Of a stretch of DNA of 64,000 bases, positions 1 through 64,000 are shown in pieces. This stretch comes from Polytrichum commune. Taxonomy: Eukaryota; Streptophyta; Polytrichopsida; Polytrichales; Polytrichaceae. The stretch is taken from the NCBI GenBank assembly GCA_950295325.1, contig OX485806.1:20832001-20896000 (forward strand), in the 5' to 3' direction. The position numbers and the translations under genes are program-made. The notes beneath the pieces were generated by a model. That model had not been told where the DNA came from. It saw only the letters and a list, made by a program, of their open reading frames with translations, and ran no database searches. Each line of letters starts with the position of its first letter. Positions within the stretch are counted from its first letter, which is position 1.

Positions 1-1306
1 TGGAGGACTCCAACATTTCTCCTGAAAAGCGCCAACTTCGTGACAAAATCGTTATGTCTGTGGATGCCCAAAGAGGCGATGCAGGTTTTCGGTTTTCAAA
101 TCCTCTAATCACGGAGACTGCCAAGAAAGTTAACAATATTACGAATGGGACTACATCAGCGAATGGGACAAATTTAAACCCTAATAATGGAATGGAAGAA
201 CCTAATATTTCTGCAAGTGTGAAAGATCCGATACAAAGAAGTCGGGCAGATAAAAGTTGGGGATCCTGGTTGAAGACATTTAGAGAAGACAGTACGTATC
301 ACTTGCCCCTTTTACCACTCCCTGCCTGATTTTGCAACATCTATAATTATTTTAACCTGGGGAAACTGCAGGAGCTAATTTCAGAAGGCACTTTGATGTT
401 CCTTCTTTGATGTTCTTTCCTAGTAAGGTGATTGGTTCTAAGCTGGACACTTTAGCTCTGCACCCACCTTCTCCTAGGATATTACCTGAACATGCTTACA
501 GTACAAGGTGATTTGCGAATCCAAATTGAGGCTGTAGCAAGTTCCTCATAATTTTTGCTTGAGTACTGGATAATTTGTAAATTTAAATTGAGGCTGTAGC
601 AAGTTTCCTCACATTTTCTGGAGCTCATATGAATATCTTATTCATGTTCAAAGTGAAGACTTTCCTCAAACGATTATATAGGTCCCTCCAATTATGTGAC
701 CTAGAATAGTTAACAAAATTTGAGCACGATGTACAATCTCCTTTAAATGCATGATGTCTTTTTGGTGTCTGGTCTTAGATCCACACCTAACCGCACACCA
801 CTCAAATATAGGTGCCCTATTAAGTTAACTACCCAATTAGACCCGCTTGCTTCCTTTATGTAACTCTAAAAGCTCCGGGTCAACTATCTTTCTTGATTCT
901 TACTTTATGTTAAACTGGTGACCTTCATCTGAAAGTGTTGTCTGAACCTCGATACTCTCATCTGAAAGGTTATTTCTTTGGCATGATTACACGTTCACCT
1001 TTCTTAGCGAAAGTAGGTAAATGTCTCAAGGTACTGGTACAATGTGAATCTGCACACCTTCACAAATTCCTACTAGAGATGTATTGTTGCAGAGGGGCAT
1101 GTTCTCGAAACCATATTAAATTCAATTTCTGGTTTGAAATCTGGTTGTTCATGATTAGTCCAGGAGCTTGTCAACAGTGGGAACATGATTCCAAATTTCT
1201 GGTGTTCTTGTGTGCAGATTCTTCATTGATATGGCTGGCAATTTTGACCGGAGTTGCTCTGTTGGTAGCTCTTGATCTGAACCTTACAAACCTGTTCAAC
1301 CCTTGA
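1..1306 (+). CDS. 3' end of a gene for a tail-anchored protein (5' part outside window)
   Basis: Two exons fit together: one open from the window edge to 291 (codons start at position 3), ending at a GTACGT donor, and one from 1218 to the TGA at 1304-1306 behind a TGTGTGCAG acceptor. Both junctions are phase 1, so the frame is kept. The visible protein is about 125 residues: a polar, Asn/Ser/Thr-rich segment, then SWGSWLKTFRED, then a single hydrophobic helix (LIWLAILTGVALLVAL) and a short tail LNLTNLFNP. One membrane segment at the extreme C-terminus is the layout of tail-anchored proteins that face the cytosol, which is an inference from layout only. I do not recognise the family. The 926-bp intron carries a copy of a dispersed repeat (about 640-930). 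Confidence 0.6.
640..930 (+). repeat. Dispersed repeat family A, copy 1
   Basis: This intronic stretch shares a run of matching phrases with 41690-41880 on the same strand and with 45840-46060 on the opposite strand. The shared order is: an AATTATG-type start, a TTGAGC/GACCTAGAATGGTT block, GCACG/GCATG, then GGATCCACACC and CCACTCAAAAATA. Divergence is high, so these are old copies. No coding capacity or clear ends were seen. Confidence 0.45.
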
Positions 1307-2550
1307 CTGCAATTTAGTACAATGGTTCTGCATCAATTTACTTGATTCAAACATTCATCACATTCTTTCCACTAGAGTTGGTGATTTCTCCAATCCACGT
1401 AGCTAGTGTTCTCTGGTTGTTCCAGAAATTTGTACCTATATAGGAACTGTAGGATTTGATTGTTATCACTTTGATGACCTATGAAAAGTACAAATTATAA
1501 CCACATGGTGGTACTTCAATTCAAGTGCACCAATTGTGCCCTGAGGTTTTTAGTGAATTGTACTCGATGGGAGGAAATCGGTCTTGATGTCTCCATTTCA
1601 TTTTTAATTCTACAAGCTCTTGTTTTATGACCTCTTTGCACAGTTGACATAACTCATGTTACGTGGGCATTTAGGTTCAACCCAAAGTTTTCTTCCAATG
1701 CCCTTGGTGTATGAAAAAACAAGACCTACAAAACACTAGAAATAACCATGGTTGCTAGCTACACCAAACATTTGATTCGAGTGTAGCATTCAAATTGGTG
1801 GTCTTCATAAATTGTCATGTAGCACCAAGTGGTACCCTCTCTTACTGCCACCAAATGTTTACAAGACAATTAATGTGGGTTGATGCTGAGTAGTGTGGGT
1901 CACATTGAATTGTGCAATGTGATTTTTTTACATGTTTTTCCTCATATTAGAGGGTTTCCATTTAATTACCTAATCCATTTTGGGTGACCAAGCTTATAGA
2001 AGAAATATGAAGCGGGGAGACCATAAAACAATGATATTATGGCATAGACGATTATGTAGATATCTTAAACCTAGGACACAATGAAAACTTCCTCTTCTTG
2101 GTTGTACCTTGGAATTTGTCATGTCTTGATGCCACCACTGTTTGGCGTGAACATTTAAATTGGTTTAGTGCTATAAAATTCATACACCATGAATACCATG
2201 ATGGCCATGATGGCCATGGTATCACATGCTACAATGATGATGCTACAGTAATGATGATCTTGTGACAGGTCATTTTCTACAAGAACAAATTTGAATGATT
2301 AATTACAAGGGGTGATGTGTCTTAGAATGAATGTGCCTATGGCCTTGAGGCAAAATACTTGTTTTGGTCCGTCAATCTCCTCTTTGCAAATTCCATTGAA
2401 CCAGGTTTGGGCAATGATTCATTTGCATCTGCATTCTCTCCACTTCCTATGTCGTGTTGGCTGATGAGAGTGAAGGTAACCGCCCTGAATGAATGGTTCT
2501 GATGAATGATACAATTAGAATTAACAAGACGTGAAGATGTTGAGCTGCTA
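1307..2550. other. Intergenic, no gene seen
   Basis: AT-rich spacer between two genes that converge on it. It must hold both 3' UTRs. The only structure noted is a 30-bp near-perfect palindrome at about 2192-2221 built from ATACCATG, GGCCAT and ATGGTAT. Confidence 0.6.
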
Positions 2551-5500
2551 TTATCTCCTGCCTGCAGGAAAATCATTGTACATAGATTGTGTCATCTTCA
2601 GCCATTTACGGATTTCGGAGTACGTCAATCCAATCTCTCCCAAGCTTTCATTGCCTTGATACTTCAAATGCAACCTTCTCAACATGGCCGTCACTGCTTC
2701 TCCAGTCCTGCATTTGTTGCAAGTAACCTTAAAAGAATTAGGAAGTAAAAATAAAGTCATATGTGACAACTGCCAGTGATTGGATTATTGGTACTATATT
2801 GGTATGTATTTGAGTTGAGCTCAAATCTCCTTATAATTCATTTAACATATACAAATGATCTGATTGGAATGATGCACGGGCTAATATCAGGAATATAGAC
2901 TCTTTTGACTTAAAATATCAAAAAGTGAGCTTAAACGCTCCTTCTGACACTTTTGAGGCCCAAAATGAGGGCCTCTTGAAACTTTAAGGGTTACAGACGG
3001 GTCTAGGCTTGTTCTGAAATTTGAAAGCTAATTTGAAAGCTTTTCAAAGTGAGGTTCCTCGGATCCTAAAATCACAACCCAAAGAAAAGGGATACAGACT
3101 CCAACCTGCCAGACACTTGTACACGCTTGAAGCCACCTTTTGAAGTGAAAATTTCTTTTCGCTCAACCGTGAAAATGAGTTTCACCGATTTCAGGTTAAC
3201 ACCTGCACAACAAATCAGGATACCACATAGCTAGTTGAATAGATAATTAAGTAAAGCCAGTTCTGACAGAAGGCCAGCCACAGTTAGTTGTGATTAAGCG
3301 TATTTGAAGTCTAGCGAAATTTGAATAGATTTTCTTAGGCATTCAAAGCGTCCTTTCAGGAACCAACACAACGATGCGCCCACAGGGAAAATAATGCTTA
3401 GAGAAGAAAGTCGTTAGGAACACATAATGTCCAAATGAGTTAAGCCGCATACCTGCATCATGTTTAATTGTGAGGTGCTTCAGTAGAACAAGAACACCAA
3501 CCTGCGCAACAATGTGAGATATCAAAACAAGGACCACCATTGATAATTCGAGGAGAAAGTCTCTCCTTCCAGATAACAAACTGAGCATGTTGCACTAAAT
3601 TTTGCACTGAAGAGAATGTAAGATATGCCTTATCTGGATGCTATGATGATTCAAATTCAAAATCGAAGATCACAGAATCAGCCACTGAATCATACTGAAT
3701 GACCACTGCACTATCTAGTACTACATGAAAGTAATTTCTTCTCAATGAAGCCATGGAAGGGAAACTGAAAAAAGGACTTGTGTGGGAATCTTAACCTCCC
3801 CAGCAAAGATTGGAAAGGTTCTCATATCAAAAGTAATTGGTGCAGCTGCGTAGTCAATCTTTGGTACAATACCAAGCCTGATTGCCTCCTGCATGAATAA
3901 CAAGCTTGTGAACGAACTTAGGCTCATCAGAACATGTTGCAAAGATATAGCTATCAAATATGTGAAAACTACGCAATTCAATGCAACAGATTCCATTTGC
4001 TAAAACTGTAATAATCTGCACAAAGTCGTATCCTGTCTCTGAGAGGTTTATAAATTTGCTCTTTGAGTCCAAGATGATTAGAAATTGCATGTTAAGGGAA
4101 AATCATAACCATTAAGTTTTTTGTGAGAAACATTCACCACTATTTGAAGTCAAAGGAATGAATAGAAAGAATCAATGGACAAGTACCTCAAAAAGGGTAA
4201 GGGATCGAGGAAGATACATGCCCCAGGCATGATCCACTGCCAAGGTGGTTGGAACTCGAAGGTGTCCAAAATGTGATGATGATTTCTTTCCATAGATATT
4301 AGATTGCACTTTCTCCAGGCGCAAGCAGCCCAACAATTGACTAAGACTATCTAAACTGGGCACGACTCCTGTTGATACTGTGTCGTTGTAAACTGTCAAA
4401 GCCCACGTAATCCTGTAAAATCCATCCTCCAAACATTCCTGAAGTCTTTAACAAACATCCCTTTTGCACGGATATCTATCAAAACTGAACATGCAAATTA
4501 GTAATGTCTGTGAAGTCATTAGGCTTGAATAGCATGTGCACGTTAAGTGAGCCTCAACTTATCATTCTGACCGTCTTACAGATAAGAAATAAACGTCAAT
4601 CTCTAAACAAGTTCGGACAGATTCATACTGTTCAAAGAATGTATCTGAATCGAGTGCTGCGAAAGTGCAGAGAAGAATGCGCAAATAGTTGAGAGCAGCT
4701 AAAACAAGTTGTAGAGAGGACATGAAATCTTGTCAACTTCTGTTAAGCAAAACTGGACCTAGCCTTACTCTAGAATATTAACATGCTGGAGTTCTAGCGG
4801 ATCCTCCAATGGAGTTGCAAATGTAGACTTAATAACGATGACATTTAAAAAGATGTTTTTAATTAGGTTTAAAATTATAAAATTCATTAATTGCCAAAGA
4901 TTCATAAATCTCCCATGAAATTTAGATATAGTGAAAGTGCATGGACGGTTCCGCCAATACAATTGAGTTAATAAAAAAGTCCGGATATTGGAAACATTTC
5001 CAGTTTTGCTTAAATATGAGTACCGATTTCCATGGAGGACTTGATCGTGCGTGTTGGACATTATATCCAGCTCCCTGGGAATTCGAGGAGGTGGGGCACC
5101 ACTTTGAATCTGCTTCAGACAAAGACCTGTGCACAAAACCGCCTTGGTATGCTCAACCACACTAGCTTCCTCCAGAACCTGGTCTCTTTCAAACCGACCA
5201 ACAAAATCAACTAACACCTGATTCTCATATTACTATTAGGAAGTATTTCATTCTTCCTTGAGGCAAGTACGACACGTTCTTCTAGTTGCAGCAAAATTAT
5301 GAACACTAGAGCAAAACACCCACCAAGAATACTGTCGCACATAACCAGGGTCGGCTTTATAGACTCGAGCTTGGCATTTGAGTAAAGCTCAAGACCAATA
5401 GAGGCTTCATTCTCCCTGGAAAACTAAGCAAGTCAGTTACTTTATTTAGACACTATCGATCGGATACTACATGGTTACCAACAATGCGACCACAGGATCT

Positions 5501-8500
5501 GAATTGATTGCATGTTTTATTCAAAAGATCACAATATATAGAATCTAATTTTTCACAGATGTAACAAAAGGGGACAGCCATACTTGTCACAAGCTTCCAG
5601 TAGTATGCTATAGGTGATGTTGTTCGGAGCCACATCAGCGGATCTCATATTTTGTAGGACTACTGACAATGCGCTTTGTAACAATTTTCCTGCACCTGAA
5701 AACCAACCCGTTTATAACACCCCCAACCAGGCAGTGAATATCAGGAAGTGGAGTACAAGCTTTCACTCCCAATTCACTATACTACTCCATGATCGATTCT
5801 AGACTCCATTTTGAGGCAGTCATAAAAATTCACTTCAATTAATTGCAGCTTCAATACTGAATAGCACACGGTTGAAGCTGAGATCACTAAGTCCCTACAC
5901 AGAGCTGTGAGGAGGAAGTTAAAAGTCAAGAGGTCAGGGCGCAATCCTAAGACTCGCATCTCCTTATACAATTCCATCGCCCTCTGAGAATCACCCATCT
6001 GCATTTTCATGAGGGTTTCAAAATGTCAAGAAAACTCTAGTTCTCTAAATCTTTGACACACAATCTTGTAAGAGAAATGGGTAATATTTCTATATCAACC
6101 GTAATGGTGCTGACGCAGTTATTCGATAGATATCAAGAAGTCATTCATAAATACAATAATAATTCCGGGCAAACAAAAACAAACAAATCCGCAATTGCCA
6201 GACACCATGGCCATTGTTGGGAGAAGATTACAAAAAGTAGAGAAAGTAGAGAGGTACAAATCATGACACTTCCCAGTGTTAAACTTCAGGCAACGAAATT
6301 AGATAATTTGGCAGACATGGGCTCACATACGTTGCTGCAGACACGCATCAGGGCACTGTATGTGGCTAGGCCAGGGGTTACACCCATACTCTCCATTTCT
6401 TGCCGGAAATCAAAAGCCACATCAATCCTTCCAGCATTCCCTGCCACACCTATCAACGCACTGAAGAATACCTGTCCAAGAGGAGCATTGTAACTAGTTA
6501 AATCACCATCTCCAACTTCCCTCCAATGAATGGAGGACGGCTGTGACCTTGGCAAGTTGGACTTCTACAATATACAGAGTGTTTTTCATACAAAGACCAT
6601 TTTTCGTTTTTCTGCAATATCCAATAAACACCACTTGCATATTACCCTGGTAAGGGGAGATTGGGGACAGATGCGGAGATCTTAATTTCCTTTCACAACA
6701 GACTTTTCAGTAGATCAGAGTTGTATAAAGTAACAGGTAGCTTTGATTTTACCTCGTCCAATAACACATTTTGAGTTGGAAAAGGAATAGAGGAACTTTG
6801 TTCAGTGTTTTCGTTTGACTAAGAACTTATCAAGAACTATTAACCACACTCAAATTTGAACACTGTACACTTCACCTATTTTGACCATATGACCTCGTAC
6901 CTCATCAGGGCGTATGTCATCCTCCTTCAAATCGATGAATATGGAGAGGGCAGATTTCAGATATCCTTTCTGACTACATGCATGTACAGCAGCCGTGTAG
7001 CATTCAATGTTTGCCTTGATCCTACTTGAGCGCATTCTGTTGTATACTTCTAAGGCTCTTTCCACCTGCGTCCGTGCAGCAGATCATGGGCATGTATAAA
7101 TCGGGGAAGTTTGGAAGAGGAAAATTGGTACACTGAAACACGGTGCACAGAACTTGCATCTTATCACTTCAATCTTGAAACAGTACACAGTAGCCATAGT
7201 ATGGTCGCTTACTTCTCCAGCTCGAGTGCAAGTCGCGATGAGGGAACAAAATGTAAAGTGGTCCGGTGCTACAGAAGAAGTGTTAGCCTTCATGTCTGCC
7301 AAAACATCGAATGCACGCAGAACCGCTCCAGCACGACCGCATGCATTGATTAACGTGTTGAAAATTACCCGGTCGGGTTTTACTTTCTATAAAATAAGGC
7401 ACAAGCAGCTCAATCTCAGATTAGACCTGTATATACTAGAGATCTTCACCGCCAGATCCGTAACGTTATTAGTAATTTCGAAATCAGCAATGCAGTAAAG
7501 GTCGTAAAGCTTACCTGATTCAACATTTTCCTGTAGAGTCCAAATGCTTTGGGTACATCAGAAGCTCGTGCGCAGCCATCAATCATGGCCCCATAAGTTT
7601 TAACATTTGGTTCTATGCCTTCTGCCTCCATCTCGTTGAGAAACTGTCATACAGTGACGCAGCTCAGAATGTATTCTTTCACTGACACATAAAAGCTACG
7701 AAGATACACCATTCTCTGAGTAAAATCTGAGCGGATACAAGACTCTAAACCAATAATTGTGTTCACGTAGATCTCTCAAGGAACACCTCAGGAACGACCT
7801 GCATCTAAAATATACCTTAAACATGAGGTCCATCTTGCCAGCTTTTGCACATGCTGATATTAACGTGGTGTAAAAAATACAGTCCGCCTTGAGCCTTGCC
7901 CTCTGCAACATGTCGAGCACTCGGCATGCCCCTGATTAAAGGAGGAGAATTCTTGATTATCCCCTAGGTTAAAAAAGTCCTTTCCAGTTTTAACCATTAC
8001 GTAGACATGATAAGACGCGATATCCTGGAGGTCATACAAGAAGGCTGAACCCTGAAAGCATGTTGCTGAACGCACCAACCACCGTCAGCAGAGTGAAAAC
8101 CGTTCCTTCAAAATTTCTACAACAAGACTTGCCTAGCCTGGATGTAGTACATACGTCCAACCCAGAACGGGCCCAAGACCCCAATCGAAAGCATGTAACC
8201 ATTGGCCCAACTACCTAGAATATCTATGGTATTAGTTTAGTCTGTAAGAAGCAGTCTATGCAAATCTTGCGCACTTGCAGAGGGTGTGTGGTGATTAAAG
8301 GACATTTCTTTCACGACTTTGTCAAGTTTCATGTTTGCAAATCTTTCCTCATACTTCACCATCCAATTTTCTCTTCATTGGTCTTGCGAAAAGCCAATAA
8401 GTTCGAATAGACAGCTATCAGCTAAAGCTTACCATCTGCATCCTGTGCATGAGCGCACACAGAGAGAAGCATATTGTATGTGCGCAAAGTATTCGTTTGT

Positions 8501-10801
8501 GTTAGCCTAAAAAACCGAAAGGCCTCCTTAACAGCTCGCCTCCTTTTACATGCAGAAAAGAATTCGAAAACATTTATCTGCACTTTTCAATATGTGTAAT
8601 ATAAGTATAAGAAAATCGAGACACTACTATAAAATATCTAGATGCTGAGAAAGTCTGTCAATACTGAGAGAGTTTGAACCCTTTTGAACGAACATGAATA
8701 CCATTCCACAAGCTACAGGACTAACACAAAATTGCTTCAAAGAGTACTACTCGTGGTCAAGTAAAATACGCAGAAGTAAAACAATAAAGATACCAGTTGA
8801 AAAACTTCACGCAAAGCCTTTCGTCACGTTGAGATCCTTGACGAACGAAATTTCCATGCCGACCCATACCTTATCCATATTCAAGTGGTTACATGCATTC
8901 ATGCTTTCAAGGAGCTCCACACACTCTTCAAGCCTGCAACGTTCACATCTTCTCATCTTTAAAAATCCAAAGAGAGCCGGAGGTCCTTGAGCAGCCTTGA
9001 TGATATATTCAAAAGCAGTCTTTAAATTAGCGGACTACTGATGCTATTACAACTTTCCTATACAAATGAACAGGCAGATTTCTTCACAAGAACAAGACGT
9101 TAGCAGCCATCAGATACTAGTTTTAGCTCACCTTCCACTCTCCATCAATTCTTTGTACAAGCTAAGGTCGACTTCTGAACCCATCGCAGGATCCACCGGC
9201 AGGATTCTTGCGATGATAAATGGCACTTTCCCAGTTCGCTGTTCAAGTCCGTTCTTCCTCACGAGTTGCGCACTTCTGTTCGTTCCAATGACTCCATCTC
9301 TTTTACCAGGTAAGGACTGCAACTGGTGATGAATATCCCACATCGTGTCGACCTTAGTATTAGAATCGACCAATTGCATGGGAGAGTCAGTATCTGCTTG
9401 CACTGCACCAGATTCTTGCCCAAAGAGTTTGTCCTCAGATACAACATCTACTGGATGTGGAATCACTTCAGCAATAGCGTTCTGATTATTAAACGTCTGA
9501 TCCCAATTCTCTCCTCCAATACTGCTTCCCTGAGCGTGATTCGTAGTTTCATCCATTTTTGAGACGTTCCTGTTCCGAAATCCTCTTGCAGAGGGTCCAT
9601 GGACTGAGTGCGCATCCTGAACCAATCCGACCAACTTGGAGGCAACAGCTACAGGAATCCAGTGTTCAAGAGATGTGTTTATATTGGAATCATGAATAAA
9701 ACCATCCAAAATTGGGTCTGCGTTAACAATTGCTTCATCTGCCTTCGTCAGAACCTCACTAGCGTTCACATCTTTTAGTGACCTTCTAACGGATTTCAGC
9801 CCAGTACCCCCCGCCATATTCATGTCCGCCGCATTGCCTGGAGTCGATGTAAATCTCCAGTCTTTCAATAACATGTCTTTCAAATACTATAAATTCAAAT
9901 CCAAAAGCAACAGAATGAAAGAGTTAGAAGTAAAATTCACCATTCAATCTTAAAATCCAAGAAACTAAACATGTAATTATTTTATCTAAATGCCAAGAAA
10001 CAGAAATTGATGCCCCGAAATGCATCACACAGCGAGAACGGCATTCTGTGAGACTGTAACAAAAATTGCAAATCGTAATGCAGTAACTCGAATTGCCTTC
10101 TTTCTTGCCATTCTAGAATTTCTTATGCTGAGTATTTATTCTAGAGATGCAGGAAACTGCAACATCTTCCAAGGTGCAATCTATACAGTTGAATCGAGAA
10201 TAAGAGGCATAATTGAAATAGTCATTCCAGCATTTTTCAGTTTATTGCGAGTCATGCTTCATTACTAATCAACTCGTCAACATCCTTGTGGAGAGAAGGA
10301 AAATTTCACAAAGAGGGCGCCATCCATATCATTGCCATTTCGCATTGTCGGTGTAATCTTTCAAATTCCACGACGCGTGATACAAGTGAAATTAGCAAGA
10401 GAGATAAATACCTCATGGTGTTGCGAAGCACCGGTGCTGGAAGCTGTTGCCATAGCATATACTCCGAATTCTCGTCCTCTTCTTGACCCCCATCTTGTTT
10501 GCGGACAGGGTGGAGGAACTGAATGCGTATTCCTGAAGTACCGAACGTACGCACTAAGAACCGTCGAGGCAACCAATGCCACGAGATCGTACTGCGCGAT
10601 TGTCGCATCATTGTCAAGAAATTTAACTTTCCAGCTTCTCCTCGATCGCCGATTCACATTTCGACTATAATTTGGTACGACTTGCCCGCAGACTCGCACG
10701 CACTTGTGTAGCTGAAGTGGATATCGGTTCCCTGACGGAGGTGTTGCACAACTAAAAGGACGTCCTGCCAATCCTCCCAATCGGCTAGCATCCATAGACA
10801 A
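2551..10801 (-). CDS. MRL1: MRL1, chloroplast pentatricopeptide repeat protein (rbcL mRNA maturation)
   Basis: Known role of the family: MRL1 binds the 5' end of chloroplast rbcL mRNA and stabilises its processed form. Eighteen exons keep one frame and give 3216 nt (1071 residues; Arabidopsis MRL1 is about 1090): 10801-10412, 9886-9132, 8933-8870, 8577-8433, 7931-7816, 7643-7515, 7386-7213, 7065-6901, 6471-6331, 5998-5899, 5695-5584, 5415-5307, 5217-5024, 4412-4187, 3888-3796, 3501-3453, 3202-3106, 2707-2551. Exon 1 encodes a basic, Ser/Arg-rich transit-like N-terminus and a hydrophobic stretch. Exon 2 is a low-complexity linker. PPR motifs run from exon 3 to exon 12 (for example ADCIFYTTLISACAKAGKMD, NVKTYGAMIDGCARA). 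The conserved MRL1-specific tail follows (SLSQLLGCL, LGIVPKIDY, LRRLHLKY). Introns are about 80-500 bp. Exon 12's 3' end was chosen because it keeps frame into exon 13. The start could be Met1 or Met3. Confidence 0.93.
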
Positions 10802-10990
10802 GCCTTAGGCTAGTCAATTCTCCAATTCTCCAAGGTTTCAAGCCTTTCTCCGATTCATGCCAGCTTTTTCTCAATTCACTCCACTTTCCTACTCACTCTT
10901 TCCTGTTCACACCGCCAAATAGCTAAAGAGCATTGTTCCAGGTTCTCCTCTACACTACACCACACCACCGCTGCGAACACTAATTAACTG

Positions 10991-11735
10991 CACTCTCGAG
11001 CACATGCGAAATATTTGAAGCAGCGTGTCCACAGTTTGTCCTGCTAATCTAAGAGGACTTCAAGAGGTTCCCGGCAGCCTCACAAGATACGTACGCACTC
11101 TCCAGCTTGAACTATGAAGCAATTCAACACGCTACACAAAATTGAGGAAACAAAATCCACTCCCTCATTGCCACTCCAACATACTTTCCACAAGATACGA
11201 ACGCACTCTCGAGCTCAAAATGCAAAGCGATTCAACACGCTACACAAAATTGAGGAGACAAAATCCACTCCGTCATCGCCACCTCAACATGCTTCCACAA
11301 GATACGAACGCTCTCTCGAGCTCAAAATGCAAAGCGATTCAACACGCTACACCAAAATTGAGCACCAAAAAATGCATTCCTTCACAGCCACTCCAACGAC
11401 TCAAATGCACTCTCGAGCAAGTACGAAATATTTTAAGCGTATCCACAGTTTGTCCTGCAGAATTTAGGACTTCTTCAAGAGATTCGCTGCAGCTTCACAA
11501 AATACGATTCACGCATTCTCGAACTTAATTTTTCGAAGCGACTGAACAGAGCATACATAATTGAGCACATAAAAAGCATTCCCTCAGCGCCACTCCTACA
11601 TGCTTCCACAAGATACGAATGAAATCTTGAAGCTAAGATCCGAAGCGATTCAACACGCTACAACACAAAATTTGAGCACACGAAATGCACTTGTTCACCG
11701 CCACTCTGTGAATATGCTTCGTGAAAACAAGCACA
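10991..11735. repeat. Degenerate ~107-bp tandem array with higher-order period ~417 bp
   Basis: Units start near 11082, 11190, 11297, 11495 and 11609. Each contains CAAGATACGAACG, CACTCTCGAGCTCAAAATGC, GATTCAACACGCTACA, AAAATTGAG and a GCCACTCCAACATGCTTCCA-like end. A longer block (CACTCTCGAGCA, CGAAATATTT, CCACAGTTTGTCCTGC, GAGGACTTC) occurs at 10991 and again at 11408. The array lies in the upstream region of MRL1, 190-930 bp before its start codon, so it could form part of its promoter or 5' UTR. Short ORFs across it are repeat translations. Confidence 0.75.
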
Positions 11736-14700
11736 ACAGCTTAGAAGCTGCAGCGATCTACAGTCCACGTCTCTCAGCGTAATTTTGTTGCGAAACGCGT
11801 GTGTGTAGTGAGTAAGCGATTGATCGGGCGACGTGGAGACAGAAGAGATCTGCATTCGGAGAATGGAGACAACATTCAATCAGCTTCCCCTTTCTCTCTC
11901 TCTCTCTCTCACTTCGATTCTCTCTTTCACGGGCGCTTCCTTATCTGCGGTGGAGAGTGTGGCCACCCCACCCCCTTGTCATTTGGATGCCAACTAAGCA
12001 ATTCTCATAGGAGTTTTCACAATATCAATGAAAGGTGGACAATGTAAAGGTCAATACAATACTCAGATGTAGGCCAATGCACTGTGGGTCAATACAATAC
12101 TCAGATATAGGTTTACAGTGTTGCAATTACTGTCACTTACCAAGTGCCTTTTCATCCAATTTTCAATCATCCATGACAATATTTCATCACAAGGTAGGGT
12201 TTTGGCCAATGGATGAACTCATTCATCATCCATAACAACATTTGCTCACTTATTCATAAGAAGTGTCATCCAAAAAGTTACCATAGTGACATAAAACACC
12301 ATATGACACTAAATATCATTTCTAGTGTAGCTACTAACTCAATTTAGATTTCCTAACCGTCTTTGTTCTAACATGTTTCACATCCTAGCTAGCGAGGAGA
12401 AGGCAAGTAACGTAACCAGTTCATGCCCATCTATTATAATCGGACACTATTATGAAATTGTTGTTTACATGTGGCCAAATTTGATCACTCTCATTTTTTA
12501 GATACTTGCAAATGTATGTAAAGAACACCAAAACAAACAAACAATAAATTCATGGGATTCGAAGACAAGATCCTCTTGCTCATTGAATCCCCTTGTACTA
12601 CTAAATGGCTATGTCGTTTAACTCTGATTCCATGCATTCCCTCTTGTCACCAATTGTTTTATAATGTGGGCATGGCACTCATCCTAAATTCACCATCTTA
12701 AGGGTCACATGGACGCTTCCAACCGATCCACCCATCAAGGAACAAAAATGGGTGACATCAACCAATTCTACACAATATTGCACCTTGATATGGAGCAACC
12801 CAATCGCCCATCTTCATGCATTTATCTCTCCTCCCACATATTTGAGGGAGAAAATATGTAAGGTATTATGAATTACGTCTATGAAAGGTTGAAAATGTGT
12901 AATTTAAAGTAATATATATATTTTTTTGACATAGCCATCATCCAAGAAGCCACTTAAGTTGTTTTCTTGATTTGGTAAAGTGTTATGCATGGCGATCATC
13001 AAACTTTGCGAGTTATTGTAGGAGGTTGTTCTATTTCATTCATATGGGATTCTAGAATGACATGTGGCAAGATTGTGGGTTGTGTTGCTATCAAAGTCAA
13101 ATGTGTCATGTAAACAGTCAAGTGATGTGACACATGACCTTTTATTTTGGGTTTCCCTACAAAATGAACAGTATTCGGCCTAAGGTGGAGGTTATCACAG
13201 GCGCAATCTATTTTATTCATTAAACATGCATGCATGTTGGCTAGCTAGCATAGGCCCAACATCACCTTATGCCCAAAGCATGTGATTTATTGACTAGGTC
13301 GATTAGCTATTTTAAGTGCACTTGTCTTAATAAACTATATGTAACATGTCAACCTTGGGCCTAGCCTACCCCTTTTAGAAATGGTGCAGAGGAGGTACGC
13401 TTAGTATTGTTTTGTGCATTTCAAATATTTCATTTGTTTTTCTAATGGGTCGTGCACGGGGCACATGTGACCCCATGGGTGGGTGGGTAGGTAGGCAAGT
13501 CTTCATGTCTAGGGACATGATTCGTGACACCTACCATGGGGGAGGGAGGGTGAAATTTACACAGACAAGCATTCTACAACCCGAAGACTTCTATTTCTAT
13601 TCAAATCGACGTCTAGTGACACCCAATTGGAATGAACTAACAAGTCTTTATCATGGCCACCATGGTAAGTCGCATGAACCAAAATCCTCATGTGATAGGC
13701 AAGCAGTGAGTGTTGAAATACGTAGAATTTTATAGAGAATATCGCAGACTATTCCACACATACCTCAAGTCAAATTATTTCGCACATACTTAATCTTCTT
13801 TCCCATCAAACGACTTCACTCATAAACCGAGATATTCTACCAAGATCGAACATGTAGCCGCACTGCACCACACCGGCCGCACCGTACGGGTTATACCATG
13901 TCAACTACACTACACCGACTACATGACAAAAATTGATTGAATTGTATGACCACCCCGTATTGCAAGCAAAGGTAACTCTTTATTCATCGAAAGAAAGTTA
14001 AGAGACAATCACCTTGAACTCAGCTCCATCACATGGAAGAGTCGAACTCACAGAAAGGACCGAGAGAGAAATCGAGAAAAAGCACCAAAGGACCACAAGA
14101 GGAGTCCTATAAAACCTCTTGAATATGGTTTCTTGGCATGATTTGGCAGTGCAACTTGCTTTCTTGCCAAGGCACGGTGGTTATAGATTGCTTGCGATTT
14201 TCATAATGGGAAAGGGTTGAGAAGATTGGATGCAGTTCGGGTTTCCCTCTCAAATAGGTGTGATCTTGGAGTGAGAGGGAGGGAGAAGGGAAAAGTAAAA
14301 GAAACCATCATGCGTAAAAGTAAAAAGAAAGTGGTAAAAAACTAGGGATATCAGTGTCCAACTTGCTTGCAACTAAGTATTAAGTAGTTATGAATTTATC
14401 CATGACTTTTGAACATAATGAAATTGTATACATGTAATTCTAGCTACATATATATCCTATGATAACAATACCACAAACCAGCCGCCTCACAAGTGAACTA
14501 CGTCTCTTGGAGCAAGCACTTTTTTATTGCACGTATAAATCTTTTCAAAACCTACAATATAAACCACTGATGCAACCAATATTACTAGGATTCTTGTTGT
14601 ATGCTTTTTTTTTGTATATATATACAATGATAAAATCAACAATTCTAAACTAAGTTTGTTGTGACTTTGTACTAAGGTCATTTGAGCATTAGGAGCCTGT

Positions 14701-14824
14701 ATGACTATGCAATCTATGATGATATATTGAATAATTTGGCAAACTAGTTGAGCTCTCGTTCAAGAGTTGAGAATGTGGATTTATGAGTTGAAATGCTGTG
14801 TTTGTGGAGACTTCAACAGCATGA
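11736..14824. other. Intergenic, AT-rich, no gene supported
   Basis: The stretch holds a (TC)n tract at about 11887-11910, a copy of a short dispersed motif at 12288-12335 (GTGACATAAAAC, CCATATGACACTAAATA) that recurs at 35947, and a G-rich patch at 13450-13560. No ORF here resembles a protein I know. Confidence 0.6.
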
Positions 14825-14835
14825 GCTTCAAGTAA
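14825..14835. repeat. Target-site duplication of the LINE, 3' side
   Basis: GCTTCAAGTAA occurs here and again at 27587-27597, immediately outside the two ends of the LINE. The flanking bases on both sides differ, so the duplication is exactly 11 bp. Confidence 0.85.
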
Positions 14836-15629
14836 GAAAGAAAAAGAAAAAGAAAAATTACGCCCGTACATTGTACCTACATGAATGCGAGACCGTTGTT
14901 CAAATGCTAAACACGGCGGGCCGTGTTGTAGCATGGGGAGTTATACCTCTTTTGAGAGGTGGGCTCTTGTTAGTAAAAAAGGCAGGCTGAATGCAAAAAG
15001 GGGTAAGAGGTTTAGTTTTTATTTTAGTGGGGTGCGACGGTGTTTTGTTTGTTATCAAGTTTTCTTTTGTTTAATACTAGGTATGTGAGGTATTTAATGT
15101 CATTTTGGTGTATGTTTTTCATGAGGCTTTTGATGCTAGTCTTTGGGATTTTGAGGTCTTCTAATTTTTTAATGGATTGTTCATGCATAGCTCCTCTTAC
15201 TCCTGCTGTGATGGTGGTAAGGGGGTTCGTTTTCCATCCTTTACTTTGTATGGCGTTAATTAGTGGGTCGTATTTGGCGTGTTTTTGTGTGATGGCGTGT
15301 TCGGGGAATCTGTCGTGGCAGTATGTAAATTCAATGAATTGGATTATTTTTGTGTGTGATGGTGACAAGGGTGTCGAGGTGTGGTTAGGGACTCCTATAA
15401 TACATAGGATGTCTGGTCTTAGTCTGGCGTGACATTGACATCTTGTTTGTGGGCATGTACATTCGATGAGCCATTCGGGGACAGTTTGTTCTTGGTTATT
15501 GTTGTTGGTGTTACCTACGTTTGTTAATGTGTAGTATCTGATGTGTTTGTTAGCTTGTAGTGTTTGAGTGATGAGGTGTACTGCCTTGTTGTGTCGTGCT
15601 ATTCTTAGGCCTTTCAAATATGGGTGTTC

Positions 15630-15686
15630 ACACATTGATAGTAGGTGGGGCCACGTGTCTCTGTCATTTTTGTGGCACAGTGTGCA
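15630..15686 (-). other. C-terminal zinc knuckle of LINE ORF2
   Basis: The residues CTLCHKNDRDTWPHLLSMC give C-x2-C-x9-H-x4-C, the cysteine/histidine motif usual near the C-terminus of non-LTR ORF2 proteins. It lies in an open 288-codon stretch ending at 15024. The same motif is found in a second LINE scrap at about 62.6 kb. Confidence 0.75.
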
Positions 15687-16029
15687 GTTTGGGTTTTGGA
15701 ATTTGAGAGGCCAAAAGATGTTCTTTCTGTGGTTGCCCACGTATTGGGTGTAGAGGAATTTTAGAGTTTGGGTGATTTGTGCATCCATTATTTTATTGTT
15801 TTTCCAGAAGTGGTTGGAGAGTTTTTGGTTTATTTGATCGTTGGATAACCATTTATCTACATATGGGTGTTTATGTTGGGCCATCCTCACTTCTTGTTGG
15901 TCGTGTGCTTTTGTTATGAATGTGTGTAGGTTTCGAATTGCTCCGTCCCGTGTGGCGGTGGGGCAACTAGTTAGCCAATAAGGTGTGGCGTGGGCTATGT
16001 GTATATGGGGTGTGGGGGTAGGTTTTTCT

Positions 16030-16440
16030 TTATTTGTTCCCTCATTGGCTAGTGTGTCTGCTATTTCGTTTCCTTTGATGCCCGTATAGGCCCTTACTTT
16101 GTGTATATGGACTAAGTGCGGAGTTAAGTAAATTTGGTGTACTATGGCGGCAATGAGGATTTTGTCCGGGTGGTGGTGTTGTGAGGTTGGGTGTTGTATG
16201 TGAGTACTGAGCAGGTATATGCTATTAAGGCTATTTGTGAATATGTGTGTGTCGGTTTGGGTGGTTTGTATGGTTTTGATAGCGATGAGTATAGCATTTA
16301 ATTCTGCTCTAAGTATGTTTTGGTATCCTGGTAGTCTTTTTGATATGTGAATATTTTTGTTGGGGCTATATACTCCTGATCCTGCGATGTCTCCCTCTAT
16401 TTGACCCTCGGAGTTCCTAGTTGGGGGGGATGAATGACCT
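16030..16440 (-). other. RNase H domain of LINE ORF2
   Basis: The frame reads GSGVYSPN, then RAELNAILIAI (catalytic Glu, about 16307-16290), then FTNSLNSIYLL (about 16241-16221), then KVRAYTGIKGNEIADTLANEG (last catalytic Asp, about 16072-16037). The spacing fits an RNase H type I fold. In the third block the usual Asp (TDS) is Asn (TNS), so this copy has probably lost activity. Confidence 0.75.
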
Positions 16441-17946
16441 GTCGGTGTACATACATTGTTGTGGGGGGTATTTGGGGTGGTGTTGGTGGTAGTGTTTAAT
16501 TGGGAGGGTTATATGGGGGATTGTTTTTGGTGGGGGGGGTGTTGCTTATGGGGGCGTTTTTTCATGCATTTGAGAATTTAATGTGGTAGTTTGGTGTCGT
16601 GGGTTTGATGGGAAAGGTGTCTATGTGTGTGTTAGTGGTTTGTTCTAGTACTTGTGCGAGTTCTTGTGGGGTTCTTAAATTTATTGTAAGGTTGGATTGG
16701 TTATGTATGCATAATATTGTTGTGAGTGAGGATTCTACGTATTGGTAGTATTTTGGCCATTCCGGCGTGGGGTTATATAGTATGGTATGTGGGGGGATGG
16801 TTGCAAGGGTGTGTATGTCGCCACTTGTGGTAAGTGGGATTTGTTGTGGGGTCCAGTCATTGTGGTTAATTATGACTATGGTAGTGGTGTTTGTGTCTTC
16901 TTTGGCTGCCATTCTGGCCCAGTGGATGGCTTCCACGGTTGTTTTGTGGTCCGTGGGATAAGCTAGACCAATGCCCTTCCATCTAGAGATTTGTGTGTGT
17001 CCCATGGAGCCAAATATTATGTCTCGGTTGTGGGGTGAGTGGTATTGCGTGAGTTATGTGGGGCATGTGAGTGGGAATGAGTAATATGAGTGCGTGATTT
17101 TGTGGGATTCTATTAGTGTCTTGATAATTGTCGGGTGTATTGTGAGGTGGATATTTTTGGGTTGTATGTTTTTTGGCTTTCTTTTAGGGAATATGGTTAT
17201 GTATCTTTGTATGAGCCAAAGTACTTCTGTTTCAAAGTTTTGGGGTGGGGGTTGAAGGGCCTTTGTTGATTGTGAGAAGTGATGGTAGGAGAATTGGTTC
17301 CATAGCCATTGCAGCCTTTCTGTAGTAATGGAGGCCATGTAGTTTCCTCTTTCGTCATAGATGTTAGCTTCAGAGTTTGTATTTGGATGGTTGGTTGATC
17401 CACTCGAATGTCTTTATCCGGGTTGCATTCTTGTATGGATAGCTTTAGGTTAGTAATATGTAGAGGGGGAATGTATGAATTTGTTGTCTTTTGATTGGAT
17501 GTGATTGAGGCAGCTAGCATATTTTTGGGTGGCGTTTAGTTTGGCTTGCTTTTTGTGATGTTGTGTGATACGTAGTATGTTATGTTCTAGAAGTATATTA
17601 TCCGGGTGTAGTAGTTCTTCCCCTTTTCGCCATTGTTGTATGGTCCCTAGTGGTACTTGCCATTGGCATAGGTACATCGTCCTTATTGCGTGTGCGCCCC
17701 ATTTATCTTTTTTGGTGGTGGTTTTTTCCTTTATTATGGTTTGAATTGCTTGGCCTAGTATTGAGTTGGGTAGGGAGGGAGAGTGCTTACCGTGATCTCG
17801 CCTTGTGGTGGTGTTTGTTGGGTTGGGCTTGTAAAGTTCGTGGGTGGTGATGGGGGAGGGAATATTGTTGATGCTTGTTGGAGAGCCTCCTTGATAGTTT
17901 TAGGTATGTGTGTTGTATGTGGATTGGAATTCTTTTGGTGTTAGTA

Positions 17947-18272
17947 CCGTAACACCATAGCAAGTTCATCACCTGGCGAACGAATATTTATTTATTTTGA
18001 AAAAATAAGGTTAGTTTGCTAAAAAAATTTTTTTTGAAATTCGTTCTTCTATTTTGAGGAAAAAAAATAATTCGTCCTGGAACAGAGTAGATGTACCGGG
18101 ATGACAACTTAAATTGATTTTTTCAACAGAGTTTGCTTCACCCAACTTTCTGGATTTTCGTTCTTTTCATAATATAATTTTCCATAATTTCGTTCTTCAT
18201 GGCCTGGAATTTCTGATTTTTTTCGTTTTTTTCTTGGAATTATTTAAGAACGAACCTGCTATGGTGTTACGG
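17947..18272. mobile_element. TIR element (MITE) nested in the LINE, TA target site
   Basis: The two ends are inverted copies of CCGTAACACCATAGCA followed by (A/G)GTTC. The flanks are TA at 17945-17946 and 18273-18274, the duplication made by Tc1/mariner-type elements. A 3-bp TAG duplication is also possible. The 326-bp body is AT-rich, holds several GTTCKTT motifs and has no coding capacity. It sits in the ORF2 spacer between the reverse transcriptase and RNase H parts, so it came after the LINE. Confidence 0.85.
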
Positions 18273-18631
18273 TATAGCTTTAGTATCCGAGTTTTAAATT
18301 TGTGTTAGTGTGGTAATGCCGTACATGTATAGTTTATCGAGGTATTTTTGGGTTTTGGCTTTAGATAGGTCTGTGAGAGTGTTATAGTTTGGGTTGGTTT
18401 TCTAGCTTCTTTCTAGTGAAGTTTGTTTAATGGGGAATGTTTGGATTGTAGAGTGGACGTGTATTTCGTATTCTCTTTCAAGAAGAAAGAGCGTTCTAGC
18501 TATGGGTGATCGTACGCATGCTTGTTGTTTGAGTTTGGGGAGGTGACGGGAGCCACCATATTTGGCCGCTATGTGTTTGGTTAGCCCTTGGTAAATAATG
18601 CCTAATTGCCCTAGGTCGTTGAATGCTTGGA

Positions 18632-19820
18632 TTAATTGTTGTCATATGCATCTAATATAGTCGGGCAAGAGTGAGGTTGCATTATGCCAAAATTTTCATG
18701 CGGGAGGTGGGTAAGAATGTTGGATGTGCTTTTGGGAATATTGCAAATTTGTTTGGTTAGTTTGCTAATGATTTTGTCTAATTTTTTAATGTCCGGTTTG
18801 GAAAATGAGACGGCATAGTAGGCATATGTTATTTGGGGTTTAATGACTGTGTTTAGAATTTTGATTTTTTGTGTGAGGCTAGCCGGTGAGCTGGCTAGTA
18901 GTTGGCTTTGTTGTTTGACTTTCTTGATTGTGATTTCGTTTTGTAAGTTCCATATGAGGGACGGTGTAAGATTTATCCCTGAGTATCTATATGGTTCGTT
19001 TTGGGTAAGGATAGGGAAATTTTGGGAGTTATAAGTAATGTGTTGTGATTGGATATATGCTTTAAAGGTGGTGGGTTTTAGTTTAGAGTTATTAGAACAG
19101 CCTGTAATAATACATTTTGAGATGTTAAGGTCCATGTGTGACCATTTCGCGAATTTGTGGAGTTTGGTTATTTGTGGTTGGTTGGATATGTTGTATGTTG
19201 TCCGTGATAATTGCCAAGTCATCTGCATATGTTGTTGTGGTGCATGTGGCGGAGGATGTGTTAAAGTGGTATCCTATATTGTCTTTCTCAAGCCATCTTA
19301 GGAGAGGTTCGAGAAAAATGATAAATAGGTATGGTCTAAGAGTGTCCACTTGTATTGTTCATCGGCTTATTTCTATTGGGAGCGTGGTTCCAAAATAACT
19401 ACCTGTGAAGGATGTGATAGAGTCTATGTAGATGTTTCCTACGATTTCTACTGCATCTAGGGGATAGCCGAAATCCTCCATGATGGCTAAGAGTCTTGTG
19501 TGGTCTATAGAGCCGAAGGCATTTCGAAATTTAATATATGTTAGGTACATGTCTTCTGTAGTTAGTCTTGCATCTTCCAAGGTTGCTATGATCGTTTGGA
19601 TTTGTCTTGATGTGTTGTGTTGTGGTCAGAAGCCTTCTTGGCTAAAATGTAGTAATCTATGTTTTTCCTCATAACTTGTTAGAAGTGTTGTTAGTGTGCT
19701 AGTGTAAAATTTGTGTATTGTGTTGGTTAGTGCGATTGGTCTATAGCTGGATAGGTGGATCGGGTCATTTTTCTTGTGTAGTAAGATGGTCTTGCTATGT
19801 TTCCAGTATTGTGGGATCAT
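18632..19820 (-). other. Reverse transcriptase domain of LINE ORF2
   Basis: Motifs appear in order on the minus strand: HLSSYRPIALTNTIHKFY near 19760, FSQEGF at the end of that block, TYIKFRNAFGSIDH (motif A, about 19540-19500), DTLRPYLFIIFLEPLLRWL (motif B, about 19349-19290), and TYADDLAII (motif C, about 19232-19206). The thumb follows to 18632. In motif A the metal-binding Asp expected before FRNAF is Lys, so this copy's polymerase would be inactive even without the frame breaks. Confidence 0.85.
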
Positions 19821-20883
19821 CCTTTGTTTGTAACAATGTTTGAAGAAGAGGTAGAGGAGGTGTTGTCATTGTGTTGGTAATACTTTGATTATGTCATTTA
19901 GGATGTTATCGGGACCCGGGGTTTTTTCCTTTGGTTAGGCGTTTAATGCAATAATCGTAGACTTCTCTGGTGAATTGGTTACTTATGTGTGTATTAGGGT
20001 TGTTTTTTTTTTCTAAGATAATTCATTGGTGTGAGTGTCATGGGTATTTACGTACTGTACATAGACATGTGTTGGGGTGGTCCGTGATATCATCGCATAA
20101 GGGGGCTTGTCTTTTGAATGATTTTTATTGAATATGGTATATTTTCCTAACTATATCATCAGGTTTGGTGATGATTTGGCTTTGTGGGTTTTGTAGGCAG
20201 TCAAGCGTGCTGGTGGTTGTTGAGTGGAATATCTTCTTGTGGATTATTTTAGGTTTGATATTAAATAAGGTTCTATATTTGGTGATGGTTATTTTGCAAT
20301 TTAGCGTGGTTTGTTTGGTTATGATTTTGTGGGCTTCTATCTTGGCATTTTTTCCTATGGTGGCTAATTGTTCTATCCATGCGCGTATTTGTGTGGGATT
20401 GAGAGGTAGTGGTGGGATATTGGGGGTTTGTATTAGTTGTAGATTTCTTATATCTAGGTTATTGTGGAGGAGGGTGTGGGGGTGGTGGCATGCGGATCTT
20501 ATGGCTTTCCGGGTATTGTGATATGTTTTCAGTTGGTGTTTCCATTTTTTCTGTTGGGTCCTAGGTAGGAATCCTCCTTGGGATTTGACCCTATTAGGTA
20601 GTGGTGGGGTGAGTTGTGACATACATGTTTGTTCGATGCATTGACTATGAGAGTTGGTGATTTCTTGGAGTTTGTGTTGTGCGTCTTCCCATTGTATAAG
20701 GATGAGGTGCTCTTGTTGGAGTATTTGTGTGAGATCTTCTATTGCTAAGTTTTGTTTATCTAGGAAAGTTGTTTGTAGGTTTTGGAGGTTGTTAAGAGGT
20801 ATAGGGTATGTGATTCATGGAGTGTTTGTGAGGATAATGGTTTCTTTAATGACTACTGTGTTGGGGGCTAGTTGCAGTTAAAC

Positions 20884-21829
20884 TGTCGCGCACCTCTCCA
20901 TGAGGAGTGCCCGAAACACCATGGGCACAAGGGGGACCCCGGAGTGACACCCGGGACTTGTGGCGCCGTTGGTGAGAGGGCCCAAGTGATCCTAGTGTGG
21001 GTGAGGGCCCCGGGCGTTGGGAACGCCTCCCACCCAAGAAGATTAGGAGGCACAAGGGTAAGGCCATGAGTTATGCGTAGCTCATGGCGTGGTGATTCTA
21101 GAGAGCTCAAGAACACCTCAATCGGAGGTGTGAGCTAGGAGTTATGGCCATTTGAGTGGGGCGCTGTCTCGGGACAGCGCCCTGGTACAGCAGTGCCTGG
21201 GAGTGATTCCCGGGACTGCCAAGGTTCAAACAGGCATAACTTCCCCAAGACTTGCCCGAATGGGGCAAGTGAGGAGTCCATCGGCATCTACGTGAAGCGT
21301 AGATGAAGATGAAGTGATTGGTTGTTCTGATCGGACATCATACAAGGAAGTTATGATGGTCTGAAGCTGCTGGGGGGGTTCTAGGCCCAGCAGCTAAAGG
21401 GAAATGTCCACTTGGCCCCAACTCTTGGTAGAGAGACAAGAGGTTGGTTGACGGTGGGGTAGGGGCCCCGCGTGAAGTCCTAGAGGCTTATATGGGTGAG
21501 GTGGTGTGGCCTCACCCACCCGAGGCCGAACGGCAAGGCCTCCATGGGCTTTGGCCTATTGTGAGGCCATAGTTGCCTAGTATGCTTCGGGTTGTTGTAG
21601 TGTTGCTCCGGCAACGCGATGATCAACATAGGATTGGGGAAATGGGTTACCGATTGAGGGATGAGTCCCGAAAGCAAAGTAGGAGGGTTGGTTCCCTCCT
21701 ATGAACTATTGGTCCGGGGTAAGAGGAGCTATCCATTAGCATGGCGGAATGCGAAGGGTTAGCGCTCGTAACCTTTGCTAGAAACGAAAATTGGCAAGAT
21801 TATTAAGGGACCTAGCAAGGGTTGCGACA
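20884..21829. mobile_element. Solo-LTR-like element (LTR retrotransposon fossil) nested in the LINE
   Basis: The element begins TGTCGC and ends GCGACA, the TG...CA inverted ends of LTRs. It is flanked on both sides by TAAAC (20879-20883 and 21830-21834), a 5-bp target duplication. It is 946 bp, GC-rich against an AT-rich background, and packed with perfect short hairpins, for example GGCGCTGTC/GACAGCGCC around 21158-21181 and CATCTACG/CGTAGATG around 21284-21304. No protein-coding part and no second LTR were seen, so a solo LTR or a very small non-autonomous element fits. It is younger than the LINE it split. Its orientation is unknown. Confidence 0.75.
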
Positions 21830-22570
21830 TAAACCTGGTAATGGTCCGAGTTTTGATTTAAGTTAGTTAGCGTGTGGTTTGAATATTAGGGGCATTGGGG
21901 GCATTGGTGTAGAAGCCATCTATATGGCTTGTTGATGTGTAGTTGTGGCCCCCTTGACGTGTGAAGTTTATTGGGTTATTAATCACCTTGAGTCGATTGT
22001 TGTATGTGAAGCGGGCCCATTCTTGGTCATCCGTGTTAGGCGGAATTATTGTACCATTGTTGGTTCGCCTTATTAGTAATATGTCGCGGTTAAAGTCGCC
22101 CGATAGTATGGTTGTGTGGTTAGGGTGTTGTAATGTGATATTATGAATTTGATTTTGGATTTCAGGTATGAGATGCGCGTCTTCTAGGTGTGATGGCATG
22201 TACATGTTTAGGATGATTATTGGTGTTAGTGGTTTGCTATTGAGTATTATGGCTTGAAGATATGATGATATTGTACTAGGGGTTGGCAATTTAATTATGT
22301 TTTCGTTTATATATATTGGTATTGGTATCATGGCTAGTATGCCGCCTCTAGGTTGTGTGGGGCCCGTGTATCTATTGTGTTGTTGGAGTTGTTGTATATG
22401 ATTTTGTAGTCTGGTAGTAGGTGGTCTATGTATGATGTGGATTTTGTTTTTGGGATTTTGGTTTCTTGGATGACTATAATGTGTGGGTTAGTGTGTAGTG
22501 TTCGTGTAAGTTTTTGGATACCAGGTAGGCTAGAGTTAATGCATCCGGTATTCCAGGTGATGATTTTCAA
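21830..22570 (-). other. AP endonuclease domain of LINE ORF2
   Basis: The domain starts MKIITWNTGC, then HIIVIQETKIP (catalytic Glu), then NMYMPSHLED, then LSGDFNRDILL (GDFN motif), then STSHIDGFYTN, and ends with NSDHYQV beside the TAAAC target site of the nested LTR-like element. All main motifs of the exonuclease-endonuclease-phosphatase fold used by APE-type LINEs are visible. A frame change lies between the QETK and NMYMPSHL parts. Confidence 0.8.
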
Positions 22571-23183
22571 GGTTTGAGTGGATGGGTTGTTTGGTCTAGT
22601 GTGGATTTGTGGGGTGTCGTAATTATGTGTTGTATTTGTGGTGGAGTGGTATCCTTTTTATTTTTGGGTGCATTTGGTTAGTTCTTGTATTATTTTTTGT
22701 GGGCGGTGTGGTAGTTCATTTTTTAGGCTTTCAGATGTTGTGGGTAATCCCTTAGCAATTTTGTCGTTGATGATGGAGTAGGCCTATGGTATGGTAGTTG
22801 TTGTTGTGGTATGGTGGGGGTAGGTTTCGCATGTTGTGTTTGAATGTATGTTCATTGGAACTTTTTGGAGTCTTCGTAGAATGGTTAAACATCTTGGGTC
22901 AGGTCTATTGGCCATTTGTTGATTACAAACTTGTGGTATGGGGTTGTAGGCTATTATTAGTGCATACCGTTGGTGGTGTGGGATATTTTGCGAGGAGTGC
23001 GCTATGTTTTTGCAGGTGTGTAAGGTCTTGATTTCGGTGACTAGCGTTTGTTTGGGATATGTAGGGTTCGAATTCTTTCTCTAGGTGTGCATATTGAGAT
23101 TTGAGTTCTAGGGTGTTTGGTATAAAGTATTGTTTTTGCCTACACATGTATTCTAGGGGGAGGTGTGTGAGGATGTTTGTTAG

Positions 23184-23210
23184 TGGTCCTGGGTTGGTCT
23201 CAATGTCACC
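23184..23210 (-). other. 2A-type ribosome-skipping peptide motif in LINE ORF2
   Basis: Minus-strand codons at 23210-23184 spell GDIETNPGP, an exact match to the 2A core D-(V/I)-E-x-N-P-G-P. It is preceded by SILILIH, the aliphatic stretch seen before most 2A cores. The motif lies in a frame open for about 200 codons, between the end of ORF1 (23874) and the endonuclease (from 22570). In known 2A peptides the ribosome fails to join the last Gly and Pro and continues, releasing the upstream product. Whether this one works is not shown by the sequence. Confidence 0.8.
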
Positions 23211-23873
23211 GTGTATTAGGATGAGGATAGAGTTATTCCATGTGTAGTACTGTATGGTTTTAGTCTTCGGGGTTTTGTGATGTGTGTGAGTTATGTAGTA
23301 TATGCTACCTATGTGTGTTATTGTGTTGATGGGAATGTGTGGGGAGGTTGGTTTGTTTTGGGTGTGATGTTGGTTGTTATGTGTGTGGTGAGATGTATTG
23401 TGTGTGTGTGTTGTGCTCGTCTTATGGTTTGTTGGTGGGGGTGCAGTGTGTGTTGGGGAGAATATTTGTGGGTTTGTTGATGTGCTTGAGTGGTGGTGAT
23501 TAAATATACCTTCTAGTATGTCAAATAATGTCTTATTATTTGGGGTTGTATTGTTGGTTCTATAGGGGGTGGTATATTATTGTGTGGGATTTGTGATTGT
23601 GTGAGGTCGGGTGGGTGGTTGAGGAGGAGACATGTAAGGCCTAGGAGTGTTAGTGTGTATTTTGTTTGGAAGTTCGGAGTGGATTTTGTGTGGAGATTTC
23701 TATTGGTGTGTGTGGAACTTGGAGGGGTGTAGATGTAGGCCATGTAAATGAGAAATAATATTTTTTCTTTATTATATAGGAAACAAAAAATACAACATAT
23801 AAGGGGTAAGGACCATTGATGGTGTTGCATGTGGCTACTATCCATTAAAGTTGTTAGTTTCTTGATGGTGCAT

Positions 23874-25577
23874 TTATGGGTTGCCGTGGAACCCCGGGGG
23901 GGCTTGTAGGGGGAGCGGTGGGGCGGTCACGTTGTGTCCTTGTGGTAGCGGAGGTGGGGCGGTTTTTTGTAAGATTTCCGGTGCGGCGGCGGAGAGGCCG
24001 CTAACAATGCCTTCCATCCGGAGGTTGAATTGTTGAAATTCGTGGACGATCGTACCGAAGAGCGCTTGGAGGTTGGCGGTGTGGTGTGTGATCGTGGCCG
24101 TAGTTGCCTTGAATCTACGGTCCGTGTGGTTGTTAATGGTGGTGGTTAGCGTGCCAAACTTCTCATCCAACTTGTCTTTGAACTCCTTCATGGCTTTGGT
24201 GAGGTATTTTTCGGTGAGGGCCGGGTTGGAGTTTGTGACATTGGTCATGGCTTGAATCTTGTCCGCTATTGCCTCTCTTACGGGTGCTTGTGCTAGCCGG
24301 ATCGTTGTCTTATTGGGGTATATGCCATCGATGCTCCCGCGGTAAGGTATGAAATCTATGCGCCGTCTAAGTATGTAGGCGGATTTGTGGAGCCACTCCG
24401 TATAGACCGCGGCGTTGAGACATTGGATGTGGCACCAACCCGCTTGCTTGTCGGTGTGGTTGTTATTATCGAAGCTAATGTCAACTATGTTCTCCACTCT
24501 GAATGTTTGCTTGATGACCTTTGAGATGGTAGTTTGGATTTCACATTGTGGAAGATTGTTGGCAACGAGTGTGGTGCTAATGCGTAACTCTGATGGGTTA
24601 CCGGTACATTGGTCCCGGGTGATACTAACTTGAAGTTTCTCTTGGTTGAAGGCGATTTCGTCTTTGACCACGTTGTCCCTAGATTCTTCCGTAGTGAGGG
24701 TGACAAATGCATAGTTTTTATCTACCTCTGGTTTGGTAAGTCCCATCAATTCATGTTGCTCGTCTATGTAATAGCTCTCATATACTAATGGTTCAAAAAT
24801 ATTGAATGCATGCTCATGTCGGAGGGTTTCTCCTTTGAGGTGTAAGCGTAGGTTACTAGCCTTGGTGACTACTTTATATCCTTTCTCTACCTTACCTATT
24901 ACCTTCTCTCCATCCTCCATCTCCATGGCAAATGCCCTATGGCCATGGAGGATTGCTAGTTCATCTCTCTTTGGGTGTAATAGATGCACTTTTATGAAAC
25001 CCGTCCAATTTTTGGTAACGGCATTGATTCTTATGTCAAGAGGGTTGGAGTATGTGTTACCAAATAGGATGTCCATTTGTTGAAGCCGTTCTAGGTACGC
25101 AATCCTCGCCTCATGTCGACTAATGCCCTTGAAGCCGTGGTCGAAGCGGATGGTGATGTGGAATCCTTCGGAGAGGCCGGTGGTTGGGTCTATCTTTTCT
25201 AGTCTCGGAATTTGGATGAAGTGGAGGTGGTGCCCCGGGACCGCATCCGGTCTCTCTCTCGGGTAGTACGTTTGAGGTACGTGGGGGAATGGTCTTCGGA
25301 GGGTGCGAAAGTCGATAATCTCTCTTGAGGGGGTCCCAATCTTGGCAAACTCCTCATTAGTGCGAGTTTCACGTATGATCTCGGTCCCTCTATGTAATGT
25401 CATGGCCTCATGAATAGGAAAACCTAGCCACATGTGTGATACTATGTCTATGCTTGGAATTGCCATCTTGTTGCGAGTGATTTGGTGCTTACTAGTACCG
25501 GCATTAAATGCATGTGTGTCCATCTCATTCTTCCTTCTCTTGGCGCTTTGAATGTTGGTGGTGTTGTCATTGTGCAT
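23874..25577 (-). CDS. LINE ORF1 protein, 567 codons, open
   Basis: ORF1 proteins of LINEs bind the element RNA and help it reach the target. This one has no gag-type CCHC knuckle. Residues about 330-425 (LRISTTLVANNLPQCEI to RRRIDFIPYRGS) look like an RNA-recognition-type fold, which is a weak call. Residues about 450-535 form a heptad-rich coiled coil (EKYLTKAMKEFKDKLDEKFG). The end is Pro-rich (PPPLPQGHN, PPLPLQAPPGF). Upstream of the Met the same frame carries protein-like sequence (YSDEDEEERTINGQQ, QDYDIDMQLEDISLEHG) with one stop about 15 codons before the Met. The ancestral ORF1 therefore probably started near or beyond 26 kb. Confidence 0.7.
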   Translation of the reverse strand: MHNDNTTNIQSAKRRKNEMDTHAFNAGTSKHQITRNKMAIPSIDIVSHMWLGFPIHEAMTLHRGTEIIRETRTNEEFAKIGTPSREIIDFRTLRRPFPHVPQTYYPRERPDAVPGHHLHFIQIPRLEKIDPTTGLSEGFHITIRFDHGFKGISRHEARIAYLERLQQMDILFGNTYSNPLDIRINAVTKNWTGFIKVHLLHPKRDELAILHGHRAFAMEMEDGEKVIGKVEKGYKVVTKASNLRLHLKGETLRHEHAFNIFEPLVYESYYIDEQHELMGLTKPEVDKNYAFVTLTTEESRDNVVKDEIAFNQEKLQVSITRDQCTGNPSELRISTTLVANNLPQCEIQTTISKVIKQTFRVENIVDISFDNNNHTDKQAGWCHIQCLNAAVYTEWLHKSAYILRRRIDFIPYRGSIDGIYPNKTTIRLAQAPVREAIADKIQAMTNVTNSNPALTEKYLTKAMKEFKDKLDEKFGTLTTTINNHTDRRFKATTATITHHTANLQALFGTIVHEFQQFNLRMEGIVSGLSAAAPEILQKTAPPPLPQGHNVTAPPLPLQAPPGFHGNP

Positions 25578-27586
25578 GGATGTTGGAGGGGTCCTATCGG
25601 CTAGGTTGATAGCTTATAGACGTGATAACGGTATGTCGGCTTGATTGGGAGTGGTCGCATACTCGTCCCTTGATGTGGAAAGTTGAAGGGAGCTCCCACC
25701 GTGCTCGAGTGAGATGTCCTCTAATTGCATGTCGATATCGTAGTCTTGTGAAGGGGGGGCCATCTCCTTCACATTGGTGAGTTGGTTTGCTTGTTGCCCG
25801 TTTATGGTTCTCTCTTCTTCGTCTTCATCGCTATAGTTGCCTAGTAGTGCTCTCCTTCTAGTACCGCTCCTTGTTTTTCTGTCGTCGCCGCTCTCGCTCC
25901 TCTTGCTGGAGTCGTTGGCTCTCCTGGTCCCGGGCCCCAGTCTTTTACCGTAGCCGCTGGTTCATCTGGCCTCGGCCCTGTCCTTATCTCCTTCGCCGAT
26001 CATGCCTTCGCTCCCGACCACGGCCCCTCCTCGACCGCTGCCTTCGACGCCGGGTTGTCCACCTCCTTCGACGTCGATCCTCCCTTCGCTCATGCCAGCC
26101 TTGCTCTCACTTCTTTCTGGCATGTTGTTGTATGTCCATTGTAGCTGCTTGCCCGTGTGTCGCTGCTATCCCATGAGGTCAGTGTCTGTGCCGCCTCTCG
26201 TTCTGGTTGCGGAGTCTGCTCCAGTGTTCTCTGTTGGGATCTTGTGGGCTTCTCTACTGGTGGCCATGATGGTGAATAGGGAGGTGTGGGAGAGATGGAT
26301 GGTGGAGAGTGTGGGAGGCGAGGGTATTTGAGTGAGAGAATGTGGCATTGTAGATGGGTGGCAGTATGTTGTTTTTGGGTGTGTGAGTTGTCTTGTGAGA
26401 TTTGCTTTGGGGGTTTCGGCAATTTTAGGTTGGTGCGAGTTGTGTGTTGTATTTTTGGCCTTGGTGTGTCTTGGTGAGGTGGGTTTTGTCTTAGATTGGG
26501 ATGTTGCATGCTTTGTGTGTGGTGGGTTTTTTGTTGGGAGGGCGATTTTTAGGTTTGAGGGTGGTGGATGTGTGTATGTGACGGCGTTTTGGTTGTATCT
26601 TGTGTGGTTTTTAATGGATTTCTTTATGGGAGTGCTAGACCATCTTTATGTGGCGGAGCTTGGAGCTCCAATGTGGTTGTTTTGGAGGTAAGTTTATAGA
26701 TAGTTTGTTTTTTGTTTTATGGTGGCTTTTGGTGGGAATGAGTTTTTGGTGGGTGCAAGTGGCTTTACTTACCTTGATGTGTGTGGTTTTGTGTTGTGTG
26801 GGTGGTGGCGGCGATATGGATGTGTGTGAAGTACATTCCGAGCTTGGAGGTGGCCTTGTGGTGGAGGAGTATCGATTTGATGAGTAGTGAGTTGATGGTT
26901 GTATTGGGTGTTGGGGGTAGCTTGGTGGGTAGATTGTGGAGGGTAGTATTGATGAGTAGGCATTGTGGAGCTTTGGGTGGCAACATCTTAGTGGATAGAT
27001 TGTGGGTGATATCTTTGGTGGTAGCTTGGTGGGTAGATGATGGGAGTGAGCATTGATGGATAGGCATTGTGGTGTGTGGAAGCACACAAGGCAATGGTGC
27101 TTATTAGCACCCATAATATATGAAAGGGTGAAACCCTATTATGGTTGGTGTATGTTGGTGTAGTTCCTCTCCTTCCTTCTTTCTTTCCTAGATCTAGATC
27201 TAGGTTTCGTCTGTCTGTTGTGCTTCCCTGATGTTCTGTTGCGGCTTCGATAGGGCCCCTCCTTCTAATCTGCGGTGGTCTGCGCTGCTGCTGTGCTGTG
27301 CTAAGTCCGGTGTCGGGGGCAAGGTGGGCGGTCTTCTTTGCTTGCTGGTGCTCCGTCCGGCTTCGTGATCGCACGTGGGTTGTTAGGGCGTCTCATGTGT
27401 TTCTCTTGTTCTCGCTCAGCTTACTACCTTGCTTATCTCCTGTTGTTGTTGTGGGTGCCGCTCCTACGGCTGCTACTGGTGCTTCCTTGTTGTGCTGCGC
27501 ACTCACCGTAGCGGCGAGCTCCCTCCGCCTCATTCCTAGTCCGACTATCATCATTACTAAACTCGATACAATGTTTTTTTTTTTTG
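25578..27586 (-). other. LINE 5' leader with short tandem units
   Basis: The leader starts at the A-run beside the right target duplication. Minus-strand sequence at about 27075-26920 holds two degenerate units of about 100 bp, each with CACAATGCCTA, CATCAAT, and CTACCCACCAAGCTACC. Monomer-like 5' repeats are known from other LINEs and often hold the promoter, so this may be the promoter region. The long ORFs over it, on both strands, are compositional (Thr/Pro/His/Ser-rich or their antisense) and are not called. Confidence 0.55.
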
Positions 27587-27597
27587 GCTTCAAGTAA
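27587..27597. repeat. Target-site duplication of the LINE, 5' side
   Basis: Second copy of GCTTCAAGTAA, directly after the T-run (plus strand) that marks the LINE's start. It pairs with 14825-14835. Confidence 0.85.
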
Positions 27598-27599
27598 CA

Positions 27600-28053
27600 A
27601 TGTACGAGGGCTTGTTACTTGTTCTCAGAATACATTTGACATATTGGGCATCATTGACGAACTCTGATTCCAAATTGACCGTGTAGCAATTGTGAATGAA
27701 AACACCACCAACAAAGGATGTGTCCACATTTTGAGTACACAGGCACATCTATTTTGTTGAAGCATATGTAACAATTGAAGTCACCACTCAATGAAAGAAT
27801 ATCACAATTTCCAGGAGAGCTACTATCTTGTATGAATGGATTAATCTGAGTCTCACATGTTGGGCATTCACAAATGATGTTTGTATGTTGTATTTGTTGC
27901 TGCCACATGTGAAGACATTCTAAACAAAACATGTGTCCATAAATTGCAAATTTCATAAAGACTTGAACTGTCACGTGCTGCATGGAACTCTTTTTGCATA
28001 TTATGTTCCATGTTGAATGCGGCTCCTCGTATGGGAGTTGGATGCTCTATCAT
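27600..28053 (-). pseudogene. RING-finger protein remnant (RMA-like, two RING-type blocks)
   Basis: One frame reads CGHILCWWCFHSQLL after DFNCYICFNKIDVPVYSK, the first three-quarters of a C3HC4 RING of the membrane-bound RMA E3-ligase type. The last pair, CPICQ, follows directly but behind a stop codon. Upstream, GHMFCLECLHMWQQQI and CPTCETQINPF are the second half of another RING, with its first half in a different frame (MEHNMQKEFHAARDSSSLYEIC). At least one frameshift and one stop break it, so it is a pseudogene. The LINE inserted just past its 3' part. The same strand continues into 14824 and below on the far side. Confidence 0.6.
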
Positions 28054-28059
28054 AGCAGT

Positions 28060-29102
28060 CCGAGAATTATCTCATCTGATTCACTGAATCGTGATCCTAT
28101 TTATGCATAAGAAACACAAATAAAAAAGTAAAAAGTGCTGATTCTGAAAAGATGAAAGAGCCAACATAAATAGTAAAATCAGAAAGTAATCAGAATAAAA
28201 GTTTCACAACGCTGATTTTGGGCTAATCCCAATACTCCTTTTCCTTTTCTTTTTCATCCCATATTATTCAAATTTCGAAAATTCAAAGATGAAAGATTCA
28301 CTTTGTCACATAACTACCTTTCGCAAACATAGTGCTTTTCATTTTATAAAATCATAAAGGGGCTTTGGATAGAATAAAAGCACTACATTAGTTCGGTTAC
28401 CAAAGGTAGTAAAAGAAAAAACCCAACTGATCTTAAAAGAAACATGACTACATAATCGACATGTGATGCAATGCAGAAGAACATCGCAATGGAGAGAAGC
28501 TTGGACTTGAGCATTACAAATGACTACACTAGAAAACTAAAGGCAAACATGGGGGTTTCTCTTATCGAAGCATTCAGTTAGAGGACAAACAGTCAACAAT
28601 CATAAACCAAACTCAGTGTAAATGTTAAGGCAGACCTTCAGGGGTATCTCAAGGAAGTAAACATTTGGAGGATTGACGTACCATGATTAAGTTGCCTCCA
28701 TGATGAGTTACTGTAAACAAGGTCAGACTCTCATTTGATACGAAGCACTACTGGCCAGAAGGGACAAAGAGTTCTTATACCAATGCATTCGGTTAAATCT
28801 CCACTAAACATGCACACGTACATCACTCAGAGCTGCTGTCCTAAGTTTCTCAGGTAACATCTTTCTGAGTCCTTGCAGCCCAGGCTTGCAATGGACAGAG
28901 GACATGCTTTCGTCATCAGGGTCCATCAATTATGCTGGTCTCCTACTAAGAAACAGGATTTGTCTGTCTGCAAGGAGAAGTTGTATCAAACTGGAGAGAA
29001 GCAGAATTTTCCATATTGACTTCACAAACCTTGATAGTCTCAGACTTTTGACAAGACTTCCTATAGAAACCATGCTCCCATGCCTTTACAAGGGTAAGTA
29101 CA
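28060..29102. other. Intergenic, no gene seen
   Basis: AT-rich spacer between the RING remnant and the 3' end of the inhibitor-2 gene. It presumably contains that gene's 3' UTR. No other structure was seen. Confidence 0.55.
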
Positions 29103-32100
29103 CTATAGTAGCGGCTCAACAGAGCTAGAAGAACTCCCAGCAGTGTTGCTGCTTGAGCCGATGTCCTTCTCTCTGCTGCCAGCATCATCATCGATCACAG
29201 CCTCCGCATTCGCAGAAAGCAGTTTGGCTTTACGATACTCATCATAGTGCTTCCGTCGATGCTCCTCAAAGCTCCGTGCCTGATTGGGTTCTAAGCCTGT
29301 TGTCACATTGCACAGTCCATCTCATATGAGCGTATTCTACAAACTTTCTAACGTGCGGTCAAGGTGACTCAATTTTTAGATGAGTGAACATGGGCCAAAC
29401 AGTTTTAGTTTTGGAATGAACTATGGTGGCTATGAACCTAGAATAATTATTGATTGCTTTTATTGTAAAATAGACTTTCTCACCAATCGACCCTCCAGAA
29501 CATAAATCCTTCTACGTTCACATCCATTGATAATCTGTATGTTTGAACCAATGACAAAACTTGACCTCACCATGATTTTCATTACCAAATACCTGGCTTT
29601 ATTCTTGGATTTCCACTATGTGATTCCTTAAGGATGAGGGAAGCACAAAAAATTATTACAGAATTTTGGCTTTATATGGGTACCATGAAAAACACTGGTC
29701 CACAGAGTGAACCTTAAATTGCCCTCAAATCACAATTAACCAAGTCAAGAGTCTGTACCAATCTTGAGTGAGTATATTTTTACCCGGATATACCCTCCAG
29801 ATATGCATCACGGTAAGTGCTTATGCATAACCTATTCTGCAAATTTCTATTACCCGGAACCAGACCTCTGTAACCATGAGGACAGCCTCCCCTCTTCATG
29901 ATCTCTTTGTAAGGGTGGATGAAAATCATAACCGAATAAGGGTGTGTCTAATGGGGCCAGGTAATATGCACTAGCGTATGTGCTAGGCAAAAAGCAAAAA
30001 CCCTAATTACCATCTTCATTGCACTTCAGTTTATAGCCATTTCTTGCCGACTTGCTATCATGTCTTGTTGTGGAAGGAAGGTGGGTGAGGCACCACACAA
30101 CCATAGCTACCTCAAGAGCTTGTTACAATCAATGAGTCATCATAGAGCTTTGTGACCATGGAGAAGTTATGTAGGATATAGTTTTCACTGCAATTATTTT
30201 AAGCTACAGGGTTAGACAAATTTCTTTTTGATGCCATTGAATTCCCACAATAGTAGAAAATACACAATTTCAACAAAATATTTCTCCCTTGGCACTTGCA
30301 CATACACACGTAATGAAATATTATGTGTGTACTCTAAAATATTGACATTATGAATTCTTGGTGTACATGAATTATTTAAGTTAAGTATCATGCATTCCAA
30401 TTTGGCACACTTCATACCACAAATGAAAAATTACAATATGCTTCAATACCCCAATTCACATTCTACCCTCAGGGTAATTATTTCTATCATGTCAAGATTA
30501 ATGACCCCATTTCATAGATGACCTTGAGTTATATTTGACATGGTAAATTTCTTCAAACATACCTGGCTAATATTCTAACAAATCTTTACCCAGAACCTAC
30601 CATAGGTTTTTTTTTTTTTTCATTTAGCTGTATCCTAAGGTATCCTTTAAGACAAAGCTTTAAACCATTACCTGAGGGTTCTTTTCAATTGCAAATACCC
30701 GCCCAAGACTGGTTTGTATATACCATCATGTCATTCCTCTCATGTCAAATTCTAGGTTTACTTCTGAGCAGACATTAAGCATACATGATGATTTCCAGAA
30801 GCAAAATGTGCAAATTGATGATGCATGGAGGAAAGAGAGTTACTTCAATACAAGCACACAACAAATTAGCAACCGATTTGGCAGATTTTCTTTCCTTTCT
30901 TATTATTACCTCCTCACCAATAAATAGTACAAATCAAAATAACCATACCATGTCAATGAAAATCCATAAAGGTTAATATTGATGGTGCAGTACATACCTT
31001 CGTCACATCGTTCCAAGTAGTCACCAAACCCATCATCTTCACTCGAGATCCAACCACTCTCGGACTGCCGACTGGTGCTGGCTTGGTCGTCAGATGTGAC
31101 TTCGTACAGCGCATGTCTTATTGCTTCCGCATGAACAGCGGATTCCAGTTTAGCTCTTGAATAGTCTGGAGTCGGAGAACCTACTCCTGAACTTCCCACC
31201 ACCATCACAAGGCATGACCTAAATTTCTTTGCGGTATCATGTTGGTGGAACACGAGTTAGGACAAGACTGTTTCAAATGAAGCGACCCCACCCTCCATAT
31301 GAAGCACATATCCTCCAATACTCAGAGAAATCGCTTTCTTCCGCCCACATTGACGAGGATCAAATAATATAGAGGAGAGGGTAATGGTTGTGTGATAGCA
31401 ACAACAATGCGTGATTAGGGCTCATCAGTATGTAAGTATTCGACTCAATGTTGTACTTTCGATGTCGATATATGCAACTATACAATTGATGATTACTCAA
31501 TTTACAGAGTGAAAACATGCTAGTTATTCTTCCTGACCTAGTTTATAGCACATGAGAGGTGAGAAGCATACCATCGCCTGCGTCTGGAGCATAATATGGG
31601 GTTTTAGGCTCAGTTATCTTCTGCTTGGGCGATTTGGTGGCCTCCAGATGGTGAAGATTCTCCTCGTCCCATACGACTCGTACTCTACAACAAGAGCACG
31701 GGGATTGCCTCCATTGTCATTATCTTTTGACACAATGCATAACTGTAGTGCCTGTACCTATCCAAACTACTTGACCTAATAGCAACCAGCGCCACAGCTA
31801 GGATTTGCCACACCCAATGTAATTCCTAGCAATTGCAGACAGGATTTTGGACACAAAAACTTCCCTAAAGCTCGAAGCTCGCACAGGTTTAATTGAATTA
31901 AGCCCTAAAATCACTAACCCCCCAAGTATTACAAATGCAACGCAAAGGCTGCGCCAAAATATCCAACCCGACCACTTGAAAGCGGCTTCTCCACAAATCC
32001 AGCCACCAATGGGCAATCCATCGGTCATCCAACCGCCCTGCCTCAATTTCGAACTACCCAACAGACAAACCTACCATGTCAACTCCCCTGCTCTGCTCTC

Positions 32101-32690
32101 TCATCCGGACCATTCGAGGAAACCATACCAACAACACTCCTGTGCGTATCCAGACCTTAAACTTCAAAACCCTCCCTCCCTTAACCTTCACAGGCAATTT
32201 GATCAGATTGCCATGCACAAAAGTGCACAGAAACCCTAATTCCTCCAGCCTGGTAAGTTCGGCCTATGTGATTCTCCACATGCTGACTTCATGTGATCAT
32301 GTCAAACACCTCCACATGAATCATCACAACCTCCCAAACCAAATTCCTCCCTCAAACTTCACAGGCAAATTGATCAGATGGCCATGCAGAAAAGTGCACA
32401 AAAACCCATATTCCTCCAGGCCGGTAAGGTCGGCCTTCATACTTATTGCAGGTGGTTATGTCAACGCCTCCAACACGTGAATCACTATGGTCTCACCATC
32501 ATCCTGGGTTATGAAACACTGCCAACGTACCTGCAGAAAGTGGGCCATCTCTCTCCCTATCTTAATTACAACCCAAAGACTTCCATAGGATCAGTTTAGG
32601 GTTAGGGGCGAAGGAGTGGCAAGCAATCGTGAGAATGTAAACAAGTTGTTTTTGTTACCTGGGCAGAGTTCGCTCGTGAGTGGTTTTCAT
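29103..32690 (-). CDS. Protein phosphatase 1 inhibitor-2 (I-2/PPP1R2 family)
   Basis: I-2 binds and restrains the catalytic subunit of protein phosphatase 1. Four exons (32690-32659, 31684-31572, 31186-30998, 29290-29103) give 522 nt and 173 residues in one frame, close to the usual plant length of about 190. Residues 12-19 (VRVVWDEE) match the RVRWDEAN start of plant I-2. Residues 33-42 (KITEPKTPYY) are the conserved KxTxPKTPYH block. The acidic middle GWISSEDD follows, and HYDEYRKAK at 126-134 is the conserved C-terminal PP1-docking block. The first exon encodes only 11 residues (MKTTHERTLPR) and was chosen because its AG/A junction keeps frame. Intron 3 is 1.7 kb. The 5' leader carries a GA tract (about 32805-32789). 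Confidence 0.88.
32171..32440 (+). repeat. Two ~90-bp direct repeats, 172 bp apart, in intron 1 of the I-2 gene
   Basis: The blocks around 32171-32268 and 32345-32440 share TTCACAGGCAA, TTGATCAGAT, GCCATGCA, AAAAGTGCACA and ATTCCTCCAG, with about 85-90 percent agreement by eye. Function is unknown. Confidence 0.6.
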
Positions 32691-32948
32691 TATTTGGAGT
32701 AACGATTGTCTCAGCAGGATAAGCCAAGAATTGAGGAGAGAGATTGCTCTCCGAGGATGCTTCGCGGCTCGAAGCTTTAGGATTGTATCTCTCTCTCTCT
32801 CTCTCCGTCTCTATCCGGTTATAAAGCGGCTCACCTACTTAGAGTCTAACTTATGACATGGAATGGGCTTCTCAAGAATGTGGAATTTGTAAGTATACCT
32901 AGAGGAATGAACCTTTTCATGTGTAAAGTACGTAATTTATCATGCTTT

Positions 32949-33370
32949 CCTATGCCATGTTTCTTTGGATTTTGACCAACAACCAGGCATTGGTCGTTGT
33001 CATTATAGTTGTAGTTTTTGGTTCATTGGTACATTGATTATGTTAATTAGCTTGGGCAAATGTGTCATATAGTATGACTTGTCATGCATAATCTTATATT
33101 GTGGTCAATATACACATCATCTCACATGGAAATAGTGCGCAACACTCATTGCATTTGTCAAGGGGATCATGTTATCCTATGCATGTTTCTTTGGATTCAT
33201 CAAACCATTAGTTTGTGGGGCGTAACTTGGTAAGCCCTTGTTGTCGTTGTCGTTATGGCTTTTGGTTCATTGGTGCGTTGATTATGTTAAATAGTGTGGG
33301 ATAATTTATATAGTGTGACTTATCATTAGTAGCCCTATATTGTGGTCTAATATTTACACAATCGTAGATG
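32949..33370 (+). repeat. Tandem duplication, period about 227 bp
   Basis: The unit starting CCTATGCCATGTTTCTTTGG at 32949 recurs at 33176. Both contain TTTTTGGTTCATTGGT, TTGATTATGTTAA and ATATTGTGGTC. It lies upstream of the I-2 gene. Confidence 0.65.
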
Positions 33371-34353
33371 AAAATTCAAATTAGAAAGCCAATTACTGAC
33401 AGAATAAATATCTCAATCACAAAAGTTTCTATCTAATGTTGGACTCGTATATGGGAAAATGCACGGTTGCAATATTCAATGTCAAAATTTGATTTTATAG
33501 GATATATACGACTAATATCAAAAACCTTGGTACTAATGAAATATTGAGACTTGTGCATATATGAGAGACCTCCATCTACTTGAGTCAATATTCGAGAGTT
33601 AGCACTAACATACTATCATATGAATGTTGGTATTAATCACCTAGTTATCAATTTTCTTGCAAGTGATATATAATAAGCTCAATTTGTATCAAAGATCAAA
33701 ATATATTGAAATAACCAGACCATGTAAGGAATCATCATGATTAAAAGACCCAAAGCAACCCAATAAAATCCTAACCCCATTTCCCCCTCTCCCCAAGTTG
33801 TTTCTAAACACAAGCACATAAACCATATTTTTTGGATTTCATAAATTCTAGCCAATAATATCGAATTGTTCATCAACTCCACCCAACCAACAAATATACC
33901 ACCCTTGCCCCCGCTTATACTAAAATTGGTATGTAAATAAAGAGAGACATATATATATATATAATCTAAAAATATCACCCTAAACCTTTAAAACAAAAAA
34001 TAGAAATAACCCCTCCAAATATCAACCATCTCAAATCAACAAACCCATAACATTTGAACTAAAAAACTAAAAACTAAAACTAGACTTCCTTCATAAAAAA
34101 AATTGGACCACCAAAACCCTCCACATAGTAAATAATAACATAAATACTTACAACCTCCACCCGATATAGAATAATTACCTCAATACAACTGCAAACACTC
34201 CTCGCACCCTCCTCACCTTCTTTAAACTAAGCTACACCCCCCCCACACACACACACACACAACACTGCATGTCACCTTGCGTCCATCTACACACCCCACA
34301 CTTCAAAAATGTCACCAAATACAAATGGGATTGAGCAACGTTGAGAAAAACTA

Positions 34354-34680
34354 CACTAATTAGTCCTAATACTGTGGGCCACAATAATTCTCTAACCCAC
34401 TCATTTTTACAATGAGAATCAATGTGGGCCACAATAATTTCCAACCCACACTAAATTTCTCTTAGAAATTTAGTGTGGGCCACATTAATTTTTTTTCTGG
34501 AAAATCAATGTGGGTGATAATTTACTTTGTGCTACTTTATTCCAATAACCAATATTCATTGTGTTGGTCGCAAGTCTTCATGAAGACTTAACTTAGGGGA
34601 AGACCCTGGGTGTTGGGTCCATGTTAATTTCATCTCGACTAGAAAATTAGTGTGGCCCACACTAATAGGACTACTTAGTG
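34354..34680. mobile_element. TIR element (MITE) with TA target site
   Basis: The ends are imperfect inverted copies about 45 bp long: CACTAATTAGTCCTAAT on the left, and CACTAAGTAGTCCTATT when the right end is read on the other strand. Each is followed by GTGTGGGCCACA-type sequence. TA flanks both ends (34352-34353, 34681-34682). The motif TGTGGGCCACA recurs several times inside, in both orientations, so much of the element can fold back. There is no ORF. Confidence 0.75.
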
Positions 34681-34905
34681 TAGCATGCCTAGCCTTCTGT
34701 CAGGGTGTTGTCAGTCAATTTGACAACGCCCGCCATGGCATTCCTTCCATGTTAATTATTCCAGTTCACTTTCCAAGCCCACTACACCAAAAAGTGATTC
34801 CATCTAACATAGCCCTAAAATTCCACTAACATAAGGGATTTTGGTGGTATAAGATTCTTCCATGCTTCAGAGTGTCTATAGGGATCTACAGTTCATAATC
34901 GCTTA

Positions 34906-35454
34906 AGGGATGTTTACACCATGGACCATGAAGTTGTCCCAAGGCCGTGTACAATATGTGATTGGTTGTTGAACACATCCCAGGTCCACTTTGGTTTACA
35001 CCAAGGAAAAAATGTCAGAGTGATCATGGAGTTCGAGGTCCCCAAAAGACATATTTTAAGGCCTACATTATCCAGTGACACAATCCAACTTATTTTGCAG
35101 TGGGAGAGGCAAAAGAGGTGCTCTACTAGAAAAAGGCAAGGGTCCATGGCAAAGAAATGTTGTTGTAACAAAAAAAAACAATGAAATATTTTTCGGGGGA
35201 AGAGAAGATGAAGACAAGACAAGACAAGAGAATGGTCAAACTTCATTTTTTTTTAAAACTGCCTTTTTGGGGCATGTATTAAAAAAAATAAGCAGATTCA
35301 CTTTTTGGCGCATGGTCATTCCTCTGGGTCCACATTTGGTTTACACCTAGTGAGGGGTCCAAAGGCTTTGTAAATTGGTTTTCTAAGAAATTGGACCATG
35401 TAAAAATGACATCTTCCATGGTCCGACTTCATGGTCCATGATGTAAACGAGCCT
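34906..35454. mobile_element. PIF/Harbinger-like MITE, TTA target site
   Basis: The left end AGGGATGTTTACACCATGG and the inverse of the right end AGGCTCGTTTACATCATGG match for about 35 bp (continuing GACCATGAAGT). TTA lies on both sides (34903-34905, 35455-35457), the duplication typical of PIF/Harbinger elements. It is 549 bp with no transposase. A related left half is at 58638-58900. Confidence 0.8.
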
Positions 35455-36525
35455 TTAGTCTCAATTGTGTTGTTACAACAACGCACCACAATTTTTGTTA
35501 ACAAGCATTATGATAGATGCTCCGTGCTAGATGCTCCTACTTACGCTCCGTCCAGATGCTCTTTGAAGATGTGATCAAACGCCCTGCACAGTTCCAGAAT
35601 TAATGGTGTACAATTGGGCCTGCACAGCAGTTCATGTCCACTGTTAGATTTTTTCTTCCTCGGATTGGTACCCTTAGCTTGACACCCTATGATATATATG
35701 ACTCCTTGTTAATGCGACTTATGTACAGTACATTGCACACAAGAACTATGGGTATGTGTAGTTCACAGTTGCTTGCAACCAAATAAATGAATCCGCGCTT
35801 CGATTACTGCTTCTAAGTGCTGCAAGCGAAAGAAGAAGTGAGTACAACTGATGTGCTGAGAAGAATATTGCAATTGAAGAACCATGCTTGCCAATTGATG
35901 TCTTCCTGGTCTACAAAATGTTCCAGAAATCAAATGTTGGCCTCTGTATAGTGACATAAAATGCCATATGACACTAAATACAGTAATTAGTGTCATATTG
36001 TACTTACTGGGATCACTTTCGTTTATGATACTAATGGACCAAATGTATCATGTACTAGCCTTCATTTTCAAAATAATTAGGAGAAAGGCAACCTCATTTT
36101 CTGCATAAAGTTTCACAAGTAGGGAATGGTAGAATGCCAGAGACACTTGATTTTAGTGCAATATAAGAAATATGTCAAGAACCTATGTGTGACCAATCAA
36201 CATTGATATTATAACCTAGCAACTCAAACAGAGTCCACGTACCACAAAGGGAGGCAATAAACTTGAACTTGTCCCAAGGGGACGCTCGAACAGGTACAAA
36301 GGGCCCGCACGCTCATATTCACATCAGAATAATCCCTGATATTAATTTTTCTTTTCTTTTCTTTGCATTGCACAAGCGTAGGGAGAAGGTGAACATTTGC
36401 CGTTCATGCACTTTGTAGGATTACGAAAGAAGCGCATCTCAAATGAAGGAATGCATCAAATGGCAAAGAGATAATGCGACAAAATGGCAAGAGAGGTGTG
36501 TGCTGTCACGTCACTGAATCACCCA
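35455..36525. other. Intergenic with old repeat sequence
   Basis: At 35947-36200 lie a short inverted repeat (GACACTAA ... TTAGTGTC) and a block (AATGGACCAA, GGCAACCTCAT, AAGTTTCACAA, GAGACACTT) that recurs in order at 41890-42010. No gene was seen. Confidence 0.5.
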
Positions 36526-39155
36526 TCATAAAAAGGAACATCGCTGCACCGGTACACGTATCCAGCCCCCGTTCCAGTATGGAACAAATCCCAGAGAGAG
36601 GTTTGGAAATTCCAAGAATATCCTCCTATATGTAATTCCCCCCAGTGAAATTACTGGCGGAGATTCGTCCTCTAAGCCTTCCTGCACGGATCGTACTTTG
36701 GAGAACAAACCTTGTGCGCTTTCAAATAAAGAGATTCTTAGGTCTTGATGAAATGAAATAGGATTACTACTTTTTTGTTCTTGATGCCTGTCCAACGATG
36801 ATTTTAGCTATATGTCTTACCTTCAAATTGTCAAAGCTAGAATTAATTATACTACTATCTTCAGCGAAGGAGTCCCCTACACATCCCAAATCTCATATGC
36901 ATCGCATAATCGATGGAAAGCATATTATTAATGAGAAGTTATGAGGTTGCACGCTGCACTATACAATTGAATTTGAATTTCATTTACGATGAACACATTA
37001 TTTTGTCTCCCTGATCTCTTCTCGGCTTCGTCTCAAACCTGTAGTCTGTATCCTCTATCAATCGTTTCTCTGTGTTATACGTCTGTCGTAGTCTCGAGTC
37101 TCTGTCCAGTTTCTGTATCATATGGCCACACACACTCTGCCATGGACATTGACGAATTATTTGTCAACAACTGCTAAATTGATATCTACCACAACGTGAC
37201 CGGCTCAAATGAAATGTACGTGGACAAATGCACAAAAGAAGCTGACCTCCTTCATGAATATCGATGCCCAGAACATAATGAGACCTGTAGCACTTCATAA
37301 ACACCGCAAGTTCCCTCCCACGATCACGAATCTTCTTATCATTCAAGTTCACTTCATCCAGCTGTAGTAACTCTTCAATCTCCTCTTGCCTCATTTTTAA
37401 AGTTTTTCGTATGTCTTCGTGAAAACTGCATTGAATGGTGAAGCGAGATCATCTCTATGTTCACGCTCTAATGCGTTTTGACTGCGTTTATATCAACTTA
37501 TTGAGCACAATAATGTCACAGATATGACACTTTCTCTCAGTGCAAACTATGAATGTCACAAAGTTAACAAACGAATATGACATTGAATCCACCGGATTCC
37601 AGTAGTGACGCTCTGATCAACTAAGACGCAATTTGCAGATGATATGTTCACTGGTGTCACCAACCAATTAATAATAGTGAGCAAACGCTGCAGCTTGGAA
37701 GTGCTGACCGATATTCAAACTCTTGCGTCGCAATAATTGGTCAGCTGTGGATCTTCTAGCAGATGACTACAGAAAAGTGCTGAACTAAGTACATCGAGAA
37801 CATATTCATTCCAAAGTCCTCTTTGACAAAATCTGAGCAGATGAACTAAAAAATTCCACAGTATCAGAAGCCAGAAATCCTTATCATAAAGCATTAATGC
37901 ATACTGGAACTTGTTCGCAAACAGCCCCATGAAAATAGCTGTCAAGAATGAGTGGCATAGCTGTATTCACCATGCTTCCTCTGAATTATTATGATGACTT
38001 TTTTGGATGCTTACGCTTGTTGTTCAAGTGGATTCTTCATGCACGCAATTAATGGAAATATTAAGTAAACGTCGTTCACCCGAATTCCTAGTGAAAAAGG
38101 AACAAGGAAATGATTCCCAATGCAGCGATTCGTTTCTGTATACAAATCGTGAATCAGACAATCACCTACAGAAGTATTGCTCATGATGAAGTTTTAGATC
38201 GCCTCAAACGAGATGACGTACCTTCTATTTGCATGCGCCCGCTTAATGCCGGAGCTGTTGTATGCCGCGGACAATTCGGCCAGGGTCTTCGCTAGCTTAT
38301 TTCTGTGAAGCTCTCCGGGTTCATCCTCGTCTCCAACATTGTCTTCAATTTTGTTTAAGCCCTGGCTGTCTCTAAGGCGTTTTTGGCCCCTCCCGGGTTC
38401 TGAGCTACCTTCTGCGAGGTCGCTCTTAGTAGAACGTTGCCCAAACATTTTTGCGCAGTCAGTCTCAGGACTCGCGATCATCTCATGATTTTGATGATCA
38501 ATTGGAAAATATGACAGATGTCTTAGAATCGAGTACACTCGCATGCAGGGACATTGACAAGGAGGCACGCGTAGCCAAATTAAACATGTAAACCAAAACC
38601 AAAAACGACACCCGAATGACAAAATGTTGGTGCCTTCACAGAGACTTATGAGACCTACTTTGTACAACTCAATTTTGAGATTCATACGTTGATGCTTCAT
38701 CAAGGCTTCAAATAACGACTTATAAGCTAACCACAACCCCACTAACCTCAGCTCCTAAGACCTTTTTAGGTGGTCCAGATGTACGTGCAATAACCTAAAC
38801 AAATAATGCTCACAGCCTAAAACCAAAGAACGGGAAGAGAACCAGCTACTTACAGCTCTCCAGAGCTTAGCCAATTGACTTTAGGATGTCCTTGAGATGC
38901 TATTACATGCCGAGCCACAAAAATTAAAAGGAAACAATTCTTTGATTAACATACATCGAGTATAGGGCGAGTATACTCAAACTGAATTTTCACATTTTCA
39001 CAGCACTATATAGGCTCACATAGGCGACTAACTAATCTATCGTAATGTTTGATTTTTGCAAAAACAAAATTCTTAACAGAACTGCGTACCAGGTTGGCAG
39101 TGTAAGCACCGTCGCTAGATTGGCCACTCTCTTCGTTGTTATTCTTGCTGGCCAT
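36526..39155 (-). CDS. Unknown 234-residue coiled-coil protein, four exons
   Basis: Four exons (39155-39090, 38463-38222, 37425-37247, 36743-36526) join with matching phases into 705 nt ending at TGA 36528-36526. Residues 1-102 are polar and charged (MASKNNNEESGQSSDGAY, then GRGQKRLRDSQGLNK and an acidic NVGDEDEPGE), like a nuclear protein. Residues about 85-155 are helical and heptad-like (HRNKLAKTLAELSAAY, HEDIRKTLKMRQEEIEELL). Residues 163-234 form a less charged C-terminal part (ISLFESAQGLFSKV, LSLGFVPYWNGGWIRV). I do not recognise the family. The codon-level fit of all three junctions is the main evidence that the gene is real. The exon 2 and exon 4 acceptors (CCTGAG, CATCAAG) are less canonical than the others. 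Confidence 0.6.
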
Positions 39156-39895
39156 ATCGTAAGCGGACCTCTTTCACAAGAAAAGAATAATCTCAGGAAT
39201 AGGTCTAATTATTCGCAAAGCTTCAAACCTTGCGTCTAAGTTCTTATTATATCAGACAAATTGACAGATCAGGTGTTAAAGCTTTATCATCCTACTAGAG
39301 AAGACACCCTACGACCATTGATCCTCAAATTACAAGCAATGACACTAGAACTTACGTCTTTCCATCTCATCTTTACACATCTCTTCCTCAGACCACAGGC
39401 TAATCTCTGACTAAGATTTTATTGATTAGCATCACGGGAAATGCTGATTTCCGGAGCACACATTCCACAACCGGCCAGGACGATCATCTTTGCAGAAGGA
39501 CCTCGAGAATCATCCCCTTCGCTGCTGGCCTGACAACCTTGACATTTGAGATGCGACTGCTAGAGACGAACGAAACACGTATTTACTTCCTGGTCGATGT
39601 ACTCTTGGTTCATTCTATGGAATTCTCCCAGTCGCCTACAGCCATGCGTCCTACAAGCGCAGAGGTGCTTACTGATGTAGCTGGAACTCGACGTCCGCTG
39701 TTGCGACGAAACTGTCCGCTGTAGAGAATTTGCAAATTGATGAACTCGCGGTCGTGATGACCTCCAGCTTGCAGAAGGAGAAGCTCACATGATCTGAAGA
39801 ACGATGGATGAGAACGTAGGTACGTTCAATAGAAGAAATGAAGACATGGATGTCGGGGAATAATGGTGGACATTAGATGAAGGCTTGCTGATTAA

Positions 39896-40283
39896 GGGCC
39901 GGTTCACACGGGTCCCAAGTCCTAAGTCCAACGTCACTTGAGGTCCATCCGTGCAATCTTAGCCGTTGAGAGCATTAAGATGGGATTTTCCACTTCATAC
40001 GGGTCTCAAGTCCTATGTCTCGAGTATGTCATGAATGTCTATATGGCAGCACTTTTTGAAGGTGAGGTTTGGGACTTGTGTTGAGAGTTGGGTCGAGCAA
40101 AAAGTTAGACCCAACTCTCAACAAATGGGTTCCATGAATATTTTTGTATAAAATAATCAAGATCCAATTTTAATGATCATTAACCATATTTTTATGATTT
40201 ATTGAGGCTCAAAAGTTGGGACTCTGCCTCCATGTTGGGACTTGCTAACATGAGTGAGACTTGGGATCCATGTGAATTGGCCC
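39896..40283. mobile_element. PIF/Harbinger-like MITE, TAA target site
   Basis: The left end GGGCCGGTTCACACGGGTCC and the inverse of the right end GGGCCAATTCACATGGATCC match, continuing CAAGTC. TAA flanks both sides (39893-39895, 40284-40286). It is 388 bp with no ORF. It lies about 740 bp upstream of the unknown coiled-coil gene. Confidence 0.8.
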
Positions 40284-40286
40284 TAA

Positions 40287-42781
40287 GTTCCTAGGCCTAC
40301 GTAAAGACCCAAGCTGAAATTCCCTTCATAATCTGAGATAGCCTTATTTTGTGTAATTCATCCCACCCCACGTATTTCAGAGTGCAGTACATTTTTGGAC
40401 ATGGCATTACGTTTCTTAATCAATCAAAGCCGTTGAATTTTTGTCCTTGGGCCATTACATTCAGTAATAAATTGGGAGAAGTGCATTATGGGGAACACAA
40501 ACACCAATGCTTGGCTACCGCCTCGCATGGTGCCCTTATTCCCCATAAATGACCTCCCCCAATGCATTACTATTAATTAATTTGCATCCACCTAGATCAC
40601 TTGAGTTTCTATTTATAGGAGAGTCTAGGGTATTATGTATCGTATACAAGCGTACCTCTCATTCATCCAACATAAAGCCCTAAAATAGCATGCAAATCTC
40701 ATGTTACTCATTCTAGTTGATTTATCTTTAATTAATGATCTTGAATTAATGTGGATGAGGCCATTTGAGATGAATCAACAATAAATTAACTATAGGGGGT
40801 CAATTTTTTATGTGGGATGGATGAGGGGTACACATGTATATGATAATTCTATCTCTTCTTATTTTTGAAGGACCAATGTTGCACTTACTGGGCTCACATT
40901 CTTGTATGATACCCCAGGGTGTGCACTATTCATTAAAACCAAGCATCACGTGCGTGCATGCCCCTTATTAAAATACCCCTGTATACATTTTATTTTTGCT
41001 AAAATCAAGCAATATACTTACAAATCTCATTGCTTCAAAATACATTTCCATACATACACAAGGGTCCAAAAACAAATACAGAAATTATATATAACATGTG
41101 TACAAATGTTTGGAAATCCAAAAATATGGCCCTATTATATGTATAATATCAAATCATGGATTTTTAGTTATAAAGTCGTTACTTAGTGGATGAAAAAACA
41201 CATGATTCTTGGTCCAGGTCTAACTTGAACGCGTAAACGCGTAAATGCGTACTTTACATATATTTTTCTATAGCCTCATGTATATCTACTTCTTGCTTAA
41301 TAGCAATATGTCTCTTGTACGTACATTTTGTACATGCTTGTTGTAAATAATACCCCTTTTGTGCACCCACGTGTATAAATACAGTACTTGAACAGTGCAC
41401 TCCCTGGGTATGATACGGGTATGATAGTAAGGTTCAAGTCACATGGACCCATCCACCCTTTCTTTTTTGGAGGGGAGAAGAAGAAGAAGAAGAAGAGTCC
41501 ATATGACTTGACCTAAGGTAGATGGTTTTTGAATGATTACATTTTCCAAACAACCCACTTCTCCTAGGTTACGAAACATGCAATTAGTACAAAATGGTTA
41601 GCAAAATTTCCAAATCGAGGCCATAGCCAATTTCCTCATCTAGTTACCTTTTCATTATCAAAGTGTTTAGAAGACTTGCAACTCATGAAAATGGTCATAT
41701 AGTTCCCCCAAATTATGTTGTCGATTATTGAGCTTAGAATGGTTATCATATTTTGAGCATGCAATCCAACATCTATTAAACACATGCATTTTAGGCATCC
41801 AATCTTGGATCCACACCAAAACCATGTACCACTCAAAAATAAGTGTATGATTAAGGGAAGTAATTGAAGTAGGCACATCTACCTTAATGGACCAATTCTA
41901 TCGTTTACAAAGTCTTCATTTACAAATCATTAGGGTAATGGCAACCTCATATTGCACCATGAAGTTTCACAATTAGGGTATGATATAATATTGGAGACAC
42001 TTAATACCAACACATTAGAGTTATCCTTTATTCCGATGAGGTTTTATGTTGTGAGTTGGTCCCCTATGATCTCCCATTGGTTTAGCAAACTATTTTGGTT
42101 CATTGATGATCAAACTCGTTTTAGCACCTCATGGCATACCAAAATGAGTTTGTCCCTCAATGATCTGATATAGAATGTTCTTCATTCAAACCTCCACACT
42201 ACCACCAATCATGCACCAAAAACTAACCAAACTTGAAAGGTGTTGTATGCAAAACAATCAACTCTTGACCAAAAGATTTGTTGAATTAAAGGATATTAAC
42301 TTTAATATATGAAATATGTTGAGAACTTATACACCAATCCAACATGTGTTCAGACATTCAACCTTGTAAACTATAATTGGGAGTTATGTTAAGAATGCAT
42401 TAAGTCAAAGAGCATACTATAATATAGTCCCAGGGGGAAACTCATGGAGAGATTCAAACTGACATGATTGGGAAACAATGTTGATACCACCTATTTACAT
42501 TTACCATGATCTTTTTAGGGCAAATATTTCTAGATATTTTCCATTGTACCTCATGTAAAAAGGGAAAAGATAAAGTATCACATGGAATAAGCATATAGGA
42601 TATACATGGGATAAAAGTAAATTTTTATCTTGATTTATACATATATCAAGGCTATTGTGGTCTATTGAGGTTTCAAGGTGGATATAGTTTTACAAAAGAG
42701 GTAGACGCCATATCATTCATTGTGAGAATTGTATAAATACATGTGTGTTTCACCTACCATTAGTGGCATATATATATAATC
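40287..42781. other. Intergenic, AT-rich, old repeats
   Basis: The stretch holds repeat family A copy 2 (41690-41880) and a block shared with 36030-36200 (41890-42330). There is an (AAG)n patch at about 41480-41495. No gene was seen. Confidence 0.5.
41690..41880 (+). repeat. Dispersed repeat family A, copy 2
   Basis: Same order of motifs as at 640-930: AAATTATG, TTGAGCTTAGAATGGTTA, ATTTTGAGCATG, GGATCCACACC, CCACTCAAAAATAAG. This is the best-preserved of the three copies seen. Confidence 0.5.
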
Positions 42782-44099
42782 CTCGGGGGGGGGGCACTGG
42801 CGAAAAATGTAGGAACTACGTGCGATAAAATATAGGGTCTTGTATAAAAATTTGGCGTAAAATTTGTAAAATTATTAGATGTAGTATAGGGTGCTCTGGG
42901 ATTGTGAAACATGATTATATGTAATATAACATTTGACAAAACATGATTAAATTACCTAAGTGGTACATATAAAATAGCATGGAGAAAAAACGATAGTTTC
43001 AAAAATGAAATACTTTGCCACCAAAATATGGCATGTTCTATATAGGAAGGGTTCAAAAGATAAGGGTGAAGGTTGGTACTAAGTGGGGCAATTGTTGGCA
43101 ACCCATTGACTTGATGAAACGTGCAGTCCATAATGGAAATAGAGAAACGCTCTTCCCAACTGCTATGGCTTACCTCCATTGGTTCAAAAAACAGCCGGGT
43201 CTCAACAAATATAAGTATGTTGAGAGTGACTGCGTGTGGGTTGATGTGGATGCTATTATCTCAACTGTGTCTCTAGTGTATGAATCAACTAGCAAAATCT
43301 ACACCTTAGATGAGGTAGATGCAAACTCATTGAGTGAGTTCATTTCAAATAAAAAATAAAACCTGCTAAATTTGCACTATCTCACACATGTGGAGATATA
43401 ATTTGGAAAAAGGGTTGAATGATCATTAGTATACCTTGAAATCTGTAGTATTCATTTTAGTTCGAGTACCCTCATATCTCCCACATGTGTAAATGGTATC
43501 CTAGCTAGTTTAGGTGGATTTTGCTTGCATGGCGTGGGATTTTCCTCCAATGTGTAGGATTGGAAGATCAAGGCATCAATTGTAGGGCTTCTGCAAACCT
43601 TGTAAATGTGACTTTGAGACACATGTGGCTGGCCTGTTCCCTAAGACCTCAAGGTTTCTAACTGTGTTATCCAACACAACTTTTATTCATTGGCTCGTGT
43701 TGCTTAATGACATGTAATTGCAATCTTTTGTTGTTATTGTTTAGAGTTTTGCTTTGCCCGGACTTCAGTGTGACCCTGAACCCTAAACCCTAGTAAATGT
43801 TTGTTTCTCTTACTTTGTACACGTGCTTCTAACGAGAATTCTATTGTATCATACACTTTAAGGAATGAGGGCAATCAGGGGAAAAAAATTACATATAAGT
43901 AATATAGGGTACCATAAAATCAACCATCCAAGAATTTATAATTACCAATAGGGTGCAAATAATCACAACAATTTACCATTATTTCAAAAATTAGCATCCC
44001 TTATAATCCTTTCTCATAGGTAAATAACCCCCATTTTAATAGGTCATTATCGCAGGTGTATGCAAAATATACAAGGGAGTGCCCCCCCCCCCCCCCGAG
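42782..44099. mobile_element. hAT-like non-autonomous element with G-tract ends, 8-bp target duplication
   Basis: The left end is CTCGGGGGGGGGGCACT and the right end is its inverse (AGTGCCCC...CCGAG). ATATAATC flanks both sides (42774-42781, 44100-44107), an exact 8-bp duplication, as made by hAT-type transposases. The body is 1318 bp with no transposase, but it carries a 114-codon ORF (43015-43359). A second member of the family lies 200 bp downstream. Confidence 0.75.
43015..43359 (+). CDS. 114-codon ORF inside the hAT-like element, function unknown
   Basis: The reading frame (MPPKYGMFYIGRVQKIRVKV to SLSEFISNKK) has balanced composition, with Trp, Cys and charged residues, unlike a chance ORF in AT-rich DNA. 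Its middle reads VESDCVWVDVDAIISTVSLV. I do not recognise it. It may be a fragment of a captured host gene or of the lost transposase. The sister element at 44305-45190 has a shorter, non-matching ORF at the equivalent place, so the two carry different cargo. Confidence 0.35.
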   Translation: MPPKYGMFYIGRVQKIRVKVGTKWGNCWQPIDLMKRAVHNGNRETLFPTAMAYLHWFKKQPGLNKYKYVESDCVWVDVDAIISTVSLVYESTSKIYTLDEVDANSLSEFISNKK

Positions 44100-44304
44100 A
44101 TATAATCTCGGTTTCCTTACAAAGCTTTCATATGCAAAAGAGGTTTTGTTTCATAGTCAGGTGCACATGCTTGTCCTAGTCCTAATGAAGCTTAGAGTGC
44201 CCTCCCTCCCCCCGATAGCAAGTAGTGGACCATAGCTTCTTGCACATTCTTTATGCACTCCAAGATGTGGACCTTTTTTTTTGGATAGGAAATGTATGTT
44301 GTAC

Positions 44305-45190
44305 ATTGGGAGGTCACTTGCGAAAATCGTAGAAACAACGTGCAATAAAAAAAATAGGGTCTAGTATATTCATTGTAGGTAAATTTTGAAAAAAAACGTA
44401 CATATAATACAGGGGGTTTAAAAATAATGACACATGTTTACATGTAAAATACCATCAAATATAATGGCCTCTCTTATCTAGTCAGTACATGTAAAATAAC
44501 ATGGAAACAATTACTAGGGGTAGCGGGTCTAGGGTAGGGTCTATGCTAGTGGATGAAAAATGCAATGTTCTCTTGAAAATGCTTGGATGGATGACTTCGC
44601 ACGTTGGCTTGCTTGAATGTTACCAAACCAACGGTTCCAATGTGGAGTTAATTGTCTCTACCCACGTGCCGGGAGGGAAATTTTCAGCGTTTTCTTTGAC
44701 TTTATTTCACGATCTAAGACAATGCTTCAATTGCATGCCTTTGCCTTAGGTTTATTCTTTTGATTTAGTTCATGTGAGTTTATCATTGTGGCTGAACTTC
44801 ATAATTCATGGTTGTGGGAAGAAAAGTGTCCTCCATGAAAAAAATGTCGCTTACATAACCAAAAAAAATGAGGTTTACAAAATAAAATGCAGTTTAAGAA
44901 AAAATGGACAACAGTTGGGCTCCAAGAAAAAAAAATTGAGGTAAAGTCAAAAGAAAATGGTTGCTTGGAATATAAGGAAAAATAAAATAAAATATGGTAT
45001 TTTATAATGATTCCACCAAAAAATTATAATGACTGATAGGGTGTATTAAAATACAAGCATTTATCTTTATTTTGAAAATTACCATCCCTTACAATATTTT
45101 TTGCAAGGTAAATAGCCCCCCGATAAATAGGTCATGAGCACACGTGTATGCATCAATTAAAGAGGGTCTCCCGGAGTGACCTCCCCGTGA
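44305..45190. mobile_element. Second G-tract hAT-like element, shorter relative of 42782-44099
   Basis: The left end (GGGAGGTCACTTGCGAAAAT) and right end (inverse GGGGAGGTCACT) are inverted. Flanks are TGTTGTAC and TGTTGTAT (44297-44304, 45191-45198), seven of eight bases alike. About 200 bp at the left end and 190 bp at the right match the larger element (CGTGCAATAAAA, TAGGGTCT; TTACCATCCCTTA, GGTAAATA, ATAGGTCAT). The central parts differ. Confidence 0.65.
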
Positions 45191-45198
45191 TGTTGTAT

Positions 45199-48100
45199 GC
45201 AACCTATCTCAATGTATCCACAACGTGTAGTTGCATCCAACACCCAAACATACATCGATTGGACAAACCTCATGCACTATGCACATGGTAAAAACAAATA
45301 ACACTTTGCCACTAGGTTTTAAGTAAATTTAGACCTATGAGTGAAATTTGGACATAAGAAACTTGTGTATGCGCACTTCTATTGGCAGACCTTAGACTAG
45401 TAAAAATGGTAGAAACTAGTTTTAGATGTGGCATGCATCTCTTGTTGTAGGCACATGCTAGTTGCATGCGTGTTGTGTTATTTGTGAAGCATTCACATTT
45501 AGAGTGATTATAAGACCACACCATGGCTTCTCAAAGTATGCAAAATTAGGAGGTTCATCATATTCTTCTAGTTTTTTTCTCCCAAATAATTTTTGCAATG
45601 TACATGTCTTGACAACGACACATGTATCATGAGATTTCAAAGTGCCATGGTCTCCTGGTTTGTATTAGCTTAGTCCCACCTCTTTGAAGTGAGCTTGGTG
45701 CAACTTTTGGTAGACCATCAAATCATAATTTATCACATGCCATATAAGACTCCATGATGTAATCTTTCATTCATTAGCCATCCTTGATCCTTAAAGCCCT
45801 CAAGTTCTAGGACGATCTTAACATTCTCCACCAATGAGAGATTTTGAATTCAATGGTCACATGTCCTTAAGCTTTAAGGTAGACATGCCTAAATTAAACA
45901 TATAAACTATTTGGACAGTTGTATTTGAGTAGCATGTGATTAGGTGTGGATTTTAAAACTAACACCAAAAAGGCACGTGCCCAAAATATGCTAACCATTC
46001 TAGGCTCAATAGTCAGCACAATTGAGGGGACCTATATGACCACTTAATGAGCACCTTTAATCACCTTTAAGTTTGAATAAATATTTATATGAACTTTACA
46101 AATTATGAGGTTGATGGTTATGGGCACGATTTGGATTCGCTTATCATCTTGCACTAATTGGGCACTGATTGCAGGTTTCACTTCATATGAGAATTGGATG
46201 AAGAGAGAAAAAGTATTCATCTTAGGCACGTCTATCTAACTTATATAATAATAGAGTACCCTATAGATACTAGGTTATGCCACTTATGCTCTTATGATAT
46301 ATGTTGAAAATGAGGCACACTATGTGTTTAAGTGTCTCTTATACAAATTACCTTAGAGATAAGTTTCAATCACTATTTGAGAATGCAACATTAGGGCATC
46401 TCAAGTTTTTCTTTCAATTAAACCATCAAGTCAATATTAGCCTCTATCTCATGGAGGCTATTGCACTCCATCACTTTAGGGAATTGGCTGATTTCGAAAC
46501 CGTCTGAAGCCTTAAAATGCTTGAGCGACCACAAAGTGGTCAATTTTTGGTTGAAGGGCCAAATTATCAATTTCCAAACCTCTTTTGGAGATAGTTCTTT
46601 CACAACGTGTTTGAGTTAGGTTACTATGCATCTTTCGGCCTGTTAAGATTGAGCAAAAGACCTAATTTGTATAGTCTGCATCATTGAGAAAATTGAACTT
46701 TGAGTGTCCAAAATGCAAACTGAATTCTAGGGATGCTTCAACCACGTGCTTCTTGGAAGTTTTTTCTTTGCAACTTCACCTATTAATGATTACATACTAT
46801 CTCTACCACAAATGAAAATTTATATGAAAAATTTATGATGGCAAGATAATTCTTTTCAAATTTATCTTTTTACATGCAAACAATCATAACTAATCCAAAT
46901 ATGATCCAATCGTGTTAGAATTTTGGTTATTGCTTCAATATGCCCACTTATGTAGAAATTTACTTCAGAGTTTACGCTCCTTCAAAGAAACAATAAAAAA
47001 TAAATAGTCATATGCAATGCTTGACTACTTGAAAATAGGCCCATGCATTTAGGGGTTAATGTACTACTTTAGTCCCAAAAGCCTTTTGCCCCAAAAGCCT
47101 TTTGCCCTCCTGGACTTTCAAAATCAATTTCATTTCATGTCATTCCATAGTGCCGGCCAAAGAGAGGGTACCTGGCTCCCACCTAATGCACAAGACCCTG
47201 AGGTGACGTGGCAGGTGATCGCCTATAATAGACGAGAACTTTTCTGTGTCCATGAGAGATGAGGGAGGCCAGCCAGTGAGTGGGCTGAATTGGAGTGGCC
47301 ACGTGGACACCCAGCCTGAAGCGCAGACAGAGTTGAGCTTCTGAGCCTGAGCCTGAGCCCAGTGTAAATAACAAGCTCGCTGTAGGTCCAATGGCCGCTG
47401 TTTAGGGTTTCATCAGCTCCTCCTCCGACACCACCAGGAATCCTTTCTTCTACTTACTTATCGGTCCTCCGACCTCTCTTGGCGGTGGCAAGCGCACAGG
47501 AATTCACGGTGGGATGCACTGGAACGTGGACAGACACAGGATGGTGTGGTGAAGACAGACGGGGTTTTAATATGGAGGTGAAGGTAGCCGTGGTACGTGC
47601 TGTGTGATAGAAAGAACATGTTATGTGGCGTGGATGGATTGGTTTTGAGGTTTGGGAATGGAATGGAATGGAGGGAAAAGTGGAAGGAAGGTAAGAAAGA
47701 AGTCTGGTCTGGTTGAGGGGAGCTTCTTCACGAAAGGAGTTTTATTATCGACGATGATGATGATGATGATATGTGAACCTTGGAATTGAGGAGAATAATG
47801 ATTAGGGCTGGGAATACGACTTGATTCTGGGAATGGCTCTCCTCTTATTACAAGGGGTGTGCCGGTTCTATTATGGTGTTGCCGTCTTTGTGCCGTGATT
47901 TCAAGCGTTGCCGTTGACGCCGTACTTCTTCTCCGTCCAGCTGCTGTTTTGAAGTGTAATAGATGATGCATCCATTTTGGAAAGTAGGGGTTCGTTGGTT
48001 TCTTATGGAGAATTTGATGGTTTGGTTCACAGGGGAAGGAGGCTATGATGATATTGGCAGGTCTTAGAGTTTTTAATGATATTTAATTCTACAGTGAACG

Positions 48101-48260
48101 GTTGCAGGGTTAGGAACTGCATCAGGAAGGGAAGTAAGCTTAGAGAGATTGGAAGAAGTGGGAGTTGACATACTCCACTGTCTGGCGGGAAGGAAAGCTT
48201 GCTTGCTTGCGGTGCAAGAAAGAAAGTGAGGAGGAAATTTGGTTTGGTTGGTTGACGGAG
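45199..48260. other. Intergenic and upstream region of the TAF15-like gene
   Basis: It holds repeat family A copy 3 (45840-46060, minus), a direct 18-bp duplication at 47076-47107 (CCCAAAAGCCTTTTG), and a (GAT)7 microsatellite at about 47751-47772. The last 700 bp are GC-richer and probably include promoter and 5' UTR. No gene was supported. Confidence 0.5.
45840..46060 (-). repeat. Dispersed repeat family A, copy 3
   Basis: Read on the minus strand it shows the family A order: GAGCCTAGAATGGTTAGCAT, ATTTTGGGCACG, CTTTTTGGTG, ATCCACACCTAA, CTACTCAAATACAA. Confidence 0.45.
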
Positions 48261-51200
48261 ATGGGGGACAGAGATTTGCCGTTCAATATGCCGTCGTCAG
48301 TGCACCATAGGGACTCATACCATTCGCCTCACCACCACACCCGCAGCCGGGATGGGTTGGAGAGGGGCAGTCGGGAGTTTGATTCCTATCTTGACAAGGA
48401 CAAGGACAGGGACAGGATACGGGACAGGTGGAGGGACAGGGAACAACCCGAGAAAGACAGAGACCGAATGAAAGACAAGGAGCGGGGGGCTACACGAGGG
48501 GATCATCATGACAAAGAAAGCAGAGATAACAACAGGGGTGGTCGAGACAGGGATTCTTCTTATGGGGGGGACAGCCGGAGTAATAATGGGTACAGTCGGG
48601 CGGGCTTGATTGGCAGCTTTACTCGGGCTAAAGATGTGTTTGATCAAAGTGGGGAAGGCAGCCGGGGGGACCGCGATACTACTACTCGTGGCTCTCGCGA
48701 AGATCATCGTGAGGACAGACACGGCGGCCCTGCAGCAGGTTTGGCTTTTGTTGTTGCGACCACTAGATTGATGGCTACATGTTGGTAGTACATGTCAATT
48801 AGCCAGTGGTAGTATTTGGTGGATTGGAAATGGAATGGAACTGCGGGGTAAAAGCGGCTCGCGGGAGTGCATTTGGGACATGGGGTTGAGGTTACATTTT
48901 TGAGTCTCGACCTCCAAGCATTTTTCGTGGTTTTAAGGCATTGGTTATTGGGGGTTCGTTCTGTTTCGCACCTTTGGGGGTTACAATATGGATATAACCT
49001 TAGTATGCTAGTTTCCGGGACCGGACTGGTGATGATTATTCCATATCACTGACTCGAACCTGAAGTTAGCACAAGTGCGTACGTCCCATGGTGGGTCTTG
49101 TCATGACGCTTTCCTGAGACATGGCCATGTGTCCTACACATTCAGTTGGATGAGTTGGACAAAACCTTTTTTACCCTCGCATCTTAAACAAGGTTGTGTG
49201 GTGAGATGGGTTCGAAAGATGTGCCATTGGACAGACAGGAACAAGTTATCGTATAAACTAGCAAGAAATCAAGGAACTACTCCCTTAGAATTGGTTTTCT
49301 GCAATCCTCGTACTTCATCTACATCAAGAACTCTACAGGGCGGCAGATTTCTGTATCATTCTTCTCATCTTGCAAGTTTACAGAGCTCCTATACGAATCG
49401 TAGAGGCACTCTGTGGTGGCGAAGAATGACGAGGTCGAGAGGTGAGGAGTCTCGTGACTCTGCACACGCATCGGCACTTCCTCTTGAGGCCCAGAGGGTG
49501 AATTTGTGAACTTTCAGGAGCAGGGATTTTGTGCTCTAGGTCCTGCAATCAGTAGTCTGTGGTGCACATTACCTATTTCCATCTACATGTCTTGGACGAC
49601 ACAAGTGGTTTTAAAATTTCCATCACAAGTGGTTTGTGGAGAACCATACTTTATTCAACATTGACTCGGTTGTCGAACCTCTTTGTCTCAAGGTACTTGA
49701 TAGGGATGCTATTGAGAGAACCAATATGGCTGCTGTGAGGGAGGTGCTGTTTTGAAGGGAAAGATTTTAAACTCGAGTCTCGACAGGACCACCTTATCAC
49801 TCAAGTATATTGTGGCATGGTTCATCTCACGAACAATGCTGAATGTAGAAGTGCCCATTGGAGGATTAATAATACACATGGTTTGAAGACAATGGTCTGT
49901 CAATTGCTGCAAGGGTGTGGGTTTAGAAGTATCAGTATCCCGTGAGAAACATCTAGTGCTAAGAAGCATCATCAGCTGACCTGCCCTTTCGATAACATGA
50001 GTTTGAGGTTCTGGATAACATGGCACTTGTCATGCTGAAGAAACCATGGTTCTGGATTTGGCTCTGGCAGACAACCTCTGGGTACAAGATTAACACCAAC
50101 TTGTTCTTTGGAGTAGCTACTCACCATCCGTTTTAAGATACTACGTCGAGTCACACCTCTCTTTGTTCTGTGCAGCTTGGGAGGTGTGGATTTAATCTGC
50201 TTACCATTTCACTTTTTGAAAGTATATATTGACGTAATACCAATATACAAGTGAGTTTGATGAATGCCCGAATCAAACTGGAATTGTTTCCTGAACTATT
50301 TCTCAGGATGAGATCTGACTTGTTATTTCTGCTCTTGCAGGGGCAAATGGTGGGCTTGAAGCGAATACTATATTCATATCCTGTCTTCCTGAAAGTGTAA
50401 CTGAAGACAGTATTGTTGCCTTACTGAGTGAAACTGCAGCGATCAAGGTCAGCTCCCATGGTTACCTGTTATATAACATCCTCAGTTTGGTTGGCCTGCA
50501 CTGTGCATTTGGAGGTGGTGCAAGGATATGTTTTGTTCCCTCTCCAATAGTAGCCGCATCACTATCATAGGGCTGCACTATATGTCCCATCAATGGAAAC
50601 CCTGTCAACTTTGCTATCCCTCTTGTTATAATGGCTGTTGGTTATAAAGTTACACACTGCAAATATGACATCCTGTTCTGGGTGGCTGGCAGATGGATAG
50701 AAAATCCGGAGCTCCAATGGTCAAGCTTTTTGAAGACAAAATGGGGGGTCGAGAGGCTGAGGTAGTTTTAGATGACCCACGCATGACAGCAGGCATTGTT
50801 AATTGGTTCAATGGTATGAAAGTCATTATCACTTCCATTATCTTTCCTGCTTTGAAGAGTGCTTCTCTTGGTCTTCGGAGGATGTGGGAGGATTCGTCTA
50901 CTTTTTATCATATTGCTGCAGCCCTCTAAGAAGTAAGGCGATGGCTGTTTGGGAGATCCCATTTGGACTCTGATAGACAACGAGGGCTACTCTATTAGTG
51001 TAGAATTATGCTGCATGTTGCCTGTTGTCTCAAGCCTGATGTCTCTGTAGATATAGGAAGTTGCTTGGAACATTGTTGCGAGTTTCCATTTGGATACAGA
51101 AGTTCAGGTTATCTGGAGAGTATCCATCTTAATTTTCTCTGCTGTATTTGGCAGGATATGATTTCAAGGGCAGTAAAATCCAAGTTTCGCTGGCCCATCT

Positions 51201-52407
51201 CCCACCTCCTAGTCCACATGATAGACAAGGCGACCACTATCCCACTCAATTTGACCGAGATAGTCACCGTGTTGGTTACAGAGGTGGAAGAGGTCGGGGC
51301 AGGCATATAGACCGCATGGGTATTTCTGGCCCACCTCCACCTGGAATAAGGCGTGGGGTCTCCATGTTTGGCAGAGGATTCCCAGCACCTGGTGGATACA
51401 ACGACATTCCTCCTGGGGGAGAAAGTTTTGGCCGCAATAATCCCAATGTCACTCCCAGAGAAGGGGACTGGATATGTTCTGAGCCCACGTAAGCAATATC
51501 CAGATGTTTCTTAGTTCCATACTGCATCTGCAATTATATTTTAGTCTTATCAAACTACAACAGGAATCATGAAATTGTGGATACATTGCTTTTAATGTGG
51601 TTCATTTGTATGCCTTCATGCTAATCAATTCTATTATCATATTTCAGAGTAGCTTTTGGAGATTCTGAGCTTATTCCAAAGGCTTGGATCTTTCTGAGAA
51701 CAGACCCTTCTAGTATTTACAGTTGGTACCAGGCTAAAGCTGTTGCCCTTTGTCTGCTCCTTATCAGGTGTGGCAATCTGAATTTTGCGAGGCGAACCCA
51801 CTGCAACAACTGCAACAAACCACGCAGGGATCTGGGAGATGTTGGGATTCGGGCAAACACAGGTTTCAGCCAGGGTGGGTTTCGTGGTCCGCCCCATGTC
51901 CCGTTCATGGGAGGTGGTCCACTACTGGGTGGAGGTGAACTGGGGAGAGGTTTGAGCGGACATGGTGAAGGACTAGGTGGATGGGGGCGAGGCAGGTCGA
52001 GTGATTTTGACCACGGACCTCCACCCCATATTTCCGACAGGATGTCTGATTTTCGACCAGTCAGGGATATACGGGACCATGACGTTGATGGTGTCAGAGA
52101 GCCCTTTAGGGAAAGGGAACGATTCTTTGGTGGGCGACCTCCTCTGGACAGGGGAGGACCCATGGATAGGCTTCCTCTTGATTCAGGTGTTTTTGGGGAC
52201 AGGGTGAGAGACCGAGAGCCATACCGTGAGAAGAGGGTCTTGGATGGTGTGGATTATAGAGGCAGGCCTAATACACCCTTAAGGTCTCGCTGGGCAAAAG
52301 AGGAAAAGGAACGCAGCAGTTCACCAGGACGAGCTCTCTATCGTCCAGACAGGCACAGAGATAGCCGCCGTGAAGAGAGAAGAGATCGTAGAGATGCTCC
52401 ATACTAG
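48261..52407 (+). CDS. FET/TAF15-like RNA-binding protein (RRM + RanBP2-type zinc finger)
   Basis: Five exons (48261-48738, 50341-50447, 50693-50813, 51155-51488, 51768-52407) join exactly to 1680 nt, 559 residues. Order: residues 1-159 Arg/Asp/Ser-rich (RDRIRDRWRDREQ); 165-250 an RRM of FUS/TAF15 type (NTIFISCLPESVTEDSI, MDRKSGAPMVKLFEDK, EAEVVLDDP, NWFNGYDFKGSKIQVSLA); an RGG patch (GYRGGRGRGRHIDR); and at 340-366 a RanBP2 zinc finger W-x-C-x4-C-x10-C-x2-C (WICSEPTCGNLNFARRTHC). A Gly-rich and RD-rich tail follows, ending RRDRRDAPY. FET proteins act in transcription and RNA processing, and plant TAF15b in immune and flowering control. An upstream in-frame Met at 48165 is an alternative start. 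Intron 1 is 1.6 kb. Confidence 0.9.
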
Positions 52408-55400
52408 GTAGGAGGCAGATTTTTTACATTACATGTATGGGAGTAACGGCTTGTGAATCTATCTTTGTCAAGGTTGTTGAACTTTGGAACCTGTAGTATG
52501 GGGGATGATCTGTAAAGGCTACTAATCAAAAGCTTTGAGACTTTGTGCAAGCCTTTGAAACAGATTTGTCATGAATGGACGTAAAATCTTATGTTTCCTG
52601 TTTGTAAGGTATAAGGTAGAAATGTCTTATTCAAACACCAACCTTATTTGAATTTTTGGTGTAAAGTGGTTCGATATTCTCTTAAAACAATCACTCTCAA
52701 CATTATTCTGGCTTAGCCAACAGGTCAATGCTCAACACCTGCCCAACACCAACCACTATGTGCTCACCTCAATATAGCCACTTAGGGCTGGTTCAAACTA
52801 TGCTGAAGAAGTGCACCCATCAGTCAAGAATTTCAGTCTGAGACAAGGTTATTTGAGGCAATGGTTGGTATGGTGGACAAGATGAAATTTTCATTTATTT
52901 TTTAATGCCTCAAGTTGGAGTTCTCTTGAGTTCAAGTTTCTTGTCCCAAGGGTTTGAGGTTGTCCAAGAAACTTGACCTTTGGAGAAATTCTTGGCCAAA
53001 AGTGTTGCCATGTTGGTATCCACATCAGTTTTTCATTCATGTTTGAAGTTCTCCATTGGAGAAGTCTTGGTTGTATTGTAAACTCAGTGGTGAACAACCC
53101 ATTTTGAAGTCTTAATCCTTTAGTGACCGATACTTACAGCTTAAAAATTCTTTAGTAGACACATGGAAATCTAGCAGCCCATGTCCGCAGCCTTCCACAT
53201 TCTAACAAACCACCAAAATATGGTTGGATGGTGTTATGAAGAAAGGTAGGTAGTGCAGAAGTAAAGAGTATGAGTAGATAGAATTCTCCATATGTCGAGA
53301 GAGGCAGGAGGTTCCCTTTATGTAAAATATGGATTGTCTTAATAAATTGACAACTGTCACTACCTATCTCTATCTACTAGGGTGGCGTAGCCTTCCTTTC
53401 CTAAACCTGGATCTTCTCATAATGGTTCATTCACCTACCTAGTAATGGAGATGATCTTTTGGTTGTTGTGTTGTCATACCAGTCACATTCCATGCCATCA
53501 CCTCTGACCCACTATTATCTAGAATCTAGTGGGCGGCCTACATGGAAACTCACCCTTAGTAGTCCATGGAGTTGCAGGGTGTTTGTAAACCAGTTATTCA
53601 AGTGTGTTCGGTCGTGATAGTATCTGTAGTTCATTAGATTGTTACACAAAACCTCACGCTTCTTTATTATAGTCCACATTTGCTTCAGTTGGAAAGAAAA
53701 GGTCATGTGTACTTCAGAAATGGAGATCATCTCAAGATTTCTCCATTGCTTTTCAATATTAGTTAGAGTCTGCAACTCCATCAGTTGTTCTTGGTGCTGC
53801 TCAAACAAGTACTGTGAATCTGTCTTGGCTTTTTACCACAATACAACTTCTAGAGATTGTTACTTGCTTGTTGTAGATCCACAGCAAAGGTTCTACACTT
53901 TGTTTTGAAGCAAGTTTTTGTTGGATTATACAGAGCACAAATAAAATAAATGGATAAGTGTTAAATTTTGACATAGATGGTGATACATCTCCTCAAAGTA
54001 TTCTTCTATCTTGAGAACATCCATATACTCGCAAAGCAATAGCTTTGAGAAGTTGATTGCCAGGATTATGACAATCTGATTGATTGAGCTAGTCCTACAA
54101 CACCAATGGCTACCTACAAGAATTACTCCAAGAATACTGATTCAGTGTAACCACACCAATTTCAAAGTTTCTGAACCTTCAGTGCACATATAAATTCAGT
54201 CAAAGCTTATAGGCTTTAATTTTGTGCCCAAGTTTAACCTTTGGAAGAAAAAAATGCTTTGTACAAGTGGTATGTATCTGCGCTATTCACATACAAGTGT
54301 GATTAGGCACACCCACCACATGGTCATTTTTCTAGGACTTCACTAACTTATTCCCCATTTGAACACAACCATAACGTGAGTGGAATCATAAGTGGGTCTC
54401 AATATGAAATCCTTGTGTTTGTTATTTCCATCTACTACAAGGCTACATATTACATGAAAGAAGTTAGCCATACATGGGTGACATTGACAAAGCTTCTACA
54501 TTGGGTACAAGAACAATGACATGATTCAGGGTGCCTAGGTTGCCTTTCACCTACTTTTAAGGTGAACATGATGTCACCCATGGGAACAACCCAAAGAAGG
54601 GAGACTTTGATACGTCACATAACAACAGTACGACCATCCCGAGTCATTAAATACACAAGAAAATGTATGCAAGTTTCAACCATGTGTCCAAATCATACAA
54701 TAGGAATTGAGCTAAAATGGTAGCATCGTACATATAACGCCAGAGAAAGCCCCAGGGTTTAATATTGAATAATAGTTTCCCCAAAAAAAAGCGGCAGGGC
54801 ATATGGCATTCAATGACCAGCATTTTTCCTAGTTTGGAGTTATTCCAAATACAATGGAAACTTGCAACCAGTTGTTAACTCTTGCAAACCTTTGCAGGTT
54901 AGGCTCAAGGTAAGCCTTCATAGGCATTGGTAACCCATTTCTGAATGTCTATATGGAAAAAACTAAAAGATCATTACCTTCCTCACTTACATGCGATTGC
55001 TATTGGATCTCACTATGTACCGGTACCCAGAATTGATTCTAGGGCAGGTTGGGTTTTAGTGTATAGTGTACCTTGTACTGAAAATGCAGACTGCTGTCAG
55101 TGCAATCTCATTCATTCTGACACCTATGTCCTGGGCAGATAATTGGGTTGTTGCGTTCAGCAAGTATATTCGAAGTACTGTGGACCTATGTATTTGAATA
55201 TCAACCCAGACCAGTTTACATCGTCGCAGGACACACAATGACTTTGAAATTTCAGCTTCCAGCTACAGCAGGGATATGATTGACATCTACCAATATTCCC
55301 TGTGAACACTGTACTCACACCATGAATTGTAGTAGAACTTAGTCTAGAGATTGAAGCATGATCTTGACAATGACATCCTTAGCTTGAAGACTCCAACTGC

Positions 55401-55984
55401 ATCAGCCAACCCAACCTCAGGTAAGGTTCAGATTAACCCTCATAGCTTGCTAGTGAATTTGTACTTCAGGGTTAAGGTGACGTCCATTGTCCATCAACAA
55501 AGCCGGTACATACGTCTGCCAGAAAATCACCAGCAGATAAGAAGAATTGCAGCATCAAAAAGGAAGAGTTACATTCTAAACAGTATACCATTAATAACAT
55601 GGCAATATGAGTTAATCAAGTTTCAAATGACTGTGAAACCATGCGTCAACACAGATCCCATTGCAAGTAGTTACTTGGGGACCTTGGGAAAACTCTGCCA
55701 GTAACTACTACATATGGCAAGCATGGAGGAAGTGGATGGCTTGCCAACATTCAACTCCAAGGCTTGTGAAGAGCTATATGGGCAGCTCCCTAAGTCTTCA
55801 CTCATGACTTACATGGCTTTCAATCATCCATTCTGGGCGTGCACAGCTCCTCACTCAGCAGCATCACAATTGATGTTGGACGCAATGGCCTCCTATTCCG
55901 TGACACTATTTTGCAGCCTGCATGTATGAAGATGTGTATGAAGGATGTGCCAGGATAAGCAAGATAGGGTTTCAAGTGTGCAGG
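52408..55984. other. Intergenic, no gene supported
   Basis: The first 250 bp are probably the TAF15-like 3' UTR, and the last few hundred the RH35 3' UTR. A Harbinger-like left end (TTAGGGCTGGTTCAAACTA) is seen at about 52784, but I could not find its partner. ORFs in 54.9-55.9 kb are not recognisable. Confidence 0.5.
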
Positions 55985-57832
<1,848 letters not shown>

Positions 57833-57911
57833 CTAAGAAAACACTCCCCCTGTTCTCAGTTACCAATTAGGGTAAGACTCTATAAACCTCAACGAAACCC
57901 TACTAAGGTCA

Positions 57912-57942
<31 letters not shown>

Positions 57943-58300
57943 CGCGCACACACACACAGCCTAGAAATCGCAAAGCCTCTTATGCTGTGTGAGTACTATA
58001 AAAATTTGAAGATACAGAGGCGTTCGTTGAGGATAGCAGGGATAAACTTGGATACGAAAAGACGTCCTCTGTGTCTTACTGACGGAATACGGTAAACCTA
58101 AGAACGAAACCGCAACGAAACCCTACCGAGGGGGATTTCGCGGGACAAACGTCCTGAGCTCAAAAGAACTACTTCGTAAACAAAATGAGCAGAAGAGTAG
58201 AAGAGAACGTGAAGCATTAAGGTTAAAGCAAGTTGAAGTAGCAAACAAGCAAAGAGTCAGCTGTAAGTTAGTAGTGTCAGAATTATGATGCAAGAGTGGA

Positions 58301-58324
58301 ATGTGCGGTGCGGTGCGGTGCGGC
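58301..58324. repeat. (GCGGT)n microsatellite
   Basis: Four to five consecutive 5-bp units of TGCGG lie about 480 bp upstream of the RH35 start codon. Confidence 0.7.
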
Positions 58325-58637
58325 AAGTGGGGTAATGGAAAACAGGAGAGAAAAAATGTGAATGAAGGAATCGAAATAATCCGGAGGATCGATTAGGTGA
58401 CCACCGTCCTGTTCTCCCTACGGGAAATTGCAAAGTGGGACGCTGGGGCAGGGGTTATGCCGCTGCACTGCCGCCAGACACCGCCGACGGTGACGCTGGT
58501 GACGCCTATGCGAAGACCCTCCGGCTCCAAGAAGTAACTTATTTCTACAACCACTACACCGTTTATGGGTATTTAGTATCGCATGTGTAATAGTGTCACT
58601 TGCCCTATTCTGAGGTGTATCCTAACATTGATGATTA

Positions 58638-58900
58638 AAGAGTTATTTACACCATGGACCATGAAGTCGTCCCAAGGCCCTATAAAATTTGTGATTGGTT
58701 GTTAAACACGTCTTGGGACCACTGTGGTTTACACCAAGGAAAAAAATGTCAGAGTGATCATGGAATTTGAGGTCCCCGAAAGACATATTTTAAGGCCTAC
58801 ATTATACATTGACATGGTCTAACATGTTTTGTCGCGGGAGAGGCAAAAGAGGTGGTTTGATGGAAAAATGCACAGGCCCATGGCAGAGAAAAAAATTTAT
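58638..58900 (+). mobile_element. Left half of the Harbinger-like MITE of 34906-35454
   Basis: It aligns with the first 250 bp of that element in the same orientation: TTTACACCATGGACCATGAA, GTGATTGGTTGTT, GTTTACACCAAGGAAAAAA, AGACATATTTTAAGGCC, GGGAGAGGCAAAAGAGGT. TTA precedes it (58635-58637). The right half and its inverted end are absent. Confidence 0.75.
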
Positions 58901-59364
58901 AGTCATTTTTTAATGAAATTTCTTATGGGGGTTGTAGATTCAACGGCGGCTCCCTTTTTATTACACGCTGATGTTATAATTTGAAACCACACTATACTCT
59001 TGTGGATTTCATACAAGTATCTTATGTTTTGTAACCCATTACCACTACCTAACCTATGCAATGACATTGCAACATTTATTTGCACCGCTATAGTAACCTT
59101 TAAATGAGTATCTTCTTTCTTCAAATAGGGGCCCAACCTCTTACCTACAAATTTGAATGTGATGTATTATACTCGAGTTCACTTCATAAAGTCTTTCTCC
59201 ATCTATAAACCCAACAACAAACGGTTTACAAATCTGAACATTCGTTCTTGACTCCATATATTCCTCTATCTATGCCCCATACTCTCATAAGTCAAGCTCA
59301 AAACTACAAGTTTCTCTCATTTTCCTTGCAAAAGTAATGTGATACTAAAGTAATTAATGTGGTA

Positions 59365-59554
59365 CTAAATATGATATTTATTGGCACTTACTATTTAGAA
59401 TTACATTTTTCTATAAATGCTATTTATCACTAAAGATGTTAATATCCGAACAACCAATTCGACCTTTGTTGGTAAAAAAATTGAAATGTATAGTAAACAA
59501 CTTTAGCATTGTGTAATTCCAAATAGTAAGTGACACAAACTATCATATTTAATG
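59365..59554. mobile_element. Small TIR element (MITE), TA target site
   Basis: About 50 bp at each end are inverted copies (TAAATATGATA, then CACTTACTATTT, then GAATTACA). TA lies outside each end (59363-59364, 59555-59556). It is 190 bp with no ORF. One half of a related copy lies at about 60886-60930. Confidence 0.7.
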
Positions 59555-61379
59555 TAGCCATCTCCTTTGGAGATGTGACGTGGTTTTTTTGTGCACTCCC
59601 TTTTGGTGTGCTACGTTATGACCTACAAAGGATGCAATGATAGGTTGAATGCAATGATTGGTTGGATAGGTCATGTTTCACACCACTTGGGATCACTTTT
59701 GGGTGTCATTGAGTTAACCGTTTTGTGTGCAATTGTATGTAAAGTATGACATTTTGATGCTCAATCAAGGAGACTTTACTATGTAAGTGGGGGGGGGGGG
59801 TTGACTCACTAGCCTCTTTGGGGAAAGATTATTTAGATGGAAAGATTAATTAACAAAACAACTTGCAATCCTCATCGTTTATTCTGTTCCATCTCTAAAA
59901 AAATATTGCACAAAGTACAAGCCACTCTTCATGGTTGATATAGGCAAATTTTCATCGTTTTCCGTAATTCTACCTTAAATTAACCCCTCTTAGCAATGGA
60001 TTTTTTTTAATTGTTTTTTGGTGGTTGGGGGGGGGTTCATGAGGCCAAATTGCACCAAAAATAATAAGGTGACTTTCTTTTCTTTCAAACCACAACTTGG
60101 AGCAATGGATCAAAAAGCTAGTGGGTCACTTTCAACCCCGAATCTAATGCAATGTACACAACCTATTTCATCACCAATACATCAACCATGATATATCGCC
60201 CATTATGATCGTACTATAGTTTTTTAGAAAGAACAAAAAAAAACATCTTATTATCAATCCAAATTGTGGCTTTCTTCATTGTGCATTGTGCAATCAACAT
60301 GAAGAAACTCATAAACCTACAAGAAAACATTGCCACTAAGTTATGTGAGCCTTATGAAATGAAATGAAATTGATTTCAAAGTCCAAGAAACCAAAAGACT
60401 AGAAGTACACGAAGATGGGATTAAGAAAATACTAGTTCCTTGGAAGGACATAGTGCAGTGGTTTGCTTGACGTGCACGTTGATAACAACCCCATGATCTG
60501 ATTGGTAGGAAGACTGGTGACTACCCAGTGAGCTTCATTCTAAAATAAGGAATGAAACCTATATATAATAGAATTGTAAAGGAGACATTCGAACACCATG
60601 TGTATCTTGGCAAAAGTTAGCACTCTTATGTGATCACTCTTAGTAACAGGACACCAACTATTTATTTAGCTTTTTTTTGGTGCCAACATGGGCCATTACA
60701 CCCATGGGGTTCAAAGAATGTGTAGTTTCTTTTAGTAAGTGTGTAGTTGTAGTTACGTACCACCTTCTAGGTGGTACTTAGTCTTTGGCATTGCCTTGTG
60801 CATGTTAAACACATTGTACGACACATTGTACGCTCGTGGTACACACAATGAGGTATAATATAATTGTAAAGGAGTTTGAAATAATACAAATTTATAGTAT
60901 TTATTGTCACTTACTATTTGGAGTTATGTACTGCTCTCAATCACTTAGGATATAACTTTTTTTCTTCCTACCAAGTATATTCTTTTCGTATTCCGTAAAT
61001 GTCCAAACCACCATTTGTTTCTACATTATTAGTAGAAAAGTAAAAACACATAGTACCTCAAAATTCACCACTTTCTTCAATTTTAAAATGGGATGCTACA
61101 CTAAAGACAAGTTGCACTAAAGACAAGTTACATTAGGATTTGGGTCCCATGAAATGTGGGGGGGTCCAAAACATCCCTTTATGGACCTTTTTTTTGGACT
61201 CAAGATTGAAGGTTGGATTCTTATAAGAGAACATAATAATAGAAAGGAACATTGATGTGAGACATTGACATGTGATGTCCGTTGACCACATTCTACCCAT
61301 GCTCGCATAAGTGTTTTAGGAGGGGGGGGGGGAGCAATGACAATGGCATATTGCCTATTTTAGAGCAGGTACACCGTGG

Positions 61380-62050
61380 TACAAAGTTCAAGAAGTTTTT
61401 GAAGCCTTAGTGGCTAATTGCCGATAGTTGCTACGAAGGTTCGGATTTTTTCCAATTTACATCGGCAAGAGCCGGTCTTTTGTAAAATCAATCGGCCAAT
61501 TGCCTATATTTTCATATTTTCATTGCCCAATATCCGATTAAATGGAATTCATATCGGCACTAATTGTTTAAAAAATGTCTGAAAAAGTTACTAGAAATCA
61601 TTTCTTAGTACAAAATCTTGAATAAGTGAAAAGAAAGGCGTGTTCAAAACTTTAAATTTGAAGAGTTAATATCCTTGGCAGGAATTGAACCTAGCAATGC
61701 CTTCACCGCTTGAAGGCCAAGGGTCCCCCAATTCTTCATAGAAGCAATTGGCTATGGTCATGGAAAGGTTGCATAATTCAAAAAGTTTAAGGTTTAGGGT
61801 ACTTCCTCGAGTGCATCATCAGATGCCCCAGACAAATAGCGCTATGGATGCTTCCGGTTGAAATCCAGTAACTCACAAGAAGAACCGGCTACATTTTTGG
61901 GACATTTTCTGGTCCATCGGCGAATTGCCGGAGGATAGAAATTACAGTCGGATTGCCATCCGATGGTTGGAAATTTGGACCGGCCATGAGGGGAAATCCA
62001 TCGGTTGATAATGAACTAGCCGTCGGTTTTCCCCAAACATAGCCGTGGTA
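61380..62050. repeat. CGG/CCG-spotted repeat of unknown class
   Basis: Inside AT-rich DNA this 670-bp stretch repeats short ATCGGC, TCGGTT, ACCGGC and CCGATT motifs a dozen or more times in both orientations. No ORF or clear ends were seen. It contains the tRNA-like block at 61673-61722. Confidence 0.4.
61673..61722 (-). other. tRNA-like hairpin with pol III B-box
   Basis: On the minus strand CCTTGGC and GCCAAGG form a 7-bp closing stem. Inside are an A-box-like TGGCCTTCAAGCGG and a B-box match GGTTCAATTCC. The spacing between the boxes is too short for a full tRNA and there is no anticodon arm, so this is a shrunken tRNA relic or a SINE-type promoter, not a working tRNA gene. Confidence 0.35.
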
Positions 62051-62499
62051 TGTTATGAACAAACTAATCTAAAGGAACTCATGTTTTGTTTTTGTTTTTT
62101 TTAAGGTTAGTTTAGTGATGACGACATGGGTTGATTACTTTCATAGGGGTTTCCATGAGTTTGTGTGGGGGAATTTGAAGGTTAGCAAGTATTTTATTCT
62201 TATTTTTTAATTCATTTATTTAAAGTTTTTTTTTTTTGGGGGGGGGGTTCCCACCCTTGTTGGGATAAGAGATGGTTAAGCATGGCCTACTTGTCCATGT
62301 GTTGGGTTGTGGCAATCCCATGGAGTATTTCATTGCAGTATTCAAATATTTGTAGTTCTAAGTTTGGATTGGTGAAGGGGGGTTTGGCCTTGGGTGAGTC
62401 ACCTAGGATACAAAGGATAACGAGGCACAAGGGAATGATATTTTAAGATGCGTGGTCTTTGAAGTTGTTGATATTTACTAGCATAGAGCAATGCGTTGT

Positions 62500-62740
62500 T
62501 TGTAAGGTGAGCTAGGAGGAGTTCACTTCATGCACATATGGCCACGTTGTTGTGATGGTGGGTGTGAAGGTTATTTATGTGTCTAATATTTGTGCAACAT
62601 GAGAGTAGGTGGGTGCAAATATCATTATTTCTTAGGGTGCACAAATTACAAAGTGGGGAGATGTTTTAGTTGAGAATGTATTTCTTGCAGTACTTGTCCA
62701 AGTATCTTCTATAGCAAATTCTCAAATTGGGTGGAGCGTT
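62500..62740 (-). mobile_element. LINE ORF2 C-terminal scrap
   Basis: The minus strand encodes CNLCTLRNNDICTHLLSCC followed by IRHINNLHTHHHNN. This matches the zinc knuckle and following region of the 15-kb LINE (CTLC...THLLSMC-type, then LKGLRIARHN). It is short, with stops on both sides, so it is an old fragment of a related element. Confidence 0.5.
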
Positions 62741-63793
62741 TTCTTTAGTGGGGACCAACAGAAGTTATTACAAAAGTGGTGCCACAATAACACCACTTCA
62801 TTTTTATTTACATTTTGGACTCATACCTTATGTCCGACTTTTTGCTCTCGACCAATAGGAATCACTTGATTTGGGAGTTTCTTGAAAGCTAACATTGGAT
62901 TGGTTATTTTTTTTTCGTCTTAAAGCATTGGGTCCAACATTGGTGTACAATGTAAACCCAATCTAAACACGATTAAGCATAATGGTAATCCTCTAACCCA
63001 ACTTGACTTTTTGTGAGGTGGTGGATGTCCTAGAAACACACACTTCCATATATGATAAGTTTTTGGTGTGAACTTGGAGGAGGTAGTTCAAACGAAGAGC
63101 ATTGTATATCAATGCATCGAGGGTGAATCTCATGTTGACATCCCAAGAGACACCTTCAAACATGAACCACAACAGGAAAGACATTTTGGACATTATACGC
63201 CAAACGACCAATGACAAATCTTGAAGGTCTTAAAATGTGATCTTAAAATTTCCACTTGAAATCACATGAGGTGTCCAATGAAGATAGGATAAGGAATTAG
63301 GCACATCTACCTTAAGTGCACTAATTAGTGCCTTGATAGAAGGGGGAGATAGACAGATGAGAGAGGGCCATGAGCAAGGTTTGAATGAGTTATGCATGGG
63401 AAAGTTGTGAGTGAAGGGCATTCGTGAAGTGGTGGGACTGGCGAAGCATGAGTTCCGGCACTCAGGAATCGTCACAGTTTCCTTACCTTATTAGCTTACA
63501 CGATCATTCCCATTTTGCTGCCGAGCCCAATCCCACCGCAAAACCCTAACGCCATGGCCCCAGATCTCCACACCACGGATGCGCTCTCATTTTAACTTGG
63601 CAACACACACAAATCAGGGCCACCGATTACACACAGACAAGACTCTCCTCCGCTCCGCAAGGGATTAGAGAGAGAGAGACAAACAGAGAGAGAGAGAGAT
63701 TAAGTAGGGGAGGAGTTTTGCGTTTTCTGCGTTTCTGAGTGCAGAGTGGAAAACGTGGAGTGTCTGAGGGGAGGTCAAGCAATTATCTGGCCC

Positions 63794-63809
63794 TCAGGCC
63801 GCGGCCTGA
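63794..63809. promoter_or_regulatory. 16-bp perfect palindrome in the 5' leader
   Basis: TCAGGCCGCGGCCTGA lies 13 bp before the start codon at 63823. In RNA it would form a GC-only-core hairpin near the start and could slow scanning. This is an inference. Confidence 0.4.
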
Positions 63810-63822
63810 AGGAGCTTCCAAC

Positions 63823-63855
63823 ATGGACGAGGCCTTCGCTAGATCCAGCGAAGAG
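63823..63855 (+). CDS. First exon of a plus-strand gene, probably ER-type Ca2+-ATPase (ECA3-like)
   Basis: ATG at 63823 opens MDEAFARSSEE, followed at once by a GTATTT donor. The start of plant ECA3, a P2A-type calcium pump of endomembranes, is MEDAYARSVSEVLDFF, so eight of eleven positions are the same or similar. A GA-rich leader (63666-63699), of the kind seen at other gene starts here, precedes it. Only 11 residues are in the window, so the call rests on a very short match. The remaining 145 bp are intron. Confidence 0.5.
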
Positions 63856-64000
63856 GTATTTTGTTTTTTTCTAAAATCTATTTCTATTTTCTTAAAATCA
63901 TTTAGTAGTTTCGTGTTGCGAATGCGCGCACGGAGGACGGACCTCTGTTGAAATAAATCTCTAAGCATCGTCTTCTTCGCGCTTCATTTAATTCCGACTT

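Follow-up and report, generated by a model that had tools for sequence, protein, structure and literature searches.

Judged from its sequence, ORF2 of a multicopy, Dualen-like LINE in the genome of the moss Polytrichum commune very probably carries a functional-type StopGo/2A signal, at which an N-terminal leader would be released. In L1Tc and in animal APE-type elements, 2As are situated on the N-terminal side, before the endonuclease, and the window (the whole 64,000-nucleotide stretch of DNA that was analysed) contains a decayed LINE in which a motif with a canonical core precedes the AP endonuclease. The original prediction had placed GDIETNPGP at 23184–23210, ahead of the endonuclease and in an open frame of about 200 codons; the motif was confirmed at this place, on the minus strand (the strand had been left unstated), and together with its upstream context YYTWNNSILILIH it sits in an open frame of 217 codons (22923–23576, minus strand). 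It conforms to the StopGo/2A core (D/G/C/N)(V/I)ExNPGP and, after scanning both strands of the element region, proved to be confined to the minus strand. The position ahead of the AP endonuclease is likewise borne out by a PF14529 match downstream in the window, which lies above the profile cut-off in the related copy L021. The parts of the window copy are the following:

23874–25613, minus strand: ORF1, open over 579 aa and with its first Met at 25577 (open-frame list and comparison with relatives)
23838–23845, minus strand: ATGGATAG, in which the start codon of ORF2 overlaps the TAG used by relatives to end ORF1
23211–23845, minus strand: leader region of ORF2, ahead of the 2A and with a broken frame
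23211–23249, minus strand: upstream 2A context YYTWNNSILILIH, an aliphatic run (translation)
23184–23210, minus strand: 2A core GDIETNPGP, p11–p19 (translation of the minus strand)
22571–23183, minus strand: conserved domain between the 2A and the AP endonuclease
21833–22570, minus strand: AP endonuclease region (Exo_endo_phos_2, PF14529), broken
20880–21832, no strand assigned: 953-bp insertion within the element (sequence contiguous in L021, L010, L019, and L028)
18333–20076, minus strand: reverse transcriptase (RT) region, broken, with YADD from 19229
17947–18261, no strand assigned: second insertion within the element, about 315 bp (comparison with relatives)
16038–16385, minus strand: RNase H domain (PF00075, E 6.1e-10, residues 42–157 of a 494-aa frame)
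15027–15776, minus strand: C-terminal CCHC motif and restriction-like endonuclease (RLE) motif (sequence motifs)
14842–15026, minus strand: 3′ UTR (conserved hairpins, pyrimidine-rich tail)

On the minus strand, the element covers at least the stretch from ORF1 down to about 14842. This copy is decayed and non-functional, with an early ORF1 stop, broken leader and RT frames, and two insertions. ORF1 ends in a TAA at 23874–23876, earlier than the TAG that relatives use, the leader region is split over open frames 23516–23926 and 22926–23576, and the broken AP endonuclease matches PF14529 with E 3.5e-5 and 24.1 bits, under the cut-off of 27.4. On the same strand, the CCHC motif reads CTLC at 15675–15686, and the RLE-like motif comprises RPDILC (15402–15419), IEFTYC (15318–15335), and KYDPLI (15258–15275). 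The stretch holding the insertion at 20880–21832 is richer in GC than its surroundings. A 3′ UTR hairpin and pyrimidine-rich tail are common to the window and the 3′ ends of L010, L017, and L025, with compensatory changes in the hairpin recognised by eye (AACACGG/CCGTGTT, ATCACGG/CCGTGAT, and ATCAGGG/CCCTGAT). Elsewhere in the window, a 615-codon open frame (55985–57832, minus strand) resembles, by motifs read by eye, a DEAD-box RNA helicase.

The domain order can be followed in better preserved copies. ORF2 of L021 yields an AP endonuclease with both PF03372 (residues 456–700, 26.2 bits, cut-off 24.5) and PF14529 (37.7 bits, cut-off 27.4), and RVT_1 follows at residues 1071–1295, so that the AP endonuclease lies upstream of the RT. 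The RNase H of the window reaches 39.9 bits with PF00075 (cut-off 25.8), and in L025 a single frame of 1,672 codons holds YADD, the RNase H motif TDGS, the CCHC motif, and KPD. An RT profile built from three copies was searched against the PDB, where it matched R2 proteins, at best with E 8.6e-32, but none of L1 up to E 10. Among these PDB sequences, which included no plant L1, the RT is thus not nearest to L1, as it should be in a plant L1 LINE. At the C-terminus, the CCHC and (R/K)PD..E..KY motifs are kept in six aligned copies (L019 has PN for PD). The RLE assignment rests on these motifs because a C-terminal profile, searched against the PDB up to E 5, matched just two R2 sequences (E 1.4 and 1.5, in the knuckle region); a fold prediction for this part had a pLDDT of 35 and was not used. 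Taken together, AP endonuclease, R2-like RT, RNase H, and the C-terminal CCHC/RLE-like motif correspond, as far as profiles and motifs can tell, to a Dualen/RandI-like anatomy. The first description of Dualen reportedly included a cysteine protease domain. In PMC4640811, which like the other papers cited here is represented by excerpts, Dualen is described as encoding both APE and RLE, and Dualen/RandI as possessing RNase H. By this description, the combination of AP endonuclease, RT, RNase H, and (in the moss family a putative) RLE in one element is shared with the moss family, whereas a 2A, present in the latter, is not mentioned in the excerpts.

All family counts derive from a single genome assembly (407.8 Mb in 64 contigs, seven of them large). 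That the host is a plant, as had been claimed, is supported by matches to the two LEAFY domains, SAM_LFY (four) and C_LFY_FLO (six), whereas 14 control genomes gave no match to either; LEAFY is not known outside plants and their algal relatives. These matches fall into three or four loci on contigs C1 and C7, and a fragment, L115, reads KMRHYVHC. Within the assembly, a 108-aa stretch of the element has at least 154 matches at E ≤0.001, a lower bound since 150 of 729 first-look candidates were scored. The degenerate DNA pattern for G-D-[I/V]-[E/H/Q/K/N/D]-x-N-P-G-P occurs 420 times, counted whatever the family, as opposed to 0 times for the same pattern reversed, which argues against chance matches (calculated by hand for equal base frequencies, the expectation is about 0.2). 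No relatives were confirmed in the one scan made of viral contigs.

Conservation of the core was assessed in 101 records (100 fetched stretches, L009–L108, plus the window) with 121 core sites, 113 of them distinct; the underlying query contained the 2A and hence favours copies that keep it. NPGP is intact in 95 of the 113 sites. The published canonical core is matched by 44, and 91 fit a core widened to accept M at p13 and H, Q, or K at p14. Among the 18 sites that have lost NPGP, mostly a core proline is changed (NLGP in six, NPGS in three, NSGP in two), and two losses (L076 and L077) are probably misplaced by a frameshift. For codon tests, 15 of the 113 sites were removed for stops and the remaining 98 thinned to 50 representatives of <92 % identity. 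Between the 76 closest pairs, pN/pS amounts to 0.10 in the core (0.03 without p14 and p15) vs. 0.37 in the flanks; over all 1,225 pairs the values are 0.21 (0.09) and 0.57, with pS close to saturation in these wider sets. Among 61 nine-codon windows, pN/pS is lowest in the core whichever of three distance cuts is applied. The original prediction had named a core that drifts as fast as its flanks, or that is missing from other family members, as what would refute it; this check did not refute it. The YYTWNNSILILIH region ranks as the second most constrained of the regions compared. Since pN/pS is lowest in the core while pS is not reduced there (0.50 vs. 0.40 in the flanks, closest pairs), the codon pattern argues that selection acts on the 2A peptide.

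A less biased check employed the domain after the 2A as sole query, which returned 150 matches. The 27 on contig C1 were examined, this being the only contig whose set of core places (92) appears complete. A core was located no more than 12 bases from its predicted place in 19 of the 27 (exactly there in 17), and in 16 of the 22 matches free of stops. Eight of the 27 had no core there, one of which is truncated and starts at query residue 54.

Position 14 is variable among the 95 NPGP-intact sites, with E in 45, Q in 24, H in 23, and K in three, i.e., Q, H, or K in 50. According to PMC12846837, activity exceeds 95 % for H at p14 where this residue occurs naturally; E14Q retains partial activity (56 % or 26 %) in viral contexts. 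Among the longest open frames, some have Q and H (2,409 and 1,905 codons) and others E (2,422 and 2,131 codons). It has also been reported that 2A activity needs more upstream sequence than the core (PMC12846837). Across the 113 distinct sites, a leucine/isoleucine-rich run immediately precedes the core, with G at p11 in 107 and D at p12 in 105; as judged by composition, the upstream context of the family resembles the L-rich motifs presented in that paper and has the G at p11 that suits a D at p12.

Upstream of the 2A, the junction of the two reading frames was compared in 27 records. In 15 of them, an ATG and the stop of the ORF1 frame overlap as ATGNNTAG, and the frame that begins there has a similar N-terminus. 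This junction also occurs in L022 and the window, where the ORF1 frame is broken, and it is absent in 10. In eight records (L015, L019, L020, L021, L022, L110, L111, and L114), a single open frame holds both the start ATG and the 2A, whereas in the other 19 the frame of the leader is interrupted or no start was found. NPGP follows about 170–430 codons after the ATG in these eight, and the leader of roughly 100 residues that had been predicted must accordingly be lengthened. Past its first 30 codons, the leader is fast evolving and weakly constrained (pN/pS about 0.7 between subfamilies). In L114, two successive ORF2-like starts lie in one frame (ATGGATAG at 901 and ATGAATAG at 1663), which suggests a duplicated leader module.

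One subfamily with a different upstream sequence (L112+L108 and L096–L108) keeps GDIESNPGP in 12 of the 12 copies examined. It is young, because ten of these copies are 97.3–99.8 % identical; the substitution ratio is 0.54 in the ten and 2.26 with two more copies that contain stops and probable indels. The leader of L112+L108 (one copy read) consists of HPKYK-like repeats and, ahead of the 2A, runs without a stop for at least 770 codons.

Two further ideas about the leader were discarded. Its N-terminus (MDS..HKW....IC....YNK) looks hydrophobic; however, translations in the other two frames often reach an equal hydropathy, and a signal peptide is therefore not claimed. An ORF1–ORF2 fusion parted by the 2A would apply to L010 and L024, the only copies in which ORF1 and the 2A were seen in a single open frame; it is not regarded as the plan of the family, because in the other copies with start and 2A in one frame, ORF2 starts at the overlapping ATG in another frame than ORF1.

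More than one 2A site is present in 18 of the 101 records, giving 20 neighbouring pairs; this is not a rate, as longer stretches were fetched where two matches were listed and several of the records are close relatives. Seventeen of the 20 pairs are in frame, 53–267 codons apart, and 15 of these 17 have no intervening stop. Some pairs contain a defective core (NPGA, NPGQ, NSGP, NPDP, or GAIHTNPGP). On C1, 11 of 12 short spacings between cores are multiples of three (P about 5e-5, under an assumption of independence that related copies do not meet). Three 2As lie within one open frame in L113+L032, and in the copy at C1:44784928 a 2,409-codon frame spans the overlapping ATG and two 2As, with predicted products of 173, 154, and 2,055 residues counted from this ATG (first part of the frame read).

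From the motif, its position and frame, its conservation, and its arrays, we infer the following course of expression. After translation of ORF1, ribosomes would restart at the AUG that overlaps the ORF1 stop (ATGNNTAG) and synthesise the fast-evolving leader of about 170–430 residues. At the 2A, the leader, now ending in NPG, would be let go, and translation would resume with proline as first residue of a long AP endonuclease–RT–RNase H–RLE protein. Where a copy has two or three 2As in frame, it would presumably release as many leader pieces. Ribosomal skipping, separate products, and any role of the leader are likewise predictions from sequence.

The main rival to such leader release, given that some viral 2As end translation, is an attenuator, i.e., a 2A at which translation often ends without resuming, so that its main effect would be to keep ORF2 protein scarce and not to separate two useful products. 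In multi-2A picornaviruses, some 2As apparently act in this manner, the downstream product being undetectable (PMC11512398), and tandem sites, Q or K at p14, and a weakly constrained leader would all suit attenuation. We nevertheless regard it as unlikely, since 44 of the 113 sites match the published canonical core and the variants assayed in PMC12846837 are mostly efficient. It is more doubtful still that NPGP owes its conservation to a role in the fold of the ORF2 protein, without skipping. Recognisable conservation extends into the domain that follows the motif, but constraint on the core is far stronger than on this adjoining domain, the residues at p14 include those reported to be active, and the motif persists beside quite different upstream sequence and recurs in frame within single elements. 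The dead window copy might finally be taken for a chance match or a relic free of selection, a reading that the 420 matches vs. none for the reversed pattern and the core pN/pS among the closest pairs leave with a negligible probability. Release of a leader by a functional-type 2A is the reading that we prefer.

2As are known from LINEs of trypanosomes and animals (PMC12846837, PMC4981915, PMC11512398, PMC5972666). As here, L1Tc of Trypanosoma cruzi as well as sea urchin and other animal APE-type elements have D(V/I)ExNPGP in the endonuclease–RT frame. The moss family differs from them by its plant host, an RT nearer to R2 than to L1, the RNase H, the C-terminal RLE-like motif, the overlapping ORF1/ORF2 junction, the natural H, Q, and K at p14, and the tandem 2As. 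Several 2As per frame, with tracts of about 50–150 residues of unassigned function between them, are described for picornaviruses of the Paavivirinae (PMC11512398), these being RNA viruses and not retrotransposons of a plant genome with an integration enzyme as downstream product. The silkworm LINE SART1 couples ORF1 and ORF2 by termination–reinitiation at an overlap of the form UAAUG (PMC5972666), whereas the order of overlap in the moss family is ATGNNTAG and coupling is suggested by sequence features. In sea urchin NLR proteins, a 2A closes an N-terminal leader, so that the products are partly fused and partly separate, and these 2A signal sequences are active in plant cells too (PMC4981915); a signal-peptide character of the leader, in contrast, is unsupported in the moss family.

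StopGo works in plant cells when introduced (PMC12846837), and the excerpts of this 2026 survey report no evidence of its use by plant viruses, six apparent cases being ascribed to host misclassification. A limited search of the open-licence literature retrieved neither a 2A in a plant LINE nor a natural plant StopGo element. As far as this search reaches, the plant host, the dual-endonuclease anatomy, and the natural p14 variants and tandem sites in a LINE are new.

With so many conserved sites in the genome of one plant, the family would constitute natural plant use of StopGo. For LINE biology, a 2A is here added to a dual-endonuclease anatomy, and a stop–start junction may be linked to 2A separation. 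The family moreover represents a natural variant set, which differs in p14 (E, H, Q, or K), in the number of sites (single or tandem), and in upstream context. A bolder proposal, plausible but tentative, is that, in this plant retrotransposon lineage, StopGo serves as a switch by which expression of a polyprotein can be tuned. Modules with a 2A would have been duplicated, and perhaps exchanged between subfamilies, into in-frame arrays of two or three; the residue at p14 (E, H, Q, or K), which differs between subfamilies, would set the efficiency of separation and, together with stop–start coupling, the amount of free endonuclease–RT. If this were true, the moss family would be a case of natural, long-maintained StopGo use in a plant.
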